From NCBI RefSeq assembly GCF_021462505.1, contig NZ_JAKEDV010000007.1, positions 62,001 through 126,000 on the forward strand: a stretch of 64,000 nt of DNA. The letters run 5' to 3'. The notes under the pieces are model-generated. The model saw nothing but the letters and a program-made list of their open reading frames with translations. It was not told the DNA's origin and ran no database searches. A program made the position numbers and the translations under genes. Of this stretch, positions 1-64,000 are shown piece after piece (positions within the stretch are counted from its first letter, which is position 1; every line of letters begins with the position of its first letter). The DNA comes from Thermus brockianus (GTDB lineage: Bacteria > Deinococcota > Deinococci > Deinococcales > Thermaceae).

Positions 1-296
1 AGGGAGAGGGTGGGCTCGTGGGTGAAGTCGGAGAAGCAGACGTGGGCGAAGCGCTCCGCCTGGGCCCGCACCGCCTCGAGGACCTTGGGGTGGGCGTAGC
101 CCGTGGTGTTCACGGCGATGCCCGCCATGAAGTCCAAGAAGACGTTCCCGTCCACGTCCTCCAGGAAGACCCCTTGCCCTTTGGCGGGGACGAAGGGGTA
201 GGGGCGGATGTAGGAAGGGGAGAGGACCCGCTCGGCCCGCTCGGAGAGGGCCTGGGCCATGGGTCCAGGGAGGGGCGTTTTCACTTCGGGTTTCAT
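1..296 (-). CDS. class-III PLP aminotransferase, N-terminal part
   Basis: Only the first 98 codons are inside the window; the gene runs off the left edge. The translated start (MKPEVKTPLPGP) is followed by a VLSPSYIRPYPFVPAKGQG stretch and then LEDVDGNVFLDFMAGIAVNTTGYAHPKV. This is the usual N-terminus of acetylornithine/4-aminobutyrate-type aminotransferases, in which the DxDG and G-x-HP elements help form the substrate pocket. The Schiff-base lysine and PLP-binding region lie outside, so the substrate cannot be decided. A TAGACT -10 box sits 8 nt before the ATG, suggesting a leaderless transcript of its own, separated from the upstream Nudix gene by tandem hairpins. Confidence 0.85.
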   Translation of the reverse strand, partial: MKPEVKTPLPGPMAQALSERAERVLSPSYIRPYPFVPAKGQGVFLEDVDGNVFLDFMAGIAVNTTGYAHPKVLEAVRAQAERFAHVCFSDFTHEPTLS

Positions 297-304
297 ACGG
301 GGCC

Positions 305-310
305 AGTCTA
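305..310 (-). promoter_or_regulatory. -10 box for the aminotransferase gene
   Basis: TAGACT on the minus strand ends 8 nt before the ATG at 296. That spacing is too short for a ribosome binding site and matches other leaderless starts in this window. No good -35 hexamer is visible 17 bp upstream, where the terminator stem lies. Confidence 0.5.
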
Positions 311-312
311 CC

Positions 313-354
313 AGGCCCGAAAAGGGCCTCCCACCCGCTCTTTATGCGGGTGGG
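313..354 (-). terminator. tandem hairpins after the Nudix gene
   Basis: Two perfect inverted repeats lie between the Nudix stop codon and the aminotransferase start. Positions 330-354 form a 9-bp stem (CCCACCCGC / GCGGGTGGG) with a 7-nt loop. Positions 313-329 form a 6-bp stem (AGGCCC / GGGCCT) whose loop reads as a T-run on the minus strand. This would end the YqeY-Nudix transcript. Confidence 0.65.
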
Positions 355-367
355 TGCAAAGCTATGC

Positions 368-916
368 CTAAAGGAGGCCCAGGGAGTGCAGGTGGGGCCT
401 GGCGTAGAAGAGGGTGAGGGCGGTGGCGGCGTCCTGGACCTCGCCCCTTTCCAGAAGGGCGTAGAGCTCCCGAAGGGAAAGCTCCACGGGTTCCAAGAGC
501 TCCCCGTCCTCGAGGCTCGGGGCCGCCACCACCTCCGCCCCCAGGGCCAGGAAGGGGTGGAAGACCACGGCGGTGAAGGAGGGCTGGGGGTGGAAGGGGG
601 GAAGGGGGATGACCTCCTTGGCCCGTGCCCCCACCTCCTCCAGGAGTTCCCGCCGCGCCGCCTCCTCCGGGGTTTCCCCGGCGTCCACCTTGCCCGCCGG
701 CACCTCCAGGAGGAACTTCCCCGTGGGGTGGCGGTACTGGCGGATGAGGAGGGCGGTGGCCCTTTCCGTAACCGGCAGCACGAAACTCGCCGCCACCGGC
801 CCTGGGCGGTAGATGTAGGTGAGTTCCTTACCCGTGTGGGTCCTTACCCGTTCCCGCACCAGGCGCACGGGCTCGGAAAGGATCTCCTCCAGGGAAAGCC
901 GCTTCCAGGGGTTCAT
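368..916 (-). CDS. Nudix hydrolase, ADP-ribose pyrophosphatase type (Ndx2-like)
   Basis: A 182-residue Nudix protein. The Nudix box is complete: GKVDAGETPEEAARRELLEEVG fits G-x5-E-x7-REU-x-EE-x-GU, which holds the catalytic metal. The rest, including the front segment EPVRLVRERVRTHTGKELTY and the proline-rich HPQPSFT loop after the box, closely resembles T. thermophilus Ndx2, a family that cleaves ADP-ribose or FAD-like nucleotide diphosphates. Substrate is inferred from resemblance. The start codon overlaps the stop of the YqeY-like gene (ATGA), so the two are probably co-transcribed and translationally coupled. Confidence 0.9.
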   Translation of the reverse strand: MNPWKRLSLEEILSEPVRLVRERVRTHTGKELTYIYRPGPVAASFVLPVTERATALLIRQYRHPTGKFLLEVPAGKVDAGETPEEAARRELLEEVGARAKEVIPLPPFHPQPSFTAVVFHPFLALGAEVVAAPSLEDGELLEPVELSLRELYALLERGEVQDAATALTLFYARPHLHSLGLL

Positions 917-1299
917 GAGGTCATGCGCTCAATGACCCGCCGGACCCTCTCCCCAGGGGCCCTGGGGCCCAAGGCCTTGGTCACGGCCCCGATGGCCGCT
1001 AAAGGGTTTTTGAACTGGGAGAGGTCCAGGTTTTCCCGGATCCAGGCCTCTATCTCCTCCTCGGTCATCTCCTTGGGCAGGAAGCGGTCCAGAAACGCCA
1101 CCTCAAAGGCGTTCCCCTGCTCCAGGGCGATCTCCCGAAGCGCCTTTAGCACCTTCACCGCCTCGGCGTCGGGGAGGGGCTTGCCGTCCCCTTTGCGGTC
1201 CAACTCCGCCTTCACCACCCGGGCGAAGTCCAGGGTCTTCTGGTCCCGGGCCTTCATGGCCTCCTTGATGGTTTCCTTGATGGCCTCGTAGATGGTCAT
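913..1299 (-). CDS. GatB/YqeY domain protein
   Basis: A 128-residue protein of the YqeY family. The helical YqeY domain is related to the C-terminal tail of the GatB/GatE subunits of tRNA-dependent amidotransferases. It is visible from MTIYEAIKETIKEAMKARD through the LDRFLPKEMTEEEIE segment, which is typical. The molecular role of free-standing YqeY proteins is not firmly known. The reading frame stays open upstream, but the ATG at 1299 gives the usual family N-terminus and avoids running into the divergent purH. The gene precedes the Nudix gene with an ATGA overlap. Confidence 0.85.
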   Translation of the reverse strand: MTIYEAIKETIKEAMKARDQKTLDFARVVKAELDRKGDGKPLPDAEAVKVLKALREIALEQGNAFEVAFLDRFLPKEMTEEEIEAWIRENLDLSQFKNPLAAIGAVTKALGPRAPGERVRRVIERMTS

Positions 1300-1317
1300 C
1301 CCCTTCAGTCTAGCGGG

Positions 1318-1323
1318 TACAAT
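1318..1323 (+). promoter_or_regulatory. -10 box of purH
   Basis: TACAAT (five of six bases as in TATAAT) ends 7 nt before the purH ATG at 1331. With no room for a ribosome binding site, purH is probably read from a leaderless mRNA. The -35 region overlaps the start of the divergent YqeY-like gene and is weak. Confidence 0.6.
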
Positions 1324-1330
1324 CCCTCTC

Positions 1331-2821
1331 ATGTGGGCGCTCCTTTCCGTTTCCGACAAGCGGGGGATCGTGGACTTCGCCCAGGGGCTTCTGGCGTTAG
1401 GGTTTCGCCTCCTCGCCACCGGGGGCACGTATAAGGCCTTGGCGGAGGCGGGGCTTCCCGTCACCTACATCTCCGAGTTCACGGGCTTCCCCGAGATCCT
1501 GGAGGGCCGGGTGAAGACCCTCCACCCCAAGGTGCACGCTGGGCTTCTCGCCCGGCCCGACCAGGAGGCGGAGCTTAGGGCCTTGGGTCTGGAAAGGATC
1601 GGGGTCTTGGCGGTGAACCTCTACCCCTTCCGGGAGGCCGTGGCCCGGGGGGCCTCCTACGAGGAGGCCCTGGAGCAGATTGACATCGGGGGGCCCGCCA
1701 TGCTCCGGGCCGCCGCCAAGAACCACCTGGCGGTCCTTCCCGTCTGCGACCCGGAGGACTACCCGCGGGTCCTGGAGGCCCTGCGGGAAGGGCCAAGCCC
1801 CGAGTTCCGCCGGGCCCTCGCCCGCAAGGCCTTCGCCCACACCGCCCGTTACGACGCCGCCATCGCCGAGTGGCTTTCCGGGGAGAAGTTCCCCGAGGAG
1901 AAGTTCTTGGCCCTGGAGCGGGTTTCCCCCTTGCGCTACGGGGAAAACCCCCACCAGGAGGCGGCGCTTTACCGGGTGGCGGGGGAGGAGGGGCCTCTCC
2001 TTGCGGCCCGGGTCCTCCAGGGCAAGGCCATGAGCTTCAACAACTACCTGGACGCCGAGGCCGCCTGGAACCTGGTTTCCGAGTTCGGTGAGCCCGCCTG
2101 CGTGGCGGTGAAGCACCAAAACCCCTGCGGGGTCGCCCTGGGGGAAACCCCCCTCGAGGCCTACCAAAAGGCCTACCAGGCGGACCCGGTTTCCATCTTC
2201 GGGGGCATCGTGGCCTGCAACCGGGAGGTGGATGGCCCCACGGCGGAGGCCATGGCGGAGGTTTTCCTGGAGGTGGTCCTGGCCCCGGGCTTTAGCGAGG
2301 AGGCCCTAAGGGTCTTTGCCCGGAAGAAGAACCTGCGCCTCCTCGAGGTCCCCGCCCTGGCCCAGGGCCCCTACCTGGACCTGAGGCGCATCCGGGGCGG
2401 GGTGCTCCTCCAGGACGCCGACACCCTAGACCCCATAGACCCCAAGGTGGTGACGCAAAGGGCCCCCACGGAAGCGGAGTGGCGGGACCTCCTCTTCGCC
2501 TGGAAGGTGGTGAAGCACGTGCGCTCCAACGCCATCGTGGTGGCCAAGGGGGGGATGACCTTGGGCATCGGGGTGGGCCAGACCAACCGCTACGCCGCCG
2601 CCAAGCACGCCCTGAAGACCGCCAAGGAGGGGGCGAAGGGAGCGGTCTTGGCCTCGGACGCCTTCTTCCCCTTTGACGACGTGGTGCGCCTGGCGGCGGA
2701 GTTCGGCATCGCCGCCATCATCCAGCCCGGGGGGAGCGTGCGGGACAAGGACTCCATCCAGGCGGCGGACGAGGCGGGGATGGCCATGGTCTTCACGGGG
2801 GTGCGCCACTTCCGGCACTAG
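1331..2821 (+). CDS. purH: bifunctional AICAR transformylase/IMP cyclohydrolase
   Basis: This 496-residue enzyme performs the last two steps of IMP synthesis: formylation of AICAR by 10-formyl-THF, then ring closure. The N-terminal MGS-like IMP cyclohydrolase domain begins at [16 protein letters not shown] and includes [15 protein letters not shown]. The transformylase part carries the KHQNPCG signature with the catalytic Lys-His pair, and the LRYGENPHQ motif. The ATG at 1331 is preferred over an upstream in-frame start because it gives the family N-terminus and sits 7 nt after a -10 box. Its stop codon overlaps the stop of the convergent desaturase gene. Confidence 0.97.
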
Positions 2822-3852
2822 AGGGAAAGCTTGCCCCGGGCGGCCTTAAGCCGCCTTTGCGCCTCCTTGAACCCCACCAGCTTGCGGCTTTCCTCGTCGT
2901 GCAGGTGCAGGTCGGCGAAGGCGATTTGGAAGGCGTCCTTCAGGGTCACCGTGGGGGCCACCTTCACCAGGTCCACCTCCTCCTGCACCTTGGGCAGGAG
3001 GTAGTTGGGGATCTTGGGGGCCAGGTGGTGGATGTGGTGGAAGCCGATGTTTCCGGTGAGCCACTGGAGGACCTTGGGGAGCTTCAGGTAGGTGCTCCCC
3101 TCCATGGCCGCCTTCAGGTGCTCCCAACGGGGGTCGTGCTCCCAGTAGGCGTCTTCAAACTGATGCTGCACGTAGAAGAGGAAGATGCCCACCATCCCCG
3201 CCAGGTACTGGATGGGGAGGTAGACGAAAAGGAGGGTTTTGGGGCCCAAGAAGACCCCGATGCCCACGAGGAGAAGGACCAAGGCCAGGTTGGTGAGGGC
3301 CACGCTGTTCCGCACCGAGGGGCGGTCCGACCCGTAGCCCAAGGGCAGGCGGTAGGAGAGCATGAAGACGTAGATGGGCCCGAGGAAGAACATGACGAAG
3401 GGGTTGCGGTAGAGCCGGTAGCCGAGGCGCTCCCGGGGCGTGGCCCGCAGGTACTCCTCCAGGGTCATGGTGTAGATGTCCCCCACGCCCCTTTTGTCCA
3501 GGTTGCCGCTCGTGGCGTGGTGCCGGGCGTGGGAAAGTTGCCAGTGATGGTAGGGCACCAGGGTGAGGACCCCGGCGAAGAAGCCCAAGAGGTCGTTCAT
3601 CCACTTCTTGGGGAAGAAGGAGCCGTGTCCGGCGTCGTGTTGCAGGATAAAAAGCCTTACCAGAAAAAGCGCCGCCACGAAGTCCAGGGCCAGGGTGAGG
3701 AGGAGGGAAACGGAAAGGGCCTTGTGGGCGAGGAAGAAGAGGGCGAGGAGGGGGAGGAGGGTGTCCGCCACCTGGCGGAGGCTTCGCAGGGTGTTGGGCT
3801 TGGCGTAGGGCTTGATGAGGGGGATCCAGTCTTTGGGTTCTACCTTATGCAT
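2818..3852 (-). CDS. membrane fatty-acid desaturase
   Basis: A 344-residue membrane di-iron desaturase of the acyl-lipid type. The three histidine clusters that bind the two irons are present: HDAGH (72-76), HARHH (108-112) and HHIHH (272-276). Hydrophobic segments near residues 30-70 and 85-105, and further ones between about 150 and 230, fit the four-helix plan. It would introduce double bonds into membrane acyl chains; regioselectivity cannot be read from sequence. It is the last gene after degV-degV-dtd on this strand. A GGAG-type ribosome binding site precedes the ATG. Confidence 0.92.
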   Translation of the reverse strand: MHKVEPKDWIPLIKPYAKPNTLRSLRQVADTLLPLLALFFLAHKALSVSLLLTLALDFVAALFLVRLFILQHDAGHGSFFPKKWMNDLLGFFAGVLTLVPYHHWQLSHARHHATSGNLDKRGVGDIYTMTLEEYLRATPRERLGYRLYRNPFVMFFLGPIYVFMLSYRLPLGYGSDRPSVRNSVALTNLALVLLLVGIGVFLGPKTLLFVYLPIQYLAGMVGIFLFYVQHQFEDAYWEHDPRWEHLKAAMEGSTYLKLPKVLQWLTGNIGFHHIHHLAPKIPNYLLPKVQEEVDLVKVAPTVTLKDAFQIAFADLHLHDEESRKLVGFKEAQRRLKAARGKLSL

Positions 3853-3912
3853 AGGCGCTCCTCTTTCGGGGAGTGCCTTACCTTAGCCTGGAAAAGGATG
3901 AGAGGGATGAGC

Positions 3913-4371
3913 CTACCGGGGTTTTAGGCGGTCTTCCGAGTCCAAGAGGAGGGTCACGGGGCCGTCGTTTACCAGATGGATGCGCATGTGGGCCCCGTAC
4001 ACCCCGGTTTCCACGTGGACCCCTTGGGCCAGGAAGGCCTCAATGGCCTCCTCGTAAAGCCTTCGCCCCACCTCGGGCGGGGCGGCCTGGAGGAAGGAGG
4101 GGCGGTTTCCCTTCCGGGTGTCGGCGTAAAGGGTGAACTGGCTCACGAGAAGCACCTCGCCCCCCACGTCCTTCAGGGAGAGGTTCATCTTGCCATCGGC
4201 ATCGGCAAAGACCCGGAGGTGGACGATCTTGCGGGCCAGGTACTGGGCGTCCTCTGGGGTATCCCTTTGCCCCACGCCCAAGAGGACCAGGAGCCCCAGG
4301 CCAATCCTTCCCACCACCTCGCCCTCCACCTCCACGAAGGCCTCCGTGACCCGTTGCACCACCGCCCGCAC
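3913..4371 (-). CDS. dtd: D-aminoacyl-tRNA deacylase
   Basis: A 152-residue DTD protein that hydrolyses D-aminoacyl-tRNAs in the cytoplasm, protecting translation from D-amino acids. The two defining motifs are intact: SQFTLYAD (77-84), with the nucleophilic Thr, and NDGPVT (135-140), the Gly-cisPro element that rejects L-aminoacyl substrates. Length is standard. It lies 2 nt after the stop of the upstream degV gene, so it is probably read as part of the degV-degV-dtd transcript. Confidence 0.96.
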
Positions 4372-4373
4372 CC

Positions 4374-5225
4374 TTACCTCCTTTCCCCGGCGAAAAGGGC
4401 CACGGTGCCGGGCCCGGCGTGGACGCTCACCGCCGCCCCGGCGAAGAGGGTGCCTTGGAGCTCCACGCCTTCCGCCCTTACCGCCTCTGCTAGGGCCCTC
4501 GCCCCTTCGGGGTTCCCCACGTGGGCCACGTAGGCCAAGGCCCCTTTAGGGAAGCGGTGGCGGAAGAGCTCGGCCACCTTCTTGAGCCCTTCGGCGAAGC
4601 CCCGGACCCTGGGGCCTGGCACCACCTCGCCCCCCCGGACCTCGAGGACCGGCAGGATGCGAAGCAGGCTTCCCACCAGGTGCGTGATCCCGGAAATCCG
4701 CCCCGAGCGGTGCAGGTAGGTGAGGGTCTTGGGGAGGACGAAGCCCATGACCCGCTCCCGGTAGGGAGCCAAGGCCTCTTCCAGACGCTCCCAAGGGGTG
4801 CCCGTGGCGAGGAGCCGCCTCGCCTCCTCCAAAACCAAAAGAAGCCCACCATTTAAGGACCAGGAGTCCACCACCTTCACCCGCCCGCCAAAAGCCTGGG
4901 CCACGCTTTGGGCGGTGGCCACGGTGCCGGAGAGCTTCCCGGAAACGTGGACGGAAACCACCCGCTCGTGGGTCTTCAAGAGCGCCTCGTAGGCCCTTCT
5001 CAGGTCCTCGGGGGCCACCTGGCTCGTGGTGAGGTGTTCGCCCCTTTCCAGAAGCTGGACCACCTCTTCCGGGGTGATCTCCAGGAGGTCCCGGAAGGCG
5101 CGCTCCTTCCAAACCACCTGCTGGGGCACCAGGTGGATGCCCCGGGCCTTGGCCTCCTCCGGGGTAAGCCCCAAGGTGGAGTCGGCCACGAAGGCCACGT
5201 TAGAGGCTATAGGCGTAGAAGCCAT
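4374..5225 (-). CDS. DegV family protein (second of a tandem pair)
   Basis: A 283-residue DegV-family protein. These bind a fatty-acid chain between two domains; several act as the FakB subunit that presents fatty acids to a FakA kinase. The N-terminal VADSTLGLT and [15 protein letters not shown] segments, [10 protein letters not shown], and a C-terminal half ending with [10 protein letters not shown] are characteristic. No FakA kinase gene is in the window. The start overlaps the preceding degV by 26 nt. It is shorter on shared motifs than its neighbour ([11 protein letters not shown] versus GAVIASHTGPG), so the two are diverged duplicates. Confidence 0.9.
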
Positions 5226-6042
5226 AGGTTCCAGGCCCCGTGTGGCTAGCGATCACCGCGCCCAGCTCGCTCACCAAGGCCTCCTCCACGGGAAGGCCCG
5301 AGGCGAGGACCATCTCCTTGAGTTCCCGCACGGCACCCTCCTCGGCGCTATAGAGGAAGAAGGCCCGGATGCGCCCGCGGCCTTCCCCCCAGGTGCGGAA
5401 GTCCTTGACGATTTCCTCCCGGGCCTTCCTCTCCCCGCGGGCCCGGCCTGCCGCCTCCACGCGCCCTTCCTTCAGGGTGAGGATGGGCTTGATGCCGAGG
5501 AGGGTGCCCAAGAGGGCCTGCGCCCCGCCGATGCGCCCGCCCCGGCGCAAGAACTCCAGGGTGGCCACGCTAAAGCGCACGAAGTGGTCCTGGCGGATGC
5601 GCTTGAGCTCGTCCAAAACGGAGGCAAGGGGCTGGCCTTCCTCTAGGAGCTCGTGGGCCCTCAGGACCATCATGCCGATGCCCAAGGAGGCGGCCAGGGA
5701 GTCAAAGACGGTCACCCGGCCCGGGAAGTCCTTGGCGGCGAGCTCCGCCGACTGCACGGTGCCGGAGAGCTTGCTGGAGATGTGAATGGAAAGCATGTGG
5801 TCGGCGTTTTGGAGAGCTTCTTGGTACACCTTGAGGAAGTCTTCGGGGGAGGGCTGGCTGGTGGTGGGGAAGGCGCTTCCCTCCCGGACCTTCCTGAAGA
5901 TTTCCTCCGGGGCAATCTCTTCCCAGTCCCGGTAAACCCGTCCGCCCAAAGACACGTACAGGGGGACGACGCGGATGCCCAGGCGCTCCCGTAGGGGCTT
6001 GGGCAGGTCGGCGGTGGAGTCCGTCACCAAGGCTACCCTCAT
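5200..6042 (-). CDS. DegV family protein (first of a tandem pair)
   Basis: A 280-residue DegV-family fatty-acid-binding protein. It begins VALVTDSTADLP, and carries FPTTSQPSPEDFLKVYQ and IHISSKLSGTVQSAEL, with the usual C-terminal [21 protein letters not shown] ribosome binding site is 5-9 nt before the ATG at 6042. It leads a four-gene minus-strand series: degV, degV, dtd, desaturase. Linking fatty-acid-binding DegV proteins with a desaturase suggests lipid handling, but that is inference from order alone. Confidence 0.92.
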   Translation of the reverse strand: MRVALVTDSTADLPKPLRERLGIRVVPLYVSLGGRVYRDWEEIAPEEIFRKVREGSAFPTTSQPSPEDFLKVYQEALQNADHMLSIHISSKLSGTVQSAELAAKDFPGRVTVFDSLAASLGIGMMVLRAHELLEEGQPLASVLDELKRIRQDHFVRFSVATLEFLRRGGRIGGAQALLGTLLGIKPILTLKEGRVEAAGRARGERKAREEIVKDFRTWGEGRGRIRAFFLYSAEEGAVRELKEMVLASGLPVEEALVSELGAVIASHTGPGTYGFYAYSL

Positions 6043-6102
6043 CCAAACCTCCGTGTTGTCCGGGACAGGATACCACAGGGGTGGTGTAGTGTAGCGGGCA
6101 AG

Positions 6103-6131
6103 TTGCCCTGGGCGCTCGTTTTTGCTAGGGT
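6103..6131 (+). promoter_or_regulatory. promoter of serA
   Basis: TTGCCC (6103-6108) and TAGGGT (6126-6131) are separated by exactly 17 bp. The ATG of serA follows 9 nt after the -10 box, which leaves no room for a ribosome binding site and indicates a leaderless or nearly leaderless mRNA. Confidence 0.6.
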
Positions 6132-6140
6132 CAAGGGTAT

Positions 6141-7709
6141 ATGTGGCGGGTCCTGGTCTCCGACGATATGCGGCTTGGGGACGTGAAATACCCCGGGGTT
6201 CTCCTGGACTACCGGCCGGGCATCTCGCGGGAGGAGCTTTTGGAGATCATCCCCGCCTACGATGCCCTCATCACCCGCAGCCGCACCCGGGTGGACGCCG
6301 AGCTTTTGGAGCGGGGCAAGCGGCTTAAGGTAGTGGGCCGGGGCGGGGTGGGGGTGGATAACGTGGACCTCGAGGCGGCAAGCCGCCTGGGCATCCTGGT
6401 GGTGAACGTGCCCGAGGCCAACACCCGCTCGGCGGCCGAGCTCGCCTTCGGCCTCCTCCTTGCCGCCGCCCGGGGCATCGCCCTCTCGGACCGCAAGATC
6501 CGCCAAGGGGAGTGGGACCGGAAGTTTTTGGGGCTTGAGCTTAAAGGGAAGACCCTGGGCATCGTGGGCCTCGGGCGGATTGGAAGCCAGGTGGCCCGCT
6601 TCGCCAAGGGGTTTGAGATGCGGGTCTTGGCCTACGACCCCTACATCCCGAGGACCCGGGCGGAAAGCCTCGGGGTGGAGCTACAAGAGCACCTGGAGGA
6701 CCTCCTCCGCCAAAGCCACTTCCTCACGGTGCACACCCCCCTCACCGAGGAAACCCGGGGGATGATTGGGCGGCGGGAGCTTTACCTCTTGCCCCGGGGG
6801 GCCGTGGTGGTGAACGCCGCCCGGGGCGGGATCATTGACGAGAAGGCCCTTTTGGAGGTGTTGGAGGAGGGCCACCTCTTCGCCGCCGGCCTGGACGTCT
6901 TCAGCGAGGAGCCGCCCCCCAAGGACCACCCCCTCCTCGCCCACCCCAAGGTGGTCCTCACCGCCCACCTGGGGGCGAACACCCTGGAGGCCCAGGAGCG
7001 GGTGGGTGAGGCCATTTTGGAGCGGGTGGTGCGCACCCTCGAGGGGGACCTGTCCTACGCCCTGAACACCGGCTTTGACCCCGAGGCCCTAGAGGCCCTG
7101 CGGGGCTTCCTGCCCCTGGGGGAGGCCTTGGGGAAGCTCCTCGCCCAGATCACCAAAGGCCGTCCCGAGGCCTTGGAGGTGAGCTTCCTCGGCCAGTTTG
7201 AGAAGGACCCCGAGCCCATGGCCAACGCCGTGGCCAAGGGGTTTCTTTCCCGGGTCCTGGGGGGTGAGGCGGTGAACCTGGTTTCCGCCAGGCCGCTTCT
7301 CAAGGACCGGGGGATCCGCCTCGTTACCCGCCGCTCGGAGGAGGCGGGGGAGTACGCCCGCTTGGTGGAGGTGCGCCTCACCACCGACCAGGAGGAGCGC
7401 CGGGCCCGGGGGGTGGTGATGGGGGGGAAGCCGAGGCTCGTGGGGATAGACGACTACGCCCTCGAGGTGGTGCCCGAGGGGTACATGCTGGTCTGCGTGA
7501 ACTACGACCGCCCGGGCGTGGTGGGCCAGGTGGGGACGCTTTTGGGCGAGGCTGGGGTGAACATCGCCGGGATGCAACTGGGGCGGGACGTGCCCGGGGG
7601 GAGGGCGCTTTTCGTCCTCACCGTGGACCAGAAGCCCTCGGCGGAGGTGTTGGAGGCCTTGCGGGCGCTCCCCGTACTGGAGCGGGTGGACCTGGCGGAG
7701 ATGGGGTGA
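6141..7709 (+). CDS. serA: D-3-phosphoglycerate dehydrogenase
   Basis: A 522-residue enzyme that oxidises 3-phosphoglycerate with NAD, the first step of serine synthesis. The Rossmann motif GLGRIG is at 143-148. The catalytic Arg (NAARGG, R228), Glu (E257) and His (LTAHLGAN, H276) of D-2-hydroxyacid dehydrogenases are all present. Beyond residue 310 come the intervening (ASB) domain and a C-terminal ACT domain (from about 450, VNYDRPGVVGQVGTLLG), the site of serine feedback in type 1 enzymes. Length fits this long form. It is monocistronic behind its own promoter. Confidence 0.97.
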   Translation: MWRVLVSDDMRLGDVKYPGVLLDYRPGISREELLEIIPAYDALITRSRTRVDAELLERGKRLKVVGRGGVGVDNVDLEAASRLGILVVNVPEANTRSAAELAFGLLLAAARGIALSDRKIRQGEWDRKFLGLELKGKTLGIVGLGRIGSQVARFAKGFEMRVLAYDPYIPRTRAESLGVELQEHLEDLLRQSHFLTVHTPLTEETRGMIGRRELYLLPRGAVVVNAARGGIIDEKALLEVLEEGHLFAAGLDVFSEEPPPKDHPLLAHPKVVLTAHLGANTLEAQERVGEAILERVVRTLEGDLSYALNTGFDPEALEALRGFLPLGEALGKLLAQITKGRPEALEVSFLGQFEKDPEPMANAVAKGFLSRVLGGEAVNLVSARPLLKDRGIRLVTRRSEEAGEYARLVEVRLTTDQEERRARGVVMGGKPRLVGIDDYALEVVPEGYMLVCVNYDRPGVVGQVGTLLGEAGVNIAGMQLGRDVPGGRALFVLTVDQKPSAEVLEALRALPVLERVDLAEMG

Positions 7710-7795
7710 AGGGGAGGTTGGGCTAGGCGGAGAAGACGCTCACGAGCGAGTAAAATCGTGCGGGAATTCACATATAATTGTCGTATGGTTCAGAA

Positions 7796-7824
7796 TTGAC
7801 CGAACATTCGGAACTTGGTAGCCT
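7796..7824 (+). promoter_or_regulatory. promoter with dyad in the spacer, upstream of the GbsR/MarR-type regulator
   Basis: TTGACC (7796-7801) and TAGCCT (7819-7824) are 17 bp apart, and the GTG start follows 6 nt after the -10 box (leaderless). Inside the spacer, CCGAACATTCGG (7800-7811) is a perfect dyad of two 5-bp arms around CA. Its position suits a repressor site, most simply autoregulation by the adjacent regulator. A separate 12-bp dyad, CGCTCACGAGCG (7737-7748), and a TATAAT (7773-7778) also lie in this gap without a clear assignment. Confidence 0.6.
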
Positions 7825-7830
7825 AACCCT

Positions 7831-8274
7831 GTGGACCCCGAGCTCAAGCGCTGGCTAGAGGAAACCGCCCTCCTCTTTGAGGAGGCGGGCCTGCCCCGCA
7901 TGGCGGGCCGGGTTCTGGCCTGGCTCCTGGTGGCGGAACCCCCGGAGCAGACGGCCCGGCAGATGGCCGAGGCCCTGGGGGCGAGTAAGGGGGCCCTGAG
8001 CCCGGCGCTTCACCTCCTCACCCGGCTTCACCTGGTGGAGCGGCAGCGCCGCCCTGGGGAGCGGTCCGACCGCTACAGCGTCCGCCCTGGGACCTGGCGG
8101 CGCCTTCTGGGCGAGCAGGTGCGGGTCTTGGGGCGGTACCGGGAACAGGCGGAACGGGGGCTACGTCTGGTGGGGGAGGAGAGGGGTGGGCGGCTTCGGG
8201 AAATGGGGGCCTTTTACGCCTTTTTGGAGCGGGAGCTTCCCCAGTTGCTCGCCCGCTTTGAGGAGGAAGTATGA
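7831..8274 (+). CDS. GbsR/MarR-type winged-helix transcriptional regulator
   Basis: A 147-residue regulator starting at GTG 7831, chosen because a promoter ends 6 nt before it. Residues 1-35 form a helix with a GLPRMAGRVLAWLL segment, followed by a winged helix (ARQMAEALGASKGALSPALHLL, about 45-70, then the RPGERSDRYSV wing), a pattern of GbsR-like members of the MarR superfamily. The C-terminal helices probably dimerise. No ligand can be predicted. It overlaps the first permease gene by 4 nt (ATGA), so it probably controls that operon. Confidence 0.85.
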   Translation: MDPELKRWLEETALLFEEAGLPRMAGRVLAWLLVAEPPEQTARQMAEALGASKGALSPALHLLTRLHLVERQRRPGERSDRYSVRPGTWRRLLGEQVRVLGRYREQAERGLRLVGEERGGRLREMGAFYAFLERELPQLLARFEEEV

Positions 8275-9449
8275 CCCTCTTGCGGCTGGCCTGGCGAAAC
8301 GTCATGCGGCAACGGCGGCGCACGGCGCTCTTGTCCTTGGTGGTGGTCTACGTCACCGTGGCCACGCTTTTCCTCTTCGGTTTCCTGGACGGGTATGGGG
8401 AGAGCCTGGTGGACGCCTACGCCGGCTACGTGGAGGCCCCGGTGGTGGTGGCCAAGGAGGCCTGGTGGGAGGACCCTGACCCGGAAAACGGCCTCATGGC
8501 CCTTCCCTCCCTGCCCGAGCCCTTCACGCCCAGGCTTTCCCTCTACGCCCTCCTGCGCTCGCCCTACCGCTCGGAGGGGGGCGTGGTGCTGGGGGTGGAC
8601 CCGGACGGGGAAAGGAGGCTTTCCCGGGTCCCCGCCAAGGTGAAGGAGGGGAGGTGGCTTTCGGGCCCTGGGGAGGTGGTCCTGGGGCACCGCTTGGCGG
8701 AGCGCCTGGACGTGCGGCTTGGGGAAAGGCTCGTGCTGGAAACGGGCAAGGCGGCCCTAGGCCTTAGCGTGGTGGGAATTGTGCGTTCCGGGGTTTCCAA
8801 CGTGGACTTCGCCGGGGTCTACCTCCACCTGGAGGACGCCCGGCGCCTGGCGGGCCAGGGCATCCTCGCCACCCACCTGGCGGTGTGGGCTCCCCGGGGC
8901 CGGGAGGAGGCCACCGCCCTGGCGCTCAACGCCTTGCTGCCCCAGGGCCTAAGGGCCAAGGGGGTTTGGGATCTCATGGGGCCCATCCGGGCGGACTACG
9001 AGGGAAGCCGGCTCTTCTACATCCCCCTCATGGGCCTTTTCATGCTCCTCGCCGCCGTGGCCGTGGTGAGCACCACGTACGTGAGCGTGCGGGAAAGGCT
9101 TAGGGAGTTCGCCGTGGGCGAAAGCCTGGGCCTCACGCCCCTTCGCCTTGCGGTGGGGGTGGCCCTCGAGGCCGCCCTGGCGAGCGGCGTGGGCCTCGTG
9201 CTGGGCCTTCTCCTGGGCTACGCGCTCCTCGCCTACACCGCTACCCACGACGTCTTCGGGCCCCTCATGCGGCTTAGCGTGGAGCTCTTGCCGGAGTCGG
9301 GGCTTTCCGAGCACCTGTACACCGCCGTGCGCCCGGTTTACGCCCTGTACGCCTTCTTGGTGGTGGCCTTCTCGGGCCTCCTCGCTTGGCTTTTCCCGGG
9401 GCGGCTGGTGCTCGGGTTGGACCTGCCGCGATACCTAAAGGGGGAGTGA
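8271..9449 (+). CDS. FtsX/MacB-type ABC permease (first)
   Basis: A 392-residue permease with the FtsX/LolC-type plan: one membrane helix near residues 18-38 after a basic start (RLAWRNVMRQRRRTALL), a large extracytoplasmic domain, then three helices in the last 150 residues (near 250-275, 295-320 and 350-375). The RLREFAVGESLGLT loop between the second and third helices is the coupling region typical of this family. Such permeases do not transport through a channel but drive mechanical transfer, for example of lipoproteins. It pairs with the second permease (10145-11341) and the ATPase (11351-12034). Confidence 0.88.
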   Translation: MTLLRLAWRNVMRQRRRTALLSLVVVYVTVATLFLFGFLDGYGESLVDAYAGYVEAPVVVAKEAWWEDPDPENGLMALPSLPEPFTPRLSLYALLRSPYRSEGGVVLGVDPDGERRLSRVPAKVKEGRWLSGPGEVVLGHRLAERLDVRLGERLVLETGKAALGLSVVGIVRSGVSNVDFAGVYLHLEDARRLAGQGILATHLAVWAPRGREEATALALNALLPQGLRAKGVWDLMGPIRADYEGSRLFYIPLMGLFMLLAAVAVVSTTYVSVRERLREFAVGESLGLTPLRLAVGVALEAALASGVGLVLGLLLGYALLAYTATHDVFGPLMRLSVELLPESGLSEHLYTAVRPVYALYAFLVVAFSGLLAWLFPGRLVLGLDLPRYLKGE

Positions 9450-9451
9450 GG

Positions 9452-10144
9452 ATGAAGCGTGCCTTAGCGCTGGTTGTCATTCTGGCCTTGGTCCTGGCCC
9501 AAAGCCCTTTGGCCAAGCTCAAAGCGGCCTTGGACCGCCTTCGGGGCCCCGCCCACCAAGGGGTCTACCTGGTCCAGGTGGAGCGGCCCGGGAGCACGAA
9601 GTCCTACCGGCTTCGGGTATACACGGATGGGGAGCGGGCCCAGATCCGGGTTCTGGAGCCCAAGGGCGAGGCGGGGCAGGCCTACCTTTCCCTGGGGCAG
9701 GACCTCTACCTCTACGACCCCCGCTTGGGGCGGACCCTGCGCCTGCCCCCCACGGGGCGCACGGAGCGCTTCCTGGGCTCGGACCTCACCTACCAGGACC
9801 TCATGGGCCGGGACCTGGAGGACCTCTTTGAGGTCTCGGAGGCGGATGGGGTCTTGGTCCTCACGCCCAAGCCGCAGGCAGCCACCCCTTACGGCCGGGT
9901 GGAGGTCTACCTAAAAGAAGGCCTGATAGAGCGGGTGCGCTACCACGACCAGCGGGGCCAGGCGGTGCGGGAGCTCCTCCTCCTGGGCTACCAGCGCCTG
10001 GATGGGGCCTTTTTGCCCAAGGTCATGGAGGTGCGGGACCTCCTTAAGGAGGGGTACCGCACGCGGGTGGAGATCGTGGAGGTAAAGGTGGGGCCGGTGC
10101 CGGAAAGGTGCTTCAACCCGCTTTACCTGGAAAGGGGGTGCTAG
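9452..10144 (+). CDS. LolA-like outer-membrane lipoprotein-sorting protein
   Basis: A 230-residue exported protein. A signal peptide (MKRALALVVILALVLAQ) is followed by LAKLKAALDRLRGPAHQGVYLVQVERPG and then mostly beta segments, including YLSLGQDLYLYDPRLGRTLRLPPTGR and FLGSDLTYQDLMGRDLEDLFEV. These are the hallmarks of the LolA-like sorting-protein family (half-barrel with a hydrophobic cavity). No lipobox Cys follows the signal, so it should be a soluble periplasmic carrier. It lies between two permease genes, 2 nt after the first and touching the second, as expected for a carrier fed by that ABC complex. The ATG at 9452 is preferred to earlier in-frame starts because it begins the signal peptide. 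Confidence 0.82.
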   Translation: MKRALALVVILALVLAQSPLAKLKAALDRLRGPAHQGVYLVQVERPGSTKSYRLRVYTDGERAQIRVLEPKGEAGQAYLSLGQDLYLYDPRLGRTLRLPPTGRTERFLGSDLTYQDLMGRDLEDLFEVSEADGVLVLTPKPQAATPYGRVEVYLKEGLIERVRYHDQRGQAVRELLLLGYQRLDGAFLPKVMEVRDLLKEGYRTRVEIVEVKVGPVPERCFNPLYLERGC

Positions 10145-11341
10145 GTGCTTCGCCTTGCCTGGCGGAACCTCTTAAGGACGCCTGGGCGGAACCTCACCAC
10201 GGGCGGGGTGGTGGCCCTCGTGGTCTTCCTCTCCTTGGTGTTCCTCTCGGTGTACGCCGGGGCCTTTGACGCCTTCTTCCAGACCACCCTGGACCGCACG
10301 GGGCACCTGGTGGTGCGGGTGGAGGGCTACCAGGAGAAGGAGGATCTGGAAAGCCTCACCTTCGTGCCCCCCCTCCTTTCCCTGCCGGAAGGGGCCAAGG
10401 CGGAAGGGGTGTTGGAAGGGGGCGGGCTCCTCCTCGCGGGGGAAAGGAGCCGGGCGGTGATCCTCACGGGGCTTACCCGGGAAGGTTTTGCCCGGCAGAA
10501 AAACCTCCTCAAGGAAGGCCGCTTCCCTGAGGCCTCGGGGGAGACCCTGTTGGGCGAGGCCTTGGCCAAGGCCCTGAAGGTGGGTTTGGGGGGCGAGGTG
10601 GTGGCCTACGCTCCCGGAAGCCTGGGGCTTGGGGTCTACGCCTTCCGGGTGGTGGGGCTACTGGACCTACCGGAAACCCACCTGGAGGCCCGCACCGCCA
10701 TGGTCCTTTTGGAGGACGCCCAGGCCCTTCTGGCCCCGGGGCGGGTGAGCCGGCTAGAGATAAGGCTTCCCTGGGTGGGCCTTTACGACCTTAAGCCCCT
10801 GGAAGACCTGAAGGCGCGCCTGGCGCCCGAGCTTCCCGGCCTCGTGGTGGAAACCTGGCTGGAGGCGAACCCTCTCTACGCCGCTCTTCTTCCCCTCTAC
10901 GACACGGTGATGAGCGTCTACGTGGGGATTTTCTTCATCCTTGGGGGGCTTATCCTCCTCAACGCCCTTTACCTTTCCTTGGTGGAGCGGGTAAGGGAGT
11001 TTGGGCTCCTTGCGGCCTTGGGGCTCACGGGGAGGCGGCTTATGAGCCTGGTCTTTTGGGAAAGCTTCCTCCTCGTGGGGGTGGCGGCCCTGGTGGGGGT
11101 GGCGGCGGGGCTTATGGTTCACCTGGAGCTCGCCGATGGCTTCCGTTTGCCGCTACCCGCTTGGATCCTGGAGCAGTACAAGGAGTTCGGCCTGCCGGAG
11201 GTCCTCTACGGGCGGCTCGGGGTGGAGGGGGTTCTCCTCACCCTGGGCTACGCCGTGGGGGTGGCGCTTTTGGCCGCCTTGTGGCCGGGGTGGCTGGCCT
11301 CGAGGCTGGAGCCCGTGGACGCCATGCGCTACGTGCCGTAG
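10145..11341 (+). CDS. FtsX/MacB-type ABC permease (second)
   Basis: A 398-residue permease, GTG start, directly abutting the LolA-like gene. It has the same plan as the first: N-terminal helix (about 20-42), extracytoplasmic domain with a LLGEALAKALKVGLGGEVV segment, and three C-terminal helices (about 255-285, 300-325 and 355-380) with a VERVREFGLLAALGLTGRRL coupling loop. Two different permeases in one operon suggest a LolC/LolE-like heterodimer. The 9-nt gap to the ATPase gene holds its ribosome binding site (GGAGGGTGG). Confidence 0.88.
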   Translation: MLRLAWRNLLRTPGRNLTTGGVVALVVFLSLVFLSVYAGAFDAFFQTTLDRTGHLVVRVEGYQEKEDLESLTFVPPLLSLPEGAKAEGVLEGGGLLLAGERSRAVILTGLTREGFARQKNLLKEGRFPEASGETLLGEALAKALKVGLGGEVVAYAPGSLGLGVYAFRVVGLLDLPETHLEARTAMVLLEDAQALLAPGRVSRLEIRLPWVGLYDLKPLEDLKARLAPELPGLVVETWLEANPLYAALLPLYDTVMSVYVGIFFILGGLILLNALYLSLVERVREFGLLAALGLTGRRLMSLVFWESFLLVGVAALVGVAAGLMVHLELADGFRLPLPAWILEQYKEFGLPEVLYGRLGVEGVLLTLGYAVGVALLAALWPGWLASRLEPVDAMRYVP

Positions 11342-11350
11342 GAGGGTGGT

Positions 11351-12034
11351 ATGCCCATCGTGGAAGCCAAGGGAGTGCGGAAGGTGTACCGGGGGGACGG
11401 GGTGGAAACCGAGGCCCTGCGGGGGGTGAGCCTGGCGGTGGAAAAGGGGGAGTTCACCGCCTTGGTGGGGCCTTCGGGGAGCGGCAAGAGCACGCTCCTC
11501 CACATCCTGGCGGGCCTGGACCTGCCCACGGAAGGGGAGGTCTATGTGGGCGGGGTGCGCCTGGACCGCCTGAACCGCTCGGCCAGGGCCCGCTTCCGCC
11601 TGGAACGCATCGGCCTCGTCTTCCAGGCCTACAACCTCTTGCCCGTCCTCACCGCCTTGGAGAACGCCGCCTTCGTCCTGGAGCTTCGGGGGGTCCCCAA
11701 GGCCGAGCGGGAGCGGCGGGCCTTGGAGGCCCTGGCCGCCTTGGGCTTAAAGGACAAGGCCCACCGCTTTCCCCGGCAGCTTTCCGGCGGGGAGCAGCAA
11801 CGGGTGGCGGTGGCCCGGGCCTTGGCGGCCGAGCCCGTCATCGTCTTGGCGGACGAGCCCACCGCCAACCTGGACTCCCGCACGGGCCTCGCCCTCATTG
11901 AGCGGATGAAGGCCCTGAACGAGGCCCAGGGGGTCACCTTTCTCTTTTCCACCCACGACCCGAGGCTTTTGGAGCATGTGCGGCGGGTGGTGCGCCTGGA
12001 GGACGGGCGCATCGTGGGGGAGGAGGTGCGCTAG
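11351..12034 (+). CDS. ABC ATPase, LolD/MacB type
   Basis: A 227-residue nucleotide-binding subunit. Walker A is GPSGSGKST (about 39-47), the signature is LSGGEQQRV, Walker B is VIVLADEPTANLD, and the switch His is in FSTHDPRL. The short length, the GDGVETEALRGVSLAVEKGEF start and the NLLPVLTALENAAF Q-loop region put it in the LolD/MacB/FtsE group that works with FtsX-type permeases. It would power the two permeases encoded just upstream. The next gene starts at the base after its stop codon. Confidence 0.93.
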   Translation: MPIVEAKGVRKVYRGDGVETEALRGVSLAVEKGEFTALVGPSGSGKSTLLHILAGLDLPTEGEVYVGGVRLDRLNRSARARFRLERIGLVFQAYNLLPVLTALENAAFVLELRGVPKAERERRALEALAALGLKDKAHRFPRQLSGGEQQRVAVARALAAEPVIVLADEPTANLDSRTGLALIERMKALNEAQGVTFLFSTHDPRLLEHVRRVVRLEDGRIVGEEVR

Positions 12035-12790
12035 GTGCGCTGGCTTTGGCCCTTCCTGCTCCTTCCCGCCCTGGGCCAAGGGTGGGAGGCGGGGGTGTAC
12101 GGCCTGGGGCCCGCGCCCACGTTTTTCCTGCGCTTCTCGGGGGAGCTAGGGGAGGGGGTGCGGGTTTCCTACGCCCTCGCCCCCTACCTGCGGGAGGGAG
12201 AGGGCGGGCTTTCCTTGGAAAGGCTTTACTTGGTGGCGGAGGAGGGGGAGTGGAGGCTTCTTCTGGGGCGCTTTCCCTTGACGCTTGGGGAGGGGCGGCT
12301 TTTCCCATACACCTGGAATGCCCCAAGCCCCACCGGGGGCGAGGAGGGGGTGTGGGGCGGTGCGCTCACCTGGTACGGCCCTTGGCGCCTCCGCTTAGGC
12401 TACGCCTGGGACCGGGGGGGCTTCCTGGAGGCGGCGTGGCCCGAGGTGCGGGTTTGGCTGGAGAGGGAGGGCGGGGGCGTGGCGGGGAGCGTGCGGCTGG
12501 GAGAGGCGGTGGCCTACGGGGAGGGCCGGCTTGGGGCAGGAGGCCCCTTTGCCCTCGTGGGGGCGACCCTGGCCTTGGGGGAGGGGATGGTGACCCTCGA
12601 GGGCACCTACCCCTGGGGCGGGGCCTTGGGGGCGGTCTGGCCTTTAGAAGGCTTGAGGCTTGCGGGGGCGTTGGGGTACGGGGCGGGGTGGTGGGGTTCG
12701 CTTGCGTTGGAGGGGGAGGAGTTTTGGGTAAGGGTGGGCTGGGGGTCTGGGGTGTGGACGTGGGGCATGGGGTTTAGAGGAGAGTTTTAG
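12035..12790 (+). CDS. secreted protein, probable outer-membrane beta-barrel, unknown function
   Basis: A 251-residue protein starting at GTG 12035, immediately after the ATPase stop. An N-terminal signal peptide (MRWLWPFLLLPALGQG) is followed by a chain very rich in Gly, Trp and Tyr with alternating hydrophobic residues and short turns, such as WRLLLGRFPLTLGEGRLF and EFWVRVGWGSGVWTWG, ending in Phe (GFRGEF). This pattern, with a terminal aromatic residue, suggests an outer-membrane barrel. I do not recognise the family. Its place at the end of a Lol-like operon suggests it is a client or outer-membrane partner of that system. Confidence 0.7.
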   Translation: MRWLWPFLLLPALGQGWEAGVYGLGPAPTFFLRFSGELGEGVRVSYALAPYLREGEGGLSLERLYLVAEEGEWRLLLGRFPLTLGEGRLFPYTWNAPSPTGGEEGVWGGALTWYGPWRLRLGYAWDRGGFLEAAWPEVRVWLEREGGGVAGSVRLGEAVAYGEGRLGAGGPFALVGATLALGEGMVTLEGTYPWGGALGAVWPLEGLRLAGALGYGAGWWGSLALEGEEFWVRVGWGSGVWTWGMGFRGEF

Positions 12791-12817
12791 CACAAGCAAG
12801 TTACATCGTGAAAAGTC

Positions 12818-13243
12818 TCACTTACGCTTGCCAAACCCGTACACCAACTCATCCCCCTTCCGCACCACCAGGAGGAGGGCCGGCCGTCCTAGGCTGTCCT
12901 TGAGCACGTACTTGGTCCGCACCTCCCCGTCCACCACCCGCTCCTCCTGGCTTTCCACGAAGTACCCAGCGGCGGCGAAGGCGGTGAGCACCTGCTGGAC
13001 GAAGGTGGCGTGGAGCCTGGCGGCTAGGCCCTTGGCGGCGAAGGCCTCGAGGGCGTACCCCTTGGCCTCGGGAAAGCGGGCGAGAAGGGGTTCGGGGCTG
13101 CGGGCCTTGTAGGAGCCTGCGGGAAGCCGCACGGCCGGGTCCAGGCTTGAGCTCAGGGCGGCCACCGCCGTCACCTCCACCAGGGTTTGGGCCAAACCTA
13201 CCCCTAGCGCCAAGAAGGCGAGCAAGACCTTGAGCTTTCCCAT
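12818..13243 (-). CDS. secreted protein of unknown function
   Basis: A 141-residue protein with a clear signal peptide (MGKLKVLLAFLALGVGLAQ) and a mature part of mixed helix and strand (FVQQVLTAFAAAGYFVESQEERVVDGEVRTKYVLKDSLGRPALLLVVRKGDELVYGF). I do not recognise the family. It follows the PucR-type regulator by 9 nt on the same strand and may share its transcript. Its 3' end faces the preceding operon over a 27-nt gap with no evident terminator hairpin. Confidence 0.75.
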   Translation of the reverse strand: MGKLKVLLAFLALGVGLAQTLVEVTAVAALSSSLDPAVRLPAGSYKARSPEPLLARFPEAKGYALEAFAAKGLAARLHATFVQQVLTAFAAAGYFVESQEERVVDGEVRTKYVLKDSLGRPALLLVVRKGDELVYGFGKRK

Positions 13244-13252
13244 AAGGGCATC

Positions 13253-14626
13253 TTAGCCCAAAAGGAGGTCGCGGGCCCGGAGGGCGAGGTGCACCCGGGC
13301 CAGGGTTTCCGGCTGGCCCAAGGGGCCCACCACGGCCTCAATGCGCTTCAGGCGGTAGCGCAGGGTGTTGGGGTGGACGTGGAGCCTGCTCGCCGCTTCC
13401 TCCACGCTCCCCGAGGCCATGTAGGCCTCGAGGGTCCGAAGGAGCTTGGGGGGAAGGGGGAGGTAACGCTCCACCAGGGCCCTGAGGTCCTCCGGGGACT
13501 GTTGCAGGAGGACGAAGGCCACGGGGTCCAGGCCTGTGAAGGAGAGGGCCTCCCCCGCCCGCGCCGCCTTGAGGGCGATGAGGGCCTCGCGGTAGGCCTC
13601 CTGCACCGCCCGGTCGGCGTGGACGGCGGAGTAGCCCAGGCGGCTTCCCGGGATGAGGGCTTTGAGAAGCCCTTCCGCCTCCTTTTTGGGGCTATGCACC
13701 TGCCACATGGCTGCCACCCGGTTCCCCCGGGTGGCGAGGAGGTAGGGGACGCCGAGCCGGTCCAGGTAGGCCCCCGCCTGGCGCCTCAGTTCCAGGGTGG
13801 CCTCCCTGCGCCTTTCCTCCGCCAGGCGGTGGCGGCCCGGGACCTCGGGGGGCTCGGCCAAGGCCAGGACCCACTCCACCCCCTCGGCGAAGCCGAAGGC
13901 GAAAAGCCTTTCCGCCTCCGCCTCCCCCAGGATGAGGCCCTCCAGAAGCGCCGCCCCCAAGGACTCCTCCCGCATCCTTTCCAGGCTTTTCTCCAAGGAG
14001 CGCACCTTGAGGAGCCGGGCCGCCACCTCCAGAAGCCCCCTCGCCCGCTTGAGCGCCCCCTCCTCCCCGTAGGCCACCAGCACCCCTTCCCCGGCCTCGA
14101 GGGCAAGCCACCCCCGGCCCTCCCCCGGAGCCTCGGGGTGCCTGGGGGGCACGGGGCCGGCGAAGCCCAGGACCTCCCCCCAGGGGGCCACCCGGGCCAG
14201 GGGCAGGCCCGTGGCCTGGTGCAGGACCTCCAGGAAGGGGCGGTCCGGAAGCTTCAGGAGGAGGTCCACGAGGCTTGCCAAGGCTAGGCCCGGCGCCAGG
14301 GCGAAGAGGCGGAGGGCGAGGGCCTTCTCCACCTCCTCCCGGCCGAGCCAAGGGGGGTAAAGGGCCAGGCCCAGGCCCTCGCTTTGGGCGAAGGCCTCCA
14401 CCTCGGGGTCGGGCCCGGGGAGGAGGAAGCCCGTGGCCGCCCGGTAACGGAAGAGGCTCCCCTCGGGGCGGAAGAGGAGGAGGGCCCCCTCCAGGGGGAG
14501 GAGCGGGCGGGGCTCGGGGAGGACGAAGAGGGCGGGGCGGGAGGTGGGGACCCGGAGGGTTAGGCCCAGGGCCTCCGCCAGGGCGGTGAAGGAGATGGGG
14601 TCTTGACCAAACTCTGCCTCGGGCAT
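13253..14626 (-). CDS. PucR-family transcriptional regulator, probable regulator of the hpa operon
   Basis: A 457-residue regulator ending in a PucR-type helix-turn-helix (GSVEEAASRLHVHPNTLRYRLKRIEAVVG, about residues 408-437) and preceded by a GGDEF-like/CdaR sensor region. The ATG at 14626 is taken as start; the frame is open further upstream but would extend into the promoter region shared with hpa. On the minus strand TTGCCC and TATTGG, 17 bp apart, end 11 nt before this ATG. Divergence from the hpa operon over a 147-nt gap full of repeats suggests control of 4-hydroxyphenylacetate catabolism. The inducer is unknown. Confidence 0.85.
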   Translation of the reverse strand: MPEAEFGQDPISFTALAEALGLTLRVPTSRPALFVLPEPRPLLPLEGALLLFRPEGSLFRYRAATGFLLPGPDPEVEAFAQSEGLGLALYPPWLGREEVEKALALRLFALAPGLALASLVDLLLKLPDRPFLEVLHQATGLPLARVAPWGEVLGFAGPVPPRHPEAPGEGRGWLALEAGEGVLVAYGEEGALKRARGLLEVAARLLKVRSLEKSLERMREESLGAALLEGLILGEAEAERLFAFGFAEGVEWVLALAEPPEVPGRHRLAEERRREATLELRRQAGAYLDRLGVPYLLATRGNRVAAMWQVHSPKKEAEGLLKALIPGSRLGYSAVHADRAVQEAYREALIALKAARAGEALSFTGLDPVAFVLLQQSPEDLRALVERYLPLPPKLLRTLEAYMASGSVEEAASRLHVHPNTLRYRLKRIEAVVGPLGQPETLARVHLALRARDLLLG

Positions 14627-14637
14627 TGTGTATTTCA

Positions 14638-14729
14638 CCAATACCACCTGCCTTTGTCCGGGGCAAGGCGGAGAAGAGTGTGTATCTAAACAAATGACGC
14701 CGAAACTTTGTTTGTCCGTACGATTGCCC
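14638..14729. promoter_or_regulatory. pucR-hpa divergent control region with repeats
   Basis: Between the divergent start codons lie a direct repeat TTTGTCCG (14653-14660 and 14711-14718), an inverted repeat GGGCAA/TTGCCC (14661-14666 and 14724-14729) and an inverted repeat AAACAAA/TTTGTTT (14688-14694 and 14707-14713) with a 12-nt spacer. GGGCAA on the minus strand is TTGCCC and may serve as the -35 of the regulator gene; TTGCCC on the plus strand lies 17 bp before CATCCT (14747-14752), a weak -10 candidate for hpa. The hpa transcript has a leader with an AAAGGAG ribosome binding site. Confidence 0.5.
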
Positions 14730-14773
14730 GAAGCCCGCCCCCTAGGCATCCTGGGAAACGAAAGGAGAAGCGC

Positions 14774-15667
14774 ATGTTCCAGGGTTCCATACCGCCCTTA
14801 CCCACACCCTTTCGCAAGGGCAAGCTAGACGAGGAGGCCTTGCGCCGCCTGGTGGAGCGGGTGGTGCAGGGGGGGTCCCACGGGGTGAGCGTGGGGGGAA
14901 CCACGGGGGAGCCCGGCACCCAGACCCTGGAGGAGCGAAAACGGGCCCTAGAGGTGGTCCTGGACCAGGTGGCGGGGAGGGTGCCCGTCATCCCGGGAAC
15001 GGGGGCCTTGCGCCTGGAGGAAACCCTGGAGCTCACCCGCTTCGCCCGGGAGGCGGGGGCGCAAGGGGCCATGGTCATCGTCCCCTACTACGTGAAGCCC
15101 AACCAGGAGGGCCTTTACCGCTACTTCGCCGAGGTGGCCAAGGCGGTGCCCGACTTCCCCCTCCTCATCTACAACATCCCCGGGCGGGCGGGGGTGGAGA
15201 TCGCCCCTAAGACCGTGGCCCGCCTCCGGCGGGACTTCCCCAACATCGTGGGCCTCAAGCACTCCTCCAAGGACCTGGAGTACCTCTCCCACCTCTTCGC
15301 CGAGGCGGGGCGGGACTTCCTCGTCTTCTGCGGCCTGGAGAGCCTCACCCTGCCCATGATGAGCCTGGGGGCGGTGGGCACCATCGCCGCCACTGCCAAC
15401 TGGCTCCCCAAGGAGGTGGCCCTCCTCTGCGAGAGGGCCCTGGCGGGGGACTACGAGGGGGCCAGGGAGATGCACTACTACCTCCTCGAGGCCAACGAGG
15501 CCATCTTCTGGGACACGAACCCCATCCCCCTCAAGACCGTGCTCGCCTGGATGGGGCTTTTGGAGAAGGAGTGGCGGCCCCCCTTGGGCCCCACCACCCC
15601 CGAGGTGGAGATGCGGCTTCGGCGGATGGCGGAGCGCTACGGCCTCGTCCCCGTGGAGGCGGCATGA
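14774..15667 (+). CDS. DapA/NanA-family class I aldolase (possible HpaI substitute)
   Basis: A 297-residue TIM-barrel protein of the dihydrodipicolinate synthase/N-acetylneuraminate lyase family. The Schiff-base lysine is K162 (GLKHSSKD), with Y133 (IYNIPGRAG) and the T43-T44 pair (GGTTGEPGT); R138 would bind a carboxylate, as in lysine-pathway DapA. Its place as the first gene of the hpa operon makes a role in lysine synthesis unlikely. No class II HpaI aldolase is encoded nearby, so I infer that this protein may cleave 4-hydroxy-2-oxoheptanedioate to pyruvate and succinate semialdehyde. It overlaps the next gene by 4 nt. Confidence 0.85.
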   Translation: MFQGSIPPLPTPFRKGKLDEEALRRLVERVVQGGSHGVSVGGTTGEPGTQTLEERKRALEVVLDQVAGRVPVIPGTGALRLEETLELTRFAREAGAQGAMVIVPYYVKPNQEGLYRYFAEVAKAVPDFPLLIYNIPGRAGVEIAPKTVARLRRDFPNIVGLKHSSKDLEYLSHLFAEAGRDFLVFCGLESLTLPMMSLGAVGTIAATANWLPKEVALLCERALAGDYEGAREMHYYLLEANEAIFWDTNPIPLKTVLAWMGLLEKEWRPPLGPTTPEVEMRLRRMAERYGLVPVEAA

Positions 15668-16404
15668 AGCTCGCCCGCTTTCTCGCCAAGGGAAGGGTGC
15701 ACCAGGGGGTCTATAGGGACGGCCTCCTCCTGGACGAGGCGGGGGAGGCCCACGACCCCGAGGGGGTGACCTGGCTCCTCCCCTTCACCCCGGGGAAGAT
15801 CCTGGGGGTGGCCCTGAACTACGCCGACCACGCCGAGGAACTGGGCCTCGCCCGCCCCGAGGAGCCCGCCCTCTTCTGGAAGCCCAACACGAGCCTCCTC
15901 CCCCACAAGGGGGTGGTGCTTTACCCCAAGGGGGCGCGGTTCGTCCACTACGAGGTGGAGCTCGCCGTGGTGGTGGGGAGGCCCATGAAGCGGGTGAAGG
16001 CCAAGGACGCCCTGGACTACGTCCTCGGCTACACCATCGCCAACGACCTGGTGGCCCGGGACTACGTGACGAACACCTTCCGCCCCCCCATCCGGGCCAA
16101 GGGGCGGGACACCTTCTTGCCCCTTGGGCCCTTCCTGGCGGTGGGGGAGGTGGAGGACCCCCAGAACCTCTGGCTAAGGGCCTACGTGAACGGGGAGCTC
16201 CGGCAGGAGGGGCACACCTCGAGGATGCTCTACTCCGTGGCGGAGCTTTTGGCGTTCATCTCCGAGTTCATGACCCTGGAGCCCTACGATGTCCTCCTCA
16301 CCGGCACCCCCAAGGGGATCAGCCAGGTCCACCCGGGGGACGTGATGCGCCTGGAGATTGAGGGCCTGGGGGCCCTGGAAAACCCCATAGAGGAGGAAGC
16401 ATGA
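15664..16404 (+). CDS. hpaG: fumarylacetoacetate hydrolase-family isomerase/decarboxylase (HpaG type)
   Basis: A 246-residue FAH-fold protein. After a short front region comes GVALNYADHAEELG, then PALFWKPNTSLLPHKG, the metal-binding HYEVELAVVVGR (Glu ligands), YTIANDLVARD and TGTPKGISQVHPGD. HpaG enzymes convert 5-oxopent-3-ene-1,2,5-tricarboxylate to 2-oxohept-3-ene-1,7-dioate in 4-hydroxyphenylacetate breakdown. E. coli HpaG has two such domains; here there is one. The ATG at 15664 is used because it gives the family N-terminus and overlaps the previous stop (ATGA). No separate HpaF or HpaH is seen in the window. Confidence 0.88.
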   Translation: MKLARFLAKGRVHQGVYRDGLLLDEAGEAHDPEGVTWLLPFTPGKILGVALNYADHAEELGLARPEEPALFWKPNTSLLPHKGVVLYPKGARFVHYEVELAVVVGRPMKRVKAKDALDYVLGYTIANDLVARDYVTNTFRPPIRAKGRDTFLPLGPFLAVGEVEDPQNLWLRAYVNGELRQEGHTSRMLYSVAELLAFISEFMTLEPYDVLLTGTPKGISQVHPGDVMRLEIEGLGALENPIEEEA

Positions 16405-17948
16405 GGTACGCCGACGCCGTGGCGGGAATCCCTTGGGAAACCATTGAGGCGGTGCGGCGGCGCCTCCAGGAGAAGCCCGCCCTCCACTTCATCAAGGGGG
16501 AGTTCCTCCCCTCGGAAAGCGGGGAAACCTTCCCCTCCCTGGACCCCGCCAGCAACGAGGTCCTGGGCCATGCGGCGAGGGGCGGGGAGCGGGAGGTGGA
16601 CCGCGCCGCCCGGGCGGCCCACGAGGCCTTCGCCACGTGGAGCCGCACCAAGGCCAAGGAGAGGAAGCGCTACCTCCTCAAGGTGGCGGAGCTCATAGAG
16701 AAGCACGCCGACGAGCTCGCCGTGATGGAGTGCCTGGACGCCGGGCAGGTCCTGCGCATCGTGCGGGCCCAGGTGGCCCGCGCCGCCGAGAACTTCGCCT
16801 TCTACGCCGAGTACGCCGAGCACGCCATGGAGGACCGCACCTACCCCGTGGACCGGGACTGGCTCTACTACGCCCTTAGGGTCCCCGTGGGCCCCGTGGG
16901 CATCATCACCCCCTGGAACGCCCCCCTGATGCTCTCCACCTGGCGCATCGCCCCCGCCCTGGCCTTCGGGGATACCGTGGTCCTGAAGCCGGCGGAGTGG
17001 AGCCCCTTCACCGCCAGCAAACTGGCGGAGATCTTCCAGGAGGCGGACCTGCCCCCTGGGGTCTTCAACCTGGTCCAGGGCTTCGGGGAGGAGGCGGGGG
17101 CGGCCCTGGTGGCCCACCCCCTGGTGCCCCTCATCACCCTCACCGGGGAGACGGAGACGGGGAAGGTGGTGATGCAGAACGCCGCCCGTCACCTCAAGCG
17201 GCTTTCCTTGGAGCTCGGGGGGAAAAGCCCCGCCTTGGTCTTCGCCGACGCCGACCTGGAAAGGGCCCTGGACGCCGTGGTCTTCCAGATCTACTCCTTC
17301 AACGGGGAAAGGTGCACGGCGAGCTCCCGCCTCCTGGTGGAGGAGGGCATCTTTGAGGAGTTCGTGGCCAAGGTGGCGGAAAGGGCCAGGGCCATCCGCG
17401 TGGGCCACCCCTTGGACCCCGAGACGGAGGTGGGGCCCCTGATCCACCCCGAACACCTGGAGCGCGTCCTGGGGTACGTCCGGGTGGGCCTCGAGGAAGG
17501 GGCAAGGCTCCTCGTGGGGGGCAGGCGGGCCACCCGCTCCTTCCGGGGGGAGGACCTCTCCCAGGGCAACTACCTGGAGCCCACCCTCTTCGTGGGGGAG
17601 AACCACATGAGGATCGCCCAGGAGGAGATCTTCGGGCCGGTGCTCTTGGCCATCCCCTTCAAGGACGAGGAGGACGCCCTCAGGAAGGCCAACGATACCA
17701 AGTACGGCCTCGCCGCCTACGTCTTTACCAAGGACCTGGAGCGGGCCCACCGCCTGGCCTTGGAGTTGGAGGCGGGCATGGTCTACCTCAATAGCCACAA
17801 CGTGCGCCACCTGCCCACCCCCTTCGGCGGGGTGAAGGCGAGCGGGGACCGGCGGGAGGGAGGGTTCTACGCCCTGGAGTTCTACACCGACCTGAAGAGC
17901 GTGGCCCTCCCCTTGCGGCCCCCCCACATTCCGAGGTTCGGCAAGTGA
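16401..17948 (+). CDS. hpaE: 5-carboxymethyl-2-hydroxymuconate semialdehyde dehydrogenase
   Basis: A 515-residue NAD-dependent aldehyde dehydrogenase. The catalytic Glu is E271 in LELGGKSP and the nucleophile is C305 in NGERCTASS; the PWNAPLMLS and KPAEWSP cofactor segments are intact. It oxidises the semialdehyde produced by HpaD ring cleavage to 5-carboxymethyl-2-hydroxymuconate. Assignment to HpaE among aldehyde dehydrogenases rests on both resemblance and its position between hpaG and hpaB; it overlaps hpaG by 4 nt. The homologous enzyme of the second meta pathway (48109-49617) has clearly different flanking sequence. Confidence 0.93.
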   Translation: MRYADAVAGIPWETIEAVRRRLQEKPALHFIKGEFLPSESGETFPSLDPASNEVLGHAARGGEREVDRAARAAHEAFATWSRTKAKERKRYLLKVAELIEKHADELAVMECLDAGQVLRIVRAQVARAAENFAFYAEYAEHAMEDRTYPVDRDWLYYALRVPVGPVGIITPWNAPLMLSTWRIAPALAFGDTVVLKPAEWSPFTASKLAEIFQEADLPPGVFNLVQGFGEEAGAALVAHPLVPLITLTGETETGKVVMQNAARHLKRLSLELGGKSPALVFADADLERALDAVVFQIYSFNGERCTASSRLLVEEGIFEEFVAKVAERARAIRVGHPLDPETEVGPLIHPEHLERVLGYVRVGLEEGARLLVGGRRATRSFRGEDLSQGNYLEPTLFVGENHMRIAQEEIFGPVLLAIPFKDEEDALRKANDTKYGLAAYVFTKDLERAHRLALELEAGMVYLNSHNVRHLPTPFGGVKASGDRREGGFYALEFYTDLKSVALPLRPPHIPRFGK

Positions 17949-17959
17949 GGAGGTGAAGG

Positions 17960-19417
17960 ATGGCGAGGACGGGAGCGGAGTACATAGAGGCCCTGCGGGA
18001 GAGGCCCCCAAACCTCTGGTACAAGGGGGAGAAGGTGGAGGACCCCACCACCCACCCGGTCTTCCGGGGGATCGTGCGCACCATGGCGGCCCTTTACGAC
18101 CTGCAGCACGACCCCCGGTTCCAGGAAGCCCTCACCTACGAGGCGGAGGGGAAGCGCCACGGCATGAGCTTCCTCATCCCCAAGACCAAGGAGGACCTGA
18201 AGCGGCGGGGCCAGGCCTACAAGCTCTGGGCGGACCAGAACCTGGGCATGATGGGCCGAAGCCCCGACTACCTGAACGCCGTGGTCATGGCCTATGCGGC
18301 GAGCGCCGCGTACTTCGGGGAGTTCGCCGAAAACGTCCGGAACTACTACCGCTACCTGCGGGACCACGACCTGGCCACCACCCACGCCCTCACCAACCCC
18401 CAGGTGAACCGGGCCAAGCCCCCTTCCGCCCAGCCCGACCCCTACATCCCCGTGGGAGTGGTGCGGCAGACGGAGAAGGGCATCGTGGTGCGGGGGGCCC
18501 GGATGACCGCCACCTTCCCCTTGGCGGACGAGGTCTTAATCTTCCCCTCCACCCTCCTCAAGGAGGGGCCAGGGAGCGAGAAGTACGCCATCGCCTTCGC
18601 CCTTCCCACCTCCACCCCTGGGCTCCACTTCGTCTGCCGGGAGGCCCTGGTGGGGGGGGATAGCCCCTTTGACTACCCCCTCTCTAGCCGCCTCGAGGAG
18701 ATGGACTGCCTCGTCATCTTTGACGACGTCCTGGTGCCCTGGGAGCGGGTCTTCATCCTGGGGAACGTGGAGCTTTGCAACAACGCCTACGCCCAGACGG
18801 GCGCCCTGAACCACATGGCCCACCAGGTGGTGGCCCTGAAGACGGCCAAGACGGAGGCCTTCTTGGGGGTAGCGGCCCTCATGGCCGAGGGCATCGGGGC
18901 CGACGCCTACGGCCACGTGCAGGAGAAGATCGCCGAGATCATCGTCTACCTCGAGGCCATGAAGGCCTTCTGGACCCGGGCGGAGGAGGAGGCCAAGGAA
19001 AACGCCTATGGCCTCCTGGTGCCGGACCGCAAGGCCTTGGACGGGGCCCGGAACCTCTACCCGAGGCTTTACCCGAGGCTAAGGGAAATCCTGGAGCAGA
19101 TCGGGGCCTCGGGCCTCATCACCCTGCCCTCGGAAAAGGACTTCAAGGGCCCCTTGGCGCCCCTTCTGGACAAGTACCTCCAAGGGGCCACCCTGGACGC
19201 CCGGGAGCGGGTGGCCCTCTTCCGCCTGGCCTGGGACATGACCCTTTCCGGCTTTGGGGCCCGGCAGGAGCTTTACGAGCGCTTCTTCTTCGGCGACCCC
19301 GTGCGCATGTACCAGACCCTCTACCAGGTGTACGATAAGGAGCCCTACAAGGAGCGGATCCGGGCGTACCTCAGGGCCTCCCTCGGCGTCTTCGCCCAGG
19401 AGGAGGTGGAGGCGTGA
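17960..19417 (+). CDS. hpaB: 4-hydroxyphenylacetate 3-monooxygenase, oxygenase component
   Basis: A 485-residue FADH2-dependent monooxygenase that hydroxylates 4-hydroxyphenylacetate to 3,4-dihydroxyphenylacetate. Residues R100, Y104 and H142 fall at exactly the numbers given for the substrate- and flavin-contacting residues of T. thermophilus HpaB, and the acyl-CoA-dehydrogenase-like fold segments (VQEKIAEIIVYLEAMKAF) are present. It has a ribosome binding site (GAGGTGAAGG) in the 11-nt gap after hpaE and overlaps hpaC by 4 nt, its reductase partner. Confidence 0.97.
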   Translation: MARTGAEYIEALRERPPNLWYKGEKVEDPTTHPVFRGIVRTMAALYDLQHDPRFQEALTYEAEGKRHGMSFLIPKTKEDLKRRGQAYKLWADQNLGMMGRSPDYLNAVVMAYAASAAYFGEFAENVRNYYRYLRDHDLATTHALTNPQVNRAKPPSAQPDPYIPVGVVRQTEKGIVVRGARMTATFPLADEVLIFPSTLLKEGPGSEKYAIAFALPTSTPGLHFVCREALVGGDSPFDYPLSSRLEEMDCLVIFDDVLVPWERVFILGNVELCNNAYAQTGALNHMAHQVVALKTAKTEAFLGVAALMAEGIGADAYGHVQEKIAEIIVYLEAMKAFWTRAEEEAKENAYGLLVPDRKALDGARNLYPRLYPRLREILEQIGASGLITLPSEKDFKGPLAPLLDKYLQGATLDARERVALFRLAWDMTLSGFGARQELYERFFFGDPVRMYQTLYQVYDKEPYKERIRAYLRASLGVFAQEEVEA

Positions 19418-19869
19418 CCTCCCTGGAGGAGGCCTTCAAGGAGGCCCTAAGCCGCTTCGCCAGCGGCGTCACCGTGGTGGCGGCCCGGGCGGGGGAGGAG
19501 CGGGGCATGACCGCCACCGCCTTCATGTCCCTAAGCCTCAGGCCCCCCTTGGTGGCCTTGGCGGTGAGCGAGGGGGCGAAGCTTTTGCCCCTTTTGGAGC
19601 GGGCGGGGGCCTTCACGGTGAGCTTTCTGCGGGAGGGGCAGGAAGGGGTTTCCGAGCACTTCGCCGGGAGGCCGAAGGAGGGGGTGAGCCTGGTGGAGGG
19701 CCGGGTGGAGGGGGCCTTGGCGGTCCTTAGGTGCCGCCTCGAGGCCCTCTACCCGGGCGGGGACCACCGGATCGTGGTGGGGCGGGTGGAGGCGGTGGAG
19801 CTTGGGGCAATGGGCCCGCCCCTCGTCTACTTCGCCCGCGGCTACAGGAGGCTTGTATGGCCATCGTAA
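19414..19869 (+). CDS. hpaC: flavin reductase component of 4-hydroxyphenylacetate 3-monooxygenase
   Basis: A 151-residue flavin reductase (GTG start). The conserved start FASGVTVVAARAG, then GMTATAFMSLSLRPPLVALAVSE and the ending GPPLVYFARGYRRL, mark the short-chain HpaC/PheA2-type family. It uses NADH to make FADH2, which diffuses to HpaB. Length is close to the T. thermophilus homologue. The frame of hpaD begins before the hpaC stop (13-nt overlap), so production of these proteins is coupled. Confidence 0.94.
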   Translation: MTSLEEAFKEALSRFASGVTVVAARAGEERGMTATAFMSLSLRPPLVALAVSEGAKLLPLLERAGAFTVSFLREGQEGVSEHFAGRPKEGVSLVEGRVEGALAVLRCRLEALYPGGDHRIVVGRVEAVELGAMGPPLVYFARGYRRLVWPS

Positions 19870-20816
19870 GGGTAGGTTTCCTGGAACTTTGGGTTCAGGA
19901 CCTGGAGAGGAGCCTGGAGTTTTACCAGGGGCTTTTGGGAATGCTCCTGGAAAGGCGGGAGGGCAAGGCGGCCTACCTCAGGGGCTACGAGGAGCGGGAG
20001 TGGAGCCTGAAGCTTACGGAGGCCCCTTTTGCGGCGGTGGCCGCCCTAGGCTTCAAGGTGGACTCGGAGGAGGGCCTTTCCGCCCTTAAGGCCTGGGCGG
20101 AGAGGGAAGGGCTTTTCCACCGGGAGGAGGCGGACTGGGGCCGTCCCAGGGTCCTCCGGGTGCAGGACCCCTTCGGCTACCCCTTGGCCTTCTACTTCCA
20201 GGCGGAAAAGCTTCCCCGGATGCTCCAGGAGTACCACCTCTACCGGGGGCCCGGGGTCCTCCGCATAGACCACGTCAACCTCTTCTCCCCGGAGGTGGAC
20301 CGGGCCACCCGCTACTACCAGGAGGCCTTGGGGTTCCGCCTCACGGAGTACACGGAGGACGAGGAGGGGAGGCTTTGGGCGAGCTGGCTCCACCGCAAGG
20401 GGAACGTGCACGACGTGGCCTTCACCAACGGGGAGGGCCCCAGGCTCCACCACTTCGCCTACTGGCTTCCCGACCCCATGGCGGTGATCCGGGCGGCGGA
20501 CATCCTGGCGGGGGCGAGGCGCACGGACGCCATTGAGCGGGGCCCCGGGCGCCACGGCATCTCCAACGCCATGTTCCTCTACCTGCGGGACCCGGACGGG
20601 CACCGGATGGAGCTTTACACCTCGGACTACCTCACCGTGGACCCCGACCTGCCCCCGGTGCGCTGGAGCCTCAACGACCCCAGGCGCCAGACCCTTTGGG
20701 GCCACCGCACGCCCAAGAGCTGGTTCCTGGAGGGGAGCCTGCTTCTAGACCCTTCGGGGAACCCCGTGCCCAGGCGGGCCTCGAGGCTAGCGGGCATCCC
20801 CGAACACGTGATCTAG
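19857..20816 (+). CDS. hpaD: 3,4-dihydroxyphenylacetate 2,3-dioxygenase
   Basis: A 319-residue type I extradiol dioxygenase of two vicinal-oxygen-chelate modules. The metal ligands are all found in the C-terminal module: H139 (RIDHVNLFS), H198 or H199 (RLHHFAYWL) and E252 (GHRMELYTSDY), matching the family pattern. It cleaves homoprotocatechuate next to the hydroxyls. The ATG at 19857 is preferred; the open frame upstream is a shadow of hpaC. It is last in the hpa operon and followed by the PaaR-type control region of the next operon. Confidence 0.93.
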   Translation: MAIVRVGFLELWVQDLERSLEFYQGLLGMLLERREGKAAYLRGYEEREWSLKLTEAPFAAVAALGFKVDSEEGLSALKAWAEREGLFHREEADWGRPRVLRVQDPFGYPLAFYFQAEKLPRMLQEYHLYRGPGVLRIDHVNLFSPEVDRATRYYQEALGFRLTEYTEDEEGRLWASWLHRKGNVHDVAFTNGEGPRLHHFAYWLPDPMAVIRAADILAGARRTDAIERGPGRHGISNAMFLYLRDPDGHRMELYTSDYLTVDPDLPPVRWSLNDPRRQTLWGHRTPKSWFLEGSLLLDPSGNPVPRRASRLAGIPEHVI

Positions 20817-20817
20817 C

Positions 20818-20846
20818 TTGACGGGACACTTGTCCCTAAGTAGACT
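20818..20846 (+). promoter_or_regulatory. promoter of the Liv-paaI-paaK operon, with a palindrome in the spacer
   Basis: TTGACG (20818-20823) and TAGACT (20841-20846) are 17 bp apart. The spacer contains the perfect palindrome GGGACACTTGTCCC (20823-20836). The transcript would start near 20853 and has a real leader, with an AGGAGGT ribosome binding site before the ATG at 20912. The palindrome could be a second operator in addition to the PaaR-type site downstream. Confidence 0.65.
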
Positions 20847-20852
20847 GGAAGC

Positions 20853-20866
20853 CAAACGACCGTTAG
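20853..20866. promoter_or_regulatory. PaaR-type operator
   Basis: CAAACGACCGTTAG matches at all fixed positions the consensus CNAACGNNCGTTNG that I recall as the binding site of PaaR, the TetR-family repressor of phenylacetate genes in T. thermophilus HB8. It lies just after the -10 box, over the expected transcription start, which suits repression. The paaR gene itself is not in the window. Confidence 0.7.
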
Positions 20867-20911
20867 TTAGACCCTATCCGGGGCACCCCGGTGGGAAAAA
20901 GGAGGTAGGAG

Positions 20912-22084
20912 ATGAAGCGTTGGTTGGCGGTAGCGTTGGCCCTGGCCCTTTCCGCTTGGGCGCAGGGCACCTTGAAGGTGGGGGTGGTGGTCTCGGCCAC
21001 GGGGCCCGCCGCCTCCTTGGGCATCCCTGAGCGCAACACCTTCCTCATGTTGCAAGAGCTCCTGGACCGCCAGGGAGGGGTGGCGGGGAGGAAGGTGCAG
21101 TTCGTCATCCTGGACGACGCCTCGGACACCACCCAGGCGGTGCGGAACACGAGGCGCTTGGTGGAGGAAGGCGTCGTGGCCATCGTGGGCACCACCACCA
21201 CCCCCGCCTCCTTGGGCATGATCCCCGTGGTGGCGGAGGCCAAGGTGCCCATGATCTCCCTGGCGGCCAGCAAGGACATCATCTACCCGGTGGACGCCCA
21301 GCGCTTCTGGGTCTTCAAGACCCCGCAGACGGAGGAGCTCATGGCCCGGGCCATCGTGGCGGACATGGTGGCCCGGGGGGTGAAAACGGTGGGCTACATC
21401 GGCTTTAACGACGCCTACGGGGAAGGCTGGGCCCGCTTCTTTGAGGCGGAGGCCAAGGCCAAAGGCCTCCAGGTGGTGGCCAGCGAGCGCTACAACCGCA
21501 CGGACACCAGCGTCACTGGCCAGGCCCTGCGCCTCATCGCCCGCCGGCCCGACGCCATCCTCATCGGGGCGAGCGGTACCCCGGCGGTCCTTCCCCAGCG
21601 CACCCTGAAGGAGCGGGGCTACCCGGGCCTCATCTACCAGACCCACGGGGTGGCGAACCCCGATTTCCTGCGGGTGGGCGGCCAGGACGTGGAGGGGACC
21701 CTCCTTCCCGCCGGGCCCATCCTGGTGGCGGAGCAGCTTCCCGGCACCTTCCCCTCCAAGCGGGTGGCCCTGGACTACATCCAGCGCTACGAGGCCAAGT
21801 ACGGCATCGGAAGCTACTCCACCTTCGGGGCCCACGCCTGGGACGCCTGGCTCATCCTGCGCCCGGCCCTGGAGAGGGCCTTGAAGAAGGTAGACCCCGA
21901 CAAGGACCTTTCCGCCTTCCGCGCCGCCCTGAGGGACGAGATTGAGGCCACCAAGAACCTGGTGGCCACCCACGGGGTTTTCACCTTCACCAAGGAGGAC
22001 CACCTGGGCCTGCGCTTTGAGGACGCCGCCGTCATGGTCCGGGTGGAGAAAGGGCGCTGGAAGCTGGAGCGCACCTTCCGCTAA
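20912..22084 (+). CDS. branched-chain-type ABC transporter substrate-binding protein (LivK-like)
   Basis: A 390-residue exported binding protein. The signal peptide is MKRWLAVALALALSAWAQG; the mature part is a periplasmic-binding type I fold (LKVGVVVSATGPAASLGIPERNT, VVAIVGTTTTPASLGMIP, VGYIGFNDAYGEGWARFFEAE). Relatives bind branched-chain amino acids, but members of this group also bind aromatic acids. Cotranscription with paaI and paaK and the upstream PaaR site suggest phenylacetate or a related acid as ligand. The ribosome binding site AGGAGGT is strong. Confidence 0.92.
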   Translation: MKRWLAVALALALSAWAQGTLKVGVVVSATGPAASLGIPERNTFLMLQELLDRQGGVAGRKVQFVILDDASDTTQAVRNTRRLVEEGVVAIVGTTTTPASLGMIPVVAEAKVPMISLAASKDIIYPVDAQRFWVFKTPQTEELMARAIVADMVARGVKTVGYIGFNDAYGEGWARFFEAEAKAKGLQVVASERYNRTDTSVTGQALRLIARRPDAILIGASGTPAVLPQRTLKERGYPGLIYQTHGVANPDFLRVGGQDVEGTLLPAGPILVAEQLPGTFPSKRVALDYIQRYEAKYGIGSYSTFGAHAWDAWLILRPALERALKKVDPDKDLSAFRAALRDEIEATKNLVATHGVFTFTKEDHLGLRFEDAAVMVRVEKGRWKLERTFR

Positions 22085-22087
22085 GCC

Positions 22088-23065
22088 ATGGACGCTAGCA
22101 TCCTGGGCTTCCTCCTCCTAGATGGGCTCCAGAACGGGGTCATCTACGGGCTCTTGGCCATCGCCATGGTGTTGGTCTTCGCCGTGACCCGGGTGATCCT
22201 GGTGCCCATCGGGGAGCTCCTCATGTTCGCCCCCCTTTCCCTGGTCTGGCTCCTGGAGGGGAAGATCCCGGGGACGCTCTGGCTGGCCTTGGTCTTGGGG
22301 CTCGTCTGGGCGGGGGTTGCGCGGGGGCGGGGGGCTTTGGGGCCCATCCTGGGGGCTTTGGGGCTTTCCGCCCTCTTTTTCCTCGCCCTCTTCCTGAAGC
22401 CCCTGGCTTACCCGGCGGCGGTCCTCCTGGTGGTCTACCTGGGGGTGGCCACGTACCGGGTCTTCTTCCAGCCCATGCGGGAGGCCACGGTGCTTTCCCT
22501 CCTCATCATGGCAGTGGGCCTACACGTGGCCTACCAGGGCTTGGGCCTCGTCTTCTTCGGCCCGGAGCAGTTCCGCCCCGAGCCCCTCCTTAGGGGAGAG
22601 GTGGTGGTGGGCCTTTCCTGGCAGGGGGTCTTGGTCCTCCTCTTCGCCCTCTTGAGCGTCCTTGGCCTCTACGCCTTCTTCCGCTTTTCCCTTTACGGGA
22701 AGGCCCTTCTGGCGGCAGCGGAGAGCCGGCTTGGGGCCAGGCTTACGGGCATCTCCCCGGAGGAGGCGGGGATGGTGGCCTTTGGCATCGCAAGCCTGAT
22801 GGCGGGCCTCTCCGGCCTCCTCCTCGCCCCCCTCATCAACGCCGCCTACTTCATGGGCTTCATGCTGGGGCTCAAGGGCTTCGTGGCCGCCATCCTGGGG
22901 GGGCTTGCCAGCTACCCGGTGGCCTTCTTGGGGGCGCTTTTGGTGGGGTTTTTTGAGAGCTTCACCAGTTTCTTCGCCAGCGCCTACAAGGAGGCCCTGG
23001 TCTTTCTCCTTTTGGTGCCCGCCCTCTTTTACCAAAGCCTCAAGGCGCGGGCGGTGGAGGAGTGA
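22088..23065 (+). CDS. branched-chain-type ABC permease (LivH-like)
   Basis: A 325-residue integral membrane protein with about eight hydrophobic helices. The N-terminal GLQNGVIYGLLAIAMVLVFAVTRV, and FIKGFVAAILGGLASYPVAFLGALLVGFFE-like segment near residues 260-290 with the GLxxxGxGLG-type coupling region (ARLTGISPEEAGMVAFGIASLMAGLSGLLLAP), mark LivH. It forms the membrane channel with the LivM half of the next protein. It follows the binding-protein gene by 3 nt and overlaps the next start by one base. Confidence 0.9.
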   Translation: MDASILGFLLLDGLQNGVIYGLLAIAMVLVFAVTRVILVPIGELLMFAPLSLVWLLEGKIPGTLWLALVLGLVWAGVARGRGALGPILGALGLSALFFLALFLKPLAYPAAVLLVVYLGVATYRVFFQPMREATVLSLLIMAVGLHVAYQGLGLVFFGPEQFRPEPLLRGEVVVGLSWQGVLVLLFALLSVLGLYAFFRFSLYGKALLAAAESRLGARLTGISPEEAGMVAFGIASLMAGLSGLLLAPLINAAYFMGFMLGLKGFVAAILGGLASYPVAFLGALLVGFFESFTSFFASAYKEALVFLLLVPALFYQSLKARAVEE

Positions 23066-24816
23066 TGCGCCACCTTTGGTTTCTCCTGGTCCTTTTGCCC
23101 TTTGCCTTCCTGCCCTTTCCCTTCTACCTCACCCTCCTCAACTTCTTCGCCCTCTCGGCCCTGGTGGCCCTTTCCCTCTACGTGCTCACGGGCCTGGCGG
23201 GGATGACCAGCTTCGCCCAGGCGGCCTTCATGGGGATGGGGGCCTACGCCACCGCCCTCGTCACGGTGAAGGCGGGGCTATCGCCCTGGCTTGGCCTCCT
23301 TCTCGGCCTCCTCCTCTCCCTCCTCCTGGCCTTGGTCCTGGGGGGGCTCACGGTGCGGCTAAAAGGGCACTTCCTGCCCCTCTCCACCATCGCCTGGCAG
23401 GTGGCCCTGTACATCCTGGCGGGGAACCTGGTGGGCCTCACCGGGGGGCACACGGGGATCACCGACCTCCCCCCCTTGACCCTCTTCGGCCTTCCCTTAG
23501 ACACGGGCTTCCGCTACGCCCTCTTTAGCCTTTTCCTCCTGGTCCTTTTCCTCCTCGCCCTGGACAACCTGCGGGCTAGCCGCCTGGGCCGGGCGCTGCT
23601 CGCCCTGCGGGGGGACGCCCTGGCGGCGGCGAGCTTCGGGGTGGACCCGGCCCGGCTCCGCCTCCAGGCCTTCCTCCTGGCGGGGGGCATGGCGGGGCTT
23701 GCGGGCTTCCTCTACGCCCACTTCCTGCGCTTCGTGAACCCCACGCCCTTCTCCCTGGAGGCCTCCATCAAGTACCTGGTCATGGCGGTGGCGGGCGGGG
23801 TGGGGACCATCCCAGGGGTGGTGCTGGGGGCGGCCTTCTTCACGGGGCTGGAGGACTGGCTCAAGGACCTCCTCCCCCTCCTCCTGGGCCGGCAGGGAAA
23901 CTACGAGGTCATCGGCTACGGCCTCGTCCTGGCCCTCATCCTCCTCTTGGCCCCCAAGGGGCTTTGGCCCCTCCTTGCCGCGCGGCTTCCCCGGAAGGAA
24001 GGGCGCCTCCCCGAGGCCGAGCCCCTCCCCCTCGCCCCGCCCCAAGGGGCCCAGGGGGAGGAGGTGCTCCGGGTGGAGAACCTCAAGAAGGCTTTCGGCG
24101 GCCTCCTCGCCGTGAACGGGGTTTCCTTCGCCCTGAGGCGGGGGGAGATCCTGGCCCTCATCGGCCCCAACGGGGCGGGGAAGACCACGGTGTTCAACCT
24201 CATCACCGGGGCCCTGGCCCCGGATGGGGGCAGGGTCTTCCTCTTCGGCCGGGAGGTGACGGGCCTGGCCCCTTTCCGCATCCACCGCCTGGGCCTTGGG
24301 CGCACCTTCCAACACCCCCACCTCTTCCCCGAGCTTTCCGTCTTGGAGAACGCCGCCTTGGGCACCTACGCCCGCACCCGCGCGGACTTCCTTAGCGTCC
24401 TCCTGGGCCTCCACCGGAAGGAGGAGGCCAGGGCCCTCGCCACCGCCTACCGGGCCCTCAAGCGGGTGGGCCTCGAGTCCTTGGCCTGGGAGCGGGCGGA
24501 GCGGCTTAGCGTGGGGCAGCAAAGGCTTTTGGAGATCGCCCGCCTCCTCGCCTCGGGGGCGGAGGTCCTCCTTTTGGACGAGCCGGGGGCGGGGCTTCGG
24601 GCGGGGGAGAAGCGGGAGCTCGCCCACCTCCTCCGGGCCCTCGCCCGGGAGGGGTACACCCTCCTCCTCGTGGACCACGACATGGACCTGGTCATGGGCC
24701 TGGCGGACCGGGTGGTGGTGATGAACTACGGGGAGAAGATCGCCGAGGGAAGCCCGGCGGAGGTGCAGAGGAACCCCCTGGTGCGGGCCGCCTACCTGGG
24801 GGAGGAGGTGGCCTGA
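23065..24816 (+). CDS. fused LivM permease - LivG ATPase
   Basis: A 583-residue fusion. Residues 1 to about 310 are a LivM permease with roughly ten hydrophobic segments (YVLTGLAGMTSFAQAAFMGMGAYATAL). Residues about 335-583 are a LivG ATPase: Walker A GPNGAGKTT, signature LSVGQQRLL, Walker B VLLLDEPGAG and switch His in LVDHDMD. The signature is LSVGQ rather than LSGGQ, which is common in LivG. The connecting segment is short and proline-rich (EAEPLPLAPPQGAQGEE). An ATG overlapping the LivH stop (TGATG) is chosen over the GTG one codon upstream. Confidence 0.92.
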   Translation: MRHLWFLLVLLPFAFLPFPFYLTLLNFFALSALVALSLYVLTGLAGMTSFAQAAFMGMGAYATALVTVKAGLSPWLGLLLGLLLSLLLALVLGGLTVRLKGHFLPLSTIAWQVALYILAGNLVGLTGGHTGITDLPPLTLFGLPLDTGFRYALFSLFLLVLFLLALDNLRASRLGRALLALRGDALAAASFGVDPARLRLQAFLLAGGMAGLAGFLYAHFLRFVNPTPFSLEASIKYLVMAVAGGVGTIPGVVLGAAFFTGLEDWLKDLLPLLLGRQGNYEVIGYGLVLALILLLAPKGLWPLLAARLPRKEGRLPEAEPLPLAPPQGAQGEEVLRVENLKKAFGGLLAVNGVSFALRRGEILALIGPNGAGKTTVFNLITGALAPDGGRVFLFGREVTGLAPFRIHRLGLGRTFQHPHLFPELSVLENAALGTYARTRADFLSVLLGLHRKEEARALATAYRALKRVGLESLAWERAERLSVGQQRLLEIARLLASGAEVLLLDEPGAGLRAGEKRELAHLLRALAREGYTLLLVDHDMDLVMGLADRVVVMNYGEKIAEGSPAEVQRNPLVRAAYLGEEVA

Positions 24817-25541
24817 TGCTCCGGGTGGAAGGCCTCACCGTGCGCTACGGGCCCCTGGAGGCGGTGCGGGGGGTGTCCTTCGCCCTGGAGGAGGGGGAGG
24901 CCCTGGCGGTGATCGGCCCCAACGGGGCGGGGAAGACGAGCGTCCTCCGCGGGCTCTTGGGCTTGGCCAAGGCGGAGGGCCGCGTCCTCCTGGACGGGGA
25001 GGTCCTGGCGGCGCGGAGCCCGGAGGGCCTCCTCAAGCGGGGCCTCGTCCTGGTGCCGGAGGGGCGCGCCCTCTTCCCCGGGCTTTCCGTGGAGGACAAC
25101 CTCCGCCTCGGGGGGTTCCACCGGTTCCGGAGGGGGGAGGACCTGAGGCCCGATCTGGAGCGGGTCTATGGCCTCTTCCCTAGGCTGAGGGAAAGGCGGG
25201 GGCAGCTTGCGGGGACGCTCTCTGGGGGGGAGCAGCAGATGCTGGCCATCGGCCGCGCCCTCATGGCGCGGCCCCGCCTGCTCCTATTGGACGAGCCCTC
25301 CTTGGGGCTTGCCCCCTTGATGGTGCGGGAGATCTACCGCATCCTGGCCGGCCTAAAGGGGGAAGGGGTCACGCTCCTCCTGGTGGAGCAGAACGCCAAG
25401 GTGGCCCTGGAGCTCGCCGACCGGGGCCTGGTATTGGAGGCGGGGGAGATGGCCCTGGAGGGAACCGCCCAGGAGCTACGGCAAAACCCCAAGGTGGTGG
25501 AGGCCTACCTGGGCCTTAGACGGGAGGTGGAGGAGGGATGA
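24816..25541 (+). CDS. branched-chain-type ABC ATPase (LivF-like)
   Basis: A 241-residue ATPase: Walker A GPNGAGKTS, signature LSGGEQQML, Walker B LLLLDEPSLGLAP and LLVEQNAK, the LivF form of the switch region. It forms the heterodimeric ATPase with the LivG half of the fused protein. Its start overlaps the previous stop (TGATG) and its own stop overlaps the paaI start (ATGA), which makes one continuous operon. Confidence 0.94.
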   Translation: MLRVEGLTVRYGPLEAVRGVSFALEEGEALAVIGPNGAGKTSVLRGLLGLAKAEGRVLLDGEVLAARSPEGLLKRGLVLVPEGRALFPGLSVEDNLRLGGFHRFRRGEDLRPDLERVYGLFPRLRERRGQLAGTLSGGEQQMLAIGRALMARPRLLLLDEPSLGLAPLMVREIYRILAGLKGEGVTLLLVEQNAKVALELADRGLVLEAGEMALEGTAQELRQNPKVVEAYLGLRREVEEG

Positions 25542-25942
25542 GGGACCCCTTCATGGAGGCCTTGGGCCTAACGGTGCTCCACCTGGCCCCCGGGGAGGCC
25601 AGGGTGGGGGGCCGGGTGGAGAGGGCCCACCTCAACCTCCACGGCACGGCCCACGGGGGTTTCCTCTACGCCCTGGCCGACAGCGCCTTCGCCCTCGCCT
25701 CCAACTCCCGGGGGCCCGCCGTGGCCCTCTCCTGCCGCATGGACTACTTCCGGCCCCTCCAGGCCGGGGCCTGGGTGGAGGCGGAGGCGGTGGAGGTGAA
25801 CCTCTCCCGGCGCACCGCCACCTACCGGGTGGAGGTGGTTTCGCAGGGCAGGCTGGTGGCCCTCTTCACGGGCACGGTGTTTCGCTTAGGAGGTGAGGAT
25901 GTACCAACCGGAGTTGGAAACCCTTCCCAGGGAGAAGCTTAG
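25538..25942 (+). CDS. paaI: phenylacetate-pathway hotdog thioesterase PaaI
   Basis: A 134-residue hotdog-fold acyl-CoA thioesterase, closely like T. thermophilus PaaI (known structure). The motif HLNLHGTAHGGFLYALADSAFALASN holds the catalytic Asn, the HGG loop and the Asp of ALADSA. PaaI hydrolyses ring-hydroxylated phenylacetyl-CoA and rescues CoA when the phenylacetate pathway stalls. The C-terminus runs 44 nt into paaK, an overlap that fits strong coupling. The rest of the paa catabolon (PaaABCDE, PaaG, PaaZ) is not in the window. Confidence 0.93.
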   Translation: MRDPFMEALGLTVLHLAPGEARVGGRVERAHLNLHGTAHGGFLYALADSAFALASNSRGPAVALSCRMDYFRPLQAGAWVEAEAVEVNLSRRTATYRVEVVSQGRLVALFTGTVFRLGGEDVPTGVGNPSQGEA

Positions 25943-27233
25943 GGCCTTGCAGGAGGAAAGGCTACGCCAGGTGGTGGCCTACGTTTACGAGAGGGTGCCC
26001 TTTTACCGGAGGCTTCTGGACGAGGCGGGGGTGAGGCCCGGGGATATCCGGGGCCTGATGGACCTCCCCAAGCTTCCCTTCACCAAGAAGGACCACCTTA
26101 GGGAAAACTACCCCTTCGGCCTCTTCGCCGTGCCCCGGGAGGAGGTGGCCCGCATCCACGCCTCTAGCGGCACCACCGGCAAGCCCACGGTGGTGGGCTA
26201 CACCAAGAAGGACCTCGGCATCTTCGCCGAGGTGGTGGCCCGCTCCCTGGCCGCAGCGGGGGCGAGGCCCGGGATGATGCTCCACAACGCCTACGGCTAC
26301 GGCCTCTTCACGGGGGGGCTTGGCCTCCACGGGGGGGCGGAGGCCTTGGGGATGACCGTGGTGCCCGTTTCCGGGGGGATGACGGAGCGCCAGGTCATGC
26401 TCATCCAGGACTTCCGGCCCGAGGTGATCTCCTGCACCCCCTCCTACGCCCAGACCTTGGCGGAGGAGTTCCGCAAGCGGGGGGTTTCCCCTGAGGCCCT
26501 GTCCCTGGAGTACGCCGTCCTGGGGGCCGAGCCCTGGACCGAGGCCATCCGCAAGCAGGTGGACGAGGGGCTTGGGGTTAGGAGCACCAACATCTACGGC
26601 CTATCGGAGATCATCGGCCCCGGGGTGGCCAACGAGTGCGTGGAGGAGCGCCAGGGTAGCCACATCTGGGAGGACCACTTCCTGCCCGAGGTGGTGGACC
26701 CAGACACCGGGGAGCCCTTGCCCGAGGGGAAGGTGGGGGTTCTGGTATTTACCACCCTCACCAAGGAGGCCATGCCCCTCCTCCGCTACTGGACGGGGGA
26801 CCTGACCTTCCTCACCTACGAGGCCTGTTCCTGCGGCCGCACCCACGTGCGCATGGGGCCCATCCTGGGGCGCACCGACGACATGCTCATCATCCGCGGG
26901 GTGAACGTCTACCCCACGCAGGTGGAGGCGGTGCTCCTGGGCATTCCCGAGGTGGAGCCCTACTACCAGATCGTGGTGCGGCGGGAGGGCACCCTGGACG
27001 AGGCGGAGCTCAAGGTGGAGGTTTCCGAGGCCTTCTTCCAGGAGATCGGCAAAAAGGCCCTTTCCGACGAGGTCGTTGAGGCGGACCACCGCCTCCACGC
27101 CCTCAGGGAGAAGGTGGCCCACAAGATCAAGGACACCATCGGCGTCACCATGAAGGTGACCCTCCTCGCCCCCGGGGAGGCCCCGCGGAGCGAAGGGGGG
27201 AAGCTAAGGCGGGTTTTGGACCTGCGCAAGTAG
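25899..27233 (+). CDS. paaK: phenylacetate-CoA ligase
   Basis: A 444-residue adenylate-forming ligase that makes phenylacetyl-CoA from phenylacetate, ATP and CoA. The P-loop is [16 protein letters not shown], followed by [15 protein letters not shown] and a C-terminal [20 protein letters not shown] with the hinge Arg-Thr-Asp; GGKLRRV near the end holds the catalytic Lys. Length is standard. The ATG at 25899 is preceded by TTAGGAGGTGAGG, a strong ribosome binding site, and lies inside the end of paaI. Confidence 0.96.
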
Positions 27234-27235
27234 CC

Positions 27236-27652
27236 ATGCGCCCCATACCCGAAGGCTACGAGGCCACCTTTGAGACGGTGGTCACGGAGGAGATGACCGT
27301 GAACTTTGAGGAGCTCGGGCCCGTGCACCCCGTCTACGCCACCTACTGGATGGCCAAGCACATGGAGCTCGCCGGGCGGAAGATCATCCTTCCCTTTTTG
27401 GAAGAGGGGGAGGAGGGGATTGGGAGCTACGTGGAGGTGCGGCACCTGGCCTCGGCCCTCCCGGGGATGCGGATCCGGATCGTGGCCCGGCACGAGCGCA
27501 CGGAGGGGAACCGGGTCCACGCCACCATGGAGGCCTACAACGAGCTGGGGGACCTGATCGGCGTGGGGCGCACGGAGCAGGTGATCCTGCCCAAGGCCAA
27601 GGTGGAGGCCCTCTTCCAAAAGCTCAGGGAGCGCTGGGCGAAGGCGGGGTAG
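27236..27652 (+). CDS. FlK-like hotdog thioesterase
   Basis: A 138-residue hotdog-fold protein. Thr36, Glu44 and His70 have exactly the spacing (8 and 26) of the catalytic triad T42-E50-H76 of fluoroacetyl-CoA thioesterase FlK. It is unlikely to act on fluoroacetyl-CoA here; the neighbours suggest another small or aromatic acyl-CoA. It starts 2 nt after paaK. With paaI the operon thus encodes two thioesterases of different hotdog branches around one CoA ligase, perhaps to recover CoA from dead-end thioesters. Confidence 0.85.
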
Positions 27653-27688
27653 GCTTCCCTTTGGGGGTATCCTCGAGGGGGAGGCCGT

Positions 27689-28483
27689 ATGAAGCTCAGC
27701 GGCAAAGTGGTGGTGGTCACGGGCGCAGGAAGCGGCCTGGGCCAGGCCCTGGCCCTAGAGCTCCTGAGACGGGGGGCCAGGGTGGCGGCGGTGGACCTTA
27801 GGGAGGAGGGCCTAAGGGAAACCGAGGCCCAGGCGGGGAGCCTGGCCCCTGGGCTTAGCCTCCACCCCCTGGACATTACGGACAAGGCGAGGGTGGCGGC
27901 CTTGCCCGAGGAGGTGGAAAGGGCGCACGGGCAGGTGGACGGCCTCATCAACAACGCCGGCATCATCCAGCCCTTCAAGCGCCTCCTGGACCTGGACGAG
28001 GCGGCCATAGAGCGGGTGATGCGGGTGAACTTCTACGGGACCCTGTACATGACCCGTGCCTTCCTGCCGAGGCTTCTTAAGCGCCCTGAGGCCCACCTGG
28101 TGAACGTGTCCAGCATGGGGGCCTTCGTGCCGGTGCCGGGGCAGGCGGTCTACGGGGCTTCCAAGGCGGCGGTGAAGCTCCTCACGGAGGCCCTTTGGGC
28201 GGAGCTCCAGGGCACCCCGGTGCGGGTCACCCTGGTGTTGCCCGGGGCCATGCGCACGGGGATCGCCCAGCACTCGGGGGTGGAGGCCCCAAGAGCAGAA
28301 GGGGCAAATGTTCCCGTTCTGGAACCCCAGGCGGCCGCCCGCATCCTCCTGGACGCCGTGGAGCGGGATGCCTTCCGGGTCCTTTTGGGCCAGGACGCCC
28401 GCACCATGGACCTCCTCTACCGCCTAAGCCCCCTTTGGGCCACCCGGCTCATCCAACGGCGCATGGCCCATCTCCTGGGCTAG
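27689..28483 (+). CDS. short-chain dehydrogenase/reductase
   Basis: A 264-residue classical SDR: cofactor motif TGAGSGLGQA, NNAGIIQP, catalytic Ser in VNVSSMGAF and Y-x3-K in YGASKAA. The Asp of AVDLREEG after beta-2 suggests NAD rather than NADP. The substrate is unknown; the C-terminal half is helix-rich and ends with RRMAHLLG. A 36-nt gap after the FlK-like gene contains TATCCT and a GGGGGAGG ribosome binding site, so it might also have its own promoter. Its last 60 nt overlap the end of the convergent MFS gene. Confidence 0.9.
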   Translation: MKLSGKVVVVTGAGSGLGQALALELLRRGARVAAVDLREEGLRETEAQAGSLAPGLSLHPLDITDKARVAALPEEVERAHGQVDGLINNAGIIQPFKRLLDLDEAAIERVMRVNFYGTLYMTRAFLPRLLKRPEAHLVNVSSMGAFVPVPGQAVYGASKAAVKLLTEALWAELQGTPVRVTLVLPGAMRTGIAQHSGVEAPRAEGANVPVLEPQAAARILLDAVERDAFRVLLGQDARTMDLLYRLSPLWATRLIQRRMAHLLG

Positions 28484-29620
28484 GCCCCCTCCTCGCACCC
28501 CGAGGGCGGCAAGCCCCATGAGCCCGGTGAGGAGGAGGGCGGTGGCGGCGAAGGCCAAGCCGTGGTGGGGGAAAAGCCGGTAAAAAAGCCCCAGGCTCCC
28601 CCCGGCCAGGGCGCTTCCCACAGCCTGCCCCAAGGAGCGGGCCACGGAGAGGGCCCCCGAGGCGAGCCCCTCCGTCCCCGGGGGCGCCAGGGAGAGGACC
28701 AAGGCGTTGTTGGCCGCCTGGAAAAGGGCGCGCCCTACCCCCAAGAGGGCAAGGCCCAGGGCCGCCCCCCAAAGGGGATGGAGGAGGGGCAAGAAGGCGA
28801 AGGCCACCCCCGCCCCCACCAGGAGGTAGGCCCCAAGGAGGGCCACCCGGCGGTAGCCGAGCCGGTCCGCCACCTTGCCCGCCCACGCCCCCAGGAGGAG
28901 AAGTTGCAAGGGCCCCAGGAGGAGAAGCCCCCCGATGGCCCTAGGGGATAGCCCCTCGGCTCCCAGGTGGAAGGCCAGGGCCACCGTGGTCCCTAGGGTG
29001 TGGAGGAAGTAAAGGCCCGTGGCCAGGAGGGCCCGGAGGAACCCGGGGGCGAAAAGGAGCCTCCCCAAAGAGCCTTCCTGTTTGGGAAGGTCCGGGAGGT
29101 TTCCCGAAAGGAGGAGGGCGAGGAGGGCGGCGGGGAGGGGCAGGAGGAAGACCCAGCGGAGGCTAACCCCGGCGGCAAGCCCTCCCAGGGCGGGGCCCAG
29201 GAGGGTGCCCGTGGCCACGGTGCTCGCCACCATACCCAAGGCGTAGCCCCGGGCCTGGGGAAAGGCGGTGGCGGCCAGGCCCGGCACGAGCCCCACCACC
29301 ATGGCCGTGGCCACCCCCTGGAGGAAGCGGAGGAGGTAAAGGGCCCAAAGCCCTGGGGCCAGGGCGAGGAGGAGGGCGAAGAGGGCGTGGAGGAGGAGCC
29401 CGAGCCGAAAGAGCCTTCCCGCCCCTACCCGCCCCGCCAGGCCCGCCATGGGCAGGTAGGCCAGGGCCGCCCCCAGAAGCCCCATGGACACCACCCCTTG
29501 CGCCCTCTCGGGCCCCACGGCGAAGGCTTCTTGTAGGAGGGGCAGCGCGGGGGCCAGGCTGCTTTCGCTTATCGTCCCGAGGAGCACGCCGGAAAGGAGG
29601 GCGTATAGCCGCCGGTCCAT
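28424..29620 (-). CDS. MFS transporter
   Basis: A 398-residue major facilitator protein with about twelve hydrophobic helices. An LSGVLLGTISESSLAPALPLLQEAF first helix and the loop-2-like LAGRVGAGRLFRLGLLLHALFALLLALAPGLWALYLLRFLQGVATAM region are typical of drug/H+ antiporters. The substrate cannot be read. The last 20 codons overlap the end of the convergent SDR gene, which is unusually long for tail-to-tail genes; both frames look intact. Confidence 0.88.
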   Translation of the reverse strand: MDRRLYALLSGVLLGTISESSLAPALPLLQEAFAVGPERAQGVVSMGLLGAALAYLPMAGLAGRVGAGRLFRLGLLLHALFALLLALAPGLWALYLLRFLQGVATAMVVGLVPGLAATAFPQARGYALGMVASTVATGTLLGPALGGLAAGVSLRWVFLLPLPAALLALLLSGNLPDLPKQEGSLGRLLFAPGFLRALLATGLYFLHTLGTTVALAFHLGAEGLSPRAIGGLLLLGPLQLLLLGAWAGKVADRLGYRRVALLGAYLLVGAGVAFAFLPLLHPLWGAALGLALLGVGRALFQAANNALVLSLAPPGTEGLASGALSVARSLGQAVGSALAGGSLGLFYRLFPHHGLAFAATALLLTGLMGLAALGVRGGGLAQEMGHAPLDEPGGPKGA

Positions 29621-29702
29621 GGGGTAAGCCTACTTCCCTTGGGGGGAAGGGGTGTGGCGGCTTTCCTTGTCCCAAAGGTGGCCTTGGGTGCACCATGGGG
29701 CC

Positions 29703-30194
29703 ATGCTGGCCGAGCGTTGGGCCCAGGGGCTCACCTATGGGGCGCTCCTTTCCCGGCTTGGCACCAGGCGGAAGCGGGTGGAGGCCTTTTACCAGGCCCT
29801 GGAGCCCTTGCCCCCCCTGCCAGGGGTGGCCCGGGTCCTCGCCCTGGTGGAGGCCTGGTGCCCGGACTGCCTCCAGGCCATTCCCGTGCTGGCGAGGCTT
29901 CCCCTCGAGGCCCGCTTCCTCTTCCGGGACGAGAACCCGGATCTGGCCGAGCGCTACGCCAAGGAGGGCAAACGCATCGTCCCCACCGTGCTCTTCTTGG
30001 ACGGGGCCTTCCAGGAGATCGCCCGATGGCACGGCCCCCCCGAGGAGGCCCGGGCCTTCCTGCGGGCGGCCAAGGAGGCGGGCTGGGAAAGGGCCGAGGC
30101 CTTGCGCCGCTACCACGAGGCCTTTCCCCGCTTCGCCCAGGCCATGCTCCAGGAGTGGCACACCCTCCTCGTTCCCCAAGGACGAACGGTGTAG
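29703..30194 (+). CDS. thioredoxin-like protein
   Basis: A 163-residue thioredoxin-fold protein with the redox pair in ALVEAWCPDCLQAIPVLARL (CPDC). It has IVPTVLFLDGAFQEIARWHGPP, the cis-Pro segment (VPT) expected after the active site, and a helical N-terminal extension. CPDC proteins of this group act as cytoplasmic thiol reductases or bacillithiol-independent oxidoreductases; the partner is unknown. The ATG at 29703 is preferred because earlier in-frame codons give a low-complexity front without homology. It is divergent from the MFS gene over 82 nt. Confidence 0.82.
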   Translation: MLAERWAQGLTYGALLSRLGTRRKRVEAFYQALEPLPPLPGVARVLALVEAWCPDCLQAIPVLARLPLEARFLFRDENPDLAERYAKEGKRIVPTVLFLDGAFQEIARWHGPPEEARAFLRAAKEAGWERAEALRRYHEAFPRFAQAMLQEWHTLLVPQGRTV

Positions 30195-30209
30195 GCTTCT
30201 TGGGAGTAC

Positions 30210-30242
30210 ACGTTTCCACGTTTCCACAACCCCCCGGATACT
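30210..30242 (+). promoter_or_regulatory. ppdK promoter region with an 8-bp tandem repeat
   Basis: ACGTTTCC occurs twice in tandem (30210-30217, 30218-30225) and is followed by AC. GATACT (30237-30242) is a -10 candidate ending 6 nt before the GTG at 30249, giving a leaderless mRNA. The repeat covers the -35 position, which has no good TTGACA-like hexamer, so it may be an activator site. Confidence 0.5.
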
Positions 30243-30248
30243 TTGGGT

Positions 30249-32855
30249 GTGGAAGACCGGGTATACCTGTTATCGGAGGCCCTAGGCCTTTCCAAGGACC
30301 TCCTAGGGGGTAAGGGGTACGGCCTTGCGGCCATGGCGGGGGCGGGCCTGCCCGTGCCCCCGGCCATGGTCATCACCACGGAGGCCTGCCGCGCCTACCT
30401 CCGCGCCGGCCAGGTGCCGGGCCTTGCGGAGGAGGTGCGGCGCAAGATGGCGGCCCTGGAAGGCCTAACGGGGAAGCGCTTCGGCCAGGGGGAGGGGAAG
30501 ACCCCTCCCCTTTTGGTTTCCGTGCGGAGCGGGGCCCCGGTGTCCATGCCGGGGATGATGGACACCATCCTGAACCTGGGCCTCACCCTCGAGGGGGTGG
30601 AGGCCCTGGCCCGGGCCACGGGAAACCCCCGCTTTGCCTGGGATACCTTCCGCCGCCTCCTCGCCATGTACGGGGAAGTGGTCCTGGGGGAGCGGGCGGA
30701 GGTCTTTGAAGGCATGCTTTCCGCCCTCAAGCGGGAGCGGGGGGTGGAGGCGGACACCGCCCTTTCCGCCGAGGACCTGGAGGAGCTCGCCTTCCGCTAC
30801 CTCCGCCACCTGGAGGCCAGGGGCACCCCCTTCCCCATGGACCCTTGGGCGCAGCTTTTCGCCGCCATTGAGGCGGTCTTTCGCAGTTGGCTCAACCCCC
30901 GGGCCAAGACCTACCGGCGCATCTACGGCATCCCCGAGGACCTGGGCACGGCGGTGGTGGTCCAGGCCATGGTCTACGGCAACCTGGGGGAGGACTCGGG
31001 CACCGGGGTGGGCTTCACCCGCAACCCCGCCACCGGGGAGAAGGGCCTCTACGGGGAGTACCTCAGGAACGCCCAAGGGGAGGACGTGGTGGCGGGGATC
31101 CGCACCCCCGAGCCCCTAGAGCGCCTCAAGGACTACGCCCCCGAGCTCCACGCCGAGCTGGAGCAGGTGGCGGAGCGTCTGGAGCGCCACTTCCGGGACA
31201 TGCAGGACTTTGAGTTCACCGTGGAAAGGGGGCGGCTTTTCCTCCTGCAGACCCGCTCGGGGAAGCGCACGGCCAAGGCGGCGGTGCGCATTGCCGTGGA
31301 GATGGCGGAGGAGGGGCTCATCACCAAGGAAGAGGCGGTCTTAAGGGTGGAGGCCAACGCCCTCCCCGGCCTCCTCAAGCCGGCGGTGGACCGCAACCGG
31401 GCGCCCAAGCCCCTCCTTAGAGGGCTTCCCGCAAGCCCCGGCGCTGCCCTTGGCCACGCCGTCTTCTCCAACGAAGGGGCGGAGCGCTTCGCCGCCCAGG
31501 GCCTGCCCACGATCCTGGTCCGCCCGGAAACCACCCCCGAGGACATCACGGGGATGTACCTCTCCAGGGGCATCCTCACCGCCCGGGGCGGCCTCACCTC
31601 CCATGCGGCGGTGGTGGCCCGGGGCCTCGGGGTGCCGGCGGTGGTGGGGGCGGAGGCCCTGAGGGTTTTCCCCGAGGAAGGGCGTGCCCTGGTGGACGGG
31701 GTGGAGGTCCGGGAGGGGGACCTCCTCACCTTGGACGGGGGCACGGGGGAGGTCTACCTGGGGGCGGTGCCCCTGGTGGAGGCGGCGGAGGAGGCCCTTT
31801 TGGAGAAGCTCTTCGCCTGGGCCGAGCCCTATCGGCGCCTTGGGGTGCGGGCCAACGCCGACACCCCCCTGGACGCCCAAAGGGCCCGGGCCTTCGGCGC
31901 CCAGGGGATCGGCCTGTGCCGCACGGAGCACATGTTCTTCCAGGAGGAGAGGCTCCCTTGGGTGCGCCGCCTCATCCTCGCCCAGACCCCGGAGGAGGAG
32001 GAAGAGGCCCTGGAGAGGCTTTTCGCCTTCCAGAAGGAGGACTTCAAGGCCATCCTCCGGGTCATGGACGGCCTGCCCGTGACCGTGCGCCTCTTGGACC
32101 CGCCCCTGCACGAGTTCCTGCCGCCCATGGCCGAGCTGGAGGCGCGGGCCAAGGAGGGGGATGGGGAAGCCTTGGCCCTTCTGGAGCGGGCCAAGGCCCT
32201 TCACGAGGTGAACCCCATGCTGGGCTTTAGGGGGGTGAGGCTCCTTCTCCTTAGGCCCGCCATCTTCCGGATGCAGCTAAGGGCCCTCCTCGAGGCCGCC
32301 CGGGAGCTAAGGGAGGAGGGCTTTGACCCCCGGCCCGAGGTCATGGTTCCCCTGGTGGCGGACCCCAAGGAGGTGGAGCGGGCCCGCGCCTTGGCCGAGG
32401 AGCTCTTCCGGGAATACGGCCCCATCCCCTTCGGCACCATGATAGAAACCCCAAGGGCCGCCCTCCTCGCCGGCGAAATCGCCCCCTTGGTGGACTTCTT
32501 CAGCTTCGGCACCAACGACCTCACCCAGATGGCCTTTGGCCTCTCCCGGGACGACGCCGGGAAGTTCCTGCCCCGGTACGTGGAGGAGGGGCTATTCCCC
32601 TTTGACCCCACGGAGCGCCTGGACGAGAAGGGCGTGGGAAGGCTCATCCGGATGGCGGTGGAGGAGGGGCGGCGGGCCAACCCCAGGCTGAAGCTCGGCC
32701 TCTGCGGGGAGCACGGGGGCGAGGCGGGAAGCGTCCAGGCCGTGGCCGACCTCCTGGACTACACCTCGGCGAGCCCCTTCCGCATCCTCACCGCCCGCCT
32801 TGCGGCCGCCCAGGCGGGGCTTAGGGCCCGCCAGGCTCAGCCGGCTAGCTCGTAG
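30249..32855 (+). CDS. ppdK: pyruvate, phosphate dikinase
   Basis: An 868-residue enzyme that interconverts pyruvate, ATP and phosphate with PEP, AMP and PPi. The N-terminal ATP-binding domain starts GVEDRVYLLSEALG, with SVRSGAPVSMPGMMDTILNLG. The swivelling phosphohistidine is H452 (GGLTSHAAVVARG). The C-terminal PEP-binding barrel includes GLCRTEHMFF and the catalytic cysteine C819 (GLCGEHGG). The GTG at 30249 is preferred over a TTG two codons upstream, since it is 6 nt after the -10 box. Its end overlaps that of the convergent quiC by 19 nt. It feeds pyruvate from the catabolic pathways into gluconeogenesis. Confidence 0.96.
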   Translation: MEDRVYLLSEALGLSKDLLGGKGYGLAAMAGAGLPVPPAMVITTEACRAYLRAGQVPGLAEEVRRKMAALEGLTGKRFGQGEGKTPPLLVSVRSGAPVSMPGMMDTILNLGLTLEGVEALARATGNPRFAWDTFRRLLAMYGEVVLGERAEVFEGMLSALKRERGVEADTALSAEDLEELAFRYLRHLEARGTPFPMDPWAQLFAAIEAVFRSWLNPRAKTYRRIYGIPEDLGTAVVVQAMVYGNLGEDSGTGVGFTRNPATGEKGLYGEYLRNAQGEDVVAGIRTPEPLERLKDYAPELHAELEQVAERLERHFRDMQDFEFTVERGRLFLLQTRSGKRTAKAAVRIAVEMAEEGLITKEEAVLRVEANALPGLLKPAVDRNRAPKPLLRGLPASPGAALGHAVFSNEGAERFAAQGLPTILVRPETTPEDITGMYLSRGILTARGGLTSHAAVVARGLGVPAVVGAEALRVFPEEGRALVDGVEVREGDLLTLDGGTGEVYLGAVPLVEAAEEALLEKLFAWAEPYRRLGVRANADTPLDAQRARAFGAQGIGLCRTEHMFFQEERLPWVRRLILAQTPEEEEEALERLFAFQKEDFKAILRVMDGLPVTVRLLDPPLHEFLPPMAELEARAKEGDGEALALLERAKALHEVNPMLGFRGVRLLLLRPAIFRMQLRALLEAARELREEGFDPRPEVMVPLVADPKEVERARALAEELFREYGPIPFGTMIETPRAALLAGEIAPLVDFFSFGTNDLTQMAFGLSRDDAGKFLPRYVEEGLFPFDPTERLDEKGVGRLIRMAVEEGRRANPRLKLGLCGEHGGEAGSVQAVADLLDYTSASPFRILTARLAAAQAGLRARQAQPASS

Positions 32856-34654
32856 GCCTGGGCCTGGAGGCGCACCGCGGTGTTGGCGGCGCCGTAGGCC
32901 TCGTAGCCGCCCCGGCGCTCCACCACCTCAAAGAAGAAGCGCCCCCGGAAGGTGGGGGTGTAGAGGTGGAGGAACTCGGCGCCCTCGAGGGTGCGGTCGT
33001 AGAGGAGCTGGTGGGCCTGAAGCCGCTCTACCTCCTCCGGCGAAAGGCCGTGGCGGGCGGCCAAGGCGCGGTAGTAGGAGGCGGGAATGCGTAAGGGGCG
33101 GAACCCTTCCTGGGCCGCTCGCCGGGCGAAGGCCAAGAGGTCAGGGGTGCGGAAGGCCACGTGTTGGATGCCTGCATGGCCAAGTCTTTGCAGGAAGCGG
33201 GAAGCCGCCGTACCCATGCCTTCGGAGGTGTTTACCGGGATGCGCACCCGGCCATCGGGGCTGCGCACGGAGCGGCTGTAGAACATCCCGTAGGGGTCAA
33301 AGACCTCCACCACCGGGTCCACCTGGAAGCCGAAGAGGGCCTTGTAGATGAGAAGCCAGCTGTAAAGCTCCCACCGGGGAACGACGTTGGTGAAGTGGTC
33401 CACCTCCAAGAGGGCATCCCCTTGGGGCTCTCCTAAAACCACAAGCCCATAGGCCTCTAGTAGAGGGCCATCCACCAAGTAAAGCCGGGTATGCCCCACC
33501 CCCTGGATGGCGGCGTAGCCTAAGGCCTCCTGGGGCCTGGGTAGGAGGGAAAGCCCAAGCTCCCGGGCCCGGGCCGCCACGGGGGCTGCTTTGCCCACCC
33601 GGAGGCCTACCCCGTACACAGACGGGAACTCCCGCACCCCATCCCCTTCCTCGGGGGGGTGGAGGAGGACCTGGGCCTGGCCCGCCCGGTAAAGGCAGAG
33701 CTCCAGGGCCGGGTGGCGGGCCTCCTGCCGGAAGCCCAAGGCCCGGAGGAGGTTTTGGAGGTCCTCGAGGTCTTCCTCCTCGCCGGCGATCTCCACGAAC
33801 TCCACCCCCAGCACCGGGCTTCCTTTAGGCAAGGGAGGAAGGAGGAGCCCCAGCCGGTCAAAGAGGAATTTGAGGGCGCGGAGTCCATCCTGGGCCACCT
33901 GCTCCGGGTTTGCGCCCCGGAACCACTCGTTGAAGATTTCCAAGGAGATAGGGCCCCGATACCCCGTGGCCAGGACGCTTTGCAAAAAGGCCTCCACGGG
34001 CCAGTCCCCTTGCCCCGGCATGGCCCGGTGGTGGCGGCTTAGGGCCAGGGGGTCCATGAGGAGGTTAGGAGCATCGGAAAGCTGCACCAGGAAGATCTTT
34101 TCCCCGGGCAAGCGGGCGATGGACTCCAGGGGGTTCTGCCGCACGAAGCAGTGGAAGCTATCCAAAACGAGGCCGAGGTGGGGGTGGTCTGCCCGGCGCA
34201 CCACCTCAAAGGCCTGGGGCCAGTCCCGGATGTGTCGCCCCCAGGCCAGGGCCTCGTATCCCACCCTAAGACCCCGGCTAGCGGCCTTCTCGGCTAGGGC
34301 GTGGAGATCGGCCGCCGCTTGTTCTAGGTCGTCCAGGGCCAGGGGAGAGGTGTTGGAGCAGACATAGGTGAGCTCTACCCCGAGCTCGGCCATCAGGTCA
34401 AACCAGCGCTCTGCCCGGACCAGGTTGCGGCTCCGGTAGGGCTCGGGCATGGCCTCATAGTCCCGCAAGGGCTGGAGGGCCACAAGGCGCAGGCCCAGAT
34501 CCTCCGCCAGGGCCCGCAGCTCCCTGGGGGTTCCCCGGAACCCCGCTAGGTCCTCCTCAAAGATCTCCACGGCCCGGAACCCCGCCTTGGCGATGGCGAG
34601 GAGCTTCTCCTCCAAGGTGCCACCTAGGGCACAGGTAGCAATGGCCCATTCCAT
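32837..34654 (-). CDS. quiC: 3-dehydroshikimate dehydratase, fused type (QuiC)
   Basis: A 605-residue two-domain protein. Residues 1 to about 275 form a sugar-isomerase-type TIM barrel starting IATCALGGTLEEKLLAIAKAGF, with metal ligands in VGYEALAWG, LVLDSFHCF and ISLEIFNEWF. Residues about 285-605 form a 4-hydroxyphenylpyruvate-dioxygenase-like VOC half with H (EVDHFTN), H (IQHVAFRT) and E (FFFEVVERRGG) still present. This is the QuiC architecture of Pseudomonas and relatives, which dehydrates dehydroshikimate to protocatechuate. Last gene of the tctC-tctB-tctA-dehydrogenase-quiC operon, so the operon likely imports and converts quinate or shikimate-like acids. Confidence 0.9.
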   Translation of the reverse strand: MEWAIATCALGGTLEEKLLAIAKAGFRAVEIFEEDLAGFRGTPRELRALAEDLGLRLVALQPLRDYEAMPEPYRSRNLVRAERWFDLMAELGVELTYVCSNTSPLALDDLEQAAADLHALAEKAASRGLRVGYEALAWGRHIRDWPQAFEVVRRADHPHLGLVLDSFHCFVRQNPLESIARLPGEKIFLVQLSDAPNLLMDPLALSRHHRAMPGQGDWPVEAFLQSVLATGYRGPISLEIFNEWFRGANPEQVAQDGLRALKFLFDRLGLLLPPLPKGSPVLGVEFVEIAGEEEDLEDLQNLLRALGFRQEARHPALELCLYRAGQAQVLLHPPEEGDGVREFPSVYGVGLRVGKAAPVAARARELGLSLLPRPQEALGYAAIQGVGHTRLYLVDGPLLEAYGLVVLGEPQGDALLEVDHFTNVVPRWELYSWLLIYKALFGFQVDPVVEVFDPYGMFYSRSVRSPDGRVRIPVNTSEGMGTAASRFLQRLGHAGIQHVAFRTPDLLAFARRAAQEGFRPLRIPASYYRALAARHGLSPEEVERLQAHQLLYDRTLEGAEFLHLYTPTFRGRFFFEVVERRGGYEAYGAANTAVRLQAQAYELAG

Positions 34655-34657
34655 ACT

Positions 34658-35629
34658 TCACCAAACCAGGACCACTTTGGGTTCGGGAACCCGGCCTTCC
34701 AGGAGGGCTGAAAAGGCTTCATCGGCCCGTTCGGCGGGCCAAAGGCGAACGAGGCTTTCGGGAAGCTGGGGCAGGAGGGACAGGGCTTCCTTGAACTCGC
34801 CCGGGGTGAAGAGGTAGCTTCCCAAGATGGCCTTTTCCCGGAGGACCAGGTCCTGAAGGTCCAAGGGCGCTTCTAGCCCCGATAGCCCCACCACCTCGGC
34901 CCTTCCCCCAGGAGCCAGGGCCCGGAGGCCCTGCACCAGGGTGGCCTCGAGGCCCACCGTATCCAGGACCAAGGGGTAGACGCCAGGAGAGAGGTCGCCC
35001 GCTTCCTGCATCCACACCTCCACAAGCCCTAGGGAAAGGAGAATCTGTCCCCGCTGTTCCTGGGGTTCCAGGAGGTGCACCCTCACCCCTAGGGCGTTGA
35101 GGAGCCAGGCGGCCAAAGCCCCCATGGCCCCACCTCCCACCACGAGCGCCCTTTCCCCGCTTTGGGGCTTGGCGAGCCTCACGGCGTGGAGGGTCACGGC
35201 CAAGGGCTCCGCCACGGCCCCCTTCCAGAGAGGTAGCCCTTCGGGCAAGGGGTAGGCCAGGGCTTCGGGGACCCGGATGCGCTCCGCTAGCCCTCCAGAC
35301 AGGTGGAAGCCTAGGTGCAGGCGCTTCGGACAGAGATGGGGTTTACCCCCCTGGCAGGCCTCGCAATCCCCACAGGCCAGGGCAGGGTAGAGGGCCACTG
35401 GGCGGCCCACAAGGTTACTGGGCCCCTCCTCCACCAAACCCGCCACCTCGTGGCCTAGAACCAGGGGTGGACGCCACCGAGCCCGCATGGCGGGCGTGCC
35501 CTTGTACACGCTAAGGTCGCTCCCGCAGATCCCCACGGCCACCACCTTGAGGAGAAGGCCCTCTCCTGCGGGTTCCGGGCGCTCCTCCAGGGCCATTTGG
35601 CGGTAATCCTTCAGGACCCAACTCCTCAT
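34658..35629 (-). CDS. zinc-dependent medium-chain dehydrogenase
   Basis: A 323-residue MDR-family dehydrogenase. The catalytic zinc ligands are C35 (GICGSD), H60 and E61 (GHEV); the structural zinc Cys are C86, C89, C92 and C100. The Rossmann segment is ALVVGGGAMGALAAWLLNALG. Short for the family, with no clear substrate. Because it lies between tctA and quiC it may oxidise an alicyclic alcohol such as shikimate or quinate to a substrate for QuiC; that is inference. It overlaps tctA by 4 nt and ends 3 nt before quiC. Confidence 0.88.
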   Translation of the reverse strand: MRSWVLKDYRQMALEERPEPAGEGLLLKVVAVGICGSDLSVYKGTPAMRARWRPPLVLGHEVAGLVEEGPSNLVGRPVALYPALACGDCEACQGGKPHLCPKRLHLGFHLSGGLAERIRVPEALAYPLPEGLPLWKGAVAEPLAVTLHAVRLAKPQSGERALVVGGGAMGALAAWLLNALGVRVHLLEPQEQRGQILLSLGLVEVWMQEAGDLSPGVYPLVLDTVGLEATLVQGLRALAPGGRAEVVGLSGLEAPLDLQDLVLREKAILGSYLFTPGEFKEALSLLPQLPESLVRLWPAERADEAFSALLEGRVPEPKVVLVW

Positions 35630-37113
35630 CCCTCCTCCCGTTGGGCTAGGGCCTCAAAGGCCTTTAACCGTCGGGCCTGCCGCAACCGCAACCAGACCAA
35701 GCCCACCAAGAAGAGCAGGTTTACGAGGGCCAGGAGCATGGCCACGGGGCGCTCAAAAAAGCTCCAGACGTTCCAGTGGGTCTTGATCATGCTTACCATG
35801 AGGTGTTGCTCCAAAAGGGGCCCTAGAACCATGCCCAAGACTACCTGGCCCAGGGGATAGTCCCCGAGGCGAAGGAGAAGGCCCAAGACCCCCAGTAGGG
35901 CCAGCACGTAGAGGTCAAAGGGGTTGTTGTTGATGGCATAGGCTCCAAGGAGGCTGAGCCCGGCGATTCCGCCGAGCAACACCCCTCTGGGCAAGCGGGA
36001 GGCCAGGCCCACCAGGAAGGAGCCCAGGTACCCCACCAAGGGCATGATGAGGACGCTGGCAAGGAGGAAGACTCCGTAGATCTCCACCACCAAATCCAGG
36101 TGGCGGGCGAAGAGCTCCGGGCCTGGCCGGATGCCCAGGGTGAGGAAAAGCCCAAGGACGATGGCGGTGAGGGTGTCGCCCGGAAGCCCTAAGGAAAGGG
36201 CGGGAATCCAGGTGCCCGCCACGGCGGCGTTGTTGCTGGATGCGCCCGCCAACACGACGGTTTCCTTAGTTCCCTTGGCCAGGCGCTGGAAATTGCTGGC
36301 GATCCAGGCGGCGAAATCGGAGCCCGCCCCCGGTAGGAAGCCGATAAAGGTGCCTAGGAGGGAAGAGCGCAAAAAGAGACCGCGTTGGCGCAGGATAAGA
36401 CGAAGGGGCTCCAGGAAAAAGAGGGACGCCGACCCCCTGAGGGGGGCAGGCTGGACGCTGGAAGAACCGGGGCCCTTCAGGAGCTGGTACAACACCTCGC
36501 TTAAACCGAAGAGGCCGATCAGCGCCACGATGAAGTTGATGCCTCCGAGAAGGTTCACGTTGCCGAAGGTGAAGCGGGGGTTACCCAGGGCCGGATCGTA
36601 GCCCACCGTGGCCAGGAGCATCCCCAAGGCAAAGGCCACCAGCCCCTTGGCGATGTGGGGAGCGGCGAGGACCCCGCTCGTGACCCCTAGGAGGACGAGC
36701 CAAAAGTACTCAAAGGAAGAGAACTGCCGGGCTATAGCCGCCATTCCCAAGGACCCCACCACGAGGAGTCCCGTGCCCACCAGGCTTCCCAAGGCGGAGG
36801 CCAGGGCGGAAAGCCCAAGGGCGAAGGTAGGGCTCCGCTCCTTGCCCAGGTCATGAATCTCTTCGGCGTAGGCTGCGGAGGCTGGGGTTCCTGGGATGCG
36901 GGCCATCACCGCCCCGATGTCCCCGGCAAAGATGGCCGTGGCGCACAGGCTGATGATGGCGGCGAGGCCTACCTCGGGGGGGAGAAAAAGGGCGAAAGGG
37001 ATGAAAAGGCTCAGGGCCAAGGTGGCGGTGAGCCCAGGGAGGGTCCCGAAAACCGCTCCATAGAGACCCCCGAGGAACATGGCGAGAAGGACTTCGGGAG
37101 AAAAGAGGCTCAT
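35626..37113 (-). CDS. tripartite tricarboxylate transporter, large permease (TctA)
   Basis: A 495-residue membrane protein with about twelve helices. The TctA family features GLYGAVFGTLPGLTATLALSLFIPFALFLPPEVGLA and FLPGAGSDFAAWIASNFQR are visible near the start and near residue 260. The ATG at 37113 overlaps the tctB stop (ATGA) and is preferred to longer forms. TctA works with the TctB and TctC proteins encoded immediately upstream. The operon context suggests an aromatic or hydroaromatic acid as substrate rather than citrate. Confidence 0.93.
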   Translation of the reverse strand: MSLFSPEVLLAMFLGGLYGAVFGTLPGLTATLALSLFIPFALFLPPEVGLAAIISLCATAIFAGDIGAVMARIPGTPASAAYAEEIHDLGKERSPTFALGLSALASALGSLVGTGLLVVGSLGMAAIARQFSSFEYFWLVLLGVTSGVLAAPHIAKGLVAFALGMLLATVGYDPALGNPRFTFGNVNLLGGINFIVALIGLFGLSEVLYQLLKGPGSSSVQPAPLRGSASLFFLEPLRLILRQRGLFLRSSLLGTFIGFLPGAGSDFAAWIASNFQRLAKGTKETVVLAGASSNNAAVAGTWIPALSLGLPGDTLTAIVLGLFLTLGIRPGPELFARHLDLVVEIYGVFLLASVLIMPLVGYLGSFLVGLASRLPRGVLLGGIAGLSLLGAYAINNNPFDLYVLALLGVLGLLLRLGDYPLGQVVLGMVLGPLLEQHLMVSMIKTHWNVWSFFERPVAMLLALVNLLFLVGLVWLRLRQARRLKAFEALAQREEG

Positions 37114-37514
37114 GCCGGTACCCCCAGCAAGCGGACAAAAACCCCGTAGGCCAAGAGCCACAAACCCAGGGCGGTCAACAAAGCCCTGTACCAGCCTTCA
37201 CCCGCTAGAAGGGTTCCTACCCCGGCGGCGATGGCCGTGGCCAGGGCGATGCCCGCACGGGGCACCAGGGCGGGAGCCAGGAGAAAAAGAAGGGTCAGAA
37301 AGAGGACGCGGAGCCACGCTCCCTCTAACCGGATGCGAAGTCCTTCCGCCTTTTCCCAAAGCAGGTAGAGCCCCCCAAGGACCAAGGCGGTGCCCAGGAC
37401 CCGGGGAAAGAGTTCGGGGCCCGGCCCCTCCGCCTTGGGAAGCCCTAGGCTAAGCACCCAGGCGAGCGTCCCCAGGCCTGCGGCCAGAACCCCGACGAGG
37501 TTTCCCCACCCCAT
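37110..37514 (-). CDS. tripartite tricarboxylate transporter, small permease (TctB)
   Basis: A 134-residue membrane protein with four hydrophobic helices: VGVLAAGLGTLAWVLSLGL, FPRVLGTALVLGGLYLL, VLFLTLLFLLAPALVP and a C-terminal TALGLWLLAYGVFVRLLGV. Size, topology and position between the tctC and tctA genes identify TctB, a family with little sequence conservation. It follows tctC by 7 nt and overlaps tctA by 4 nt. Confidence 0.85.
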   Translation of the reverse strand: MGWGNLVGVLAAGLGTLAWVLSLGLPKAEGPGPELFPRVLGTALVLGGLYLLWEKAEGLRIRLEGAWLRVLFLTLLFLLAPALVPRAGIALATAIAAGVGTLLAGEGWYRALLTALGLWLLAYGVFVRLLGVPA

Positions 37515-37521
37515 GTCTTCC

Positions 37522-38493
37522 TCAGAACTTCAGGCCTAGCTCCTGTACGATCTGGTTCATAGCCCGGGTTCTTTCCTGGAGGAAGGCCAGGCTGGCTTTG
37601 CGGTCCAGGTGGCGGATGACCAGGTTAGCGTTCTGCATGAATTTTACGAACTCGGGATCCTGCACCGCCTGGGCGAAGGCCTTGTCTAGCACGTCAATGA
37701 CCGAGGGTAGCGTGAACTTGGGTGCCGCCGCCATGAGGAAGGAGGCAAAGGTCCAGTCCACGCCCACCTCTTTCAACGTAGGAACGTCCGGGAAGGCCGG
37801 GAAGCGGCTGTCGGTCATGAAGGCGAGGTAGCGGGCTTGGCCGGAGCGCACCAGGTTGGCTGCCTCGCCAATGGCCACGAAGGCCACGTTCACGCCCCCG
37901 GCAACGAGTTCCTGGAGCGCCGCTGCCGCACCTTGGGCCGGCACCCAGGGGAGCGCTTCGTCCTTGAGGCCGAGCTTCCAAAGGAAGCCTAGGCGGGCAA
38001 AATCGTAGGAACCCCACTTGGCGGTGCCCGAAGCCTTGTACTTTCCCGGGTTTTGCCGGATATCCTGAATGAGTTCCTGGATGGTCTTCCAGGGCGCATC
38101 CTGGCGTACCACCACGGCCACAGGGTTTAGCACCAGGAGGGAGATGGGAGAGAACATGTCCGCGCTGATTTTTGTTTGGGCCACCCACGGGGGTAAGACC
38201 ACTTCCAGGGTAATGATCCCGATGGTGTAGCCGTCAGGCCGGGCCTGGGCGATGGCCCCGTGGCCCACCGCCCCACCACCCCCGGTGCGGTTCACCACCT
38301 GCACCGGAACCTTAAGGATTCGCTCCAACACGGGAGCCAAAGCCCGGGCGGTGAGGTCCGTGCTTCCACCGGGAGACCAAGGAACAATGAGGGTGATGGG
38401 CCGCGAGGGATAGCGTTGGGCCCAAACCTTGCCCATGGCCAGGGCTCCGGTGGTGCCGAGAAGCCACTTGAGAACGCGCCTACGCTGGAGCAT
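37522..38493 (-). CDS. tripartite tricarboxylate transporter, substrate-binding protein (TctC/Bug)
   Basis: A 323-residue exported binding protein. The signal peptide MLQRRRVLKWLLGTTGALAMGKVWAQ has a basic front and a Tat-like arrangement without a perfect twin-Arg motif. Bug-family features follow: PITLIVPWSPGGSTDLTARALAPVLERILKVPVQVVNRTGGGGAVGHGAIAQARPDGYT. This is the solute receptor for TctAB. The gene is first in its operon, behind a promoter with a palindrome just upstream. Confidence 0.93.
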   Translation of the reverse strand: MLQRRRVLKWLLGTTGALAMGKVWAQRYPSRPITLIVPWSPGGSTDLTARALAPVLERILKVPVQVVNRTGGGGAVGHGAIAQARPDGYTIGIITLEVVLPPWVAQTKISADMFSPISLLVLNPVAVVVRQDAPWKTIQELIQDIRQNPGKYKASGTAKWGSYDFARLGFLWKLGLKDEALPWVPAQGAAAALQELVAGGVNVAFVAIGEAANLVRSGQARYLAFMTDSRFPAFPDVPTLKEVGVDWTFASFLMAAAPKFTLPSVIDVLDKAFAQAVQDPEFVKFMQNANLVIRHLDRKASLAFLQERTRAMNQIVQELGLKF

Positions 38494-38522
38494 ACATTCA
38501 CCTCCCGTGAGGGTTTAGCGAA

Positions 38523-38574
38523 AGTTTACCCGCTCTGGCCGCTGGAGCAAGGGGGGGGTTCAGTATGCCTGAAC
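38523..38574 (-). promoter_or_regulatory. tctC promoter with upstream palindrome
   Basis: On the minus strand TTGCTC (38545-38550) and TAAACT (38523-38528) are 16 bp apart and precede a GGGAGG ribosome binding site and the ATG at 38493. GTTCAGTATGCCTGAAC (38558-38574), with 6-bp arms and a 5-nt centre, lies 7 nt upstream of the -35 box, which is where an activator binds. A run of eight G (38551-38558) separates palindrome and -35 box. Confidence 0.55.
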
Positions 38575-38597
38575 AGAAAGGTCTAAATATCCGAACC

Positions 38598-39794
38598 CTA
38601 GACCAGGCTTCCCACCCATCGGCCCGTGGTGTATTGCCCTGTGTAGTTGGTGGCCAGGAAGCGCTGGAGGGGCTCTGAGGCCAGTACCTGCTTGAGTTCG
38701 GCTTGGCGGAGGCCCTCGAGGAAGGGGTCAGGGTGGGTGTGAAGGAGGTGGGTCATCCAGTAGGAGAAGTACTCCCCCTGCCACACGTGTTCCAAGCAGG
38801 TTTCCGTGTAGCGGCTTAGTTTGGCCTCATCTCCCTTTTTGAAGAACGTCCAGAGGGCATGGAACAGGGCCACGGCATCGGATACGGCTAGGTTCATCCC
38901 CTTGGCGCCCGTGGGGGGCACCACATGGGCGGCATCGCCCGCAAGGAAAACCCGTCCATGCTGCATGGGCTCGGCCACGAAGGCCCGGTGGGGGGTGAGG
39001 CTCTTTTCCAAAAGCGGACCCGGCTTTACCGGAACTGCCCCCTCCAGGCGCAGGTTGAGCTCCTCCCAGATCCGTTCGTCTGGCCAGTCCTCTAGGTTTT
39101 CCCCGGGAGATACCTGAAGGTAGTTCCGGGCCAGGGTAGGGGAGCGCATGGAGAAAAGGGCAAAGCCTCGAGGGTGGCTGGCGTAGATCAGTTCCTCCGC
39201 TGCCGGCGGGGCCTCCGCCAGGATGCCGAGCCAGGCAAAGGGATAGGCGATTTCTTTAAGGGTGAGGCCAGGGATAAGCGCTCGCATGCGGCTATGGGAG
39301 CCATCGGCCCCCACCACGAAGGTGGCTTCTAGCTCCGCCTCTTGCCCCTCAGGGGTGCGGTAGCGAACCCTAGGCGTGCTCGTCAGGTTTTCCAGGCCCA
39401 CCACCTCGTGTTCAAAAAAAATCTCCCCGCCCTCTTCTAAAAAGCGGGCGATCATGTCGCGTACGAGGTACTGCTGGCCGTAGACCCAGATGCGCCACCC
39501 ATCGGCTAGGTTGGGAAAATCTATGCGGTGTAGCTCCCCCACATGGGCGAGGTAAATCCCTCGGTGCTCGTAGCCGCTTTGGAGGAGTCCTTCCCCGAGA
39601 CCCGCCTGGAGCAAGATTTCCCTCGTGCCCCATTCCATGACCCCAGCGCGGATGCGGTGGGGACTGGTTTCTAGGTACTCCCGGGTCTTGGCCTCGAGGA
39701 CCACCACCCTAATCCCCTCCCGGTAGAGGAGGTGGGCGAGGAGAAGGCCGGCAGGTCCTGCGCCCACAATGGCCACGTCCGTCTTGGCGGGCAT
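38598..39794 (-). CDS. pobA: 4-hydroxybenzoate 3-monooxygenase
   Basis: A 398-residue FAD monooxygenase that makes protocatechuate from 4-hydroxybenzoate. FAD motifs: GAGPAG near the start, VGADGSHS, and VFLAGDAAHVVPPTGAKGMNLAVSDA. PobA-specific segments are SPHRIRAGVMEWG and HPRGFALFSMRS, corresponding to the substrate pocket with a Ser-x-Arg pair. The ATG at 39794 gives the usual N-terminus; the longer frame is the end of dctM. It is the last gene of dctP-dctQ-dctM-pobA, so the TRAP transporter probably imports 4-hydroxybenzoate or a related acid. Confidence 0.93.
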   Translation of the reverse strand: MPAKTDVAIVGAGPAGLLLAHLLYREGIRVVVLEAKTREYLETSPHRIRAGVMEWGTREILLQAGLGEGLLQSGYEHRGIYLAHVGELHRIDFPNLADGWRIWVYGQQYLVRDMIARFLEEGGEIFFEHEVVGLENLTSTPRVRYRTPEGQEAELEATFVVGADGSHSRMRALIPGLTLKEIAYPFAWLGILAEAPPAAEELIYASHPRGFALFSMRSPTLARNYLQVSPGENLEDWPDERIWEELNLRLEGAVPVKPGPLLEKSLTPHRAFVAEPMQHGRVFLAGDAAHVVPPTGAKGMNLAVSDAVALFHALWTFFKKGDEAKLSRYTETCLEHVWQGEYFSYWMTHLLHTHPDPFLEGLRQAELKQVLASEPLQRFLATNYTGQYTTGRWVGSLV

Positions 39795-39798
39795 ACGC

Positions 39799-41109
39799 TT
39801 ACCTCCCCAGGGTTCCCCAGTTGGGTAGCCAAAGCGCCAATTGGGGAAAGACGAAAAGAAGCCCAACCAGAGCAAAAAGGGGGATGAGAAAAAGCATCAC
39901 CCAGCGGAAGATGCTTCCCAAGGGCACCTCGGGCAGCATGGCCTTAACCACGTACACGTTCACCCCCACCGGGGGCGTAATGACCCCCATCTCCGCAGTC
40001 AACACCACCAGAACCCCAAACCAAATGGGATCAAAGCCCAATTTCTGCACTACGGGGAAGAAGACGGGAACCAGGAGGGTAATCAAGGCCATGGAATCCA
40101 TGAAAAACCCTCCCAGGAAGAAGATGAGGACAATGGCGAACAGGATGGTTTCTGGAGCCAAGGGAAGCCCTTCTACCCAGTCGGCAAGGTGAAAGGGTAT
40201 ACGGGTGAGGACGAGAAAGCGGCCAAACAAGGTGGCCCCAGCGATGAGGGTGAGAATCATAATGGACGTGCGCAGGCTTTCCGCCGTGGCGGCTACAAAC
40301 CCTGCCCAGGTCAATCGGCGATTAAGGGCCGCGAAGGCCAAAGAGCCCGCTGCGCCAATCGCCCCTGCTTGGGTGGGGCTGAACCACCCCCAAAAGAGGC
40401 CCCCCACCACCAGGACGAACAAAAGGGGAACCTGCCACGCACCCAATAGGGCACGGAAACGTTCCCCCCAGGACAGGGGTTCTGCGGGAGGGGCCGAGCT
40501 GGGCCGCCAAAGAGCCACCCCGTAGGCGGTGGCTGCCAGAAGAAGGGTGAGAACAATGCCGGGAAGCACGCCCGCCAAGAAAAGGTGTCCCACGGGTTGG
40601 GTGGTCAGGAAGGCATAGACTAGAAAGACAGTGCTAGGGGGGATGAGAATGCCCAAGGCACCTCCCGCGGCCACGGTGGCCCCGGAAAAGGCGGGATCGT
40701 AGCCGTAGCGCCGCATTTCGGGAAGGGCCATGCGCCCCATGGCAGCAGCGGTGGCGGCGCTGGAACCCGAAACGGAGGCAAACCCAGAACAGGCCAAAAT
40801 GGTGGCCACACCTAGCCCTCCCCGCACAGGCCCCACCAGGGCATAAAAGGCCCGGTAGAGCGCCTCGCCCATGCCCGCCATGGAGGCGTAGTAGCCCATT
40901 AGGACAAAAAAGGTGATGGCGCTAAGGCTATAACTGGAAAACTGGTTAAAGACATCGCGGGCGGCCAGGCTGGCGGCCGCATCCAGAGGTATGAGCACCG
41001 CCATGCCCCCAAGGCCCACCAACGCCATGGCGAAGGCTACCGGCACACCCAAGGCGAAGAGGGCCAGGAGAACAAGGATCCCTAGCAGTCCAAGCTCTGT
41101 TGGGTTCAT
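39799..41109 (-). CDS. TRAP transporter large permease (DctM)
   Basis: A 436-residue membrane protein of about twelve helices. Characteristic are GVPVAFAMALVGLGGMAVLIPLD, GMGRMALPEMRRYGYDPAFSGATVAAGGALGILIPPS and FFMDSMALITLLVPVFFPVVQKLGFDPIWFGVLVVLTAEMGVITPPVGVN, all typical DctM motifs. It overlaps the dctQ stop by 4 nt and lies 4 nt before pobA. It uses an ion gradient to import the acid bound by DctP. Confidence 0.94.
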   Translation of the reverse strand: MNPTELGLLGILVLLALFALGVPVAFAMALVGLGGMAVLIPLDAAASLAARDVFNQFSSYSLSAITFFVLMGYYASMAGMGEALYRAFYALVGPVRGGLGVATILACSGFASVSGSSAATAAAMGRMALPEMRRYGYDPAFSGATVAAGGALGILIPPSTVFLVYAFLTTQPVGHLFLAGVLPGIVLTLLLAATAYGVALWRPSSAPPAEPLSWGERFRALLGAWQVPLLFVLVVGGLFWGWFSPTQAGAIGAAGSLAFAALNRRLTWAGFVAATAESLRTSIMILTLIAGATLFGRFLVLTRIPFHLADWVEGLPLAPETILFAIVLIFFLGGFFMDSMALITLLVPVFFPVVQKLGFDPIWFGVLVVLTAEMGVITPPVGVNVYVVKAMLPEVPLGSIFRWVMLFLIPLFALVGLLFVFPQLALWLPNWGTLGR

Positions 41110-41594
41110 CGGTGCTCCCTTAGCTTGACGAGTTGATCCAGGAAGAGATAGAGCCCATAGAGGGTACTCAACACCAGTAGCCCCCAAAAGGCATAGGCGA
41201 ACGGATACATGGGGGTACGAAGGCCCGGTAGGACTTCCCCGGACTGGGCTAGCCCTTGGGCAAAGCGCCAGGTGTAGAGGGCGATGATGGCGAAGAAGAT
41301 AGCAACCAGAAGGTAGCCCATGGCGCTAAGGAGTCCCCGGACCGGGCGGGGAAGGAGGTGGAGCCCATACTCTACATGGATGTGGCGGCCCAAGAGGAGG
41401 GTCATGCCCATACCGGCACCTACCGCCAAAAGCTGGGCAATGCTTACCAGTTCGGTGGCCCCGCTCAAGGGGGACTTGAACACCTTGGCCCCTATGACGT
41501 CCCAAAGCGTGGTGCCAAGCATGACCCAAAGGCAAAGCACTCCGAGTGCCTCGCCGAGTTTTCCCAAGGCATAGATGCGTTGCCGCAAGCCCAT
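41106..41594 (-). CDS. TRAP transporter small permease (DctQ)
   Basis: A 162-residue membrane protein with four helices (LGEALGVLCLWVMLGTTLWDVIGA, GATELVSIAQLLAVGAGMGMTLLLGRHIHVEYGLHLLP, a third near 88-108 and a last near 128-150). The sequence R-HI-VE after the second helix is the usual DctQ landmark. A hairpin lies between dctP and this gene. Confidence 0.9.
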   Translation of the reverse strand: MGLRQRIYALGKLGEALGVLCLWVMLGTTLWDVIGAKVFKSPLSGATELVSIAQLLAVGAGMGMTLLLGRHIHVEYGLHLLPRPVRGLLSAMGYLLVAIFFAIIALYTWRFAQGLAQSGEVLPGLRTPMYPFAYAFWGLLVLSTLYGLYLFLDQLVKLREHR

Positions 41595-41610
41595 AAAGCG
41601 TCCTTTCGCA

Positions 41611-41648
41611 GGGGAAAGCCCCGCTTTGGGACTTGCGGGGCTTTCCCC
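41611..41648 (-). terminator. intercistronic hairpin between dctP and dctQ
   Basis: A perfect 14-bp inverted repeat, GGGGAAAGCCCCGC (41611-41624) and GCGGGGCTTTCCCC (41635-41648), encloses a 10-nt loop. It starts 8 nt after the dctP stop and ends before the dctQ ribosome binding site (AAAGGA). It has no T-run after it, so it may be a partial terminator or 3'-end protector giving more binding protein than permease. Confidence 0.65.
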
Positions 41649-41656
41649 AAAAAGGC

Positions 41657-42769
41657 TTAGAGTTGGACCCGAACGGAAGCGGGGCCGGTGGAGGACTTGA
41701 TGCCCCGCCGCTCTTGTTCACGCAACCAGTAGGCAATGCGCTCGCGGATAAAGCGAAGGCGAGCCTGCACCTCGCCTTCGCTTACCCCTTTGGCCGCCAG
41801 GCTGCGGGTGTAGTCCTGGATAAGGCGGTCGGCCACCTGGGCGAACCGCGCGCTTTCCTCCTGGGGAAGTTGTATGACATCTACCTTCGTGTCCTTAACG
41901 GCATAACGGTAGCCATCAATATCCACTTGATTCCACATGGCGGCAAGCTTTTCCACGAACTCGTTCTTTACGTAATTGCTAATCACGTCCCGCAACTCCT
42001 GGGGAAGACCGTTCCACGCCTGCCGGTTAGCCACGATGTAGAAGGTGTGCACTTGGCCCACCTGCCAGATTTCCGTGACGTAGCGGATAACCTCGCCAAG
42101 GCGGAAGGTGACGAGGGTTTCGTAAGGGATCATCAACCCATCAATGACCCTTTTGGAGACGTTGTCGTAGGCCTCCGGCATGGGGATGGGGCGGGCCGTG
42201 GCACCCAAGGCTTCTACGAACCGGCCAATGTAACCTACGCCGCGGAGGGTCATTCCCTTGAGATCCTCTAGGCGCCGCACGGGCTTTTGTGCGCTGAAGA
42301 TTTCCATGACTGGGGAGGCGTGCAGGGTGATTACCACGGTGTCGGCCCATTCCTTCGGACGATACCGCTCGTAGAACTCGTGGGCCACATGGGTGGCTAC
42401 CCAAGCGTTGGGGAAGCCAAGCGGCAGGTCCAGGATCTCGGTTTCGGCGAAACGGCCAAAGTTATAGGCCAGGTTGGTGATACCCAGGTGGGCCACTCCT
42501 TGAACTACCCCGTCGTAGATGGCTGCGGGGCCCAAAAGGGTCCCGCCATGGTAGGTTTCCACGCGCACGCGCCCCTCGGTAAGCCTTTGGACATCGGCGG
42601 CAAACTGGTCTATAAGCTTGCTCTGGGCTGCGGGCGCCGGAAAGTAGTTGGCAAAGCGCAACGTGTACGTGCGGGGTTGAGCGTAAACGTTTACAAAGCG
42701 CGTGGAAGCAGTGGCCCCCAAAAGTCCGAGTCCTGCCTTGATAACCTGTCTGCGGCTTAGCCTGCGCAT
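41657..42769 (-). CDS. TRAP transporter substrate-binding protein (DctP)
   Basis: A 370-residue exported binding protein. The N-terminus MRRLSRRQVIKAGLGLLGATASTRFVNVYAQ has the twin-arginine motif SRRQVIK, so it is probably exported by Tat. The DctP fold is visible in LRFANYFPAPAAQSKLIDQFAADVQRLTEGRVRVETYHGG and YERYRPKEWADTVVITLHASPVMEIF, followed by LRGVGYIGRFVEALGATARPIPMPE. It is first in the dctPQM-pobA operon, with a promoter sharing its -35 with a probable GntR operator. Confidence 0.93.
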   Translation of the reverse strand: MRRLSRRQVIKAGLGLLGATASTRFVNVYAQPRTYTLRFANYFPAPAAQSKLIDQFAADVQRLTEGRVRVETYHGGTLLGPAAIYDGVVQGVAHLGITNLAYNFGRFAETEILDLPLGFPNAWVATHVAHEFYERYRPKEWADTVVITLHASPVMEIFSAQKPVRRLEDLKGMTLRGVGYIGRFVEALGATARPIPMPEAYDNVSKRVIDGLMIPYETLVTFRLGEVIRYVTEIWQVGQVHTFYIVANRQAWNGLPQELRDVISNYVKNEFVEKLAAMWNQVDIDGYRYAVKDTKVDVIQLPQEESARFAQVADRLIQDYTRSLAAKGVSEGEVQARLRFIRERIAYWLREQERRGIKSSTGPASVRVQL

Positions 42770-42794
42770 CTACCCCTCCTTGGATCTCGCGTTT

Positions 42795-42831
42795 AGCCTA
42801 GCATATGGGTGGCCAAAATGTCAACAATTTT
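42795..42831 (-). promoter_or_regulatory. dctP promoter overlapping a GntR-type operator
   Basis: On the minus strand TTGACA (42819-42824) and TAGGCT (42795-42800) are 18 bp apart; an AAGGAGG ribosome binding site follows. The -35 box is part of AAAATTGTTGACATTTT (42815-42831), whose core TGTCAACA is a palindrome around CA. The same AAATTGTTGACA string, with the same promoter spacing, is in front of the 56608 operon. Confidence 0.7.
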
Positions 42832-42835
42832 GTTC

Positions 42836-43807
42836 TCACCGAGCCACGCCCTGGGCGACAGGGGGGGTTCCGTAGGTGTAGAAGGTTTCCGGAAGCTGCC
42901 CCCCAAACCAGATGGTGCTCTTTTCCAGGTCGTTTACGTTGGTCACGTCCCAGACCACCGTCTTCCAAGTAGGGTCAAAGATGAGGTAGCCGGTGTCGCC
43001 GAAAAGCTCCACGCGGGTTCCCCCCGGCTCAAAGACGTACATGAAGTAGGCCTGGGTGGTTCCGTGCTTGCCCGGCCCCGCCTCAATCCGCACATCGTAC
43101 TCCACGCACAGATCCGCCAAATCCATCAGGTGCTGGGGATACCCGTACCAGAAGGCGATATGGTGGAAGCGCCCCTTGGAACCCGTGGCGTCGCGCATGA
43201 GGCCGATCTCGTGGACCAGGGGGCTCACGGAGAGCCAAGCCCCAAGCTCTTCACCTTCCCCGCGCACCTTTTGCTCCCGGAGCTTGAAGCCCAGGACCTC
43301 CTCAAAAAAGCGCCGGTTGGGCGTGACCTCGGAGCAGAGGCAGTTCACGTGGTCCAGGCGCCGGACCGGCACGCCCCTGAGGGGCCTTTTGGAGGGGCGG
43401 TTCTTGAGCTTGCTTCGCTTCTCAGGGGGCGCTTCGTAGTACGCCACCTCAAAGAGGAGTTCCATCCGGTGCCCGTCAGGGGTGACGAACTGGTAGGCAG
43501 GACCGTGGCCCAAGTCCCCTTCTATCCACCCCTTGCCCAGGCCGGAGGCCTCGAGGGCCTTGACCCGCCGTTCTAAGGCCTCGGGGGAGGCGGTCCGCCA
43601 GGCGATGTGGCCTAGGCCCGCCTCCTTGGCCTCGGTGATCTTAAGGGTGTGGTGGTACCAGTCCTCGTAGGCCCGAAGGTAGACGGAGCTCCCTTCACAG
43701 GCTGTGACCTCGAGGCCCAGAAGTTCCGTGAAAAACCACAAGGTGCCTTCGGGGTTAGGGGTCAGGATCTCTGCATGGGCCAGTTGCACCACATCAAACC
43801 CTTCCAT
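42836..43807 (-). CDS. type I extradiol ring-cleavage dioxygenase (catechol or protocatechuate 2,3-type)
   Basis: A 323-residue two-module VOC dioxygenase. Metal ligands are H153 (RLDHVNCLC), H215 or H216 (GRFHHIAFW) and E267 (GGTRVELFG), nearly the same numbers as catechol 2,3-dioxygenase XylE. The C-terminus ([14 protein letters not shown]) resembles that of the 56608 protein, so the two are paralogues. Downstream enzymes convert 2-hydroxymuconate semialdehyde, so the substrate is catechol, or protocatechuate cleaved at the 2,3 position with later decarboxylation. The ATG at 43807 overlaps the stop of the CMD-family gene (TGATG). Confidence 0.88.
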
Positions 43808-44214
43808 CAAAGCCTCCCTTCCTCCTCCATGCGGAGGATCTCCTGGATCACCTCAGCCCCGCGGTTGGCAGCGGGCAGCCCCCGGAAAAGGAAGGCAAGC
43901 CCCACCACCGCATTGAGCTCCTCGTAGGTGGCCCCGGCCCGCCGGGCAGCGATGGCGTGGAGCTTGGCGGCATCGGAGAGGTCCATAAGGAGCATGCCAA
44001 AGAGCATGAGCTGGGCCGTCTTCACGTCAAAGCAGGGGGGGTACATGAGGCGGGCCCGGAGTTCTTCTTGCATCCGCAAGGTTTCGGGGTCCAGCCGGGC
44101 CAGGAGGTCAGTCCGGGCCTGGATTCTCGGGGGGACGAAACCGATGAGTTCCCGGTAGCGGTCGCGCAGGCGCTCTAACTCTTCTGTGGACATGCGGAGT
44201 TCCGGCTTGGGCAC
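43807..44214 (-). CDS. carboxymuconolactone decarboxylase-family protein
   Basis: A 135-residue AhpD/CMD-like helical protein. It has the CMD stretch [41 protein letters not shown], but no CxxC redox pair, so it is not a peroxidase-type AhpD. Start is GTG 44214, with GGGAGG 8 nt before. It is translationally coupled to the ring-cleavage dioxygenase and thus probably serves the same pathway. A decarboxylase is needed if protocatechuate is cleaved at 2,3; this protein is one candidate, by inference. Confidence 0.82.
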
Positions 44215-44312
44215 AGGCTCTACCTCCCTTGTGAATCCCTTGCGGGTGTTTCGCCCTCACCTTAGGCCCATGCGCCGCGGGACCGCAAGGGTGGCGTTCA
44301 TTTATGCCGAAC

Positions 44313-44328
44313 CGAACGTTCGTATATT
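44313..44328. promoter_or_regulatory. palindrome and -10 box in the CMD-iclR divergent gap
   Basis: CGAACGTTCG (44313-44322) is a perfect 10-bp palindrome directly followed by TATATT (44323-44328), a good -10 for the regulator gene. A weak -35 (TTTATG, 44301-44306) lies 16 bp upstream of it, so the palindrome falls in the spacer. It is a likely operator for the IclR-type regulator, which is encoded 57 nt further on and may control both directions. Confidence 0.55.
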
Positions 44329-44384
44329 CTGAAACAAGGTATCGGCACCCAAGGCAGGAGGGATTACCCTCGGAGGTGAGGCCC

Positions 44385-45158
44385 ATGCTGGGAACGGTAC
44401 AGAAGGTTGGCGAGGTCCTGGAACTCTTCTCCCAAGACCGCTCGGAGTGGGGGGTAAGCGAGGTGGCCAAAGCGTTGGGTATCCCCAAGTCCAGCGCCCA
44501 CGCGCTCCTCGCCACCATGAGCCAGATCGGTCTACTCAAGCGGACCCGGGAAGGGCGGTACCGCCTAGGGTGGCGCATTCTGGCCCTCTCCCAAGTGCTT
44601 CTCTCCACGAGCTCGTGGCGACAGGAGGCCAGGCGGGCCATGGAGGAGCTGGTGGCCCGCTACGGGGAAACCACCCATCTGGCGGTCCTGGAGTGCGGCC
44701 GGGTGGTCTACGTGGAGAAGCTGGAGGGTACCCGGGCGGTGCGGGTGGTGAACACCGGGGTGGGCGTGGAGCTTCCCGCTCACTGTAGCGGCGTGGGCAA
44801 AGTGCTCCTTGCCTTCCGCCCATGGGAAGAGGTGGAGAAGATCGTCTCCCAACGGGGCATGCCCGCCTTTACCCCCAACACCATCACCACCTTGGACGAG
44901 CTCAAGACCGAGCTCCAGGCGGTGCGGGAACGGGGCTACGCCTACGACATAGAAGAGGTGGTGCCGGAGCTTTGTTGTGTGGCAGCGCCCATCCGGGACC
45001 ACACGGGGGAGGTCATCGCCGCCATGAGCCTGTCTGTACCCTTTTACCGTTTCCAGCAGATGAAGGAGGAGTACCGGAGGGCCATCCTCGAGGCCACCCG
45101 GGCCGTTTCCGAGCGGCTTGGGTACATGGGGGAAACAGCATGGACAAGGTCAAGGTAG
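44385..45158 (+). CDS. IclR-family transcriptional regulator
   Basis: A 257-residue regulator. The N-terminal winged helix is visible as [47 protein letters not shown] (about 8-55), followed by the IclR effector domain with [21 protein letters not shown] and [15 protein letters not shown]. IclR proteins often control aromatic degradation with pathway acids as effectors. The ATG at 44385 (with CGGAGGTGAGG before it) is preferred over an in-frame codon at 44304 that would fall in the promoter. It overlaps the following acetaldehyde dehydrogenase gene by 19 nt. Confidence 0.93.
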
Positions 45159-46060
45159 CCATCCTGGGGTCAGGCAACATCGGCACGGACCTGATGTACA
45201 AGCTTTTGAAAAACCCCGGGCACATGGAGCTGGTGGCCCTGGTGGGGATTGACCCGAACTCGGAGGGCCTGGCCCGGGCCCGGGCCTTGGGGTTGGAGGC
45301 GAGCCACGAGGGAATCCAGTACATTCTGGAGCGGCCCGAGATCAAAATCGTCTTTGACGCCACCAGCGCCAAGGCCCACGTGCGCCACGCCAAGCTTCTC
45401 CGGGAGGCGGGGCGGATCGCCATTGACCTGACCCCGGCGGCCCGGGGCCCCTACGTGGTCCCCCCGGTGAACCTGAAGGCGCACCTGGAGGAGGACAACG
45501 TGAACCTCATCACCTGTGGGGGCCAGGCCACCATCCCCTTGGTCTACGCGGTGCACCGGGTGGTGCCGGTCCTTTATGCGGAGATGGTGTCCACGGTGGC
45601 TTCCCGCTCCGCGGGGCCGGGTACGCGGCAGAACATTGACGAGTTCACCTTCACCACGGCCCGGGGCTTGGAGGCCATCGGGGGAGCGAAGCGGGGGAAG
45701 GCCATCATCATCCTGAACCCGGCGGAGCCGCCCATCATCATGACGAACACGGTGCGGGTCATCCCGGAGACGGAGGCCTTTGAGCGGGAGGCGGTGGTGG
45801 AAAGTGTCCGGGCCATGGAGCGGGAGGTGCAGGCCTACGTGCCGGGGTACCGGCTGAAGGCGGACCCGGTGTTTGAGAGGCTCCCCACGCCTTGGGGGGA
45901 GCGGACGGTGGTGTCCATGCTCTTGGAGGTGGAAGGCGCCGGGGACTACCTGCCCAAGTACGCGGGGAACCTGGACATCATGACCGCCTCGGCCCGGCGG
46001 GTGGGGGAGGTCTTTGCCCAGCACCTTTTGGGGAAGCCGGTGGAGGAGGTGACGGCATGA
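45140..46060 (+). CDS. acetaldehyde dehydrogenase (acylating), meta-pathway type
   Basis: A 306-residue DmpF/TodI/MhpF-type enzyme that converts acetaldehyde, CoA and NAD to acetyl-CoA. The front Rossmann motif is [12 protein letters not shown]; the thioester-forming cysteine is C126 in [12 protein letters not shown]. Such enzymes channel acetaldehyde from the aldolase encoded next (4-nt overlap). Homologous gene pairs in T. thermophilus HB8 lie on its megaplasmid, as I recall. The ATG 45140 start lies in the end of the regulator gene. Confidence 0.95.
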
Positions 46061-47100
46061 GCTGGGACCTTTCCTTGGCCAAGCCTCCCGTGGTGGTGGA
46101 CACCACCCTTCGGGACGGCTCCCACGCCCACCGGCACCAGTACACGGTGGCAGAGGCCCGGGCCATCGCCCGGGCCTTGGACGAGGCGGGGGTGTTTGGG
46201 ATAGAGGTCTCCCACGGGGACGGGCTTGGGGGGAGCTCTATCCAGTACGGCTTTTCCCGCACGGACGAGATGGAGCTCATCCGGGCGGTACGGGAAGAGG
46301 TGAAGCGGGCCAAGGTGGCGGCGCTCCTCCTTCCCGGTATCGGCACCCGGAAGGAGCTCAAGGAAGCGGTGGAGGCGGGCGTGGAGATGGTGCGCATCGC
46401 CACCCAGTGCACGGAGGCGGACATCTCCGAGCAGCACTTCGGGATGGCCAAGGAGATGGGCCTCCTGGCGGTGGGCTTCCTCATGATGAGCCACATGCGC
46501 CCGCCGGAGTTCTTGGCGGAGCAGGCCCTCCTCATGGAGTCCTACGGGGCGGACGTGGTGTACATCGTGGACTCCGCCGGGGCCATGCTGCCCCAGGACG
46601 CCTACGCCCGGGTCAAGGCCTTGAAGGAGGCCCTGAAGAGGGCCCAGGTGGGCTTCCACGCCCACAACAACCTGGGCTTGGCCATCGGGAACACCCTGGC
46701 GGCCTTGGCGGCGGGGGCGGACTGGGTGGACGGCACCTTGAGGGGGTACGGGGCGGGGGCGGGGAACGCCGCCACGGAAGTCCTGGCGGCGGTGTTGGAC
46801 AAGGCGGGGCTCAACCCGGGGCTGGACGTGTTCAAGCTTTTGGATGCGGCGGAGTACGTGATGGGTCCCATCCTGCACTTCCAGCCCTACCCAGACCGGG
46901 ACTCCATCGCCATCGGGTACGCTGGGGTCTACTCCACCTTCCTCTTGCACGCCAAACGCATTGGAAAGGAGTTTGGGGTGGACCCTATGGCCATCCTCTT
47001 GGAGCTGGGACGCCGCCAGGCGGTGGCGGGGCAGGAGGACTGGATCCTGCGGGTGGCCCTGGAGCTCAAGGAGAAGGAGGCCGGGGCCTTGGCGGACTAG
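46057..47100 (+). CDS. 4-hydroxy-2-oxovalerate aldolase
   Basis: A 347-residue DmpG/MhpE-type class II aldolase that splits 4-hydroxy-2-oxopentanoate into pyruvate and acetaldehyde. The metal site is D20 (TLRDGSHAH), H201 and H203 (GFHAHNNLG); the catalytic His follows D20 within the motif. It forms a channelling complex with the acylating dehydrogenase. After its stop at 47098-47100 the same frame remains open for 40 more codons (to 47222); see the other entry and findings. Confidence 0.95.
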
Positions 47101-47222
47101 GATGGACCATGGAGCGGCTTGGTTTCGTGGGTACAGGAGAGGTTTGGGCGGGAAGTGGTGTTCCGGCCTAGCTTCAGGGGAGCGGAGGACCTTTTCCGGA
47201 GGAACGAAGATGGTGGTCCTTA
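47101..47222 (+). other. intercistronic segment with open frame, possible gene remnant
   Basis: This stretch separates the aldolase stop from the first tautomerase start and is long for an operon in which most genes touch. In the frame of the aldolase it stays open after the stop codon and reads as a protein-like chain (LVSWVQERFGREVVFRPSF, then RGAEDLFRRNEDGGP) ending at TAA 47220-47222. No ATG or good ribosome binding site starts it. I do not recognise it. Confidence 0.35.
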
Positions 47223-47404
47223 AGGTGACCCTGCTGGAGGGCCGCCCGCTGGAGAAAAAGCGGGAGCTGGTGAGGCGGCTAACGGAGATGGCGGCGCGCC
47301 TTTTAGAAGAACCCCAAGAGGAAATCCGCGTGATCCTCTACGAGGTGAGGCGCGACCAGTGGGCAGCAGGGGGCGTGCTCTTTTCAGACAAGGAGGGAGC
47401 ATGA
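47210..47404 (+). CDS. 4-oxalocrotonate tautomerase-family subunit lacking Pro1
   Basis: A 64-residue tautomerase-superfamily chain. Starting after Met it reads V1-V-L-K-V-T-L-L-E-G-R11, with R39 (EEIRVILYE) and an aromatic at position 50 (W50, DQWAAGGVLFSD). Only the catalytic base Pro1 is missing, replaced by Val. The ATG is backed by a strong CGGAGGAA ribosome binding site, and no alternative start gives Pro. Enzymes of this family convert 2-hydroxymuconate to 2-oxohex-3-enedioate. I infer it is the Arg-bearing partner of the Pro1-bearing chain at 50410. It overlaps the next gene by 4 nt. Confidence 0.85.
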   Translation: MVVLKVTLLEGRPLEKKRELVRRLTEMAARLLEEPQEEIRVILYEVRRDQWAAGGVLFSDKEGA

Positions 47405-48096
47405 CGCTCTTGGAGGCGGTGCGGCAGGCCCGCCAAGCAGGGAAGACCCTCCCAGGGGGAAAGGACTGGGGCGTGGACCTTTCGGAAGCCTACCGCATCC
47501 AAGAGGCCCTTTTTCCCGGGCCCCTAAAGGGGTACAAGCTCGGGCTGGTTTCCGAAGCCAAGCAGCGGCAGATGGGCCTTTCCGAGCCCACCTTTGGCCG
47601 GGTTCACCCGGGGATGCTTTTGCAGAAGCCGGCGCTTAGCCGGTTCATCCAGCCTCGGGTGGAGCCTGAGGTAGCGGTGGTGCTAAGGGAGGACGTGCCT
47701 CCTGGGGCTTCCGTGAGCCGGGCCTACGCCGCCATTGGGGGGTTTTTCCTGGCGGTGGACCTTTTGGATTCCGTGTGGGAAGGCTACCGCTTCACCGCCC
47801 AAGAGGTGGTGGCGGACAACACCTCAGGGGGCGGTTTTCTTCTCTCCATCCGGCGGTACAGCCGGCTCCCCAAAGGGGTTCTGCGCCTCTACCTGAACGG
47901 GGAGAAGGTGGCCGAGGGACCCGTGGAGGCTTTAGGGGACCCGGGGGCACGGCTTTCCTGGCTGGCGGAGCGGGTTGGGGGGCTTAGGGCGGGCCAGGTG
48001 GTCTTCCTGGGGTCCCCGGCTCCGGCGGTACCCTTGGCGCAAGGCGTGTTGGAGCTTTGGGGTGAGGGGGATGTGCTCCTTGCCCGGGTGGAGTGA
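47401..48096 (+). CDS. 4-oxalocrotonate decarboxylase (DmpH type)
   Basis: A 231-residue FAH-fold enzyme that decarboxylates 2-oxohex-3-enedioate to 2-hydroxypenta-2,4-dienoate. The KGYKLGLVSEAKQRQMGLSEPTFGRVHPGM segment is of the decarboxylase type, and metal ligands are in VEPEVAVVLRED. Then FFLAVDLLDSVWEGY and VVADNTSGGGFLLS complete the pattern. Family members DmpH and DmpE are homologous and form a complex; the other copy is at 49621. Assignment between the two rests on these motifs. It starts inside the end of the preceding tautomerase gene. Confidence 0.88.
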   Translation: MTLLEAVRQARQAGKTLPGGKDWGVDLSEAYRIQEALFPGPLKGYKLGLVSEAKQRQMGLSEPTFGRVHPGMLLQKPALSRFIQPRVEPEVAVVLREDVPPGASVSRAYAAIGGFFLAVDLLDSVWEGYRFTAQEVVADNTSGGGFLLSIRRYSRLPKGVLRLYLNGEKVAEGPVEALGDPGARLSWLAERVGGLRAGQVVFLGSPAPAVPLAQGVLELWGEGDVLLARVE

Positions 48097-48108
48097 GGAG
48101 GTCGGACC

Positions 48109-49617
48109 ATGGTGGAACCGAAAGTCTACAAGGAAACGGTGGACCGGCTTAAGGCGCTGGGCTTTCCCTTTGAGCTTCCCCTCGAGGTCACCCACTACAT
48201 TGGCGGGGAGTTCGTGCGGGGGGAGAACTTCTTCCCCGTGGTTTACCCGGCCACGGGGGAGGTGATCGGCACCGCCCCCGAGGGGCGGGAGAAAGAGGTG
48301 GAGATGGCGGTAGGGGCGGCCCAGGAGGCCTTCTTGAAGTGGGGCAAGATGCCGCCAAGCCAAAGGAGGCCCTATCTCCGCCGCTTCGCCGAGAAGATCC
48401 GGGAGTACAAGCCCGTCTTTGAGGTGCTGGAAACCCTGGACGTGGGGCGGCCCATCCACGAGAACCGCCTCGGGTACGTGGAGCGCATGGCCAACAACAT
48501 TGAGTTCTTCGCCGACTTCGCCGTTACCCACGGCTCCGAGGCCTATCCCATGGAAAACGGCTACATCAACTACGTCCTGCGCTTCCCCGTGGGGGTGGCG
48601 GCCCTCATCACCCCTTGGAACATGCCCAGCATGCTCGCCACCTGGAAGATCGGGCCCACCCTGGCCTTCGGCAACACCGCCGTGCTCAAGCCGGCGGAGT
48701 TCACCCCCTTGGGGGCCTGGCTCCTCGCCCGCTGCGCCCACGAGGCGGGGCTTCCCCCGGGGGTCTTCAACGTGGTCCACGGTTTCGGGCCCAACTCCGC
48801 TGGGGAGCTCCTCACCAAACACCCCCTCGTGCGCCTCATCTCCTTCACGGGGGAGACCACCACGGGCAAAATCATCATGAAAAACGCCGCCGACACCCTC
48901 AAGCGCCTTTCCATGGAGCTCGGAGGAAAGGCGCCCAACCTTATTTTTGAAAGCGCCGATCTGGACCGGGCGGTGGAGGTGACCCTGCGGGCGAGCTTCT
49001 TCAACCAGGGAGAGGTGTGCCTGGCGGGCTCCCGCCTCCTGGTGCAACGCTCCATCTACGAGGCCTTCTTGGACAAGCTGGTGGCGGCGGCCAAGGCCCT
49101 GAAGGTGGGGGACCCCCTGGATCCCGAAACCCGCATGGGGGCCCTCATCGCCGAGGAGCATCTAAAGAAGGTCATGTCCTACGTGGAGATCGCCCGGGAA
49201 ACCGCCACCATCCTCACGGGCGGGAAGAAGCCTGAGCTTCCCCACCCCTTTGACAAGGGCTACTTCCTGGAGCCCACGGTGGTGGTGGACGTGAAGCCCT
49301 CGGACAAGGTCTGCCAGGAGGAGATCTTCGGCCCCATGGTGGTGGTGATGCCCTTTGATACCGAGGAGGAGGCCATTGAGCTTGCCAACAACACCCCTTA
49401 CGGCCTGAACGCCATCGTGCAGACCCGGGACGTGGGCCAGGCGGTGCGGGTTTCCGAGGCCCTCGAGGTGGGCACGGTCTGGGTGAACGACTGGTTCGTG
49501 CGGGACCTGCGGGTGCCCTTCGGCGGGGCCAAGCAGTCGGGCATCGGCCGTGAGGGGGGCCACTACGGCTACGAGTTCTACTACGAAACCAAAAACGTCT
49601 GCATCGCCAACCGGTGA
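48109..49617 (+). CDS. 2-hydroxymuconate semialdehyde dehydrogenase (DmpC/XylG/PraB type)
   Basis: A 502-residue NAD-dependent aldehyde dehydrogenase with E270 (MELGGKAPN) and the nucleophile C304 (NQGEVCLAGSR), plus ITPWNMPSMLATWKIGPTLAFGN for cofactor binding. It oxidises 2-hydroxymuconate 6-semialdehyde to 2-hydroxymuconate, sending ring-cleavage product down the oxalocrotonate branch. No 2-hydroxymuconate semialdehyde hydrolase (DmpD) is seen, so the oxidative branch is the one used here. It is preceded by a GGAGG ribosome binding site in a 12-nt gap. Confidence 0.92.
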   Translation: MVEPKVYKETVDRLKALGFPFELPLEVTHYIGGEFVRGENFFPVVYPATGEVIGTAPEGREKEVEMAVGAAQEAFLKWGKMPPSQRRPYLRRFAEKIREYKPVFEVLETLDVGRPIHENRLGYVERMANNIEFFADFAVTHGSEAYPMENGYINYVLRFPVGVAALITPWNMPSMLATWKIGPTLAFGNTAVLKPAEFTPLGAWLLARCAHEAGLPPGVFNVVHGFGPNSAGELLTKHPLVRLISFTGETTTGKIIMKNAADTLKRLSMELGGKAPNLIFESADLDRAVEVTLRASFFNQGEVCLAGSRLLVQRSIYEAFLDKLVAAAKALKVGDPLDPETRMGALIAEEHLKKVMSYVEIARETATILTGGKKPELPHPFDKGYFLEPTVVVDVKPSDKVCQEEIFGPMVVVMPFDTEEEAIELANNTPYGLNAIVQTRDVGQAVRVSEALEVGTVWVNDWFVRDLRVPFGGAKQSGIGREGGHYGYEFYYETKNVCIANR

Positions 49618-49620
49618 GCC

Positions 49621-50397
49621 ATGAACCCCGAAACCTTCGCACAGGAGTTAGAAGGGGCCTGGGTGGAAAGGAGGCCCATAGAACCCCTTTCCGAGCGGGG
49701 CCTTAAGGGGATTGAGGCCGCCTACCGGGTCCAGGAGGCCTGGAACCGCCTGCGCCTAGCCAAGGGGGACAAGGTGGTGGGCCGCAAGATCGGCCTGACC
49801 TCCAAGGCAGTACAGGAGCAACTGGGCGTGGACCAGCCGGACTATGGCAACCTCTGGGCAAGCCGCTTCCTGGGGATGGGGGAGCGGGCCGAGGTGGCGG
49901 CCTCCCTTTTCCTCCAGCCCCGGGTGGAAGGGGAGCTGGCCTTCCTCCTGGGAAAGCGCCTAGAGGGCCCCCACGTGACCCCTCAGGAGGTGCTCGCCGC
50001 CACGGAGGCGGTGGCCTTTGCCCTGGAGATCGTGGACTCCCGCATCCGGGACTGGCGCATCCGCATAGAGGACACCATCGCCGACAACGCCTCCTTCGGG
50101 GCCTTCTTTGTGGGGCCGTGGGAGCGGGCTTTGCTGGAGGAGGACCTTTCCACCTTAGGCCTCGTGCTCTACCGGAACGGGGAGGCGGTGGCCCAGGGGG
50201 CGGGAGCAGCCTGCCTAGGGCACCCGGCCAGGGCGGTGGCCTGGCTCGCCAACGCCCTGGCCGCCTTTGGGGTGGCCCTGGAGCCGGGGGAGATCGTCAT
50301 GTCCGGGGCCTGGGCCCCGGTGCAGGTGGCCCGCCCGGGGGACCTCTTTACCCTGGTGGGAACGGGGGGGAGGGCCCTTACCTTGCGTTTCGCCTAG
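49621..50397 (+). CDS. 2-oxopent-4-enoate hydratase (DmpE/MhpD type)
   Basis: A 258-residue FAH-fold hydratase. GRKIGLTSKAVQEQLGVDQPDYGNLW is the hydratase signature, followed by the metal-binding VEGELAFLLGKRL and EIVDSRIRDWRIRIEDTIADNASFGAFF. It hydrates 2-hydroxypenta-2,4-dienoate to 4-hydroxy-2-oxopentanoate, the substrate of the aldolase at 46057. It begins 3 nt after the dehydrogenase stop and precedes the Pro1 tautomerase by 12 nt. Confidence 0.94.
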   Translation: MNPETFAQELEGAWVERRPIEPLSERGLKGIEAAYRVQEAWNRLRLAKGDKVVGRKIGLTSKAVQEQLGVDQPDYGNLWASRFLGMGERAEVAASLFLQPRVEGELAFLLGKRLEGPHVTPQEVLAATEAVAFALEIVDSRIRDWRIRIEDTIADNASFGAFFVGPWERALLEEDLSTLGLVLYRNGEAVAQGAGAACLGHPARAVAWLANALAAFGVALEPGEIVMSGAWAPVQVARPGDLFTLVGTGGRALTLRFA

Positions 50398-50409
50398 CGG
50401 AGGTGGACC

Positions 50410-50577
50410 ATGCCCCTATTGGAGGTTTTGGTGGCGAGAAAGGAACCCTTGAACGAAGAGCGTAAGGAAGCCATCAAGCAAGAGGCAGAGGAGATCTTCC
50501 GGGAAGTCTTGGGTACGCCCCCCGGGCGGCTTAGGGTGTTCATCCTGGAAGAGCGCAAGGATCAGCCCCCCAAGTAG
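50410..50577 (+). CDS. 4-oxalocrotonate tautomerase-family subunit with Pro1
   Basis: A 55-residue tautomerase-superfamily chain, too short for many gene finders. It begins M-P-L-L-E-V-L-V, so the catalytic Pro1 is available after Met removal. Position 11, normally Arg, is Glu, and the C-terminus stops before the aromatic found near position 50; RLRVFILEE matches the region of the second Arg. A GGAGGT ribosome binding site precedes it. It is the last gene of the operon and overlaps the end of the convergent livF-like gene by 16 nt. It appears complementary to the chain at 47210. Confidence 0.85.
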   Translation: MPLLEVLVARKEPLNEERKEAIKQEAEEIFREVLGTPPGRLRVFILEERKDQPPK

Positions 50578-51260
50578 GCCTGGCGCACGGCGGCGTCGCG
50601 AAGCAAGGTTTCTGCAGGACCTTCTTTTACGATGCGTCCTTCTTTTAGAAGGTAGGCCCGATGGGCTACCTGAAGCGCTAGTCCGGCGTTTTGCTCCACC
50701 AGGAGAACCCCCACGCCTTGGGCGGCAAAGGCCTTCAACGTGGCGAGAAGACGCTTGGCCAAGAGGGGGGCGAGGCCTAGGGTGGGTTCGTCCAGTAGGA
50801 GGTACTTGGGCCTGGCCGCTAGGGCCCGGGCTAGGGCCACCATGCGTTGCTCACCCCCGCTCATGGAGCCCACCCGTTGTCTTAGGCGGGCATCGAGGGC
50901 GGGGAAGAGGGAGAAGATCTCTCGCCAGGGGGGTTCACCCGCACGGTAACCGCCTAAGCGCAGGTTCTCCTCCACGGATAGGCTACGGAACACCCCGCCC
51001 CGCTCCGGCACCAGCACGAGCCCCCTCTCTACCAAAGCTTCGGTCAACCCCCTTTGCGCCAGGAGACTAACGTCTTCCCCACTCAAAACGATCCTGCCTT
51101 GGACGGGTGCCAAGCCTACAAGCCCGCGCAAAAGGGAGCTTTTCCCCGCACCATTGGCGCCCAGCACCGCCACAATCTCACCGGGAGCCACTCGGACCCC
51201 CACCCCCTCCACCGCCCGGTGGGGTCCATAGGCAACGCTAAGCTCTTGGGCCTCAAGCAT
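50562..51260 (-). CDS. branched-chain-type ABC ATPase, second cassette (LivF-like)
   Basis: A 232-residue ATPase: Walker A GANGAGKSS, signature MSGGEQRMV, Walker B LLLDEPTLGLAP and LLVEQNAG. The start at 51260 overlaps the stop of the fused permease-ATPase by 8 nt. Last gene of the ALDH-LivK-LivH-LivMG-LivF operon. Confidence 0.93.
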   Translation of the reverse strand: MLEAQELSVAYGPHRAVEGVGVRVAPGEIVAVLGANGAGKSSLLRGLVGLAPVQGRIVLSGEDVSLLAQRGLTEALVERGLVLVPERGGVFRSLSVEENLRLGGYRAGEPPWREIFSLFPALDARLRQRVGSMSGGEQRMVALARALAARPKYLLLDEPTLGLAPLLAKRLLATLKAFAAQGVGVLLVEQNAGLALQVAHRAYLLKEGRIVKEGPAETLLRDAAVRQAYLGG

Positions 51261-52908
51261 GCTCCACCCCCAGGTAGACCTCCACCACTTTAGGGTGGCG
51301 CAAGACCTCCTCGGTGGGCCCTTGGGCGATGAGTTCTCCAAACGAGAGGACGTAGACCCGGTCACATAGGGCCCGGATGGCGGACATCAGGTGCTCCACG
51401 ATGAGGAGGGACACCCCTTCGCGTTTAACCTCCTGGAGAAGGGCCACCGCTTGCTGAAGCTCTGCCGGGTTTAGCCCCGCGAGCCATTCATCTAAGAGCA
51501 GAAGCCGAGGGCTAAGAGCCAAAGCCCGGGCCAGCTCCAACCGCTTTGCGTCCAAATAGGTAAGGGAGGCGGGAAAGAGGTGGGCCTTCTCCGCCAGGCC
51601 CACCCTGGCCAACACCTCCCAGGCCCGTGCCCCTGCCTTCTGAGGATCTTTGAGACATAAGGGAAGGTAAACGTGGGCATAGACGGTGAGGGAGGGAAAC
51701 AAGCGTACCTGTTGGAAGGTTCGCGCTAGGCCAAGCCTGGCTAGGGCTTCTGGAGGTCGGCCCGTTACCTCCTGCCCTAGGAAGCACACCTGTCCCCCTT
51801 CAGGTTTTAAGGTGCCTGCGAGCAAGCCCAAAAGGGTGGTCTTCCCCGAACCGTTAGGGCCTATCAGGCCCACCGCTTCCCCTGACCGCACTTCCAGATC
51901 CACCTGGGCCACCGCCACCAAGCCGCCAAAGGATTTGGTGAGGCTTTTGGCTTGCAGGAGAGGACCTCTTATGGATTTAGGCTCCGGGATTGCCCTAGCT
52001 GTCTGGGTGTAGCGCGGGGTTTTGGTTTTCGGGGTGGGGAAGAGGCCCAGAAGGCCTCGAGGCAGGAAGTAGACCAGCAGGACAAAACCCAGCCCCATAA
52101 GGGCCGTGGCGTGATGGGGGAAGCGGCCACTAAGAAGGTCGTACACAAGAACCAAGGGAGGAGCTGCCAAAAAAGCCCCTGCAGGGCTTCCCAACCCCCC
52201 GAGCAACGCTGTGACAGCGGTCAGGAAAGAGATATTGGGATTAAACGCAAGGCTTGGGTCTATGTAGACCCAGCGTGGGGCTACCACAGCCCCCAAGGCA
52301 CCCATAACCCCGGAGGTAAGGGCAAAAACCCCCACCCGAAGCCCATAGATTGGCACTCCAGCGTGGCGGGCCGCCAGTTCGTCATCTCCCGTGGCGGTAA
52401 GAGCGAGTCCTAATCGGCTTTCCTGAAAGCGTAGCCCCGCGATTAAGGTAAAGAAGGCAAGGCCTACCAGGGTATAGTAAAGCGTGAGTGGGTCCAAATC
52501 CAAAAAGATGTAGCTACCCACAGACCCCCCCAGGTTGCGTTGAACCCAGGTTACAACCTGTCGGATCAGCTCCGCCAGGCCATAGGTGAAGACGGTAAAG
52601 TAAATTCCCTGGAGCCGTAGAGTAGCAAGACCCACCCCTAAGGCCAGAAGGGCACTAAGCAGATAGGCCAAAACCACAAGCGCAAGCCAGGGGAGGTAAG
52701 GGTAAAGGAGGGCTACCGTGTACACCCCTGTGCCGAAAAATGCCGAGGTAGCCAGGCTCAGGTATTTTGCAGGACCCGTGAACGTGGTCCAGGTAGAGGC
52801 CAAGGCAGCGTAGAGGATCACCGAAACCCCGGCAGAGAGCAGGTACTCGCTTCCGAAAAAGGGCAAAGCCAAGGCTAGCAGGAAGAAGAAGCCGAGGTAC
52901 GCTTTCAT
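51253..52908 (-). CDS. fused LivM permease - LivG ATPase, second cassette
   Basis: A 551-residue fusion. Residues 1 to about 295 are a LivM permease (GTGVYTVALLYPYLPWLALVVLAYLLSALLALGVGLATLRLQG). Residues about 312-551 are LivG: Walker A GPNGSGKTT, Walker B LLLLDEWLAGL and LIVEHLM. The ABC signature is poorly conserved (SLTYLDAKRLELARAL), and Walker B has Glu-Trp where Glu-Pro is usual. It resembles the first fusion (23065-24816) in plan but not closely in sequence, so the fusion is not a recent tandem copy. It overlaps livH by 4 nt. Confidence 0.9.
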   Translation of the reverse strand: MKAYLGFFFLLALALPFFGSEYLLSAGVSVILYAALASTWTTFTGPAKYLSLATSAFFGTGVYTVALLYPYLPWLALVVLAYLLSALLALGVGLATLRLQGIYFTVFTYGLAELIRQVVTWVQRNLGGSVGSYIFLDLDPLTLYYTLVGLAFFTLIAGLRFQESRLGLALTATGDDELAARHAGVPIYGLRVGVFALTSGVMGALGAVVAPRWVYIDPSLAFNPNISFLTAVTALLGGLGSPAGAFLAAPPLVLVYDLLSGRFPHHATALMGLGFVLLVYFLPRGLLGLFPTPKTKTPRYTQTARAIPEPKSIRGPLLQAKSLTKSFGGLVAVAQVDLEVRSGEAVGLIGPNGSGKTTLLGLLAGTLKPEGGQVCFLGQEVTGRPPEALARLGLARTFQQVRLFPSLTVYAHVYLPLCLKDPQKAGARAWEVLARVGLAEKAHLFPASLTYLDAKRLELARALALSPRLLLLDEWLAGLNPAELQQAVALLQEVKREGVSLLIVEHLMSAIRALCDRVYVLSFGELIAQGPTEEVLRHPKVVEVYLGVEHA

Positions 52909-53780
52909 TGCCGCGCAGTCTCCCTTTGCCCTCGCAGATAGAGCACCCCGAGGACAAAAAGCCCGTAAACGGCCGCCAGACTCAGGCCGGGGCTAACAAA
53001 ACGGGTCACAAGCGCTTCAGCCACACCCAACACCAAGCCTCCGGTCAAGGCTCCTAAGGCACCGTGGAGCCCGCCCAAGACCACCACCACAAGGGCTTTA
53101 AGGGTCAGTTCTGGACCCATGGCAGGCGTAACGGCCTGAAACATACTGAAGAGCACCCCCGCGGCAGCCGCTATTCCCCCGCCTACGGCAAACAGATAAC
53201 CTGCCAAACGTGCGGCGGGAACCCCAACTAGAAGAACCTCCTCGGGTTCTCGGCTCAGGGCCCGTATGGCCATGCCTATACGGGTTCGGGTGAGAAAGAG
53301 ATGGGTCAAGCCCACGAGGGTTAGCCCCAGGACGCAAGCCAGTAGGCGGTTTAATGCCACCGCACTCGGTCCCATGGATACCCCTTGGCTTAAATAGCTA
53401 TAGCTAAAAATCCTGCCCCCCCATTCGGCGGCCAGAAGCCCTTGAACCAGAAACGAAATCCCAAAGGTCAGGAGAATGATCCGTCCCTCCGTTGTCCCAT
53501 TCAAAGCCAGGGTTCGCCCTACCAACGGAAGAAGAAGTGCGCGGTGGAAGAGAAGGTGGAGGAGGAAGAAGAGGAAGGGCAAAACCGCGAGGGAAGCCAA
53601 GGGGCTAAGCCCAAACCCTTGGTAGAGAAAGAAGGTGGCGATGCTCGCCAAGATAACCGCTTCCCCATAGGCGAGGTTGAGAATGCGAGCTACCCCGTAT
53701 TGAAGGGATAAACCTAGGGCGAGAAGCCCATACACCCCTCCTGCGATGCTTCCGGTGATGAGGGCTTCCAGGAAGGCCAT
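52905..53780 (-). CDS. branched-chain-type ABC permease, second cassette (LivH-like)
   Basis: A 291-residue permease with about eight helices. GSIAGGVYGLLALGLSLQYGVARILNLAYGEAVILASIATFFLY at the front and GPELTLKALVVVVLGGLHGALGALTGGLVLGVAEALV near the end are classic LivH. It lies 3 nt after the binding-protein gene. Substrate is unknown; the cotranscribed aldehyde dehydrogenase suggests an aromatic compound. Confidence 0.92.
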   Translation of the reverse strand: MAFLEALITGSIAGGVYGLLALGLSLQYGVARILNLAYGEAVILASIATFFLYQGFGLSPLASLAVLPFLFFLLHLLFHRALLLPLVGRTLALNGTTEGRIILLTFGISFLVQGLLAAEWGGRIFSYSYLSQGVSMGPSAVALNRLLACVLGLTLVGLTHLFLTRTRIGMAIRALSREPEEVLLVGVPAARLAGYLFAVGGGIAAAAGVLFSMFQAVTPAMGPELTLKALVVVVLGGLHGALGALTGGLVLGVAEALVTRFVSPGLSLAAVYGLFVLGVLYLRGQRETARQ

Positions 53781-53783
53781 GCG

Positions 53784-54986
53784 TTATCGGTTCCAAGCGG
53801 GTTTGGGAACCCGTGGGGAAGCAGCGCCGGGCCGCTCAGGCATCACCGCCACAAACTCGCCGTCCTGCCACTGGCCGATGAGCCAATTGCCCCGGAAAAC
53901 GTTGCCTTCCAGCTTGAGAGGCCCAAGGATGGTGTCAAAGGTTTCCTGGCGTAGAAGGCGTACGATTTGGAAACGATCTATTTTACCTAGCTTTTCTATA
54001 GCCCCTCGCAGCGCCTGGAGCGAGGCATACGTTACCTGGCTAGCCCAGCGGTCCGGCTCCTGGCCCGTTACAGCTTTGTGCCGTTCCAAATAGCTCCGCC
54101 AGGCTTGATTGGGTACCACCCCACCCAGCCCCATCACGCCTTCGGCGCGGGCTCCGTACCGCTGGCGGAAGACGGGGAAGGCTGTTCCCACCCCGAGGAA
54201 GAATACCGCAGGATTAAAGCCCACCACCGCTGCAGCCTCTGGGAAGGCCAAGGTTTCCGCTGGATAGCTAAAGGCAACAAAGGCATCGGGGTTGCGGCCT
54301 TTGACCGCGTTGAGGAGCGAGGCAAAGTCGCTAAAGCCTTGCGGGTAGCTTTGGAAGTAAACAAGCTCCAGGCCTTCCCTTTGCGCTGCCCGGCGGAAGG
54401 CCGTGGAAAGCTCTAGGCCGAACTCATCGTCCGTGTGCACCACCGCCACACGCCGACCGATTTTGCCCGCTGCGGCCAGGTTGCGGAGCAACAGCACCAA
54501 AGCCTCTGCGTACTGGGAGGGCAGGCCTAAGAAGGAGAAGTAGCTGGGCCAGCGCCGCACCAGCTCAGGGGTTTTTTCGCTCAGGTTGGTCACCCCCAAT
54601 TGGGGATAGCCGTGGCGAGCAAAAACGGGCGCCACGGCGAGGTTCATGGCGGTACCCCAGGGGGGTAAGACGAAGTCCACCCGGTCCTGGACGATAAGGC
54701 GCTCTATGTTCCGGATAGCCTCTTCGGGAGTGGAGCGGTCATCGTACTCCACCACGGCAACCCTTGCGGGGCCTGTGGCCAGTTTAAGCCCTCCAGCCGC
54801 ATTGACTTCTTCCACCCAAAGGCGGTAGTTGGGCAAGGTGGTGATACCTGCTCCGGTAGCGTAGGGACCGGTTTTTGAAATGGAGTAGCCAATACGCACC
54901 GTACGGCCTTGTGCCTTAGCCTGGACCAGGAGGGTTGCTCCGGCTGCTAGGCTCTTCCAGAGAAACGACCTGCGGGTCTCCTTCAT
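53784..54986 (-). CDS. branched-chain-type ABC substrate-binding protein, second cassette (LivK-like)
   Basis: A 400-residue exported protein. The N-terminus METRRSFLWKSLAAGATLLVQAKAQ, after MK, has the twin-Arg pattern TRRSFLWK, so Tat export is likely, unlike the first LivK at 20912. Binding-fold segments: VRIGYSISKTGPYATGAGITTLPNYRLWVEEVNAAGG and VAVVHTDDEFGLELSTAFRRAAQREGLELVYFQSYPQG. The ligand cannot be read. It follows the aldehyde dehydrogenase gene by 12 nt. Confidence 0.92.
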   Translation of the reverse strand: MKETRRSFLWKSLAAGATLLVQAKAQGRTVRIGYSISKTGPYATGAGITTLPNYRLWVEEVNAAGGLKLATGPARVAVVEYDDRSTPEEAIRNIERLIVQDRVDFVLPPWGTAMNLAVAPVFARHGYPQLGVTNLSEKTPELVRRWPSYFSFLGLPSQYAEALVLLLRNLAAAGKIGRRVAVVHTDDEFGLELSTAFRRAAQREGLELVYFQSYPQGFSDFASLLNAVKGRNPDAFVAFSYPAETLAFPEAAAVVGFNPAVFFLGVGTAFPVFRQRYGARAEGVMGLGGVVPNQAWRSYLERHKAVTGQEPDRWASQVTYASLQALRGAIEKLGKIDRFQIVRLLRQETFDTILGPLKLEGNVFRGNWLIGQWQDGEFVAVMPERPGAASPRVPKPAWNR

Positions 54987-54998
54987 GGTTCGCCTCCG

Positions 54999-56462
54999 TT
55001 AGAAGGGGTAGTGCAACGGTTCCGTTTGCACGGTGATCCAGCGAAGTTCGGTAAATTCATGGATACCTGCCCGGCCGCCAAACCGCCCAAATCCGGAAGC
55101 CTTCACGCCCCCAAAGGGCATCTGGGGTTCGTCGTGGACCGTGGGACCGTTGATATGGCAGATTCCGGACTGAATCCGCCTGGCCAGTCGGATGCCCTTG
55201 GCGACGTCCTGGGTGAAGATGGCTGCGGAGAGGCCATACTCGGTGTCGTTGGCCACCCTTAGGGCTTCCTCCTCATCCTTGACCCGCACCACCGCTACCA
55301 CCGGGCCAAAGGATTCCTCGTGATAGAGCCGCATTCTGGGGGTGACGTGATCCACCACTGTAGGCCAGAGGTAGGGACCTTCCCTCCGCCCCCCGGCTAC
55401 TAGCCTCGCCCCTTGCGCAAGGGCCTCCTCTATGAGTTCAACCACGCGGTCTGTGGCCTTGGGGTCCACCAGGCAACTGAGCACCACCGGCTCACGCCGG
55501 GGGTCTCCCACGGGGAGGCGTTGCGCTTTCTGCGCCAGCCGTTCCACCAGGGCATCCGCCACCGCCTCCTCCACCACGGCCCGCTCGGTGGACATGCAGA
55601 TTTGTCCTTGGTTGGCGAAGGCGCCAAACGCAATGGCGTTGGCGGCTTCCTCGAGGTTCGCATCCCTAAGCACAATGACCGGCGCCTTCCCCCCGAGTTC
55701 TAAAAGGACCGGCTTCAGGTGCCGCCCGCAGAGCTCAGCGATGATCCTCCCGGTGCGGGTGGACCCCGTAAAGTTGACCCGCCGTACGGCAGGATGGGCA
55801 ATGAGGGCTTCCACCACACGCGGGGCATCCTCGGGGGAAGTGGTGAGGAAGTTAACCACTCCTGGGGGTAGCCCTGCTTCCTCCAAGGCTTCCACGATTA
55901 GGGCGTGAGTTTTGGGGGAAAGCTCGGAGCCTTTGAAAACCACAGTGTTGCCGCAGGCGAGGGGCGTGGCCAGGGCGCGCACCCCTAGGATCACCGGAGC
56001 GTTCCAGGGTGCGAGGCTGAGAACCACCCCCACGGGTTGGCGGATTGCGAAGGCCAAAGTCCCGGGCCGGTCCGAAGGGATAACTTCCCCCGTGATCTGC
56101 GTGGTAAGGGCAGCGGCTTCCTTGAGCATGCTTGCCGCCAGGTGTACGTTGAACTCAGCCCACCCCGGCGTGGCTCCCGTTTCCGCCATCATGGTGTCCA
56201 CGAAAAAGGTTTTCCTGGCCTCCAGGGCCTGGGCAGCCCGCCAAAGGAGCTCACGCCGTTCGCTTGGAGGCGTTTCTGACCAGAAGGCAAACGCCCTTTC
56301 GGCGCTTGCCACCGCCTCTTGGGCGTCCTCGAGGCCTGCGGCTTCCGCTTCGCTTGCCACTTCCTGGTCCAGTGGGCTTTGACGGGCAAAGCGCCTCCCG
56401 CTTCGCGCCTCCCGCCAAGTGCCGTCAATGTATAGCCGCACAGATTTCGCCGTTTGGACCAT
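54999..56462 (-). CDS. aldehyde dehydrogenase, aromatic-aldehyde type
   Basis: A 487-residue NAD-dependent aldehyde dehydrogenase with E255 (LELGGKAPV) and nucleophile C289 (NQGQICMSTER). The C-terminal HINGPTVHDEPQMPFGGVKASGFGRFGG is the pattern of the vanillin/benzaldehyde/salicylaldehyde group. It probably makes an aromatic acid, for example 4-hydroxybenzaldehyde to 4-hydroxybenzoate, to feed pobA. It is the first gene of the operon with the second Liv cassette. Its ribosome binding site (GGAGG) lies in the 3' arm of a small hairpin, GCCTC-TTG-GAGGC (56469-56481), just before the ATG. Confidence 0.9.
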   Translation of the reverse strand: MVQTAKSVRLYIDGTWREARSGRRFARQSPLDQEVASEAEAAGLEDAQEAVASAERAFAFWSETPPSERRELLWRAAQALEARKTFFVDTMMAETGATPGWAEFNVHLAASMLKEAAALTTQITGEVIPSDRPGTLAFAIRQPVGVVLSLAPWNAPVILGVRALATPLACGNTVVFKGSELSPKTHALIVEALEEAGLPPGVVNFLTTSPEDAPRVVEALIAHPAVRRVNFTGSTRTGRIIAELCGRHLKPVLLELGGKAPVIVLRDANLEEAANAIAFGAFANQGQICMSTERAVVEEAVADALVERLAQKAQRLPVGDPRREPVVLSCLVDPKATDRVVELIEEALAQGARLVAGGRREGPYLWPTVVDHVTPRMRLYHEESFGPVVAVVRVKDEEEALRVANDTEYGLSAAIFTQDVAKGIRLARRIQSGICHINGPTVHDEPQMPFGGVKASGFGRFGGRAGIHEFTELRWITVQTEPLHYPF

Positions 56463-56549
56463 ATTTTGGCCTCCAAGAGGCAGGGTAGGGCAAGAAGGGG
56501 AGGGGTGTCTATAGGGATGTTCTGGTATGGCGAACCCAGGCGCCCAAAC

Positions 56550-56585
56550 AAATTGTTGACAATTTAGTTGACGCTAGGGTAGCCT
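56550..56585 (+). promoter_or_regulatory. promoter of the 56608 operon overlapping a GntR operator
   Basis: AAATTGTTGACAATTT (56550-56565) is a perfect palindrome with 7-bp arms around TG, the TGT-NN-ACA core typical of FCD-type GntR regulators. TTGACA (56556-56561) within it is a consensus -35, followed after 18 bp by TAGCCT (56580-56585) and then a GGAGGT ribosome binding site. The regulator encoded at 57582 probably represses here. The site may also act on the divergent aldehyde dehydrogenase operon. Confidence 0.8.
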
Positions 56586-56607
56586 AGCCTTTGAGGAGGT
56601 ACCCCTT

Positions 56608-57582
56608 ATGGAAGGAAGCGAATACGCCCGTTGGCCGTACGGCGACCTAGCCCATCTGGCCCACGTGGAGCTCATCACCCCCAAGCCGGAGGCGAGCCTT
56701 TGGTTCTTCACCGAGGTGATGGGGATGGCGGTGAGCGGCCAGGAGGGGGATTCCGTCTACCTCCGGGGTTGGGACGACTACGAGTACCACACGCTAAAGC
56801 TTACAGCGGGCCCGAAGCCAGCTTTGGGTCACTTTGCCTTCCGCGTAAAAACCCCGGAAGCGCTCCTGCGGCGGGTGGAGGCGCTTGAGGCCTCCGGGCT
56901 TGGGGAAGGATGGACGGATGGGGACCTGGGCCACGGCCCCGCCTACCGGTTCCGCACCCCGGATGGCCACCTGATGGAGCTTTACTACGAAACCCGTTGG
57001 TACACCCCCACCGAGGCCACCCGGCCTGCCCTGAAGAACCAAGCCTCCCGTTTCCCGGGAAAGGGCGCCAACCTTAGGCGGCTAGACCACATCAATATCC
57101 TGGCCTCCGATGTGGCGGCGGTGCGGGCGTTTATGGAGCGCTACCTCGGGATGAGGGTCACCGAGCAAATCATCTTTAGCGACGGGACCGAACAGGGGGC
57201 TTGGCTCACCTGCAACAACAAGACCTACGACGTGGCCGTGACCAAGGACCACCTCGGGGCCAAAGGCAGGCTTCACCACTTCACCTACGCCGTGGATAGC
57301 CGGGAGGAGGTCCTGCGGGCGGCGGACATTTGCCTGGAGCACGGGGTCTTCATTGAAACGGGGCCCCACAAGCACGCTATCCAGCAGACCTTCTTCCTCT
57401 ACGTGTACGAGCCGGGTGGGTGTCGGTTTGAAATCGCCTGCCCGGGAGCGCGCCTCCTTCTTGCCCCTGACTGGAAGCCCATTGTCTGGAACGAGGAGGA
57501 GCGAAAGAAGGGCCAGGCCTGGGGCTTGAAGACGGTGGAAACCTTCCACACCTACGGGGTTCCCCCGGTAGAGGAGGCCTGA
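56608..57582 (+). CDS. type I extradiol ring-cleavage dioxygenase (VOC)
   Basis: A 324-residue two-module dioxygenase with ligands H161 (RLDHINILA), H223 or H224 (GRLHHFTYAV) and E275 (GGCRFEIACPG). It is a paralogue of the enzyme at 42836: both share the front (HVELITP / HAEILTP, SVYLR) and the C-terminal ETFxTYGxPPV. The enzymes that follow act on products of 4,5-cleavage of protocatechuate or gallate, so this may be a type I enzyme doing the job of LigAB or GalA, which belong to another (type II) family. Its stop overlaps the GntR start (TGATG). Confidence 0.88.
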   Translation: MEGSEYARWPYGDLAHLAHVELITPKPEASLWFFTEVMGMAVSGQEGDSVYLRGWDDYEYHTLKLTAGPKPALGHFAFRVKTPEALLRRVEALEASGLGEGWTDGDLGHGPAYRFRTPDGHLMELYYETRWYTPTEATRPALKNQASRFPGKGANLRRLDHINILASDVAAVRAFMERYLGMRVTEQIIFSDGTEQGAWLTCNNKTYDVAVTKDHLGAKGRLHHFTYAVDSREEVLRAADICLEHGVFIETGPHKHAIQQTFFLYVYEPGGCRFEIACPGARLLLAPDWKPIVWNEEERKKGQAWGLKTVETFHTYGVPPVEEA

Positions 57583-58238
57583 TGCCGGCCACGGACAAGA
57601 CCACGGAGGTGTACCAAGCCTACCATCTCCTTCGGGAGGCCATCCTAAAGGGGGAGCTGCTTCCCGGCCAGCGCCTCGTGGAGAAGGACCTCACCGAGCG
57701 CTTCGGCCTTGGAAGGGCGGCCATCCGCACCGCCTTGGCCAAGCTGGAGCAAGACGGTCTGGTGGAAAGCGCCCCGTACCGCGGGGCCTGGGTGCGGGCC
57801 ATTACGGAGGAGGAGGCGGTGGAGGTCCTCGAGGCCCGCATGGCCTTGGAGTGCTTGGCGGTGCGCTACGCCGCGCGCCGCGCCACCCCGGAGGAGGTGG
57901 CCCGGCTTCGGGAGATCCTCGCCGAGATGCGAAAGCGCTTTGCCCAAGGGGATCTCCTGGGTATGTCCGAGCTCAACGCCGCCTTTCACCGCACCTTGGT
58001 GGAGGCCTCGAGGCACCAGACGGCCAAGCGGCTCATAGAAGCCCTGCGGGCCCAGGGCGTGCGCCACCAGTACCGGACCGTTTTGGTCCCCGGACGTTCC
58101 CAACGCTCCCTAGAGGAGCACGCCAGAATTTTGGAAGCAGTGGCCGCCCGGGACGAGGAGGGGGCCGAAAGGGCCATGCGGGAGCACCTGGAAGGTGTTC
58201 TGGCGGCCTTGCGCCAGGCGAAAGGAGGTCCGCTATGA
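57582..58238 (+). CDS. GntR-family regulator (FCD type)
   Basis: A 218-residue regulator. The N-terminal winged helix has LREAILKGELLPGQRLVEKDLTERFGLGRAAIRTALAKLEQDGLV (about 13-58); the FCD effector domain follows from about 78 (MALECLAVRYAARRATPEEVARLREIL) with the MSELNAAFHRTLVEAS metal/ligand-binding helix. This group binds operators of the TGT-NN-ACA type, as found in front of this operon and of dctP. It probably senses an aromatic acid or ring-cleavage product. Confidence 0.92.
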   Translation: MPATDKTTEVYQAYHLLREAILKGELLPGQRLVEKDLTERFGLGRAAIRTALAKLEQDGLVESAPYRGAWVRAITEEEAVEVLEARMALECLAVRYAARRATPEEVARLREILAEMRKRFAQGDLLGMSELNAAFHRTLVEASRHQTAKRLIEALRAQGVRHQYRTVLVPGRSQRSLEEHARILEAVAARDEEGAERAMREHLEGVLAALRQAKGGPL

Positions 58239-59146
58239 AACCCAGCGAGCGAGCGTGGGCCGTGGTGCAGGGGGCTTACGACCTCCACGTGCACGTGGAG
58301 CCCGATATCCTCCCCAGAAAGACCCACGACCTCGCCCTGGCCGAGCGCTTCCGCCAGGTGGGCCTCAAGGGGTTTGTCCTCAAGTCTCACTACGCCCCCA
58401 CGGCGGAGCGGGCCCAGGTGGTGGGGCGAGCGGTGCCCGGGGTGGAGGTCCTGGGGGCCATCGTCCTAAACCACGGGGTGGGAGGGCTCAATCCTTTGGC
58501 GGCGGAGATCGCCGCCCGGGCCGGTGCTCGCTTTCTCTGGTTCCCCACGGTGGACGCGGCCAACGAGGCCCGCGAGGTGGCAAGGCTTTCCCTGGAGAAG
58601 AAGCCCCAGTGGGCGAGGCTTCAGGAAGCTTTCCGAGAGGCGGGGCTTCTGCCAGCGCCCATAGGGGTCTTGGACGCCAACGGGAAGCTCAGGCCCGAGG
58701 CCCGAGCGGTCCTCGAGGTGGCCGCCCGCCACCGGATGGTGGTGGCCACGGGCCATCTCTCGCGGGATGAGATCTTGAAGGTCGTGGAAGCAGCTTTGGA
58801 GGAAGGGGTATCCCACGTGGTGGTCACCCACCCCGACTACCCCACCCAAGGCCTCCCCTTAAGCGACCAGCGGTACCTGGCCTCCCAAGGGGTGTATTTG
58901 GAACGGTGCTTTACGCCCTCCCATACAGGCAAGGTGCCTTGGGAAAAGCTCTTTCGCGCTATCCGGGAGGCAGGGGTGGAAGGGAGCTTTCTCTCCACGG
59001 ACCTCGGCCAACCGGCCAACCCTCCCGTGGAGGAGGGGCTTGCCCTCTTTGCCGACCGGCTCCTGCAGGCCGGGTTTAGCGAGGAGGAAGTGCGGCATAT
59101 GGCGGTGACCGTGCCCACAGAACTGGCGAAAGGAGGAAAGGGGTGA
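58235..59146 (+). CDS. amidohydrolase-like TIM-barrel protein (DUF6282 type)
   Basis: A 303-residue metal-dependent hydrolase-like protein. The metal pair AYDLHVHVEP is near the front, with KSHYAPTAERAQVV, TGHLSRDEI, VTHPDYPTQG and SFLSTDLGQPANPP at the positions where amidohydrolase-superfamily barrels carry their Lys, His and Asp ligands. Function is not established for this family. The 2-pyrone-4,6-dicarboxylate lactonase LigI belongs to the same superfamily, and such a step would fit between the neighbours; that is inference. It overlaps the GntR gene by 4 nt and the next gene by 4 nt (GTGA). Confidence 0.78.
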   Translation: MKPSERAWAVVQGAYDLHVHVEPDILPRKTHDLALAERFRQVGLKGFVLKSHYAPTAERAQVVGRAVPGVEVLGAIVLNHGVGGLNPLAAEIAARAGARFLWFPTVDAANEAREVARLSLEKKPQWARLQEAFREAGLLPAPIGVLDANGKLRPEARAVLEVAARHRMVVATGHLSRDEILKVVEAALEEGVSHVVVTHPDYPTQGLPLSDQRYLASQGVYLERCFTPSHTGKVPWEKLFRAIREAGVEGSFLSTDLGQPANPPVEEGLALFADRLLQAGFSEEEVRHMAVTVPTELAKGGKG

Positions 59147-59853
59147 AGCGCCTACTGGTGGTGAGCGCCCACGCGGCGGACTTCGTGTGGCGGGCCGGTG
59201 GGGCCATCGCCCTCACCGTGGCCCAAGGGGGTAAGGCCCTGGTGGTGGCCCTGAGCTACGGGGAGCGGGGGGAGTCGGGGGAGCTTTGGAAGGAGCCGGG
59301 ACAGACCCTGGAGCGGGTGAAGGCCATCCGCCAGGAGGAGGCGAGCCGGGCGGCGGCCATTCTGGGGGCCGAGTTTTTGCCCTTGGACCTCGGGGACTAC
59401 CCCTTACGGGTGGACGAGAAGGCCCTGGAGCGCCTCTTGGGGATCCTGGTGGACTTCGCCCCGGACGTGCTCATGACGCACACCCCCAAAGATCCCTTCA
59501 ACCCCGACCACCCGGTGGCCTACGAGGCCACGGAACTCGCGCGGCAATTGGCCTCGGGGGCGGGGGTAGCGAGCGCCTTCAAGACCATCCGTCCTCCCGA
59601 GTTCCTCCTTTTTGAGCCCCACCAGCCCGAGCTCTGCGGCTTCGTGCCCAACCTCTTCCTGGACATCACCTCGGTGTGGGAGAAGAAGCTTAAGGCCATG
59701 GAGGTCTTTGCCTCCCAGGCCTACCTGCGGCGCTACTACGCCGAGCGGGCGGAGCACCGGGCCAACCACGCCCGGCGCATCTTGGGCCTGAAGGATATAG
59801 AGAAGGCGGAAGCCTTCCAGCGGGTTTTGCCGCAGGTGGTGCGAAGCCTTTAG
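59143..59853 (+). CDS. galB: PIG-L/LmbE-fold 4-oxalomesaconate hydratase (GalB type)
   Basis: A 236-residue zinc protein of the LmbE fold. It carries VSAHAADFVWRAGGAIAL instead of the deacetylase motif AHPDDE, then LSYGERGESGELW, LDLGDYPLR and THTPKDPFNPDHP. These match the GalB hydratases of the gallate pathway of Pseudomonas putida rather than N-acetylglucosamine deacetylases. GalB hydrates 4-oxalomesaconate to 4-carboxy-4-hydroxy-2-oxoadipate. The next gene encodes the matching aldolase. GTG start. Confidence 0.85.
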   Translation: MKRLLVVSAHAADFVWRAGGAIALTVAQGGKALVVALSYGERGESGELWKEPGQTLERVKAIRQEEASRAAAILGAEFLPLDLGDYPLRVDEKALERLLGILVDFAPDVLMTHTPKDPFNPDHPVAYEATELARQLASGAGVASAFKTIRPPEFLLFEPHQPELCGFVPNLFLDITSVWEKKLKAMEVFASQAYLRRYYAERAEHRANHARRILGLKDIEKAEAFQRVLPQVVRSL

Positions 59854-59862
59854 GAGGGCAGC

Positions 59863-60531
59863 ATGCTTGCGCCCGAAGAGGTGAAGGAGCTTGCCGAGCT
59901 GGGTAGCGCCACGGTCTACGAGGCTTCAGGGCGGGAGGGGCTGGTTCCTCTTACCTTCCTGCGCCTTCCCCCGGGAGCCAAGGCGGCGGGCCCCGCCTTT
60001 CCCGTGCTCTGCGCCCCGGGGGACAACCTGGGGGCTCATGCCGCCATGGCCGCCCTAAAGCCAGGGGAGGTCCTGGTCCTGGCCCAAGCGGAGGCCGAGC
60101 CCGTGGCCCTGGTGGGGGAGCTCCTGGCCACCCAGGCCAAGGCCCAAGGGGCGGCGGCCCTCCTGGTGGACGGGGCGGTGCGGGATGCCGATGAGCTTGC
60201 GGCCTTGGGCCTTCCGGTTTGGGCCCGGTGGGTGAGCCCCAAGGGGGCGAAGCGGGAAGCCCTTTTGGGCCTCGGGGTTCCTGTCCTCCTGGGGGGCGTG
60301 GAGGTGCGGCTTGGGGACTACCTGGTCCTGGACGGGGACGGGGTGGTGGTGGTGCGCCGGGAGCGGGCCCAAGAAGTATTGCAAAAGGCCCGCGAACGGG
60401 CGGAGCGGGAGGCGCGCTTGCGGGAGCGGTTTGCCCGGGGAGAGCTCTCCTTGGACCTCTACGGCCTAAGGGAACGGGTGGCAAGGCACCTGGAGGAAGC
60501 GGCGCGGCTCCGGGAGGGGAACCGTGGCTAG
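59863..60531 (+). CDS. galC: 4-carboxy-4-hydroxy-2-oxoadipate aldolase, RraA-like (GalC/LigK type)
   Basis: A 222-residue protein of the HMG/CHA aldolase family (RraA-like fold). The signature GELLATQAKAQGAAALLVDGAVRDADEL holds the Gly-rich pyruvate site and the Arg-Asp pair (VRD) that bind the substrate and metal. It would split 4-carboxy-4-hydroxy-2-oxoadipate to pyruvate and oxaloacetate. RraA (RNase E inhibitor) is excluded by the aldolase motif and context. A GGAGGGCAGC ribosome binding site lies in the 9-nt gap after galB. Confidence 0.88.
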   Translation: MLAPEEVKELAELGSATVYEASGREGLVPLTFLRLPPGAKAAGPAFPVLCAPGDNLGAHAAMAALKPGEVLVLAQAEAEPVALVGELLATQAKAQGAAALLVDGAVRDADELAALGLPVWARWVSPKGAKREALLGLGVPVLLGGVEVRLGDYLVLDGDGVVVVRRERAQEVLQKARERAEREARLRERFARGELSLDLYGLRERVARHLEEAARLREGNRG

Positions 60532-61300
60532 GCTTCAGGTGGCGGTATTGGGGCTTGGGGAAGCGGGTTCGGCCATCGCCCAGGACCTCGTCCAAGCGGG
60601 GGCCCGGGTGGTGGGCTACGACCCCATCCCGGAGAAAAACGTGCCCGGTATCCACCGGGCCCAAAGCGAAAGGGAGGCGGCCTATGGGGCCCAGGTGGTC
60701 CTTTCCGTGAACTGGGCCCGGGTAGCCCTGGAGGTGGCCCAGAAAGTGGCCCCGGCCCTTAGCCCAGGCGTGGTCTACGCCGACCTGAACACCGCATCCC
60801 CCAAACTGAAGCGTGCCCTCGCCGAGGCCCTTTCTGGGACGGGCGCCCTTTTCGCCGACGTGGCCCTCATGAGCCCGGTGCCGGGGAAAGGCCTGAGGAC
60901 GCCCTCCCTGGCCTCCGGGCCCGGGGCTAGGGCTTACCGGGAGCGCCTGACGCCCCTGGGGGCCGTGGTGGAGGTGGTGGGCGAGGCCCCGGGGGATGCG
61001 GCTACAAGGAAGCTTCTGCGGAGCGTCTTCTTCAAGGGGATGGCAGCGGCGGTGATGGAGGCCCTGGAGGCGGCGAGGCGCCTGGGCCTGGAAGCGGAGC
61101 TCAAGGCCAACATCGCCCAAACCCTAAAGGAAGCGGACGAAGCCTTGGTGGAGCGTTTGGTGGAGGGGAGCCTGCGCCATGCCGGGAGGCGGTACGAGGA
61201 GATGCTGGCAGCGGCGGAGCTTCTAGAGGAGGTGGGCGTTAAACCCCGGGTAGCCCGGGCTACTGCGGAGCAACTCAGGGCGTGGATGGAGTTGGGGTAG
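60524..61300 (+). CDS. 6-phosphogluconate-dehydrogenase-like NAD(P) oxidoreductase (DUF1932 C-terminus)
   Basis: A 258-residue beta-hydroxyacid-dehydrogenase-like protein. The cofactor motif AVLGLGEAGSAIAQDL is at the front; the Asp of YDP after beta-2 is compatible with NAD. The helical C-terminal half (LRSVFFKGMAAAVMEALEAARRLGLEAELKANI) is of the DUF1932 type, with a Lys at the catalytic-lysine position. Function is unknown for most relatives. In this operon a dehydrogenase converting 4-carboxy-2-hydroxymuconate semialdehyde to the pyrone (the LigC step) is missing, and this is the only candidate. GTG start, 8-nt overlap. Confidence 0.82.
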   Translation: MARLQVAVLGLGEAGSAIAQDLVQAGARVVGYDPIPEKNVPGIHRAQSEREAAYGAQVVLSVNWARVALEVAQKVAPALSPGVVYADLNTASPKLKRALAEALSGTGALFADVALMSPVPGKGLRTPSLASGPGARAYRERLTPLGAVVEVVGEAPGDAATRKLLRSVFFKGMAAAVMEALEAARRLGLEAELKANIAQTLKEADEALVERLVEGSLRHAGRRYEEMLAAAELLEEVGVKPRVARATAEQLRAWMELG

Positions 61301-61361
61301 CCGGCGTGGGGAGGGGGTGGGCAGGCGTGCGGGGAATGGGGCCTGTTATTCCTGGATTTAG

Positions 61362-61373
61362 GGCCTTCGGGCC
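61362..61373 (+). terminator. cUUCGg tetraloop hairpin after the galB-galC operon
   Basis: GGCC-TTCG-GGCC forms a 4-bp stem closed by a C(UUCG)G tetraloop, a very stable RNA loop, 62 nt after the last stop codon. No T-run follows directly, so termination is a guess. Confidence 0.35.
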
Positions 61374-61384
61374 TGATATGCCCT

Positions 61385-61418
61385 ATTTCGCGAAAGGTAC
61401 ATTTCGCGCATGTATAAT
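61385..61418 (+). promoter_or_regulatory. promoter of the tyrosine recombinase gene with palindrome and repeat
   Basis: TATAAT (61413-61418), the only full consensus -10 used by a gene here, ends 6 nt before GTG 61425. TTTCGCGAAA (61386-61395) is a perfect 10-bp palindrome over the -35 position, and ATTTCGCG is repeated 16 bp apart (61385-61392, 61401-61408). The arrangement looks like a repressible promoter. Confidence 0.6.
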
Positions 61419-61424
61419 ACCCCC

Positions 61425-62351
61425 GTGGACCCCAGCGCGCCTGCCCACGTTCTTTGGAAAACCCTCGGCATTAAAAGCCCCGATAATGCCCTTATCCCCC
61501 TCATCCCCTATGCGGAGTACCTCCTCCTGGAAAGGGGCTACTCCCCCCGGGGGGTCCGCCGGTACCTCCAGGACCTCGCCTTCTGGTTCCGCTTCCTCGA
61601 GGCCCAAGACCTTCCCCCAGGCCCCGAGGCGGTGCGGGCCCTTTTGCTCGCCGAGCGCTGGTCCCCGAGGCGGGTCCAGGGGTTCCTCGCCGCCCTAAGG
61701 AGCTACTACCGGTACCTGGCCCAGGTGCGGGGCGAGGCGGCGGAAGACCCCACGGAGGGCATCGGCCGGCCCAAAGCGGGCCGCAGGCTTCCCCTGCACC
61801 CGAACCCCGAGGAGCTCAAGCGCTTCCTCGAGGCCTTCTCCGAGGAAAAGGAAGCGAAGCTCCTCACCGCTTTGGTCCGCTTCCTCTACGGCACGGGCCT
61901 GCGCATCTCCGAGGCGCTTTCCCTTAAGGGGCGGAACGTCGTCCTGGAAAAGGGCCTGCCCGCGGCGGTGCGGGTGGTGGGCAAGGGCAACAAGGAAAGG
62001 CTCGTGCCCCTTTCCAAGACGGCCCGGGAAGCCCTCCTGGAGCTGGGCCTTCCCCAAGGGAATGTTCCTATTTTCACGTTGACCCAAGGCCGCAGGCGGG
62101 GCCGCACCCCTTCCGCCCGCTGGGTGGAGGCCAAGTTCCGGGAAGCCGCCCTTAGGGCGGGCCTGGACCCCCGGCGCTTCACCCCCCACAAGCTCCGGCA
62201 CGCCTACGCCACCTTGCTGGTGGAGGTGGGGGTGGAGCTGGACGCCGTGAAGGACCTCCTGGGCCACGAGTCCATCGCCACCACCCAGATCTACCTCCAC
62301 GCCTCCCGCGAGAGGCTCAAGGAGGCGGCCCAGAAGCTCCCCGAGCTCTAA
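61425..62351 (+). CDS. tyrosine recombinase (XerC/D-like)
   Basis: A 308-residue integrase. The N-terminal SAM-like domain spans about 22-105. The catalytic set is complete: R160 (GTGLRISEA), K187 or K190 (GKGNKER), H255 and R258 (HKLRHA), H281 (LGHES) and nucleophile Y290. Length fits Xer proteins. GTG 61425 is taken as start: the ATG 15 nt upstream would put the TATAAT promoter box inside the coding sequence. It could be the chromosomal Xer protein or an integrase at the edge of the catabolic island; no att or dif site was identified. Confidence 0.92.
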   Translation: MDPSAPAHVLWKTLGIKSPDNALIPLIPYAEYLLLERGYSPRGVRRYLQDLAFWFRFLEAQDLPPGPEAVRALLLAERWSPRRVQGFLAALRSYYRYLAQVRGEAAEDPTEGIGRPKAGRRLPLHPNPEELKRFLEAFSEEKEAKLLTALVRFLYGTGLRISEALSLKGRNVVLEKGLPAAVRVVGKGNKERLVPLSKTAREALLELGLPQGNVPIFTLTQGRRRGRTPSARWVEAKFREAALRAGLDPRRFTPHKLRHAYATLLVEVGVELDAVKDLLGHESIATTQIYLHASRERLKEAAQKLPEL

Positions 62352-63109
62352 AGGGCCGTGGCCCCGCCGTCCACGGGCAGGACCACCCCCGTGATGTAGT
62401 CCGAGGCTGGGCTGGCCAGGAAGAGCACCGCCCCCCCAAGCTCCCCGGGCTTTCCCGCCCGGCCCAGGGGCAAGGTGGCCTTGAGAAGGGGCTCGGCCCG
62501 GGGCAAGACCTTTTCCGTCATGCGCGTGGGGAAAAACCCGGGGGCCAGGGCGTTCACCCGGATGCCCCACCGCCCCCACTTCACCGCCAGGTCCCGGGTG
62601 AGGGCCACAAGCCCTCCCTTGGAGGCGGAGTAGCCCACGGCGTCCAAGACCTCGGGGTACTCCCCCTTAAGCCCGGCCACGGAGGCGATGTGGACGATCT
62701 TGCCGTAGCCCCTCTCCTTCATGCGCTTGGCGGCGGCCCGGCTTGCCAGAAAGGCCCCCACCAGGTTCACCTCCAGGACCTCCCGCACCTTCTCCACGGG
62801 CATCTCCAGGGAAGGCGCCCCCCAGCTGATACCGGCGGCGTTCACCAGGATGGTGAGGGGGCCAAGCTCCCCTTCCACCTGGTCGCAGATCGCCTCTAGG
62901 CGGGCCTCGTCCCGCACGTCCCCCTCCAGGTAGAGGGCGTCCTCCCCGAGATGCTTGCGGGCCTCCTCAAAAAAGCTCGCCCGCCGGGCCATCACCGCCA
63001 CCTTAGCCCCCGCTTCCTTAAGGGCCAGGGCCGCCTCGAGGCCAAGCCCCCTAGAACCCCCCGTGACCAAAGCCGCCTTGCCATCCAGTCGGAACTTCTC
63101 CAGGAACAT
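62348..63109 (-). CDS. short-chain dehydrogenase/reductase
   Basis: A 253-residue classical SDR: TGGSRGLGLEA, NAAGISWG, catalytic Ser in HIASVAG and YSASKGG. It ends SDYITGVVLPVDGGATAL, the common C-terminus. Arg residues after beta-2 (VMARRASF) suggest NADP preference. Substrate is unknown; coupling to a fatty-acyl-CoA synthetase (overlap of one base) suggests a lipid or 3-hydroxyacyl substrate. Its stop overlaps the recombinase stop. Confidence 0.9.
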   Translation of the reverse strand: MFLEKFRLDGKAALVTGGSRGLGLEAALALKEAGAKVAVMARRASFFEEARKHLGEDALYLEGDVRDEARLEAICDQVEGELGPLTILVNAAGISWGAPSLEMPVEKVREVLEVNLVGAFLASRAAAKRMKERGYGKIVHIASVAGLKGEYPEVLDAVGYSASKGGLVALTRDLAVKWGRWGIRVNALAPGFFPTRMTEKVLPRAEPLLKATLPLGRAGKPGELGGAVLFLASPASDYITGVVLPVDGGATAL

Positions 63110-64000
63110 CAGGCACCCCCGTAGTAGCCCTTGTACCGTTCCCTAAGCGCCCGCTTCAGGAACTTCCCGGCGCTCGTGCGCGGGATCTCCTCCACGAAGA
63201 CGTAGGCGTCGGGGAGTTGCCACTTGGCAAAGCCCGCCTGGAGGAGGTGGGCGTTGAGCTCCTCCGGGCTTGGGGCCTCCCCCCGCGGCACCACCACCGC
63301 CAGGGGCCTTTCCTGCCATTTGGGATGGGGAATGGCCACCACCGCCGCCTCCTTCACCTTGGGGTGGCCCATGAGGGCGTTTTCCAGGTCCACGCTGGAG
63401 ATCCACTCCCCACCCGACTTGATGAGGTCCTTGAGCCGGTCCTTGATCTCCACGTAGCCCTCCTCGTCCCACACGGCCATGTCCCCCGTGCGGAACCACC
63501 CGTCCGGGGTGAGGGCCCTCTGGCTCGCCTCCTCGTTTTGGTAGTAGCCCCGGGTGATCCAGGGGCCCTTGAGCTGGATCTCCCCCATGTGCTTCCCGTC
63601 CTGCGGCACGGGGCGGCCCTCCTCGTCCGCCACCCGGAGGCGCACCAGGGGGATGGGAAGGCCGGTCTTGGCCTTGAGGGTGAGCTTCTCCTCCTCGGGG
63701 AGGCCTTCCAGGTGGCTCTTGATGAAGTTCTGCACCACCACCGGGGAGGTTTCCGTGAGGCCGTAGCCCTGGCGCACCTCTATCCCCATCCGCTCAAAGC
63801 GGGCGATGAGGCTCCTGGGGGCGGCGCTTCCCCCCACCACCAGGCGCCTTAGGGTCTTCAGGCGGTGGCCGGTAGTCTCCAGGTGGTCCGCCAGGGCGAG
63901 CCAGACCGTGGGCACCCCGGCGGTGAAGGTGACCCCTTCCCCGTCAAAGAGCTCCACCAGGGAGGCGGGGTCTAGCCTGGGCCCGGGCAGGACCTGCTTG
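63109..64000 (-). CDS. long-chain fatty-acyl-CoA synthetase, C-terminal part
   Basis: The 297 C-terminal codons of an adenylate-forming ligase; the 5' end is beyond the right edge, and the frame is open to the last base (KQVLPGPRLDPASLVELF at the edge). It includes GYGLTETSPVVVQ, the DGWFRTGDMAVWDEEGY motif with the ATP ribose Asp, DRLKDLIKSGGEWIS hinge region, and the catalytic Lys in TSAGKFLKRALRE. It is very like the T. thermophilus long-chain synthetase of known structure. It is the upstream gene of the SDR in one operon. Confidence 0.93.
   Translation of the reverse strand, partial: KQVLPGPRLDPASLVELFDGEGVTFTAGVPTVWLALADHLETTGHRLKTLRRLVVGGSAAPRSLIARFERMGIEVRQGYGLTETSPVVVQNFIKSHLEGLPEEEKLTLKAKTGLPIPLVRLRVADEEGRPVPQDGKHMGEIQLKGPWITRGYYQNEEASQRALTPDGWFRTGDMAVWDEEGYVEIKDRLKDLIKSGGEWISSVDLENALMGHPKVKEAAVVAIPHPKWQERPLAVVVPRGEAPSPEELNAHLLQAGFAKWQLPDAYVFVEEIPRTSAGKFLKRALRERYKGYYGGA

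Follow-up and report, generated by a model that had tools for sequence, protein, structure and literature searches.

A Pro-less and a Pro1 tautomerase chain from one Thermus brockianus meta-cleavage operon as probable subunits of a heterohexameric 4-oxalocrotonate tautomerase

Introduction

4-Oxalocrotonate tautomerase (4-OT) uses Pro1 as its base; the C6 carboxylate is bound by Arg11, and the C1 carboxylate and 2-hydroxyl by Arg39 (PMC4786785). Phe50 is an additional active-site residue (PMC11641302). Pro1, Arg11′ and Arg39″ are contributed by different subunits (PMC5818174). Because the residues of one site in the homohexameric enzyme already come from different subunits, their division over two genes would be mechanically simple. 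In the homohexamer of P. putida mt-2 (PDB ID: 1bjp), all of these residues are on one chain. A pair of chains from Chloroflexus aurantiacus J-10-fl was deposited as a heterohexamer 4-OT (PDB ID: 3mb2). Burks and co-workers reportedly found several thermophile genomes in which a tautomerase lacking Pro1 is encoded near an unannotated protein that has it, and the two Chloroflexus proteins are said to form a functional heterohexamer. Their 3mb2 paper (Burks et al. 2010, Biochemistry 49:5016, doi 10.1021/bi100502z) is cited in PMC5818174. From Thermus thermophilus HB8, the protein TTHB242, encoded on pTT27, has been solved as one sequence in six chains (PDB ID: 3abf). Base and arginines on separate chains are also found in the alpha-beta heterohexamer of trans-3-chloroacrylic acid dehalogenase (CaaD), where Pro begins both chains and the alpha chain requires Arg8, Arg11 and Glu52.

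Here we compare these systems with two small chains encoded in a window of 64,000 nt from T. brockianus (NZ_JAKEDV010000007.1), namely alpha (the 47210 chain) and beta (the 50410 chain). An initial annotation of the window had proposed that the two carry complementary halves of one active site and form an obligate hetero-oligomeric 4-OT, with CaaD as the precedent.

Results

Both genes were found inside a single catechol meta-cleavage operon on the forward strand, and the gene content bore out the initial annotation in this respect. The conserved block opens with a gene for an IclR-family regulator (44304..45158), which had NCBIfam IclR-type matches below the equivalog cut-offs and a conserved position. 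It is followed by dmpF, encoding an acetylating acetaldehyde dehydrogenase (45137..46060; TIGR03215, 457 bits, cut-off 282), dmpG, encoding a 4-hydroxy-2-oxovalerate aldolase (46057..47100; TIGR03217, 530 bits, cut-off 286), and the alpha gene (47210..47404). The next gene (47401..48096) overlaps alpha by 4 nt and encodes a fumarylacetoacetate-hydrolase-family protein that gave no NCBIfam match; it is a paralogue of the DmpE in the operon, and its position and the HB8 annotation suggest that it is probably the 4-oxalocrotonate decarboxylase (DmpH role). An aldehyde dehydrogenase gene (48109..49617), with HpaE and OH_muco_semi_DH as best families, both below the equivalog cut-off, probably encodes the 2-hydroxymuconate semialdehyde dehydrogenase that would supply the 4-OT substrate. 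The 2-oxopent-4-enoate hydratase-like DmpE (49621..50397; TIGR03220 as best family, 269 bits, below cut-off) and beta (50410..50577) complete the block. The two reading frames stood as initially annotated, with their starts and strong ribosome binding sites, as a GGAGG Shine-Dalgarno sequence lies 7 nt upstream of the alpha ATG (47198..47202) and 6 nt upstream of the beta ATG (50399..50403).

The order IclR-dmpF-dmpG-alpha-dmpH-ALDH-dmpE-beta was common to nearly all Thermus loci and was also present on T. oshimai and T. thermophilus plasmids and in C. aurantiacus. Over the stretches compared, the alpha and beta sequences of the C. aurantiacus locus were identical to those of 3mb2. The gene order common to Thermus and C. 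aurantiacus thus argues for orthology, beyond mere similarity, between the window pair and the solved 3mb2 pair.

The gap between dmpG and alpha measures 109 bp in the window (47101-47209), compared with 1.5 kb in Chloroflexus and about 10 bp in several other Thermus loci. Extra genes or gaps separate dmpG and alpha in T. thermophilus HB8 and several other Thermus, and in HB8 the interval contains genes for an oxidoreductase, a flavin reductase, a hypothetical protein and a DMT transporter. The alpha reading frame is open across the whole gap in the window, but a longer alpha starting at the in-frame ATG at 47102 was rejected, since the homologues share the start at the Val codon and the Shine-Dalgarno sequence fits 47210. 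At the other end of the block, beta and a convergent gene for an ABC-transporter ATPase share 16 nt at their 3′ ends (50562-50577). The operon region is flanked by genes for two distinct catechol 2,3-dioxygenases, at 42836-43810 on the reverse strand and 56608-57582 on the forward strand, both above the NCBIfam cut-off.

The alpha gene encodes 64 aa (MVVLKVTLLEGR...EEIRVILYEVRRDQWAAGG...), and the product is a PF01361 tautomerase at 54 bits. It was 92% identical over 63 aa to TTHB242 (3abf), which belongs to the same operon in HB8, and matched 3mb2_A with an E-value of 2.7e-10 in a PDB sequence search. Counted without Met, alpha contains Val1, Arg11, Arg39 and Trp50, in agreement with the initial annotation, which had recorded position 50 as an aromatic. 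R11, R39 and W50 were invariant in a 20-sequence alignment. Position 1 was Val in Thermus and Leu, or once Met, elsewhere; alpha homologues with Pro1 in related operons were looked for, and none was found among the relatives read. Selection on alpha within Thermus was purifying, with dN/dS of 0.03-0.45 where dS could be estimated. Alpha was the sole PF01361 protein in the genome of the window, so no ordinary 4-OT is available as a substitute for the pair. No NCBIfam cut-off was reached by either alpha or beta.

The beta gene encodes 55 aa (MPLLEVLVARKEPLNEERKEAIKQEAEEIFREVLGTPPGRLRVFILEERKDQPPK), with 54 residues after Met, starting with the Pro1 that the initial annotation had pointed out and that was invariant among all beta relatives read. 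Beta belongs to the PF21420 'Tautomerase-like' family (38.8 bits, cut-off 27), and its top PDB match was 3mb2_B, with E-values of 2.1e-7 for the single sequence and 4.3e-21 for a profile. The AF2 model of beta was a strand-helix-strand fold with a pLDDT of 85, and in a Foldseek search with this model the three 3mb2 beta chains took ranks 1-3, with CaaD chains among the matches. Beta could be thought of as a decaying or spurious reading frame and alpha as a degenerate 4-OT, given that beta is short, that RefSeq gives it no functional annotation (in HB8 the counterpart following the hydratase gene is a 'hypothetical protein') and that one Thermus genome retains beta next to a dmpE remnant but lacks alpha. 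This is almost certainly wrong, however, because purifying selection acts on both chains (dN/dS of 0.11-0.26 for beta within Thermus where dS could be estimated), the Shine-Dalgarno sequence and the position are conserved, and conservation reaches Chloroflexota, with a Pfam family for beta.

To obtain the correspondence between the chains, the two families were aligned profile to profile. The first loop of beta holds two extra residues compared to alpha, and alpha Arg11 aligned to beta Leu13, so that beta has no Arg11 equivalent; the 'Glu at 11' of the initial annotation was a product of ungapped counting. Its statement that beta stops before position 50 had the same origin, as the residue at aligned position 50 is Pro and the chain ends two residues later, without a C-terminal hairpin. 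Alpha Arg39 aligned to beta Arg41 ('GRLRV'), which had been overlooked. On this alignment, the proposed complementarity of the halves holds for Pro1, R11 and the aromatic residue, but not cleanly for R39. Compared to homohexameric 4-OT, with Pro1, R11 and R39 on one chain, alpha lacks Pro1 and beta lacks R11. Alpha instead resembles a 3mb2-type alpha chain in having the tautomerase fold, no Pro1, and R11, R39 and an aromatic at 50, and beta resembles its partner in Pro1, membership of PF21420 and the 3mb2 beta chain as its closest match in both sequence and fold.

The alpha-beta plan and the CaaD chains among the Foldseek matches of the beta model also raise the question of whether the heterohexamer could be a dehalogenase of the CaaD kind instead of a 4-OT. 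We consider this extremely unlikely, since alpha, although it has Arg11, carries Leu8 and Ala52 where CaaD alpha needs Arg8 and Glu52, the genes lie in a catechol meta-cleavage operon, and the 3mb2 beta chains were better Foldseek matches. CaaD shares the hetero-oligomeric plan but catalyzes another reaction, and the Chloroflexus heterohexamer 4-OT is the closer precedent.

In 27 Thermus genomes, alpha was found in 11, beta in 11 and both in 10 (Fisher p 1.4e-5), with the genomes in this and the following count not being phylogenetically independent. The single alpha-only genome was 65% complete, and its contig stopped inside dmpE. The Val1/Pro1 pair was conserved together in Thermus, as had been asked in the initial annotation, with Val1 in alpha, Pro1 in beta and both genes in 10 of the 11 alpha-bearing genomes. 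Among 400 Chloroflexota genomes, beta scored above the cut-off in 22 and an alpha-type chain, defined by an alpha-profile score of at least 100 bits, was present in 22; both occurred in 21 and each alone in one (Fisher p 1e-32, which overstates independence as the genomes are related). The alpha-profile scores in Chloroflexota split cleanly: 22 genomes reached at least 100 bits, and Pro1 was present in none of them, and the others scored 67 bits or less; eight of these lower-scoring chains were read, and seven started with Pro and one with Ala. Pro1 was missing in every alpha read (Thermus, Thermomicrobia, Thermogemmatispora and Chloroflexus) and present in every beta read. This strict split across at least two phyla, combined with purifying selection on both genes, argues that the Pro-less/Pro1 pattern did not arise by chance.

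Where alpha lacked beta in the fetched flank, a whole-genome search found beta elsewhere in most such genomes. The Thermomicrobia and one Thermogemmatispora copy, in which beta is not near alpha, were considered as counter-examples and dismissed on these grounds. In a tree, which is weak owing to the short sequences, the beta group was supported at 100/99 and alpha formed one group with low support (42/68). Relatives of the pair were sought in viral contigs and none were found.

Several individual loci departed from the common arrangement. In one Thermus genome (G010), an intact beta adjoins a short dmpE remnant (L035:10561-10819) and no alpha was found in the genome, as though a deletion had removed the operon as far as beta. 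Genome G024 has a single alpha but two beta genes, which lie on separate contigs (L028 and L029); the second beta is near a contig end beside a partial second dmpE. In Thermogemmatispora tikiterensis (G114; L049 and L113), the whole pair is duplicated, giving two alpha and two beta genes. A Thermus-like alpha (82%) with beta was also found on a contig assigned in binning to an uncultured Sulfolobales archaeon (L039), which is probably mis-binned or transferred.

The six chains in the alpha-only 3abf crystal, and the fact that a free N-terminal amine can in principle serve as a base (PMC5818174), could be taken to mean that an alpha homohexamer is a working 4-OT, using the amine of Val or some other base, with beta as an accessory or regulatory protein. 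We find this very unlikely, since alpha may have Val, Leu or Met at position 1 whereas Pro1 of beta is invariant, beta co-occurs with alpha almost without exception, and the Chloroflexus pair was deposited as a heterohexamer. The crystal obtained without beta does imply that beta is not needed for the folding of alpha, even if alpha is inactive alone, and that 'obligate' applies at most to activity.

Discussion

Judged from the sequences, the predicted beta fold, conservation, co-occurrence and the operon, alpha and beta are very probably the subunits of a heterohexamer 4-oxalocrotonate (2-hydroxymuconate) tautomerase that is orthologous to the C. aurantiacus enzyme. We infer that this hexamer forms and is active in T. 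brockianus and that the single chains are inactive. The hetero-oligomeric 4-OT with divided roles put forward in the initial annotation is thus supported as by far the best explanation, with 3mb2 orthology, operon order, co-occurrence and the co-inheritance of two genes in one meta-cleavage operon all pointing the same way.

In the proposed mechanism, Pro1 of beta would act as the general base and a proton would be shifted from the 2-hydroxyl to C5. Arg11 from alpha would bind the C6 carboxylate, and alpha would also provide the aromatic residue at position 50, so that a nearly complete site would form between the chains from beta Pro1 together with Arg11 and Trp50 of alpha. Arg39 would most likely come from alpha, but in Thermus it could be from beta. 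In the catechol meta-cleavage pathway that this operon encodes, the enzyme would act after the semialdehyde dehydrogenase and before the decarboxylase.

The fold and residue set are those of the P. putida enzyme, which, unlike the pair, has all of the residues on one chain. Compared to 3mb2, the pair has an orthologous alpha (41% identity, 59 aa) and beta (48%, 44 aa), a Pro-less alpha with R11, R39 and W50, a Pro1 beta, and the same operon order. The differences are that residue 1 of alpha is Val in the window and Leu in Chloroflexus, that beta is without the longer tail of the Chloroflexus chain, and that the R39 position of beta is Arg in the window and Gln in Chloroflexus. With the 48% identity of beta, the shorter tail and the Arg for Gln, active-site details may differ from those in Chloroflexus. 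It is conceivable, but rather doubtful, that the labour is split differently in Thermus, where beta would donate not only Pro1 but also a second Arg, at the R39 position, and the missing C-terminal hairpin would leave only three working sites per hexamer.

The split-site arrangement is real but was already solved in Chloroflexus in 2010, and the Thermus pair is almost certainly a further example of it and not a discovery. For Thermus, it means that the Pro-less 'tautomerase family protein' would be half an enzyme, with the other half annotated as hypothetical and lying below the NCBIfam cut-offs. Proteins such as TTHB242, if assayed alone, would probably be expected to show little activity. 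From Thermus to Chloroflexota, the pair would represent a widespread natural example of an active site divided between two genes and cleanly marked by its Pro-less/Pro1 signature.
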